Source: a virus. From it: a stretch of DNA of 20,195 bases. The notes below the pieces were generated by a model. It ran no database searches. It was given only the letters and a program-made list of their open reading frames with translations, and was not told where the DNA came from. This document shows positions 1-20,195 of the stretch, piece after piece; within the stretch, counting starts at the first letter, position 1; every line of letters starts with the position of its first letter. Position numbers and translations under genes: made by a program. Location of the stretch: positions 1-20,195 of IMG/VR virus record IMGVR_UViG_3300048024_000007. One strand, written 5' to 3'.

Positions 1-1
1 A

Positions 2-1180
2 GTTTTTCCATTAAGTAGTTATGTATGTAAACGTGACCCTAATGGTGAATTACTAGAAGCAATCGTAGAAGAAAAAATATCTCCACAGGTTTTACCTGAA
101 AATATGGAAGGTATTGACTACGAAAAAGACGAACTAATAAAAATCTATACAAAAATATATAGAACAGATATTGATAACTATGAAATATACCAAGAAGTAG
201 AAGGTCAAGTAGTACCTGAATCTAGGGGTACATACAAAAAGGAATTGTTACCTTGGAGAGCATTACGCATGGTTCACCTAGATGGTGAAGATTATGGGCG
301 TTCATATGTTGAAGAATATATTGGAGATTTAAAAAGTCTTGAGGGGCTTATGGAATCACTTGTTTCTGCAGCAGCAGCTTCTTCAAAGTTAGTATTCTTA
401 GTTAGACCCAATGCTTCAGTCAAAAGGCGAGACTTAACTTCAGCAAAGAATGGTGCTGTTATAGGTGGGATGCCTGAAGACGTAAAAGTATTACAAACTG
501 AAAAATCACATGATATGCGTGTGGTATTAGAAACAGTAAAAAGAATTGAAGATAGACTAGCTTTCGCATTTCTTTTAAATACATCAATACAACGACAGGC
601 AGAACGTGTTACTGCTGAAGAAATTCGGTTTATGGCACAAGAACTTGAGTCTGCTCTAGGTGGTGTATATTCAATTTTGTCTCAAGAAATGCAATTACCT
701 ATTGTCCATATATTAATGGATAAGATGTCTAGTGCAAATAAAATACCTAAACTACCTAAAGGAACTGTAAATCCTGTAATTGTAACAGGAGTTGAAGCGT
801 TAGGTAGAGGAAACGATTTAAACAAGCTAAGAACTTTTATACAAGATATTGTGCAACTTGCTCAAGCAAACCCTGAAACTTTACAAAGAGTTAATTTTGG
901 CGATTTAATTGCTAGATTAGCTACAGGGCATGGGATTGATACTGTAGGTCTTATTAAGACTGAAGAAGATATACAACAAGAACAGCAACAAGCACAAATG
1001 CAACAACAACAAATGATGCAAGAACAGCAACAAGCACAAATGCAACAAGCAACACTCCCAGGAGTTGCAAAAGAAATGGTAAAGGGAGTCAACAAAAGGG
1101 CAGAAAATGACCCTGATGCTGCAGCAGCTATGCAAGAACAGATGGCAGCTATGGCACAACAACAACAACCAACGCAATAA
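2..1180 (+). CDS. Portal (head-tail connector) protein, 5' truncated
   Basis: The reading frame is open from base 2 to the stop at 1178-1180, giving 392 residues with the N-terminus outside the window. It is the T7 gp8-like portal, the dodecameric ring at the head vertex through which DNA is packaged and ejected. Support comes from the internal sequence (a run with VEEYIGDLKSLEGLMESLV, then AERVTAEEIRFMAQELE) and from position directly before the scaffold and capsid genes. T7 gp8 is 536 residues, so about 140 residues are probably missing. An ATG at 104 opens the same frame, but it is internal, because the upstream codons continue in a portal-like way. The last 70 residues are rich in Gln, Met and Ala and include a 30-base direct repeat (977-1006 and 1019-1048). 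Such Q-rich tails occur in other T7-like portals. Function is secure by family and context. Confidence 0.93.
   Translation, partial: VFPLSSYVCKRDPNGELLEAIVEEKISPQVLPENMEGIDYEKDELIKIYTKIYRTDIDNYEIYQEVEGQVVPESRGTYKKELLPWRALRMVHLDGEDYGRSYVEEYIGDLKSLEGLMESLVSAAAASSKLVFLVRPNASVKRRDLTSAKNGAVIGGMPEDVKVLQTEKSHDMRVVLETVKRIEDRLAFAFLLNTSIQRQAERVTAEEIRFMAQELESALGGVYSILSQEMQLPIVHILMDKMSSANKIPKLPKGTVNPVIVTGVEALGRGNDLNKLRTFIQDIVQLAQANPETLQRVNFGDLIARLATGHGIDTVGLIKTEEDIQQEQQQAQMQQQQMMQEQQQAQMQQATLPGVAKEMVKGVNKRAENDPDAAAAMQEQMAAMAQQQQPTQ
977..1048 (+). repeat. 30-bp direct repeat in the Gln-rich tail of the portal gene
   Basis: Bases 977-1006 recur exactly at 1019-1048, a period of 42 bases, in frame. The repeat encodes a Q/E/A/M-rich segment near the portal C-terminus. 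It probably arose by slippage or unequal recombination in CAA/CAG-rich sequence. Copy number could vary between relatives. Confidence 0.8.
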
Positions 1181-1188
1181 GGATTAAA

Positions 1189-1338
1189 ATGACTGAAAAA
1201 ACTCTTAACAAACTAGAACCAAAAAAGGAAACTCCTGTTAAAAAGGAATATCCTACATGGCAGGGTGTGGAGAAAGCCGAAGATGGTGTTACCTACATAA
1301 ATAAAAATGGAAACCTTATTCGTAGGGGGACTAAATAA
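1189..1338 (+). CDS. Small hypothetical protein between portal and scaffold
   Basis: A 49-residue frame starts at ATG 1189, with a good Shine-Dalgarno AAGGA at 1179-1183 five bases upstream, overlapping the portal stop. It ends two bases before the scaffold ATG. The N-terminal half is very Lys/Glu-rich (about residues 3-20). The C-terminal half looks like a small compact motif, with YPTWQGVEKAEDGVTYINKN at residues 21-40 and RRGTK at the end. There is no signal peptide, membrane segment or cysteine. I do not recognise the family. Its place between the portal and scaffold genes, with tight spacing on both sides, suggests it is translated with the head assembly genes, so a role in prohead assembly is plausible but unproven. 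Confidence 0.7.
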   Translation: MTEKTLNKLEPKKETPVKKEYPTWQGVEKAEDGVTYINKNGNLIRRGTK

Positions 1339-1340
1339 TA

Positions 1341-2087
1341 ATGGGTGATACACAAACTATTGAAATGGAAGGTAGTATTACAGGTGCAGATGCCCCTAGT
1401 GATACAGAACCAAAACAGGAGCAAGAACGCCCTGAATGGTTGCCTGAGAAATTTAAAAATCCTGAAGATATGGCTAACGCCTATAGTGAATTAGAAAAAC
1501 AATTTACACAACAACGACAAAATGACAAGACTGAAGAACAAAACGAGAACACAGAGTTATCTATTGATGATGCACAGGAAGCTGTAGAAAATGTAGGCTT
1601 AGATTTTGCTGCTATGACAGAGGATTATGTTACTAATGGTCAATTATCGGAAGACAATTATAAACTATTAGATGAAAAAGGTATTCCTAAAGAAGTAGTA
1701 GACGCTTATATTGAAGGGCAAAAAGCTGTGTCTGAAAATATGAAACAAAATGTATTTAGTTCTGTAGGTGGTGAAGAAAATTATAAACAAATAACAGATT
1801 GGGCATCTAATAATATGTCTGAATCTGAAAAAACAGCTTACAACAATTCAGTTAATTCAGGTGATTTAGAACAAGCTAAATTAGCTATAGATGCTTTAGC
1901 TGCACGTTATAAATTACAAACTGGTACTACCCCTAATCTAGTAGGTGGTAAAGCATCAGAAAGCATGGACACATATACATCATGGGCTGAAGTGACAAGT
2001 GACATGAAAGACCCTAAATATGCTAAAGACCCTGCTTACCGAGCAAAAGTTGAAGGAAAACTTGGGCGAAGTAAATCAATCACTTAG
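1341..2087 (+). CDS. Capsid assembly scaffolding protein (T7 gp9-like)
   Basis: A 248-residue acidic, Gln/Glu-rich protein without cysteines. In the T7 family the scaffold guides capsid subunits into the prohead shell and leaves on maturation. The recognisable part is the N-terminal motif around residues 33-54 (WLPEKFKNPEDMANAYSELE), which is shared by T7-like scaffolds, followed by a long charged, helix-forming region. The C-terminal end is basic (KLGRSKSIT), as expected for a scaffold tail that contacts the capsid protein. It lies between the portal and capsid genes, as in T7. The start codon at 1341 follows the previous stop by two bases; the only purine-rich stretch upstream (AGGGGG at 1324-1329) is rather far away, so translation may be coupled to the upstream small gene. 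Confidence 0.9.
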   Translation: MGDTQTIEMEGSITGADAPSDTEPKQEQERPEWLPEKFKNPEDMANAYSELEKQFTQQRQNDKTEEQNENTELSIDDAQEAVENVGLDFAAMTEDYVTNGQLSEDNYKLLDEKGIPKEVVDAYIEGQKAVSENMKQNVFSSVGGEENYKQITDWASNNMSESEKTAYNNSVNSGDLEQAKLAIDALAARYKLQTGTTPNLVGGKASESMDTYTSWAEVTSDMKDPKYAKDPAYRAKVEGKLGRSKSIT

Positions 2088-2088
2088 T

Positions 2089-2104
2089 CATACTATCTAG
2101 TATG
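2089..2104 (+). other. Short near-perfect inverted repeat after the scaffold gene
   Basis: CATACTA at 2089-2095 is the exact reverse complement of TAGTATG at 2098-2104, separated by two bases. It begins one base after the scaffold stop. No T-run follows, so it does not look like an intrinsic terminator. It could be an RNA processing or 3'-end-protecting hairpin, or a protein-binding site. The function is unknown. Confidence 0.45.
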
Positions 2105-2132
2105 CTAAATAGTTCAGACAAGACAGACCAAA

Positions 2133-2155
2133 ACTAGACCCTTATATAAGGACAC
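2133..2155 (+). promoter_or_regulatory. Candidate phage RNA polymerase promoter for the capsid gene
   Basis: The segment includes ACCCTTATATAAGGACA (2138-2154). Aligned to the T3 promoter consensus with the start site at G2150, it matches ACCCT, the A two bases later, and the AA-GG around the start: 10 of 14 positions from -12 to +2. It contains a perfect 12-base palindrome, CCTTATATAAGG (2140-2151). It sits in the only large intergenic gap and would give an 84-base leader, similar in layout to T7 phi10 before gene 10. A second copy was not found in the window, so the assignment rests on resemblance and position only. Confidence 0.45.
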
Positions 2156-2207
2156 TCTTGCAAAATGAGGTTGGCGAGTTAAGAACGAAAACTAAACTTA
2201 AACTTAA

Positions 2208-2224
2208 CTAACTTTAAAAAGGAG
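2208..2224 (+). promoter_or_regulatory. T7 gene 10-like translational enhancer and Shine-Dalgarno
   Basis: Bases 2209-2224, TAACTTTAAAAAGGAG, match the T7 gene 10 leader (TAACTTTAAGAAGGAG) at 15 of 16 positions. The match covers most of the published 'epsilon' enhancer element TTAACTTTA (CTAACTTTA here) and the Shine-Dalgarno AAGGAG, with a 9-base spacer to the capsid ATG at 2234. This fits the need for very high capsid expression. Enhancer activity is inferred from the T7 element. Confidence 0.65.
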
Positions 2225-2233
2225 TCATTTATT

Positions 2234-3187
2234 ATGGCTAACGCAAACCCATCTGATTTAGGTCAGATAAATAATACAGGAACAGCAGATGTTTTGTTCC
2301 TAAAACAATTTAGTGGGGAAGTCCTCGCTAGTTTTGAGCAGTCTACTGTAGCTATGGATAAGCATATGGTACGTACTATTGCTTCAGGTAAGTCAGCACA
2401 ATTCCCTGTCATGGGACGAAGTTCTGCTGCCTATCATACCCCAGGAGCAGAGATTAATGGTACTGATATTAATCATGCTGAAAAAGTAATTACTATTAAC
2501 GACTTGCTACTTAGTTCGCATTTCATTGCAAATATTCAGGAAGCTAAAAATCACTATGATGTAAGGTCAGTTTACTCTGCCGAAATGGGACGTGCACTCG
2601 CTTTCCAAATGGATAAGCATATCCTTCAAACTATGGTTCAAGCTGCAGCAGCTTCTGCAAACGTAGGCGATACAGGCTACGCTGCAGGTACAGTTATTAC
2701 TTCTGCAAACGCAGGTACAGTATCTGCTGACTTGATTGCTGCTATCTATGATGCTGCTGAAGCACTAGATGATGCTTATGTTCCTGCTGATGGACGTTTC
2801 TGTTACCTTAAACCTGCACAGTATTACTTACTTGCTAACGCATCTAATGCTGTAAATGTAGATTTTAGTGGTAGAGGTTCTATTGCTGATGGTACAGTTC
2901 CACAGATTGCAGGTGTAAACCTAATCAAAACACCACATCTACCAACTGCTAACGTAACAGGCACAGGGGTTGATGCAGGTGGAGCAGGGGGAGCACAAGT
3001 TGCTGCTGCTGCAAATACTCTAGCGATTGTGTCTCACACTTCTGCTGTGGGTACAGTAAAACTAATGGATTTAGCTGTTGAAAGCGAATACGATATTCGT
3101 AGGCAAGGTACATTGATGGTTGCAAAATATGCAGCAGGTCATGGCGTACTAAGACCCGAAGCAGCAGTACAAATTCAATCTGCATAA
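2234..3187 (+). CDS. Major capsid protein (T7 gp10-like)
   Basis: A 317-residue shell protein of the T7 gp10 family (T7 10A is 344 residues, HK97-type fold). The family signature is clear at the C-terminus: SAVGTVKLMDLAVE from about residue 271 and KYAAGHGVLRPEAA from about 298. The N-terminal region contains ASGKSAQFPVMGRSSAAYHT, also typical. A Gly/Ala-rich stretch at about residues 245-260 corresponds to a flexible loop that is also present in T7. The start at 2234 has a strong Shine-Dalgarno in a T7-like leader, and the gene is followed within 10 bases by an intrinsic terminator. Unlike T7, I see no obvious extended frame downstream for a frameshifted minor form, because the terminator follows at once. 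This is likely the most highly expressed gene here. Confidence 0.96.
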   Translation: MANANPSDLGQINNTGTADVLFLKQFSGEVLASFEQSTVAMDKHMVRTIASGKSAQFPVMGRSSAAYHTPGAEINGTDINHAEKVITINDLLLSSHFIANIQEAKNHYDVRSVYSAEMGRALAFQMDKHILQTMVQAAAASANVGDTGYAAGTVITSANAGTVSADLIAAIYDAAEALDDAYVPADGRFCYLKPAQYYLLANASNAVNVDFSGRGSIADGTVPQIAGVNLIKTPHLPTANVTGTGVDAGGAGGAQVAAAANTLAIVSHTSAVGTVKLMDLAVESEYDIRRQGTLMVAKYAAGHGVLRPEAAVQIQSA

Positions 3188-3196
3188 TATCAACAT

Positions 3197-3231
3197 AGCG
3201 AGAGTCCTTAATTGGGCTTTCGCTTTTTTTT
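3197..3231 (+). terminator. Intrinsic terminator after the capsid gene
   Basis: AGCGAGAGTCC (3197-3207) pairs with GGGCTTTCGCT (3214-3224) as an 11-bp stem including two G.U pairs, with a 6-base loop TTAATT. An unbroken T-run follows to 3231. It lies 10 bases after the capsid stop, the position of Tphi in T7. As in T7 it is likely leaky, because the tail genes downstream still need expression. Confidence 0.88.
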
Positions 3232-3244
3232 ACAGGAAAACAAA

Positions 3245-3853
3245 ATGGCAAATCCAAATCCGACTACAGAAATAGAAGCTGTCAATATTATGTTAGCTTC
3301 CATTGGGGAAGCACCTGTATCTAGTATTAGTAATACTGCACTTGTTGATGTATCTATTGCAAAATCAATCTTGGATGAAACAAATGTTTCAGTTCAATCC
3401 ACAGGAATATACTCTAACACAGAATTTAATTACCCAATAGAAGCAACTGTAGATGGTGAATTACTAATACCTGCTAACTGTGTAAGAATAGACACAGTAG
3501 GTAATAGTGCAACTGTTGATGTTGTTCAGCGTGGTTCACGCCTTTATGACAGAGAAAAGTTTTCATTTACTAAATTTGTTGGTACGTATTATGTAGAAAT
3601 GGTTTTACTTTTACCTTTTAATGAGTTACCTCAACACGCAAAAAGATACATTGTAGTAAAAGCTGCAAGGCGTTTTCAAGCCCGTTATATGGGTTCAGAA
3701 GCGTTAGGTGGTTTTACAAAAGATGATGAGCAGGAAGCTATGAGTTACTTTACGCAATGTGAAGCTGCACTTGAGGATAACAATATTTATCACGACTCAT
3801 ATGATATGTATAAAATAGTACACAGAGGTGCTCCTAGACGAGCAATAAGGTGA
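3245..3853 (+). CDS. Tail tubular protein A (gatekeeper, T7 gp11-like)
   Basis: A 202-residue protein (T7 gp11 is 196) forming the ring under the portal that links the connector to the tail nozzle. The N-terminus MANPNPTTEIEAVNIMLASI followed by GEAPV is characteristic of the family. The C-terminal region (PFNELPQHAKRYIVVKAARR, then FQARYMG) also fits. I chose the ATG at 3245, with AGGA at 3234-3237. A longer frame from a TTG at 3212 would start inside the terminator stem and has no support. The gene is followed after four bases by tail tubular protein B, and its stop overlaps the Shine-Dalgarno of that gene. Confidence 0.94.
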   Translation: MANPNPTTEIEAVNIMLASIGEAPVSSISNTALVDVSIAKSILDETNVSVQSTGIYSNTEFNYPIEATVDGELLIPANCVRIDTVGNSATVDVVQRGSRLYDREKFSFTKFVGTYYVEMVLLLPFNELPQHAKRYIVVKAARRFQARYMGSEALGGFTKDDEQEAMSYFTQCEAALEDNNIYHDSYDMYKIVHRGAPRRAIR

Positions 3854-3857
3854 TAGT

Positions 3858-5900
3858 ATGCCATTAGTAAGTACAGCTATCCCTAATCTATTAAATGGTA
3901 TTAGCCAACAACCTCAAACATTAAGACAAATAACTCAAGGCGAAGAACAAATCAACGCCACATCTTCTGTTATTGATGGTCTAGTACGCAGACCACCAAC
4001 AGAACATATAGCAAAAATTATTAGTTCTGCTGTAAGTGGAGCAAGTGTCCACATTGTAAATCGTGATGCAGATGACCAATATATTGTTGTTATATCTGCT
4101 ACTACAAGTTCAGCTACTATACAAATATTTAGTTTAGATGGTACTGTTACAACGTGTACTACTCCTGATGGAGTTGATTATTTATTTTGTGCTAATCCTG
4201 CACAGGACTTAGAATTTTTAACTGTTGCCGATTATACCTTTGTTGTAAATAAAACAAAAACTGTCGGAATGGAAGTAGCAGTTACGAATGGTAATGTAAC
4301 ATCTAAGCATCAAGAATTTACAGACTTACCTACAACTGCGACTGTAAATGACATTTATGAAATAATTGGAGATAATACTAACCAATTTGATAATTACTAT
4401 GTTAAAGCATTAAGTGCAAATACTTATGAAGAAACAGTAAAACCTAATATTAAATATCAATTAGATGCTACTACAATGCCACACTCATTGGTATTAACTT
4501 CAGGTTCATTTGCATTTAGAAAAAATACTTGGGGAGAAAGAACTGTAGGTGATGAAGATTCAGCACCAAATCCTTCTTTTGTAGGAAGAACAGTTAGTAA
4601 TATTTTCTTTTACAAAAATAGATTAGGGCTGCTATCAGACGAATATGTTTTGTTTAGTCAGTCAGCTAATTTCTTTAATTTCTTTCCTACGTCAGTTACT
4701 GCTGTTTTAGATGATGCACCTATTGATGTATCAGTTAGTCATACTAAAGTTTCACTTCTAAAACACGCTATACCTTTTAACGAGTCACTCACCTTGTTTT
4801 CAGATAGTACACAATTTACTATTGAGACAGGTGGAATATTAACACCAAAGACAATATCTATTGTCCCAAGTACAGAGTTTGAAAATGATACAACTGTTGC
4901 ACCTGTGGGGGCAGGTAATTACCTCTACTTTACGACTAAGCGTGGAGACTTTACGTCAGTACGTGAATATTATGTGGAAAGCGATACAGTCATTGTGGAT
5001 GCGAGTGAAGTCACTTCTCACGTACCTAAGTACATTCCGAAAAATGTAGTAAAATTAGCATCATCATCTAATGAAGATGTTTTGTTTGTATTGTCTGCAA
5101 CTGATAGAAGTAAATTATATTCTTATCGTTGGTTTTGGCAGGGAACTACTAAAATGGTTTCTAGTTGGTCAGAATGGCAATTAGATAGTGGAGATTCTAT
5201 CTTAGATATGACTATCTTAGAAAACGAATTGTTCTTTGTTATTAGTCGGGCAGATGGGGTACATATAGAAAAAGTTAAATTACAATATCCAATAGATACA
5301 GGATTAGATTTCTGTGTAAGAGTAGATAGAAAAGTTAGCTTAACAGGAACATATGACGCTCCAACAGACACTACTACTTGGACACTACCTTATGCGTATT
5401 CAGGAGCAATGAAAGCTATTAAGAGTGGTTCATGGTCTTCACGTAAAGGTACAGATATAACTATAACCCGTCCTACAACAACTACTGTTGCTGCTGTCGG
5501 AAACTATAGTTCTGCTCCAGTAATTTTAGGAGTACCTTACACAACTTCTTATAAATTCTCTACTCAATTTGTTAGAGAAAATCAAGGGAAACAATCTGTA
5601 CAATCAGGAAGATTACAACTAAGAACTATGCGTTTGAATTATGAGAACACAGGTTTCTTTAAAGTTCTTGTAACCCCTGAAGGTAGACCTACAGGTTCAT
5701 ATGATATGACAGGTCAAATACTAAACTCAACAAGCACAACAGTTGAAGATATAAATATTATATCAGGAACATTTAGGTTTCCTATCCAATCTAAAAATGA
5801 CAGGGTAACTATACAGATACAATCAGACAGTCATTTACCATGTAATTTTCAATCAGCAGAGTGGGAAGGTTATTACACCATTCGTTCTCAAAGGATTTAA
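3858..5900 (+). CDS. Tail tubular protein B (nozzle, T7 gp12-like)
   Basis: A 680-residue protein of the T7 gp12 family (T7 is 794), the hexameric nozzle that forms the distal part of the short tail and the DNA exit channel. The N-terminal signature is visible at about residues 8-46: IPNLLNGISQQPQTLRQITQ, then the SSVIDGLVRRPP segment. The motif VSNIFFYKNRLGLLSDEYVL near residue 246 is also typical. The rest is beta-rich, as expected of a propeller-like nozzle body. The Shine-Dalgarno AAGGTG (3847-3852) overlaps the end of tail tubular A, so the two are probably translationally coupled. The stop is one base before the next start. Confidence 0.94.
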   Translation: MPLVSTAIPNLLNGISQQPQTLRQITQGEEQINATSSVIDGLVRRPPTEHIAKIISSAVSGASVHIVNRDADDQYIVVISATTSSATIQIFSLDGTVTTCTTPDGVDYLFCANPAQDLEFLTVADYTFVVNKTKTVGMEVAVTNGNVTSKHQEFTDLPTTATVNDIYEIIGDNTNQFDNYYVKALSANTYEETVKPNIKYQLDATTMPHSLVLTSGSFAFRKNTWGERTVGDEDSAPNPSFVGRTVSNIFFYKNRLGLLSDEYVLFSQSANFFNFFPTSVTAVLDDAPIDVSVSHTKVSLLKHAIPFNESLTLFSDSTQFTIETGGILTPKTISIVPSTEFENDTTVAPVGAGNYLYFTTKRGDFTSVREYYVESDTVIVDASEVTSHVPKYIPKNVVKLASSSNEDVLFVLSATDRSKLYSYRWFWQGTTKMVSSWSEWQLDSGDSILDMTILENELFFVISRADGVHIEKVKLQYPIDTGLDFCVRVDRKVSLTGTYDAPTDTTTWTLPYAYSGAMKAIKSGSWSSRKGTDITITRPTTTTVAAVGNYSSAPVILGVPYTTSYKFSTQFVRENQGKQSVQSGRLQLRTMRLNYENTGFFKVLVTPEGRPTGSYDMTGQILNSTSTTVEDINIISGTFRFPIQSKNDRVTIQIQSDSHLPCNFQSAEWEGYYTIRSQRI

Positions 5901-5901
5901 T

Positions 5902-6441
5902 GTGTTAGAAACATCTTATATTATTGACAAATTTACTATTATAAATGTAGTAAATGCCGAACCAATGGATGCACTTAGCTTATCTAATAGATTACGAAAG
6001 CATGATTTATTAGAAGTAGAGTCTATGGGAAAAACACCTTTACAATCTTTAATGTCAGCTTTTGAATTAATTGACTCTGAAGTTTATTCTATAATTGAAA
6101 TGAAATTTAAGGAAGAAGAAGGTAATGTTATTTTTAAAGAATCAAAAGTTATTGCTATGTTTGGTGTTAATAAGTGTCCCCATTTATCAAACTATGGGGT
6201 GGCATGGATGTTATCTTCCTGTGACTTAGAAAAATATTCAAAACCATTTCTACGTTATTGTAGAAAATGGATACAAAAAATTCAACAAAAATATGAAGTT
6301 CTTTATAATCTAGTACATTGTCAAAATGCCCAAGGCATACGTTGGTTACAATGGTGTGGGTTTGATATTAAAACATCCAAAACGTATGGAGTTAATGGTG
6401 AAGATTTCTATTTATTTATAAGAGAGAAAAGCAATGTGTGA
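5902..6441 (+). CDS. T7 gp13-like protein with GNAT acetyltransferase-like features
   Basis: A 179-residue protein in the gp13 position. A GTG start at 5902 is required, because the overlapping ATG at 5900 stops after two codons; AAAGGA at 5890-5895 supports it. The family, often annotated as internal virion protein A or an acetyltransferase-like protein, is suggested by IAMFGVN (84-90), AWMLSSCDLEKYSKPFLRYC (101-120) and QNAQGIRWLQWCGFDI (141-156). The last resembles the end of GNAT domains, where the chain passes a conserved helix and an aromatic-Gly-Phe. In T7, gp13 is needed for virion morphogenesis but is not a stable virion part. Catalysis and substrate are unknown, and the usual GNAT acetyl-CoA loop is not obvious. 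It overlaps the next gene by 8 bases. Confidence 0.78.
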   Translation: MLETSYIIDKFTIINVVNAEPMDALSLSNRLRKHDLLEVESMGKTPLQSLMSAFELIDSEVYSIIEMKFKEEEGNVIFKESKVIAMFGVNKCPHLSNYGVAWMLSSCDLEKYSKPFLRYCRKWIQKIQQKYEVLYNLVHCQNAQGIRWLQWCGFDIKTSKTYGVNGEDFYLFIREKSNV

Positions 6442-6958
6442 CCCAGTAAGTGCAGCAGTAATGATGGTGGCTAGTTCAGCAGTCCAATATAAACAAGCTA
6501 GTGACGCAGCAAAAGCAGGAGAAAGAAGAAACAACGCTATAGCAGCAAACGCTCAGATAGCTTACGAAACAGATTTAGATATTATTGCTAGGCGTAGAGA
6601 AGAAGAACTCGATAAATATGGGCAAACACAATTTGATGTTAAAGAGGACGCAAAGAAAAAACGTGCAACTGCAATAGCATCTAATACATCTATTAGTGGT
6701 TTCTCTGTTCAAGATGTAATAGATGAAGTTTCATTTCAAGAAGGTGTTGTAACTGTCAGAAACCAAAAAACAGAAAAGAATATTATGGCTAAGTTGTTAG
6801 ATGATGAAAAATTATCTGAATCAAAAATGATAGCTAGAATAAATAACATCACACCAACTGTAAGACCTTCATTCTTAGGCACAGCTTTAGAGGTTGGAAC
6901 AGGTTTATCAACTACTTTTGAGTTTGATACAGCAGGTGATTTAAAGTTTAGGACTTAG
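6434..6958 (+). CDS. Internal virion protein B (T7 gp14-like)
   Basis: A 174-residue protein (T7 gp14 is 196), part of the inner core that is ejected and inserts in the outer membrane at infection. The N-terminus MCDPVSAAVMMVASSAVQYK, with a hydrophobic alanine-rich helix and then QASDAAKAGERRN, is typical of gp14-like proteins. The middle is a charged helix (about residues 48-80) followed by TAIASNTSISGFSVQDV, also typical. It overlaps the preceding gene by 8 bases, with a purine-rich GAGAG upstream at 6422-6426. The assignment rests on N-terminal pattern, length and gene order. Confidence 0.85.
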   Translation: MCDPVSAAVMMVASSAVQYKQASDAAKAGERRNNAIAANAQIAYETDLDIIARRREEELDKYGQTQFDVKEDAKKKRATAIASNTSISGFSVQDVIDEVSFQEGVVTVRNQKTEKNIMAKLLDDEKLSESKMIARINNITPTVRPSFLGTALEVGTGLSTTFEFDTAGDLKFRT

Positions 6959-6974
6959 TTTAAAAGGAAATATT

Positions 6975-8840
6975 ATGGCAGAAAGAGCACAAATTAAAGA
7001 TGTAATAGGTACAGGGAGTGTATCAACTCCTATGGCAACACCTATTGATGCTTTTATGGGAGCACCACAAGTTGCTCCAAATTCAGGGTTAACACAATTA
7101 GCACAGGCTCTTAGTAAAGGTGCTGACAGATTAATTGCATCAGGGCAGAAAGACGCAAAGAAAAAGAAGAAGGAAAAAGATTTAAAGGATAAAGCAAGAC
7201 TAAGTTCTATTGCTGCTGAAATTAGGAAAGAACAGAAAACTGGTGTTATTAGTAAAGTAAGAATTGGAGAATTGCACCCTGATTTATCTGTTACAAACCA
7301 AGTATTACTAACACAAATGTTAGCATCTAATGATACATCAAAAACTTGGAATACAGTATTTGAAGACTTTAATAAAAACCCATATGACGCAAGTGGTGAA
7401 AATCAAATTAATAATAAAGTTAAATTAGATAGTTGGGTTGAGGGGCAAAGAAACGACATTAGAAAACTTTATGAATACCAAGATAAAGACACAGGGGAAA
7501 TGAAGGTACATGACTTTGCATATGCAGGGGCATTAAATAAATTTAACCAAATGTTAGCTTCTCACGAAAGTAATTGGTCAAGTCAAAGACGAGAAAACAA
7601 CACAAAAATTACTACTGATTATTTAGAACAGGAAGTTGACGGGAATGTTAGAAAAACTTTGAACACCCCTGATTCTAAGGGTAACTATAATTTTACACAA
7701 ATGTATGAAGATATAGAAAACTCTCAATTTAAAGATGATAAAGGTCAACCACTTATGGTATTAGACCCTGATGTAATTGATGACACAGTTTTTACATCAA
7801 TCGTAGCGTCAGCAGAATTTATGACTACAGTAGATAAGAATGGATTCGTACAAGGGATTGCATTATTAGATTCTATACCAAAGCGTTTAAGAGAAAAAGG
7901 TGGGAATGAAAATATTATTCTAGCTATGAAAGCAAAGATGAATGATAAAGCAAGTAATAATATGCTTAAAAAAATGAGAATGGACGAACACCTTAAAACA
8001 GTAGGATTAAAAAATGCTAAAGCAGAACTTTACACAATGTTTGATGGTACTTTTAATGGAACAGCAGAGAAAAATAAATCTCTAAAGTATAGTAAAGATA
8101 ATTGGCAAAAAGCAGCAGATGCTTATATTAATAACGCACCTATATTACAAAGAGCAGAATTAAAAACATTTTTAATGACAATTAATGATTACGACCAAAC
8201 AACAGTAAACCCTGCAGACAGTCTAAAAAATAAACTATTACTTGCAAATAAAATTATGACTTTTTCTACAACTGATAATTTGGAAGAAGTATTATTTAGA
8301 AGTGATTCAGATAAAAAATCTTATAAAGATGGCACAACAAATGAAAAAATGTCTATGCTTATGACAAAAGTAGAAGACATGATAGAGAATGACGAGTTAA
8401 GTCTTAAAGATGGTATGGATGTTTTTAAAAACCTAGAAACATATATGGAAGGTAGTGATGTTTTAGCCGACCCTCTAATTGATTCTACGTTTAATGAAAC
8501 TGTGGGGCAAACAATCCAAGCAAATATGAAAGCAGTTACAGGTACTTTAGACCAAATAAAAGGTACAAAATTCTACTCTCAATTAAAACAGGTATATCTT
8601 AAAGTTGTTAGAACATCAGTTATGAACTCAATAAACGATAAAGGTGTTGTACCTCAACAAGAAGCCTTTTTAGATATACTTGATAAATCTGTTCTATTGT
8701 CTTTATCAAGGATGGGATTAACAAATACTGATGGTATGTTAAGTTCTGAAAAACTAGACAATGTAATGAAGAATGAATTAGGTCTAGCAGTAAAACCATT
8801 ATCTGATAAAAATAAACCTGTTGAATTAACTGGTGAATAA
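6975..8840 (+). CDS. Internal virion (ejection) protein, T7 gp15 position
   Basis: A 621-residue, highly charged, mostly helical protein in the position of T7 gp15 (747 residues), which forms part of the internal core and the trans-periplasmic channel. The N-terminal 55 residues (with PIDAFMGAPQVAPNSGLTQL) precede a Lys-rich tract near residues 60-72 (KDAKKKKKEKDLKDKARL). Such 'LTQLAQALS' N-termini are common in marine T7-like phages. No enzyme motif, signal peptide or clear membrane span is visible. AAGGA at 6964-6968 fits the start. The function is assigned by order and general composition rather than by a diagnostic motif. It is one of the most AT-rich genes here by eye. Confidence 0.8.
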   Translation: MAERAQIKDVIGTGSVSTPMATPIDAFMGAPQVAPNSGLTQLAQALSKGADRLIASGQKDAKKKKKEKDLKDKARLSSIAAEIRKEQKTGVISKVRIGELHPDLSVTNQVLLTQMLASNDTSKTWNTVFEDFNKNPYDASGENQINNKVKLDSWVEGQRNDIRKLYEYQDKDTGEMKVHDFAYAGALNKFNQMLASHESNWSSQRRENNTKITTDYLEQEVDGNVRKTLNTPDSKGNYNFTQMYEDIENSQFKDDKGQPLMVLDPDVIDDTVFTSIVASAEFMTTVDKNGFVQGIALLDSIPKRLREKGGNENIILAMKAKMNDKASNNMLKKMRMDEHLKTVGLKNAKAELYTMFDGTFNGTAEKNKSLKYSKDNWQKAADAYINNAPILQRAELKTFLMTINDYDQTTVNPADSLKNKLLLANKIMTFSTTDNLEEVLFRSDSDKKSYKDGTTNEKMSMLMTKVEDMIENDELSLKDGMDVFKNLETYMEGSDVLADPLIDSTFNETVGQTIQANMKAVTGTLDQIKGTKFYSQLKQVYLKVVRTSVMNSINDKGVVPQQEAFLDILDKSVLLSLSRMGLTNTDGMLSSEKLDNVMKNELGLAVKPLSDKNKPVELTGE

Positions 8841-8859
8841 CCTAACGTAAGGAAACAAA

Positions 8860-11800
8860 ATGGCAGAAAAAGAAATTTTTACTTATGGTGGGGTTGATTA
8901 TTCATTTCAAACAGGTCTTACAAAAGAAAGAAAAATAGAAAAGATAAAACAACATTTAGAAAAAACTAAGAAAAAACCTGAAGTAACAAAAAGTGTAACA
9001 CCACCTGTTACATCTTCAGAAGATATGCCACCTGCTGAAAAAGCTACTGCAGGTAGCCCCAAAGTAACTTCACCTACTACCACTAAACCAGTAGTAAAAG
9101 AAGAAGAATCAGATTTAGACAAAGCATTACGTCTACAAGAAGAAAAATCTAAAGTTGCAAAAGCTGAGTTAAAAAAGAAACAAAGCGAATTTCCTAACGG
9201 GGATGCAAGAATTTTTACTGAACGATATAAAGATAACGACCCCGACAATCCAGTTTATGATGCTGATTTAATTAAAGATGATAACTGGATTGCTGCTGCT
9301 AAAGTCATGTTTAAAATGAAAGAAGGTAGAGAGTGGGGGAGTGATGAAGATGATGGTGAAGACGCTAACGTAGCACGTTATGCCCTTAACGAAATGGGGT
9401 GGTTTAATTATAACCTTCCACGTATGGGTTATGATGCTGCTAGGATTGCATCATGGGCAACTGAAGATGAAAAGAGAGCCTTTCTTTATTTAATGGAGCA
9501 GTATGGGGATTTAGGTAATGCAACTTTAGCAGGTACAGGAAGACTTGTTAAAGGTATGGTTACTGACCCTGCTAATATATTTGGTATCTTTACTTTAGGG
9601 GGTTCATTTCTTGTAGGGCAATCAACTAAACTAGCTACAAGAGCAGGGTTACTGGAACTATTAAAGCGTTCTATAACAACTGCGACTGTTGGTGGTGTTA
9701 ATGGATTTGTCTATGGTGGTCTTGATGCTACAGGCAGAGAGATAGTACATAGTCAAGGTACTGACTCTGCATTTAGAGGTAGTAAAGTTTGGCAAGGTTC
9801 ATATAAAGGTGCAGGAGCAGGTGCTATCTTAATGGGGGGTGGTAAAGCAACTATTGGATTAGGTAAATCATTATTTAATAGAAGTGCAGGTGAGATAGGA
9901 GAAAAAGTCTTACCAAAAATTGATTCTAATATGATTGGTAAGCAAGACTTAATAAGCACAAAAGAAGGTATTAAAGAAGGTGTCAACGTAAGGGTTAATG
10001 ATGGAAAAACTAAAACACCAAAAAAGGGTAAAGTTCTTGGTGATGTAAAAGCAGATGGCACAGTTGATGTTTCTATTCCCTATGGTAAACAAGGTAAAAC
10101 AAAAATTGTAAATGTAGAAGCTGAAAATCTTTCTGTTATTACTACAAAGAAAGTACCTGATACTAATGAAATTAAAGTTGAAAACAAAGTTGTAAACTCA
10201 GACCCAAAATCAACAAAAGAAAAATTAGCCCAAACATTAGATACAACCCCAGGAGAAATGAGAACAGGGCTACAACATTTAGTTGCAAAAATTAATGAAG
10301 TATTACCTAGAAGTAAAAGTGGGAAATGGGAAGTGTCTGCTACAAGAGGTGGTGATGACGCTAACATTGTACAAAGAAATTTAGGTAAATTTGGGGGTGG
10401 TCAAACTCAGTCAATGTCAATTCTAAGGGAAATGACAGAGAAAATTTTACAACCACTTAAATCAGCAGGGGCATTACACCCTACACAAATACGTGCATAT
10501 TTATATAAAGCAGGATTAGACGCAAAACAAGAGCAACTATTAAAGGATACAGTTAATACACTATTAAACGAATATAAAACTAGGTATGACACACTTGTTA
10601 ATGAACTTAGAACTAACCCTAATTTAACTATTAAAGAAATTCAAGAAATGTCTAAACTCTCTGATGAGTTAGACGAATTGATGATGCCTTTAAATGATAT
10701 TTCTACAGGTATTGCTAGTCAAGCAGGTAGAACTCTACAGTCAAACGCTGCTGCAAAAGCTGCAGGTAGTAAAGTTATAGGTAATCAGGGGCTAGGAGAT
10801 AAGACAGGTGGTCTAACTATACAACAAGTTATGAGGGAAACTGGATTTGATGTTGGAGCAGCTACAAAAGAATTTTGGAAACTCAATGAAGCTATAGAAA
10901 AAGCTATCGAAAGAGATGCCAACATTATTAAACTAAGAAAAGCATATGATGATTTAAAATCAAATGGCGAATTTAATGAAGCAGCTAAAGCACGTAGATT
11001 GCATGACGCTGAAGTAGCCCGTAAAAAGGGAGAACTTTCTGATAGTTTCTTTGGTAAAGTTGGTGGTAGTATAAATTATGCTATAAGAATACTAAATGAA
11101 ATTGCCATTAGTAATGTGTTTTCTCCTACTACATTAATGATTAACACAATCCCTTCTGCAGCTAAAATGTTTTATAGACCTATTCTTAATAACATTGGTG
11201 CTGATGGTTTGTCATGGAAAGCATGGAAAGTTGGTATGGGAGAAATGTCTGCTGTTAAACAACTTTTGTTTTCAGGTAGAAAAGCAGCTTTTCAAGCCTT
11301 TAAATATGAAAGGTCTATGCTAACTGGTGATTCAGCTAGGTTCTTAGAAACTCAAACTATGATACCAAAGAAATATGGTGGTGGAATTATTAGAATATTT
11401 CCTAGATTACTATTAGCTACAGACGCAATGTTTGAGCAAGTTTTCTACAGAAGCTACATTGTAGGGGATGCTACAGCAACAGCTATAGAACTTGGTGTTA
11501 AAAATGGTCTAAGTAAAAAACAAATTAACATTGAGATTGATAAAGCAGTTAAAAAAGCTATTAAGGATGGTTACGAACCAATCCCTAATGCTGTCGATAT
11601 TATTACAGACAACGCAAGGGATACAAACTTTATTGGTAGAAGATTTAGAAATGTAGATGAATACGTTGAGTCTGAACTTAAAAAGTTTGGGGATGGCAAA
11701 GGAAAAATTGTTGACCCCAACGCAACTGAAAATTTAACAGCAACTAATAAAAAGGGTAGAGATTATACTCAAGACGCTTTATTCAAAAAAGATTTTGATA

Positions 11801-13347
11801 AATACAACAGCACAACAGGAGCAATACTTGCAGGATATGAAAACCTAGTTAATAAAGCACCTGTGTTACGTTTAATGGGACAGTTATTCTTTAGAACTCC
11901 TGTAAGGGTTTTTGAAGAAGGTCTAAGACTAACCCCAGGATTACAGTTACTTCATCCTAATATGAGAAAGAACTTGCTTCCTGAAACAGCTACTTCAAGG
12001 GCAGCACACGCTAGAGCAATGGGAGAAGTAATGCTTTCCCAATCGTTACTAGGGTCTGCTTTCGGTTTGTATATGTCAGGTAACATAACTGGTGCTACTG
12101 GTAGAGATTATAAACAATCAAGAGCAGGAGAAGATGCAGGTTTCTTACCACCTTATAGTATAAGAAATCCTATAACTGGTGAGATATTTAATTATAGAAC
12201 CTTTGACCCTTTCTCTACTCCATTAAAAATTATTGTAAGTATAGCCGAAGAACAATCAATGCTAGATTATCGTAAAGCACAAGGAGAATATGTAGGTAAA
12301 GAAGAACAAATATTAAAAGAACGACTTCATATAAGTTACATGGTTATGTATCGAATTATACATGACACAAATTTATTTGCAGGTGTATCGGATATATTAA
12401 CTCTTGGTGAAGATTTAATGAATGATGATGCAGGTTCTGAATGGTTAAAGTTTTGGGGAAACAAAGCAAAGAACGCTGTCCCAAATACTTACTTTAAATC
12501 AATGATGCAACAACACCCTCTACTAGCTTCTCCTGAAGATTTTGGACAAGTTATGAGGTACAGACTTAATCCTACTAATAAACAAGATGGTAGTGAATGG
12601 TATGAATTAGATAATGCAAAAATTGATGCAGCCCTTGAATTTCTTGGTTTGGAAAAATGGGGAGCAGTACAACATCAACATTCAGCTTTAGGAGATGTTA
12701 GAGAAAACCCTAATCCTGGGGGTCTGTTAAATCTTTTTGATTTGTTAGAACCTGAAGAATTAAAAGATAGGTTTCCTGTAAAAGTTTATAGGGGTAATGA
12801 TGAAAATGGTAAACCAGTATTCTCTGAAGATTATGACCAAACTGTAAAAAAAGATGTTGTAGCGAAATTTTTATGGAAACTTGGTAAAGCTAATGATGTG
12901 AATTTTATTGCACCAGTTAAATACGATAAGTTATTTCCTGATGTACCTAATACTAAATTAAAATATACGACTGAAAATAGTAGGTTTCCTAGAGAAACTT
13001 TATATAACAGGATGCAAAGGTATATGAAGATGGCACAAGGTGTTCCTTTGGGTGGGGATGGAGCAACATTAATAGATATGTTGCATGAAATTGCTACTGA
13101 CCCTGAATACACAATAGGTAGACCTTCAGCAAAAGGAAAATTTGCAGGTACAGCATTACAGGCAACTCGTAAAGTATTATCAAGCTATAGAGATTTAGCT
13201 TGGGCACAAATATTTGAAGAAGAAAAATGGGCAGAATCAGCATTGATGGATAAGAAAACAAAAGATGCTAACGCTACTCTAGGACAAAATGACCCACAAG
13301 GTAACACAAGAGGAAATGCTTTTAACTTACCTATGGGGATACAGTAA
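8860..13347 (+). CDS. Large internal virion (ejection) protein, T7 gp16 position
   Basis: At 1495 residues this is the largest gene, somewhat longer than T7 gp16 (1318). The N-terminal segment (FTYGGVDYSFQTGLTKERKI, residues 7-26) is a small domain often found at the start of such phage proteins. A Pro/Thr-rich linker follows (about 40-75). Hydrophobic, Gly/Ala-rich stretches at about 220-335 and 1055-1085 could insert in membranes. Residues about 374-428 look like a small beta-barrel insert. The middle (about 780-960) is helical. In T7, gp16 carries an N-terminal lytic transglycosylase domain and forms the inner-membrane part of the ejection channel; I see no transglycosylase motif here. Its role in DNA ejection is inferred from size, order and composition. 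Confidence 0.82.
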   Translation: MAEKEIFTYGGVDYSFQTGLTKERKIEKIKQHLEKTKKKPEVTKSVTPPVTSSEDMPPAEKATAGSPKVTSPTTTKPVVKEEESDLDKALRLQEEKSKVAKAELKKKQSEFPNGDARIFTERYKDNDPDNPVYDADLIKDDNWIAAAKVMFKMKEGREWGSDEDDGEDANVARYALNEMGWFNYNLPRMGYDAARIASWATEDEKRAFLYLMEQYGDLGNATLAGTGRLVKGMVTDPANIFGIFTLGGSFLVGQSTKLATRAGLLELLKRSITTATVGGVNGFVYGGLDATGREIVHSQGTDSAFRGSKVWQGSYKGAGAGAILMGGGKATIGLGKSLFNRSAGEIGEKVLPKIDSNMIGKQDLISTKEGIKEGVNVRVNDGKTKTPKKGKVLGDVKADGTVDVSIPYGKQGKTKIVNVEAENLSVITTKKVPDTNEIKVENKVVNSDPKSTKEKLAQTLDTTPGEMRTGLQHLVAKINEVLPRSKSGKWEVSATRGGDDANIVQRNLGKFGGGQTQSMSILREMTEKILQPLKSAGALHPTQIRAYLYKAGLDAKQEQLLKDTVNTLLNEYKTRYDTLVNELRTNPNLTIKEIQEMSKLSDELDELMMPLNDISTGIASQAGRTLQSNAAAKAAGSKVIGNQGLGDKTGGLTIQQVMRETGFDVGAATKEFWKLNEAIEKAIERDANIIKLRKAYDDLKSNGEFNEAAKARRLHDAEVARKKGELSDSFFGKVGGSINYAIRILNEIAISNVFSPTTLMINTIPSAAKMFYRPILNNIGADGLSWKAWKVGMGEMSAVKQLLFSGRKAAFQAFKYERSMLTGDSARFLETQTMIPKKYGGGIIRIFPRLLLATDAMFEQVFYRSYIVGDATATAIELGVKNGLSKKQINIEIDKAVKKAIKDGYEPIPNAVDIITDNARDTNFIGRRFRNVDEYVESELKKFGDGKGKIVDPNATENLTATNKKGRDYTQDALFKKDFDKYNSTTGAILAGYENLVNKAPVLRLMGQLFFRTPVRVFEEGLRLTPGLQLLHPNMRKNLLPETATSRAAHARAMGEVMLSQSLLGSAFGLYMSGNITGATGRDYKQSRAGEDAGFLPPYSIRNPITGEIFNYRTFDPFSTPLKIIVSIAEEQSMLDYRKAQGEYVGKEEQILKERLHISYMVMYRIIHDTNLFAGVSDILTLGEDLMNDDAGSEWLKFWGNKAKNAVPNTYFKSMMQQHPLLASPEDFGQVMRYRLNPTNKQDGSEWYELDNAKIDAALEFLGLEKWGAVQHQHSALGDVRENPNPGGLLNLFDLLEPEELKDRFPVKVYRGNDENGKPVFSEDYDQTVKKDVVAKFLWKLGKANDVNFIAPVKYDKLFPDVPNTKLKYTTENSRFPRETLYNRMQRYMKMAQGVPLGGDGATLIDMLHEIATDPEYTIGRPSAKGKFAGTALQATRKVLSSYRDLAWAQIFEEEKWAESALMDKKTKDANATLGQNDPQGNTRGNAFNLPMGIQ

Positions 13348-13368
13348 CACCATTAAAAGGATTAAAAT

Positions 13369-14553
13369 ATGGCATACGCACTAACTAAATACACAGGAAA
13401 CGGGAATACTGTGACCTACACTATTGGGTTTGACTATCGTCAAGCTGCTGATGTTAAGGTAAAAATTAATGGTGTTGACAAAGTAGCAGATACAACATCT
13501 CAAACAAATGATTATTCGTTTCCCTCGTCTAATCAAATAACTTTTACAACAGCACCTGCTGACCAATCAGCTATTACTATTAGGCGTTCTACAAGTCAAG
13601 ACGCAAGACTTGTTGATTATGTTGCAGGGGCAGTTTTAAAAGAAGCTGACTTAGACGCTGACTCTACTCAAGCGTTCTTTATGGCACAGGAATCTATTGA
13701 TTACGCTCAAGACTCTATTGCTGCTTCAGATGTAACGGGAGCATTTGATGCAGGAAACAAAAAGGTTGGAAATGTTGCAGACCCAACACTAGCACAAGAT
13801 GCTGTAACAAAGAATTATCTCGAAAATACTTGGTTAAGTTCAGCAGATAAAACGAGTATTAATACGTTAGCTGCAAATAATAGTGCAATAACTACTCTTA
13901 ATACTAATATGAGTGCTATTACTTCAGTAAATTCAAATGAAACAAATATTAATACACTTGTATCTAATATAGGTTCAGTTAGTGATTTTGCTAATAGGTA
14001 TCGTATTGCAACAACAGACCCATCAGCGTCATTAGACGAAGGTGATTTAGTATATAACAGCACAGACAACCAACTTAAATTTTATAATGGAACAAGTTGG
14101 AACGCTGTAGCGACAGGTGCTGACGTTAAGGCAGGGGTGTCTGCGAATGATACATCCCCAGGATTTCTTAATGGCAAACTTGTTGCAGGTTCAAACATTA
14201 CGTTTGTAGAAAACAATGATGGTGGAAATGAGACACTAACTATAAATGGTACTGCTGCTCTATTTAGTGCAGAAAGGTTGGCAACAACTTCAGAAGCACA
14301 GGCAGGAACAGATAACACTACAGGTATGACACCTTTACGTGTTAAAGAAGCTATAACTCATAATGCAGGTACAGTAAATAATGCTGCATTTTATGGTTTT
14401 AAACAGACTAATGGGGTACTGCAGGTTGATGGAACAACAGGTGGTGGTTCAGAAGCATACACACTTTCTGACTATAAAGATTCAGAATTTGCATCTTTGG
14501 GATTGACGTTTGCTATTAATAGTAATGGTCATCTATTAGTAACAACACCCTAG
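13369..14553 (+). CDS. Tail fibre protein with T7-type tail attachment domain
   Basis: A 394-residue protein. The first 110 or so residues (YALTKYTGNGNTVTYTIGFD, then ITFTTAPADQSAITIRRST and the LDADSTQAFFMAQESIDYA region) match the N-terminal domain of T7 gp17, which binds the tail at the portal/nozzle junction. A conserved segment with KKVGNVADPTLAQDAVTKNY follows, then an Asn/Thr/Ser-rich heptad-like region (about 155-205) suited to a trimeric shaft. Next comes a small domain with LVYNSTDNQLKFYNGTSWNA (about 227-246), and a motif near 304-329 (LATTSEAQAGTDNTTGMTPL) that recurs in many phage fibres. It is shorter than T7 gp17 (553) and lacks a recognisable C-terminal tip, so it probably acts as an adaptor for the next gene product. 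Confidence 0.9.
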   Translation: MAYALTKYTGNGNTVTYTIGFDYRQAADVKVKINGVDKVADTTSQTNDYSFPSSNQITFTTAPADQSAITIRRSTSQDARLVDYVAGAVLKEADLDADSTQAFFMAQESIDYAQDSIAASDVTGAFDAGNKKVGNVADPTLAQDAVTKNYLENTWLSSADKTSINTLAANNSAITTLNTNMSAITSVNSNETNINTLVSNIGSVSDFANRYRIATTDPSASLDEGDLVYNSTDNQLKFYNGTSWNAVATGADVKAGVSANDTSPGFLNGKLVAGSNITFVENNDGGNETLTINGTAALFSAERLATTSEAQAGTDNTTGMTPLRVKEAITHNAGTVNNAAFYGFKQTNGVLQVDGTTGGGSEAYTLSDYKDSEFASLGLTFAINSNGHLLVTTP

Positions 14554-14589
14554 TCGGTAAAAACAATTTAATTTAAAAAGGAAATAAAA

Positions 14590-16593
14590 ATGGCAACGAT
14601 TGATGTCGGTAAAATAAAATTTGTGTGGAAAGGTGCTTACGCTGCAGGTACTGCCTACACAGTTGATGACGTAGTGTCTTACTTAGGAAGTTCTTGGGTA
14701 AACATACAAGCAGGTACAGGACAAACACCTGCAAATGGCAGTTCATATTGGGAACTAATGGCAGAGGGACAAGCAACTCTGACTACTAATGGTGACTTAC
14801 TAACTGTTACTGGTGGTAGTCAAGCACGATTACCTATTGGTAGTACAGGGCAGGTTCTGAAAGCAACCTCATCTACAGCAGTAGGATGGGAAGCATCTTC
14901 AGGAGATGCCACTCATAAACCACTAGGTAGTAATATACCTCGTTATGCTCATACAACTGAAACTACAACGTATGGTACAGGGGGTAAATATCCTTGGTTA
15001 GCAGATTATGCTAATAACTATATACCTTATGATGGTTTACCTAATGGTTCTTTATCGCCTGTTAAGCGTGATAGAAACGAAGGTTACGTTTCAGGTGGAT
15101 TTTTCATGATGTATCTAAACGAAAACCATGAAATATGTCACAGGGGTTATTCTTACAATGGTATAGGTAGTGTAGTTAATACTCATACTGGGAATATGGA
15201 AACCACTATGCCACTATCAATGGAATTTGGTGGTATGCAATCAGGTGAATACTTTGTTCGTATATGGTACTCCCAATATTCAGCATGGGCACTAACTAAT
15301 AAAGGTGACTTGTGGTGCTTTGGTGAGAATGATGATGGTGAACTAGGACTTGGTGATACAACTGCTAGATACCAATGGGTAAGAAACCCATATCTAGGTG
15401 TTAATGCCACCAACAATAGTGTTACTTGTCGTGTAACAGGATTTACATTCAGTTACAAAATGGGTTACGAAGGACAAGGAACTAACACTTGTCACGTAAT
15501 TCTTGAAGATGGGCGAGTAATGTCATGGGGACACAATGGTACAGGACAAATAGGGGATGGCACAACAGCTAATAAAAGTGTACCTACTATAATTTCTGCA
15601 TTATCAGGTGTAGATATATGTCAAATCTCTGCAGGTTATCGCACAACTTTATACTTAGACACAACAGGTCAGGTGTGGGGTACAGGTGCAAACGATAATG
15701 GAGTTATGCAAGGTGCTAATAGAACAGCCCCATTCCAAATGGGAGTTACTGGTGTTGTTCAAATTCTTAACTATTCGGGTTACGGGTATTCAGCAGACTA
15801 TGGTTCAAATATGTTTGCATTACAAGCTGATGGTGACTTATATGGTATTGGATATAATAACTATGGTGCATTAGGTATTGGTTCAACGAGTGCTGTATCA
15901 GCATGGACACAAGCAGGTGGTTCTCTGAACTTTGCTGCAGTTATATGTGCAGGAGAACCTGAATATACAACTATGTTAGCGTTTCAAGGAACTCCTGGAG
16001 ATTTGTATGACACAACAAACGGGCTACCAATCTATATGTGTGGTTGGGGAGGTGATGGACAAATAATGCAAGGTAACACTACTTCTTCAAACTCATCTCT
16101 TGTACAACCACAGACAGACGTATATGGTTCAAATCGTTCTGTAGTTATGAGTTCATCTGCTGATGGAACACTTTCTTCTAACGAAATGTCATTTCCAAGA
16201 AATAATATTGTAGCTGCATGGGGTGTTCGTGAAGGTTCTTATTCAACATCTACATGGTTTTTCTTGGACAACCAAGGAAGACTATGGACAAGTGGATATC
16301 ATGAAGTAGATTATAACTACCAAGCAAATACTTCAGCAGTTAGTTATACCAATGCACAACCTGACCATAATAATTGGATGCACACTTTGTCTTCAGGGAC
16401 AACGTATGCAGGTAAGGTAGCTGAAACTATTGAAGATTTATATTGTCAAGGACACTTCTATAGTGCTTATTGGAATCACTTCATTAGAACATCTACCAAT
16501 GAATATTGGACAAGGGGTAATAACATCCACTACTTGTATGGTGGTAATACTACGCAAACCAAATATAAATGGTCACGTTGGAATCTTAACTAG
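14590..16593 (+). CDS. RCC1-like beta-propeller tail fibre / receptor-binding protein
   Basis: A 667-residue protein. Residues 16-57 (AYAAGTAYTVDDVVSYLGSS, then W...YWELM) resemble a small carbohydrate-binding-type module. Residues 81-101 (LPIGSTGQVLKATSSTAVGW) are a motif common in marine phage fibres. From about 171 onward there are seven or eight RCC1-like repeats, each with a hydrophobic strand, a D/N-G turn and a W-G-x-G/N-x-x-G-Q/E-L/I-G pattern. Clear ones start near 233 (LTNKGDLWCFGENDDGELGL), 301 (ILEDGRVMSWGHNGTGQIGD), 353 (LDTTGQVWGTGANDNGVMQG) and 409 (LQADGDLYGIGYNNYGALGI); weaker ones lie near 171, 481, 556 and 631. RCC1 repeats fold as a seven-bladed propeller. Placement after the tail fibre suggests a receptor-binding role, which is inferred. 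AAAAAGGA upstream supports the start. Confidence 0.85.
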   Translation: MATIDVGKIKFVWKGAYAAGTAYTVDDVVSYLGSSWVNIQAGTGQTPANGSSYWELMAEGQATLTTNGDLLTVTGGSQARLPIGSTGQVLKATSSTAVGWEASSGDATHKPLGSNIPRYAHTTETTTYGTGGKYPWLADYANNYIPYDGLPNGSLSPVKRDRNEGYVSGGFFMMYLNENHEICHRGYSYNGIGSVVNTHTGNMETTMPLSMEFGGMQSGEYFVRIWYSQYSAWALTNKGDLWCFGENDDGELGLGDTTARYQWVRNPYLGVNATNNSVTCRVTGFTFSYKMGYEGQGTNTCHVILEDGRVMSWGHNGTGQIGDGTTANKSVPTIISALSGVDICQISAGYRTTLYLDTTGQVWGTGANDNGVMQGANRTAPFQMGVTGVVQILNYSGYGYSADYGSNMFALQADGDLYGIGYNNYGALGIGSTSAVSAWTQAGGSLNFAAVICAGEPEYTTMLAFQGTPGDLYDTTNGLPIYMCGWGGDGQIMQGNTTSSNSSLVQPQTDVYGSNRSVVMSSSADGTLSSNEMSFPRNNIVAAWGVREGSYSTSTWFFLDNQGRLWTSGYHEVDYNYQANTSAVSYTNAQPDHNNWMHTLSSGTTYAGKVAETIEDLYCQGHFYSAYWNHFIRTSTNEYWTRGNNIHYLYGGNTTQTKYKWSRWNLN

Positions 16594-16604
16594 AAGGAAA
16601 AAAA

Positions 16605-16973
16605 ATGAAACTATATAAATACATTAAAGAACCTAAAGCTATTGTGCATCCTAAAGAATGGGATTCCACAGCAACAGGTAAAATTAAATGGTTAGGTGAT
16701 GGATACGTGGCTATGGATGATGGTTGGAAAGACCTAATGGTAAGCCTAAACAAAGACACGTTTACATTGTGTGATGCTGATGATGTTATCGCTGCTAAAG
16801 CACTTAATAAATCCATGTGGGATAATAAGAAAAAGATGCGTATTCGTGAAAAATATTCGCAAGATGACGAATTTAAAGCCTTACGAACTGGTGATAAAAC
16901 AGTACAAGATGGTATTGCTAAAATTATCAGCGATACTAATACAGAGAGGGATGCGTTTTACGCAATCTCTTAG
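16605..16973 (+). CDS. Hypothetical protein after the receptor-binding gene
   Basis: A 122-residue soluble protein whose ATG follows the RCC1-like gene by 11 bases, with AAGGA directly upstream. The N-terminal half looks beta-rich (YIKEPKAIVHPKEW, KIKWLGDGYVAMDDGWKDLM). The C-terminal half is helical and charged (WDNKKKMRIREKYSQDDEF, near residues 71-89), ending with KIISDTNTERDAFYAIS. There is no membrane segment or signal peptide, and one cysteine. I do not recognise a family. Many phages keep a fibre assembly chaperone or fibre-tip partner directly after the receptor-binding gene, so that is the first hypothesis, but the sequence gives no direct proof. Confidence 0.75.
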   Translation: MKLYKYIKEPKAIVHPKEWDSTATGKIKWLGDGYVAMDDGWKDLMVSLNKDTFTLCDADDVIAAKALNKSMWDNKKKMRIREKYSQDDEFKALRTGDKTVQDGIAKIISDTNTERDAFYAIS

Positions 16974-16976
16974 TAA

Positions 16977-17180
16977 ATGAAGATGGCACAATCACTTGAA
17001 CCTGAACTAAAAGTTCAGATGGAACTTGAAGCACATGAAAAAGAGTGTGCTGTTAGGTATCAAATGGTGAATGATAAGTTGTCTGCTTTAGATAAAAGAT
17101 TATGGAGATTGGAAGCTATGATTATGGTTTCCACTCTTTCTTTTATTGTATTAGCTGCAACCCTACTCACTAAAATTTAA
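16977..17180 (+). CDS. Small coiled-coil membrane protein (XhlA-like holin candidate)
   Basis: A 67-residue protein with a charged helix (about 8-46, including MELEAHEKECAVRYQMVNDK and LDKRLWRLEAMI) followed by one C-terminal membrane helix (about 47-65). This is the layout of the haemolysin XhlA / small phage holin-associated family, whose members sit in the inner membrane and help lysis. The HEKECAxRY pattern followed by a basic helix is a form I associate with marine phage proteins of this type. Two starts are possible, ATG 16977 or ATG 16983. It begins three bases after the previous stop. The lysis role is inferred from topology and from the nearby holin. Confidence 0.72.
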   Translation: MKMAQSLEPELKVQMELEAHEKECAVRYQMVNDKLSALDKRLWRLEAMIMVSTLSFIVLAATLLTKI

Positions 17181-17203
17181 TCTTAAATTGAAAGTAGTTT
17201 TAC

Positions 17204-17656
17204 ATGATAGACCCAATTACAGCTTTTTCTGCAATTTGTGCAGGGCATAAAGCAATTATGAAAGGTGTTCAAATTGGGCGAGATTTGTCCAGTATGGGTG
17301 CTGCAGTAAAAAAATATGCACAGGGGGAAGCTGAACTACAAGTTGGAGAAGCAAGAAAAAAGAAAAGTAGATTTTCTTTAGCAGAAGATTCAGCTATAGA
17401 AAAACATTTTAAAAAAGAAGCCCTAGAAGATATGCGTAATGAGTTGCGTAGTATTTTTCAATTATATGGAAAACCTGGACAATGGGAAAGATTACAAGCT
17501 GAAATAGCAGCAGAACGTGCCGAGCAAAAAAAGATGTTAGCTGAAAAGGTACGAATTTATGACAGAAATATGACTATTGGAGTAGTAGTAGGAATATTAG
17601 CTGTAGCAACTGTTGTTCTTTATTATTGGATTGAATTTTTGAAAGGAACTTTATAA
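17204..17656 (+). CDS. C-terminally anchored membrane protein, unknown function
   Basis: A 150-residue protein starting MIDPITAFSAICAGHKAIMK, a start style I recall from hypothetical proteins of many marine phages, including cyanophages and pelagiphages. Residues 16-55 are moderately hydrophobic then Lys-rich. Residues 60-120 are a long charged helix (with ALEDMRNELRSIFQLYGKPG and AEIAAERAEQKKMLAEKVRI). Residues 124-144 form one clear membrane helix (IGVVVGILAVATVVLYYWIE). No Shine-Dalgarno is obvious upstream. The stop overlaps the next ATG by one base. A coiled coil with a single membrane anchor inside a lysis-like cluster is compatible with a spanin-like or holin-accessory part, but spanins usually have the anchor at the N-terminus. 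Function unknown. Confidence 0.75.
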   Translation: MIDPITAFSAICAGHKAIMKGVQIGRDLSSMGAAVKKYAQGEAELQVGEARKKKSRFSLAEDSAIEKHFKKEALEDMRNELRSIFQLYGKPGQWERLQAEIAAERAEQKKMLAEKVRIYDRNMTIGVVVGILAVATVVLYYWIEFLKGTL

Positions 17657-17859
17657 TGTTTAAAGCTATTGTATTAGCGTGTTCTATTTCAAACCCTAAT
17701 ATTTGTATCGAATTTGAAGACACTAGAGAACAATTAATAACAAAAGAACAATGTGTGCAACGAACTTTTGAAATGCGTAATGATATTTCAGAGATGATGA
17801 CAGATATGAAAGCTGTTGCCTATAGATGCACACAACTAAAAGAAGGTAGGTTTACATGA
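17656..17859 (+). CDS. Small cysteine-containing protein, possibly exported
   Basis: A 67-residue protein that begins within the preceding stop (TAATG) and overlaps the next start by four bases (ATGA), so it is tightly coupled; AAAGGA at 17642-17647 supports the start. It has a short hydrophobic N-terminus (MFKAIVLACS) and four cysteines (9, 17, 33, 60) in the pattern NICIEFEDTREQL and KEQCVQRTFEM, with a final YRCTQLKEG. The cysteines could form disulfides if the protein is exported. VLAC resembles a weak lipobox, but a leader of only eight residues would be exceptionally short. I recall similar short proteins in other marine podoviruses as hypotheticals. Function unknown. Confidence 0.7.
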   Translation: MFKAIVLACSISNPNICIEFEDTREQLITKEQCVQRTFEMRNDISEMMTDMKAVAYRCTQLKEGRFT

Positions 17860-18236
17860 TACCAATTATATCAGGTCTTTTAGGTTTGGCAGGTAACGTG
17901 GTAGAAGGTTATGTGGAAACCAAAAAAGCTAAAGCAAAACAAAAATTAGTAAAGATTGAAGCTGAAACATCTTTAATAGAAAAGAAAATTGCAGGTGAAG
18001 TTGAATGGGACGTACAGGCTCAAAAAAATTCAGGGGACTCATGGAAAGACGAATATCTCACAATTTTGTTTAGTATTCCACTTTTGCTTTGTTTCTTGCC
18101 TTGGACAGTTGAATATGTAGAAAGAGGATTTGAAGCACTTTCTCAGACTCCTGAATGGTACAAGTACACGTTAGGTGTAATTGTTAGTGCGTCATTCGGA
18201 ATTAAAGGTGCAACTAAAATGTTTGGAAAAAAGTAA
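17856..18236 (+). CDS. Holin (three-helix, GTA-holin-like)
   Basis: A 126-residue membrane protein. Residues 1-19 form a hydrophobic/amphipathic helix (IISGLLGLAGNVVEGYV); 20-60 are a charged Lys/Glu helix. The segment SWKDEYLTILFSIPLLLCFL (62-81) then reaches the second membrane helix, and WYKYTLGVIVSASFGIKGAT (101-120) the third. The order 'WKDEY-hydrophobic-PEWY-hydrophobic-FG' matches the three-helix phage/GTA holin family, which makes holes in the inner membrane that release or activate the lysis enzyme. The start overlaps the preceding stop by four bases (ATGA). Its position just before the small terminase corresponds to T7 gene 17.5. No endolysin is adjacent. Confidence 0.85.
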   Translation: MIPIISGLLGLAGNVVEGYVETKKAKAKQKLVKIEAETSLIEKKIAGEVEWDVQAQKNSGDSWKDEYLTILFSIPLLLCFLPWTVEYVERGFEALSQTPEWYKYTLGVIVSASFGIKGATKMFGKK

Positions 18237-18371
18237 ATGGGAGAAGTAGTGGATTTAATAATAGTAGGGTTGTTTTTACAGACCCTAACAATGATTGCTG
18301 TGTTTGTTAATACAGGAATAAATATTGTGTATAGAATGAAGGAGAGTAAAAAGTGTCAATGCAAAAAATGA
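18237..18371 (+). CDS. 44-residue single-span membrane protein overlapping the small terminase
   Basis: ATG 18237 follows the holin stop (18234-18236) directly. The frame gives 44 residues: a short acidic N-terminus (MGEVVD), one hydrophobic helix (about 7-32, DLIIVGLFLQTLTMIAVFVN) and a Lys/Cys tail ending CQCKK. The acidic outside and basic inside would favour an N-out, C-in orientation. The last 19 bases overlap the small terminase start, whose Shine-Dalgarno lies within this gene. It could be a second holin, antiholin or inner spanin-like peptide; no family is recognised. Coding is supported by the exact junction with the holin and the continuous membrane pattern, but the gene is short. 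Confidence 0.6.
   Translation: MGEVVDLIIVGLFLQTLTMIAVFVNTGINIVYRMKESKKCQCKK
18339..18344 (+). promoter_or_regulatory. Shine-Dalgarno that sets the GTG start of the small terminase
   Basis: AAGGAG lies 8 bases before GTG 18353, an ideal spacing. The alternative ATG at 18359 would have a 14-base spacer. The site is inside the upstream 44-residue gene, so translation of the two is probably linked. Confidence 0.75.
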
Positions 18372-18568
18372 TGGGTGAGTTACATAAAGAACTTGCTAAT
18401 AAACTTTTAGAAGTAGTGCGTGACCCTGAAGCTAAAGCAGGGGATTTAAACGTAGCACGACAATTTTTAAAAGATAATGAGATAACAGCATTACCTGCTG
18501 ATAGTAATGTAATGAGAGAGATACTTGAAGGTTTGCCCTTTGACGAAAATGTAGACCAAATTCAATAA
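18353..18568 (+). CDS. Terminase small subunit (T7 gp18-like)
   Basis: A 71-residue protein starting at GTG 18353, chosen because of the AAGGAG eight bases upstream. The family signature is LNVARQFLKDNEI (32-44), preceded by a helix with MMGELHKELANKLLEVVRDP (6-25). The small subunit recognises concatemeric phage DNA and stimulates the large subunit's ATPase. It is shorter than T7 gp18 (89). It precedes the large subunit with two tiny genes in between, similar to the T7 order gp18-18.5-18.7-gp19. It overlaps the upstream membrane peptide gene by 19 bases. Identification is firm by motif and position. Confidence 0.88.
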   Translation: MSMQKMMGELHKELANKLLEVVRDPEAKAGDLNVARQFLKDNEITALPADSNVMREILEGLPFDENVDQIQ

Positions 18569-18570
18569 CT

Positions 18571-18726
18571 ATGGAACGTATTGTTAATTTATTTGTTAAT
18601 TATTTTAACATACAGTTTGATAGAGAACCAATAAAATATTTATCAGGAAAAGGAAAACCTATGGCATATAAGAAACGAAAAACATATAAATCTCCAGTAA
18701 AAAAATCTAAACCAAAGGATAAATAA
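18571..18726 (+). CDS. Small basic protein, two possible starts
   Basis: The frame from ATG 18571 gives 51 residues: a hydrophobic/aromatic N-terminus (MERIVNLFVNYFNIQFDREP), then a very basic tail. No Shine-Dalgarno precedes that ATG, which lies two bases after the small terminase stop. An in-frame ATG at 18661 has AAGGA at 18650-18654 with perfect spacing and would yield a 21-residue, Lys/Arg-rich peptide (MAYKKRKTYKSPVKKSKPKD, then K). Either or both may be made. The stop overlaps the next ATG by one base. A strongly basic peptide beside terminase genes could bind DNA or RNA; no family is recognised. Confidence 0.6.
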   Translation: MERIVNLFVNYFNIQFDREPIKYLSGKGKPMAYKKRKTYKSPVKKSKPKDK

Positions 18727-18863
18727 TGTCTCTTTATGAAAATATTAACAAACGAAAAAAAGCAGGTACAAGCAGACCTAAATCAAAATCTACAGTCTCA
18801 GCTAAATCATATGCTAATATGAAAGCAGGTTTTCCTAAAAAGAAACCTAAGAAAAAATCGTGA
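18726..18863 (+). CDS. Conserved-type small basic protein before the large terminase
   Basis: A 45-residue protein, MSLYENINKRKKAGTSRPKS at the start and a Lys-rich C-terminus (FPKKKPKKKS). AAAGGA at 18714-18719 lies six bases upstream. The start overlaps the previous stop (TAATG) and the end overlaps the large terminase start by four bases (GTGA). I recall closely similar 'MSLYxNINKRKKAGTSR' proteins next to terminase genes of several marine phages, always without function. The KAGTSRPKSKSTVS segment and the high charge suggest nucleic-acid or terminase binding, which is inference. Tight overlaps on both sides argue that it is a real gene. Confidence 0.78.
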   Translation: MSLYENINKRKKAGTSRPKSKSTVSAKSYANMKAGFPKKKPKKKS

Positions 18864-20195
18864 CGATAGACAATAGATTATTAGACTTCAAAAACTTTTT
18901 GTATATGTCGTGGAAGCATTTAAATCTTCCCGACCCAACGCCAGTACAATATGATATTGCAAATTATCTCCAAGATAAAACAGAAAGACGGGAAGTTATT
19001 GAAGCGTTTCGTGGTGTAGGTAAATCTTGGATTACGTCTGCCTATGTATGTCATCAGTTATTGTTAAATCCACAGATGAACATATTGGTTGTATCTGCGT
19101 CTAAGACACGTGCTGATGACTTTAGTACGTTTACCCTACGTCTAATCCACGAGATGCCACTCCTTGCTCATCTACGCCCCAAGGATGGGCAACGTATGAG
19201 TAAGATTAGCTTTGATGTAGCACCTGCACAAGCATCCCACGCACCTTCAGTTAAATCTTTAGGAATAACAGGACAGCTTACGGGGTCACGTGCAGATTTA
19301 ATCATTGCAGATGACGTAGAATCAGCTAATAACTCACAGACACAAATGATGAGAGACAAATTAGCAGAAACAATTAAAGAATTTGAAGCTATTATTAAAC
19401 CAAATGGACGTATTGTCTTCCTTGGTACGCCACAAACAGAGATGTCTATATACAATCTTTTAGATGAACGTGGTTATAAGACAAGAATATGGACTGCAAG
19501 ATACCCTGATGAACGCTTAAAGGTAGCTATGCTAGGCAAATTAGCCCCTGTGATAGCCGATAAAGAGGGCGTAGAGGGTAAACCTACAGACCCCGATAGA
19601 TTTGATGACACAGACCTCTTTGAGAGAGAAGCGTCATATGGTAAATCAGGGTTCGCCTTGCAGTTTATGCTAGATGTGTCTATGTCAGACGCTAATAAAT
19701 ACCCACTTAAATTAAATGACATGATGGTTATGAGTGGGGCGAGTAGTTGGAGTGAAGCACCTGTCAAAGTTCAATGGGCATCAGGTAGAGAACAGCTAGA
19801 TGCTTGTAAACAAATACCTAACATTGGACTTAAAGGAGACTATTGGTGTGCACCTATGACAATATCCCAAGAGATGTCTGCTTGGGACGGGTCAGTAATG
19901 AGTATCGACCCTGCAGGACGAGGGAAAGACGAAACAGCTTACGCAGTTGTAAAGATGATGAAGGGTCAGCTTTATCTGACAGCGAGTGGTGGGACGAAGA
20001 ATGGTTATCAAGAGCCTTCTCTGCAAGTCTTGACAGCAATCGCAAAAGAACAGAACGTAAACAAGATAATTGTAGAAAGCAACTTTGGAGATGGGATGTT
20101 TACTCAATTATTAAAACCTGTTTTAGCAAAAGTTCACCCTGTTAATATAGAAGAAGTACGACATAACACACAAAAAGAGAAAAGAATAATAGATA
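18860..20195 (+). CDS. Terminase large subunit (T7 gp19-like), 3' truncated
   Basis: The frame is open from GTG 18860 to the window end (445 residues plus one base), so the C-terminus is missing; T7 gp19 is 586 residues. This is the DNA packaging motor: ATPase plus nuclease. Visible motifs are Walker A FRGVGKS (50-56, Lys55), the adjacent VVSASKTRADDFSTF segment, the SLGITGQLTGSRADLIIADD region with Walker B (Asp151/Asp152, then Glu154), the coupling motif FLGTPQTEM (187-195), and the nuclease region SIDPAGRGKDETAYAVV with Asp350, followed by IIVESNFGDGMF with Glu406. The GTG start overlaps the preceding stop, and the sequence VTIDNRLLDFKNFLYMSWKH is a typical family N-terminus. No frameshift is seen. 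Confidence 0.95.
   Translation, partial: MTIDNRLLDFKNFLYMSWKHLNLPDPTPVQYDIANYLQDKTERREVIEAFRGVGKSWITSAYVCHQLLLNPQMNILVVSASKTRADDFSTFTLRLIHEMPLLAHLRPKDGQRMSKISFDVAPAQASHAPSVKSLGITGQLTGSRADLIIADDVESANNSQTQMMRDKLAETIKEFEAIIKPNGRIVFLGTPQTEMSIYNLLDERGYKTRIWTARYPDERLKVAMLGKLAPVIADKEGVEGKPTDPDRFDDTDLFEREASYGKSGFALQFMLDVSMSDANKYPLKLNDMMVMSGASSWSEAPVKVQWASGREQLDACKQIPNIGLKGDYWCAPMTISQEMSAWDGSVMSIDPAGRGKDETAYAVVKMMKGQLYLTASGGTKNGYQEPSLQVLTAIAKEQNVNKIIVESNFGDGMFTQLLKPVLAKVHPVNIEEVRHNTQKEKRIID

What the first reader, a model, noticed from the sequence alone, without database searches (positions are those of the whole stretch)
2133..2155. T3/T7-like promoter upstream of the capsid gene
ACCCTTATATAAGGACA (2138-2154) matches the T3 phage promoter at 10 of 14 positions from -12 to +2 when G2150 is +1, and lies in the only large gap, where T7 has phi10. 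The palindrome CCTTATATAAGG is contained in it. It predicts that this phage carries its own single-subunit RNA polymerase, encoded outside the window, and gives a seed for finding its other promoters.
Basis: partly seen in the sequence, partly recalled or inferred. Interest (0 to 1): 0.6.

Follow-up and report, generated by a model that had tools for sequence, protein, structure and literature searches.

The report
Capsid-leader RNA hairpin, not a promoter
The "promoter-like" palindrome in front of this marine phage's capsid gene is really one copy of a small folded RNA that many T7-like phages carry at the start of the capsid gene's message, where T7 itself has its strongest promoter, so it probably controls how much capsid is made after transcription.

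Summary
The sequence and the 10-of-14 T3 match are as described, but the match is no better than chance: 10 such sites in the window, 12.75 expected. A 37-kb contig of the same phage species (95.7% identical over the whole window) carries the T7-type RNA polymerase gene and three strong promoters, TAATACCC(A/C)CTCA(T/C)T(A/T)AG. They lie after the polymerase gene, before the portal module and after the terminase. The palindrome is instead the apical stem of a compact RNA element, window 2134-2160: a short outer helix, an asymmetric C x AYAM internal loop, a 3-5 bp stem and a YNMG tetraloop (UGCG in most relatives, AUAU here). It occurs about 50-105 nt upstream of the capsid gene in phages of Pelagibacter, Prochlorococcus, Synechococcus, Roseobacter, Rhizobium and Bordetella, more weakly in one of Pseudomonas, and in prophages. 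All seven pairs covary. A covariance model finds at most one significant copy per genome, always at the capsid gene; T7, gh-1, a Berlinvirus and PHB01 have none. No Rfam 15 match; no description found in the open literature. The RNA element is close to certain; its role (post-transcriptional control of capsid expression) is inferred.

The parts
2134..2160 (+). capsid-leader RNA element (whole): outer helix C2134-G2160, U2135.U2159 mismatch, A2136-U2158, G2137-C2157, A2138-U2156; internal loop C2139 x A2152-C2155; apical hairpin 2140-2151
   Evidence: covariance-model hit at 2133-2161, 25.9 bits, E 3e-4 (the window copy is one of the 50 rows of the model); comparative structure over 61 distinct relatives
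   Evidence: identical in the contigs G001/L036, L035 and PANC01000024
2152..2155 (+). conserved AYAM strand (ACAC) of the internal loop, facing C2139
   Evidence: A(C/U/A)A(A/C) in 61 of 61 strict-rule elements (the selection rule itself asked for this pattern)
2084..2108 (+). second, upstream hairpin (UUAG-[U]-CAUACU-AUCU-AGUAUG-CUAA) overlapping the scaffold stop codon; also varies in a compensated way among close relatives
2219..2224 (+). ribosome-binding site AAGGAG of the capsid gene, preceded by UAACUUUAA as in the T7 gene 10 leader
   Evidence: sequence compared with T7
2234..3187 (+). major capsid protein (T7 gp10A-like, 317 aa)
   Evidence: Pfam PF21703 E 1.2e-79; PHROG 267 E 3.5e-88
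1341..2087 (+). scaffold (capsid assembly) protein, T7 gp9-like
   Evidence: Pfam PF05396 E 3.1e-17; PHROG 1052

Best explanation
The palindrome is the apical stem of a conserved structured RNA element in the 5' leader of the capsid mRNA. SHOWN by comparison: the element exists, pairs on the mRNA-sense strand, lies about 50-105 nt upstream of the capsid start codon across many autographivirids outside Studiervirinae, occurs at most once per genome at significant score in the genomes searched, and is not a phage promoter. INFERRED: capsid transcription starts at the phage promoter in front of the portal module (about 3.1 kb upstream of the capsid gene), the long message reads through portal and scaffold, and the element acts in cis on that RNA to set capsid output separately from the upstream genes. 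It would do so either as the folded 5' cap of a processed, stable capsid mRNA or as the binding site of a phage-encoded protein such as capsid or scaffold itself. It would thus do post-transcriptionally what T7 does with promoter phi10 plus its RNase III site. Choosing between stabiliser and protein-binding site is not possible from sequence; I favour the processed-mRNA stabiliser slightly.
For: (1) A pattern fixing only flanks and loop (TTGAC-N4-TGCG-N4-ACAATCTTG) gave 40 distinct contexts in viral contigs. The two N4 strings are fully complementary in 40 of 40 (37 Watson-Crick, 3 with one G-U), although pairing was not asked for. (2) In 50 distinct rows: 95.7% of cells paired vs 69.0% shuffled; 99 cells changed on both sides vs 24.6; covariation score 0.838 vs 0.290, 0 of 500 shuffles; sliding the structure drops pairing to 33-53%. 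Outer pairs, not used in selection: pair 1 is 61/61 (42 A-U, 19 G-C), pair 2 52/61, pair 5 55/61, each 0 of 2000 shuffles. (3) The covariance model hits 20 of 31 capsid relatives from bacterial genome contigs not used to build it (one of them, L295, is the window's own species with an identical leader); every hit is on the + strand, ending 51-105 nt before the ATG. One significant site per genome over 0.52 Mb, always at the capsid gene. (4) Promoters of the same species and of HTVC031P, 142P and 109P score 25-30 bits; the capsid gap peaks at 2-6. (5) Departures from Watson-Crick in the unbiased set are G-U, not A-C, fitting the mRNA strand. (6) Other phages have RNA-processing features in the same gap: tRNA in LUZ100, RHEph01 and Syn5, RNase III site in gh-1. 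In LUZ100 a mapped RNA 3' end (T14, 20829) lies at the 5' edge of that tRNA.
Against: No transcript or protein data for this phage. The window's own copy has loop AUAU, not YNMG, and its apical hairpin is weak on its own (-2.5 kcal/mol). RNAalifold recovers only the apical stem, not the short outer helix. The apical pairs in alignment A2 were selected for pairing. 11 of 31 relatives in genome contigs gave no hit; LUZ100 scores only 14.8 bits because of an enlarged arm. Relatedness of the sequences inflates shuffle statistics. Stabiliser, protein-binding site and processing site are not told apart.
Confidence: 0.75

Rival explanations
1. T3/T7-type promoter of the phage's own RNA polymerase with +1 at G2150.
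For: 10/14 match to T3; position equivalent to T7 phi10; the polymerase exists in the same species.
Against: Chance-level match. The species' own promoters are a different, far stronger motif, and the site ranks 2397 of 40356 at -6.5 bits. Spacing and sequence are not kept in the nearest relatives, while base pairing is.
Confidence: 0.03
2. A second, unrelated promoter class read as a hairpin (as N4 virion polymerase reads hairpins, or as KP34 polymerase reads two unrelated promoters).
For: KP34 polymerase recognises two unrelated promoter classes (PMC6834552). The element is conserved at a place where T7 has a promoter.
Against: Stem sequence changes freely with only pairing kept; YNMG loops and G-U pairs point to RNA. 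The Syn5 promoter ATTGGGCACCCGTAA (PMC3950665) does not resemble the Syn5 copy of the element. At most one significant copy per genome.
Confidence: 0.05
3. Transcription terminator or pause site for the phage polymerase that ends upstream messages before the capsid gene.
For: A stem-loop between scaffold and capsid; the 3' flank AATCTKG resembles the T7 class II signal ATCTGTT (from memory), which is exact in L092.
Against: No U-run follows the stem; exact ATCTGTT in 1 of 61 elements. If it terminated, the capsid gene would have no promoter in the same species.
Confidence: 0.08
4. Operator palindrome for a DNA-binding regulator (for example the MarR-like protein of integrase-carrying relatives).
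For: Perfect 12-bp palindrome in the window.
Against: In relatives the arms differ from phage to phage and only their complementarity and the non-palindromic loop, C and AYAM are kept; a protein reading dsDNA would keep arm sequence.
Confidence: 0.02
5. An RNA element whose main job is translational autoregulation by capsid or scaffold protein, rather than mRNA stability (a sub-case of the best explanation, so its probability overlaps with it).
For: Constant unpaired residues (C, AYAM, tetraloop) on a sequence-free stem are typical of protein-binding hairpins; conserved across unrelated hosts, so a phage-encoded partner is plausible.
Against: It lies about 60 nt from the ribosome-binding site, so repression would have to be indirect; no binding data.
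Confidence: 0.3

Closest known systems
T7 phi10 promoter plus gene 10 leader (5' stem-loop, UUAACUUUAA, ribosome-binding site)
   Same: Place in the genome (between scaffold and capsid genes), stem-loop upstream, and near-identical UAACUUUAA...AAGGAG before the start codon.
   Different: No promoter here; the stem-loop has another sequence and architecture; the T7, gh-1, Berlinvirus and PHB01 loci give no hit to the model.
gh-1 R10 RNase III site upstream of gene 10
   Same: A stem-loop in the leader of the capsid gene, annotated as a putative RNA-processing site.
   Different: gh-1 has a promoter beside it and no copy of this element.
LUZ100 capsid leader (PMC10134795)
   Same: Related capsid; C x ACAA loop recognisable but with an enlarged apical arm; phage promoter phi7 lies about 560 nt upstream of the capsid gene, not at the element.
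   Different: A tRNA-Asn and extra sequence lie between promoter and element; weak model score (14.8 bits, E 1.1).
Mu-gpT motifs (candidate structured RNAs upstream of Mu-type capsid genes, from memory)
   Same: Candidate cis RNA motifs associated with phage capsid genes.
   Different: Other phage group; no Rfam 15 family matched the window or 15 relatives apart from a tRNA and chance-level hits.
KP34 dual-promoter polymerase (PMC6834552)
   Same: Shows that a T7-type enzyme can use two unrelated promoters.
   Different: Those are dsDNA sequence motifs, not covarying hairpins.

Membership tests
T3/T7-type phage promoter | match to the phage's own promoter consensus | tested here: not met
   -6.5 bits at 2133-2150 against 27.7-29.6 for the three own-species sites
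T3/T7-type phage promoter | recurs at other phi positions of the genome | tested here: not met
   no second site within 3 mismatches in the window; motif search finds a different motif at phi positions
T3/T7-type phage promoter | cognate single-subunit RNA polymerase in the phage | tested here: met
   PANC01000024 2935-5409, PF00940 E 8e-110, T7 RNAP E 5e-147
T3/T7-type phage promoter | transcript 5' end at +1 | not testable with these tools
   needs 5'-end mapping
cis-acting structured RNA | compensated base changes supporting one structure | tested here: met
cis-acting structured RNA | fixed position relative to one gene across diverse phages | tested here: met
cis-acting structured RNA | effect on expression | not testable with these tools
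   needs reporter or phage mutants
intrinsic terminator / T7 class I terminator | GC-rich hairpin followed by a U-run | tested here: not met
   followed by ACACUCUUGC here, ACAAUCUUGA in relatives
T7 class II pause/termination signal | ATCTGTT | tested here: not met
   1 of 61 elements (L092)
described Rfam family | score above the family's gathering threshold | tested here: not met
   only a tRNA in RHEph01 passes
YNMG (UNCG-type) tetraloop hairpin | YNMG loop | tested here: inconclusive
   60 of 61 distinct strict-rule relatives yes; the window copy has AUAU
RNase III processing site | long dsRNA stem and mapped cleavage | not testable with these tools
   the stem is only 4 + about 3 bp, too short for a classical site; no 5'/3' end data

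The most novel reading that the evidence does not exclude
A previously undescribed RNA family, one per genome, controls capsid output post-transcriptionally across most autographivirids outside Studiervirinae by binding a phage protein (capsid or scaffold), replacing the phi10 promoter logic of T7.
Probability: 0.3. Interest if true: 0.8.

Novelty: new variant of a known kind. Interest (0 to 1): 0.62.

Why it matters
The T7 picture is that capsid is made in excess because its gene has its own strong promoter. These phages, of an abundant marine group, show no such promoter but keep a small covarying RNA at that spot, from Prochlorococcus to Rhizobium phages. It gives a directly testable post-transcriptional step in T7-like gene expression, a covariance model for finding it, and the likely promoter consensus of this phage group.

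Tried and rejected
T3-like promoter at 2138-2154 (chance match, not conserved). Alternative promoter register with +1 at G2160 on ACACTCTTG, from likeness to HTVC019P TTACACTATTAG: dropped when per-genome motif discovery gave other promoters and the ACAxTCTTG strand proved to be part of the RNA fold. Rfam search of the window and 15 relatives: nothing relevant. Exact 17-mer scan of viral contigs: only the same phage plus two chance hits in unrelated sequence. Motif discovery in HTVC019P was misled by repeats at the genome ends, and in G006, G009, G010 and G011 it returned no promoter-like motif. Paper searches for a described capsid-leader RNA or pelagiphage promoter found none in the open library.

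Full report
WHAT WAS CHECKED. The 17-mer and the 10/14 T3 match are as stated. In the window there are ten sites with at least 10/14 to T3 -12..+2 on both strands; dinucleotide shuffles give 12.75 on average, and a leader-sized stretch has such a match about one time in ten. The T3 likeness is therefore not evidence.

WHAT THE WINDOW IS. It is a fragment (an IMG/VR virus record) of a T7-like podovirus related to HTVC019P-type pelagiphages. The gene order is portal (cut), scaffold, capsid, tail tubular proteins, internal virion proteins, tail fibre, terminase (the internal virion and fibre genes by position only). Its capsid is 61% identical to HTVC142P. A nearly identical contig (G001, 25 kb) and a 37-kb contig in a probably misbinned MAG (PANC01000024.1; whole window aligned at 95.7%) extend it.

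POLYMERASE AND REAL PROMOTERS. PANC01000024 encodes an 824-aa single-subunit RNA polymerase at 2935-5409 (PF00940 E 8e-110; best solved relative T7 RNA polymerase, E 5e-147). De novo motif search in its non-coding DNA gives three near-identical sites: TAATACCCCCTCACTTAG at 5411 (after the polymerase gene, before the next ORF, which has the position of the single-stranded-DNA-binding protein gene), TAATACCCACTCATTAAG at 14129 (before the portal module; 897 nt left of the window) and TAATACCCCCTCATTAAG at 35548 (after terminase; 324 nt right of the window). They score 27.7-29.6 bits, nothing else on the + strand reaches 12, and the scaffold-capsid gap peaks at 2.2. HTVC031P, 142P and 109P have their own motif TAAAGTACCC..T..TAGA at equivalent places (RNA polymerase, SSB, pre-portal, tail fibre, end), again not at capsid. 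These are promoter predictions; none has been tested. In the T7 alignment the residues facing N748 and Q758 of the T7 specificity loop are E and K (numbering from memory). An acidic residue there fits the C's at -10/-11, as in T3 (from memory).

THE ELEMENT. Extended, the fold is C-UU-GA-C-[3-5 bp]-YNMG-[3-5 bp]-AYAM-UC-UU-G: three conserved outer pairs around a U.U/U.U mismatch, then a C x AYAM internal loop, then the apical hairpin. Outer pair 1 is 61/61 (A-U 42, G-C 19), pair 2 52/61, pair 5 55/61; none of 2000 shuffles reaches these. On a 50-row alignment all seven pairs carry changes on both sides, 95.7% of cells pair and the covariation score is 0.838 against 0.290 shuffled. P-SCSP2 and L017 extend the outer helix to five pairs (AAGUG/CACUU, CAAAA/UUUUG). 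In the window: C2134-G2160, U2135.U2159, A2136-U2158, G2137-C2157, A2138-U2156, C2139 x ACAC 2152-2155, CCUU/AAGG 2140-2151 with loop AUAU. The AUAU loop is real for this lineage (window, G001, L035, PANC all identical) but is the only non-YNMG loop among the 61 strict-rule elements.

UNBIASED AND INDEPENDENT TESTS. The 40 distinct contexts are 40/40 complementary (37 Watson-Crick, 3 with one G-U), and 38 lie right before a capsid ORF. One more was cut short, and the last (L180) lies about 130 nt before a capsid relative of 31% identity. A covariance model built from A2 finds at most one significant copy per genome in 0.52 Mb, all at the capsid gene. T7, gh-1, ErnstBeyeler and PHB01 have none; Syn5 and P-SCSP1p do, although those two copies, like most of the others in that search, were also in the alignment. 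In 31 capsid relatives from bacterial genome contigs, not used for the model, 20 have a hit (19 with E below 0.05), all + strand, ending 51-105 nt before the capsid ATG, over G+C contents of 41-72%; one of these (L295) is the window's own species. The element is thus tied to the capsid gene and not to one host or base composition.

WHY RNA AND NOT DNA. Only complementarity is kept in the stems, not sequence. The constant residues are unpaired ones. Loops are of the YNMG class, which is exceptionally stable in RNA (established knowledge). Exceptions to Watson-Crick pairing in the unbiased set are G-U on the mRNA-sense strand.

HOW IT MAY WORK (inference). With no promoter found between scaffold and capsid, capsid RNA should come from the pre-portal promoter about 3.1 kb upstream. 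The same gap holds RNA-processing features in other phages: a tRNA in LUZ100, RHEph01 and Syn5 and a promoter plus putative RNase III stem-loop in gh-1. In LUZ100 the mapped RNA 3' end T14 falls at the 5' edge of the tRNA, as RNase P cutting would give (TTS position deduced from the annotated interval, whose convention was checked on T16). Pelagiphages have a second covarying hairpin there. I therefore propose a cis RNA module that separates capsid expression from portal and scaffold after transcription, by stabilising a processed capsid mRNA (slightly favoured) or by binding capsid or scaffold protein. Nothing here tells these apart.

LIMITS. Shuffle statistics are inflated by relatedness. 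The rows of A2 were chosen with a paired apical stem. The outer helix is short and RNAalifold does not call it. Autographivirids were sampled, not surveyed, so 'most outside Studiervirinae' and the exclusion with a capsid promoter are suggestions. The literature search covered open-access papers only, so an earlier description elsewhere cannot be excluded.

Noticed in passing
window 2084-2108: A second hairpin overlapping the scaffold stop codon (UUAG-[bulged U]-CAUACU-AUCU-AGUAUG-CUAA) covaries in close relatives (CAGCCU/AGGCUG, CUUCCU/AGGAAG, CAUCCU/AGGAUG, with UAG/CUA or UAA/UUA outer pairs and a bulged pyrimidine).
   Followed up: partly
897 nt left and 324 nt right of the window (G001 3442 and 24857; PANC01000024 14129 and 35548): The phage's likely real T7-like promoters TAATACCC(A/C)CTCATTAAG; a third, TAATACCCCCTCACTTAG, follows the polymerase gene at PANC01000024 5411.
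   Followed up: yes
window 2208-2224: UAACUUUAAAAAGGAG before the capsid start closely matches the T7 gene 10 leader UUUAACUUUAAGAAGGAG (translation-enhancer region).
   Followed up: no
window 3195-3233: Terminator-like hairpin AGCGAGAG...CUUUCGCU followed by a run of T right after the capsid gene, roughly where T7 has Tphi; similar sequences follow capsid in G001, G005 and G006.
   Followed up: no
L037 20829-20906 (LUZ100): A transcript 3' end labelled terminator T14 coincides with the 5' edge of tRNA-Asn in the capsid leader, which looks like RNase P processing rather than termination.
   Followed up: partly
L161, L293, L037 upstream of capsid: tRNA genes or tRNA-like sequences lie directly upstream of the capsid-leader element in Rhizobium, Synechococcus and Pseudomonas phages, and the Berlinvirus ErnstBeyeler (L292) has a tRNA-like sequence after its capsid promoter.
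   Followed up: no
L295 / PANC01000024.1: A complete or nearly complete phage contig of the window's species is binned in a Lentimicrobiaceae MAG, most likely a misbin.
   Followed up: no

Follow-up and report, generated by a model that had tools for sequence, protein, structure and literature searches.

RCC1-type β-propellers have already been encountered in phage tail proteins. In Pseudomonas phage PollyC, an autographivirus, gp12 (867 aa; L081:12467-15070) combines in one chain an RCC1 domain and a T7-type fibre N-terminus, which scores just under the Pfam cut-off and strongly against tail-fibre PHROGs, and gp88 of Littlefix (Schitoviridae; 1365 aa) has a fold similar to that of PollyC gp12 and of the RCC1 type described here. 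These two proteins (PHROGs 4219 and 20500) resemble the protein under study, which is encoded in a 20,195-base IMG/VR contig (hereafter the window), in that an RCC1-type propeller lies C-terminally in a phage tail protein, and PollyC is also T7-like. In both of them fibre and propeller make up a single protein, whereas the propeller of the window belongs to a protein of its own that has a foot, and the sequence identity to PollyC is only 26% over 366 columns. Propeller adhesins and the RCC1-fibre fusion of PollyC are thus precedents for it. The Littlefixvirus paper (PMC12309495) makes no mention of an RCC1 domain, and literature searches on RCC1 in phage tails turned up mainly a DNA-condensation reading, or nothing. 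PHROG 4219 bears the name 'regulator of chromosome condensation' and is placed in the DNA/RNA metabolism category; it matches PollyC gp12 end to end. As the N-terminus of PollyC gp12 is of the tail-fibre kind, this family is, judging from sequence, probably misnamed in at least some of its members.

The RCC1 proteins of myophages (W70_237-239, GAP32_001 and those of phAPEC6 and Hallingskeid) share RCC1 repeats with the window protein, and the predicted fold of the GAP32 protein is similar; theirs, however, are stand-alone proteins of ~375-400 aa, often in tandem and labelled as DNA condensation. Some of them are found in virions: mass spectrometry detected RCC1 proteins in W70 virions, three PHROG 4219 proteins included (PMC11370258), and GAP32_001 is likewise associated with the virion (PMC5259590). 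The part that these W70 and GAP32 proteins play in the virion could be something other than host recognition. No window-type foot was present in the one Hallingskeid copy that was scanned. Erwinia phage Hallingskeid carries five consecutive 'regulator of chromosome condensation' genes (22150-28881 of its genome, L077), which resembles the multi-copy RCC1 genes of phAPEC6 and 121Q.

Among other β-propellers, receptor binding is known for the five-bladed phi11 Gp45 and proposed for PRD1 P2 (five blades) and PhiKZ gp131C (seven) (PMC4901313). The likeness of these proteins to that of the window lies in the use, or proposed use, of a propeller in host attachment, whereas their foot and overall build differ. 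None of the three is known to contain an RCC1-type repeat. Eukaryotic RCC1, UVR8, HERC2 and RPGR share the repeat and the fold, but the window protein stands in a phage context and possibly has one extra blade, and nucleotide-exchange, light-sensing or ligase roles would be unexpected for it; bacterial hosts are not known to have Ran.

The window comprises late genes of a T7-like phage, which specify a head-tail adaptor, scaffold, major capsid protein (MCP), tail proteins, internal virion proteins and a tail fibre, as well as the RCC1 protein, small proteins and the terminase subunits. Its MCP is 60-63% and its large terminase subunit (TerL) 71% identical to those of SAR11 phage HTVC031P, and considering these similarities the host is probably SAR11. 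Closeness of MCP and TerL to pelagiphages, taken together with a T7-type fibre base (PF03906), places the carrier among Pelagivirus-like Autographiviridae. Two large open reading frames (ORFs), 8860-13347 (1495 aa) and 6975-8840 (621 aa), occupy the positions of internal virion proteins; neither had a PHROG match, and the larger one had no Pfam match. Two other IMG/VR contigs (L004 and L005) encode an RCC1-head protein identical to that of the window, which suggests the same or a near-identical phage assembled from other samples. Three phage contigs (L073, L074 and L075), two of them close sisters of the window phage, were binned with bacterial genomes of Flavobacteriales, Lentimicrobiaceae and Rhodobiaceae. 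A cellular origin through these bins was set aside because the Lentimicrobiaceae contig, at least, was phage-like across the part read, and for this reason the bins are uninformative on the host.

The RCC1 gene begins 36 nt past the stop of the tail-fibre gene, directly after it as the initial annotation had placed it, and its start is preceded by AAAAAGGAAATAAAA-ATG. Promoter-like sites around the gene showed no excess over shuffled sequence. Full-length relatives of the protein are present in IMG/VR and in the binned contigs. The Pfam RCC1 profile (PF00415, cut-off 21.7 bits) matched the 667-aa protein in three stretches with 72.3 bits (E 4.8e-20) and the RCC1_2 profile with 1.3e-12, so that the profile search proposed with the initial annotation bore out its RCC1-type repeats far above chance. 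Chance or low-complexity repeats were ruled out by this E value together with the close structural matches described below. The score against WD40_RLD (PF25390; E 4e-42, 145.2 bits) fell just under the cut-off of 150, and we therefore file the protein, on profile scores, with the RCC1 repeat family PF00415 and outside the WD40_RLD model. The coordinates of the features are collected in Table 1.

Table 1. Features of the RCC1 locus and its surroundings, with positions in the window.
Feature	Position	Strand	Basis or remark
Tail fibre gene, 394 aa	13369..14553	+	PF03906 3.4e-30 at residues 3-154 = T7-type N-terminal attachment domain
Fibre C-terminal part, ~100 aa (about residues 291-394)	~14239-14550	+	common to other RCC1-tip phages; proposed dock
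Whole RCC1 gene, putative adhesin	14590..16593	+	intact ORF, 667 aa, ribosome-binding site
N-terminal foot, residues 1-~106	14590..14907	+	CBM5/12-like module (about 13-61), then fibre-type GDLL-RLPIG-GQVLK repeat
Predicted RCC1-type β-propeller head, residues ~109-667, ordered neck 109-165 included	14914..16590	+	Pfam RCC1, AF2, PDB matches
Partner gene, 122 aa	16605..16973	+	candidate cognate assembly chaperone for head
Divergence (recombination) island: foot end, propeller head, partner gene	14700..17000	.	identity drop vs sister L083

An AlphaFold2 (AF2) monomer model of the whole protein, built from 17 aligned relatives, reached a pLDDT of 77 and a pTM of 0.78. When this model was searched against the PDB with Foldseek, the top matches were the RCC1-like domains of UVR8 (E about 1e-21), RPGR, HERC1/2, RCC1 and RCC2, and a second structural comparison (VIA) gave Z scores up to 25, with 4.0-4.6 Å over ~320-340 residues spanning model residues ~109-667. 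BLIP-II was also among the structural matches of the head. Residues ~109-667 are thus predicted to fold as an RCC1-type β-propeller, in line with the initial annotation, which had suggested structure prediction of the monomer as a check. Its domain start at 15097 (residue 170) was too late, since the domain, as modelled and structurally matched, extends from about residue 109 (~14914). It had also described the propeller as seven-bladed; the RCC1-like propeller stood up in the model, whereas the count of seven is uncertain, as the model's strand list allows eight B-C hairpins of the RCC1 type to be read. In a profile comparison among the units, units 2, 3, 4, 5, 6 and 8 were clearly related and unit 7 moderately so, while unit 1 had no significant support. 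The model is therefore compatible with seven blades plus a degenerate unit or, possibly, with eight blades. The rmsd of 4.0-4.6 Å to the best-matching seven-bladed structures is high, and an eight-bladed ring would explain it.

The foot repeat reads LTTNGDLL..RLPIGSTGQVLK, and the foot matches tail-fibre PHROGs 9851 and 5073. A separate AF2 model of the foot (pLDDT 89) matches CBM5/12 modules, and its best structural match is 8kec, the tail fibre of cyanophage A-1(L) (1.3 Å over 49 residues, Z 8.2). Although the fold matches, Pfam CBM_5_12 gave the window foot 21 bits, under the cut-off of 26.2, which two slot relatives exceed (31.4 and 26.6), and for that reason we call the foot no more than CBM5/12-like. 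The phage fibre-style N-terminus of the initial annotation is thus recognisable as a CBM5/12-like module followed by a fibre-type repeat, and the chitin-binding-type fold predicted for the module could itself bind glycan.

In 27 aligned phage loci the foot is 42-91% identical, and the heads behind it are unrelated in most. When loci were retrieved by the foot alone, 7 of 41 had RCC1 heads, and the remainder fell by sequence into at least 11 further head types. The isolated SAR11 phages have a foot-bearing gene directly behind the fibre gene, same as in the window, and HTVC031P gp39 and HTVC024P gp43 have their first ~90-109 residues in common with the window foot (49-56% identity). These slot proteins share with that of the window the gene position, the foot and the SAR11-phage context, whereas their heads (~160-190 aa) are unrelated to RCC1 and another small gene follows. 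Considering that MCP and TerL of the window are near those of HTVC031P while the heads are unrelated, the phage backbone is common and the head differs. In AP013543, the slot gene is named 'carbohydrate binding domain', and proteins of this name are among the host-recognition genes enriched in pelagiphage islands (PMC3909814). A conserved tail-fibre-type foot and unrelated heads in one slot correspond to the arrangement of an attachment module and an exchangeable distal domain by which phage receptor-binding proteins are recognised, and the foot would be the part that attaches.

A head-based search retrieved further RCC1-head phages, and the foot was found in all of those in which the gene start was present, in four of them via GTG or TTG starts. 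RCC1 heads ~45% identical to that of the window occur in podoviruses with another type of fibre N-terminus. In the further RCC1-head phages examined, TerL similarity to the window was not detectable and MCP was either undetected or matched at 26-28% over part of its length; missing matches may come from contig fragments, yet several of these contigs exceed 29 kb. One of these phages has a neighbouring protein similar to phages AF and BPP-1. Despite a different fibre N-terminus, four podoviruses have the last ~100 fibre residues 60-70% identical to those of the window, and a related cap sequence stands at the fibre end in most slot loci. As the C-terminus is conserved while the N-termini differ, the window fibre seems to consist of a base of the T7 type and a C-terminal portion that moves together with the RCC1 head.

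A gene of ~100-140 aa lies directly behind every RCC1-head gene checked. Relatives of the 122-aa partner protein were detectable only after RCC1 heads, and the small genes behind other heads are different ones. Pfam gave no family above cut-off for the partner protein and its relatives, and PHROGs gave none for the window's protein. Phage fibres can have assembly chaperones of their own, such as Pam3 gp25 (PMC9608196), and by analogy the position and co-occurrence of the partner gene suggest that it may encode the assembly chaperone of the head.

Over most of its length the window is 95-99% identical in nucleotides to a sister genome, L083, and most other genes are 95-100% identical. In 200-base steps, the identity falls to 74-87% at ~14,700-~17,000, save for 92-93% near 15,200-15,500. 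It rises again on either flank, and the borders of the island are sharp. At the amino acid level, the head is 82% and the partner gene 70% identical. Synonymous divergence is raised as well (~4-6 fold), with a dS of ~0.46 for the head and 0.08-0.11 for the fibre, so that an imported diverged allele is likelier than fast point mutation alone, which is disfavoured as an explanation of the island.

Blade-loop variation between related phages had been put forward as a check of the initial annotation, and the changes in the head concentrate on one face. With loop faces assigned from one AF2 monomer model (17 sequences, pLDDT 77), the changes against the sister amounted to 44/147 on the A-B/C-D face and 12/144 on the B-C/D-A face (Fisher 3e-6; loop-level permutation p 0.003). 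Against a second relative, they amounted to 38/147 and 15/144, respectively (p 0.0008; loop-level permutation 0.018), and as L073 and L074 are 94% identical across the head, the two face comparisons are not independent tests. Family-wide entropy was also higher on the A-B/C-D face (loop permutation, p 0.016). On the model, one exposed surface, A-B/C-D, is therefore unusually variable relative to B-C/D-A, which could merely mean that the other face packs on a partner.

We consider it highly probable that ORF 14590-16593 encodes the distal host-recognition protein, or adhesin, of a T7-like phage most likely infecting SAR11. The foot with its exchangeable heads, the co-transfer of the fibre C-terminus, the divergence island, the variability of one face and the precedent of the PollyC fusion argue for this reading. 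We infer the virion location, docking partner, oligomeric state and receptor of the protein, as well as its host. In the mechanism that we propose, the ~105-residue foot would attach the protein to the virion, probably by docking on the cap that ends the neighbouring short tail fibre at its C-terminus, as adjacency and co-transfer suggest. The predicted propeller would then present its A-B/C-D loop face to a receptor on the host envelope. In the sequence comparisons, propeller, fibre C-terminus and small downstream gene behave as a cassette that recombines among marine podoviruses and alternates in one slot with unrelated, mostly smaller heads. The initial annotation had proposed host recognition through a distinct RCC1 architecture: the adhesin role is supported by slot, cassette, island and face, but the distinctness was overstated, since phi11 Gp45, PRD1 P2 and PhiKZ gp131C have propellers, and PollyC and Littlefix RCC1-type ones.

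A protein with this foot might instead decorate the virion or serve as an accessory at its surface, with weak binding to glycans or particles and no decisive influence on host range. The CBM5/12 fold of the foot, which is of the chitin-binding type, is consistent with such a role, as is the finding that the distal carbohydrate-binding module of the A-1(L) neck fibre did not bind the host (PMC10966104). The gene, however, adjoins the fibre gene and co-transfers with the fibre C-terminus, and together with its neighbour it carries the sharpest divergence in the window, and we regard mere decoration as unlikely. The usual interpretation of 'regulator of chromosome condensation' labels would make the protein an organiser of DNA or chromosomes, which has the RCC1 fold and the filing of PHROG 4219 in its favour and is a published guess for the RCC1 proteins of phAPEC6 (PMC7247149) and W70 (PMC11370258). 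A direct role in DNA condensation was nevertheless set aside as less likely given the fibre-type foot, the fixed slot behind the fibre gene and the exchange with unrelated heads, and PHROG 4219 itself includes PollyC gp12 with its tail-fibre N-terminus; we deem a DNA organiser very improbable, and a DNA-condensing function would be unnecessary to explain the protein. RCC1-type propellers can also bind proteins tightly, as in the case of BLIP-II, so an internal or injected protein that binds a host protein inside the cell was considered as well. Against this stand the fibre-type foot, the slot and the fact that heads differ wholly while the foot is kept, which leave it hardly any likelihood.

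If the window protein is an adhesin, the implication is that tail adhesins of phages have, in at least some cases, been mislabelled as 'regulator of chromosome condensation' (PHROG 4219). This concerns many phage genes with chromosome- or DNA-condensation labels: at least the ones whose N-terminus is of the fibre type resemble tail adhesins, and their presence in virions would then have to be read differently. We tentatively propose, as an idea that falls somewhat short of even chances, that RCC1 propellers constitute a general, horizontally exchanged class of phage receptor-binding heads, in which an eight-unit ring on a common foot docks on a conserved fibre cap and each head has its own small chaperone, and to which 'chromosome condensation' genes of phages largely belong. 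SAR11 phages are among the most abundant marine viruses, and little seems to be known about how they recognise their hosts; here the RCC1 gene marks a defined slot, a foot and a set of alternative heads, which are directly testable.

More distant RCC1 proteins were also noted. Two contigs, L009 and L010, encode 722-aa slot proteins in which the same foot carries a more distant RCC1 head. No relative of the window fibre was detected on either contig, and in L009 the gene before the slot protein weakly matches a baseplate wedge-fibre connector PHROG. In Synechococcus phage BUCT-ZZ01 (L076), a 700-aa protein with 13 RCC1 stretches, annotated as 'BNR repeat domain protein', is encoded at 1522-3624 near a tail-fibre gene.
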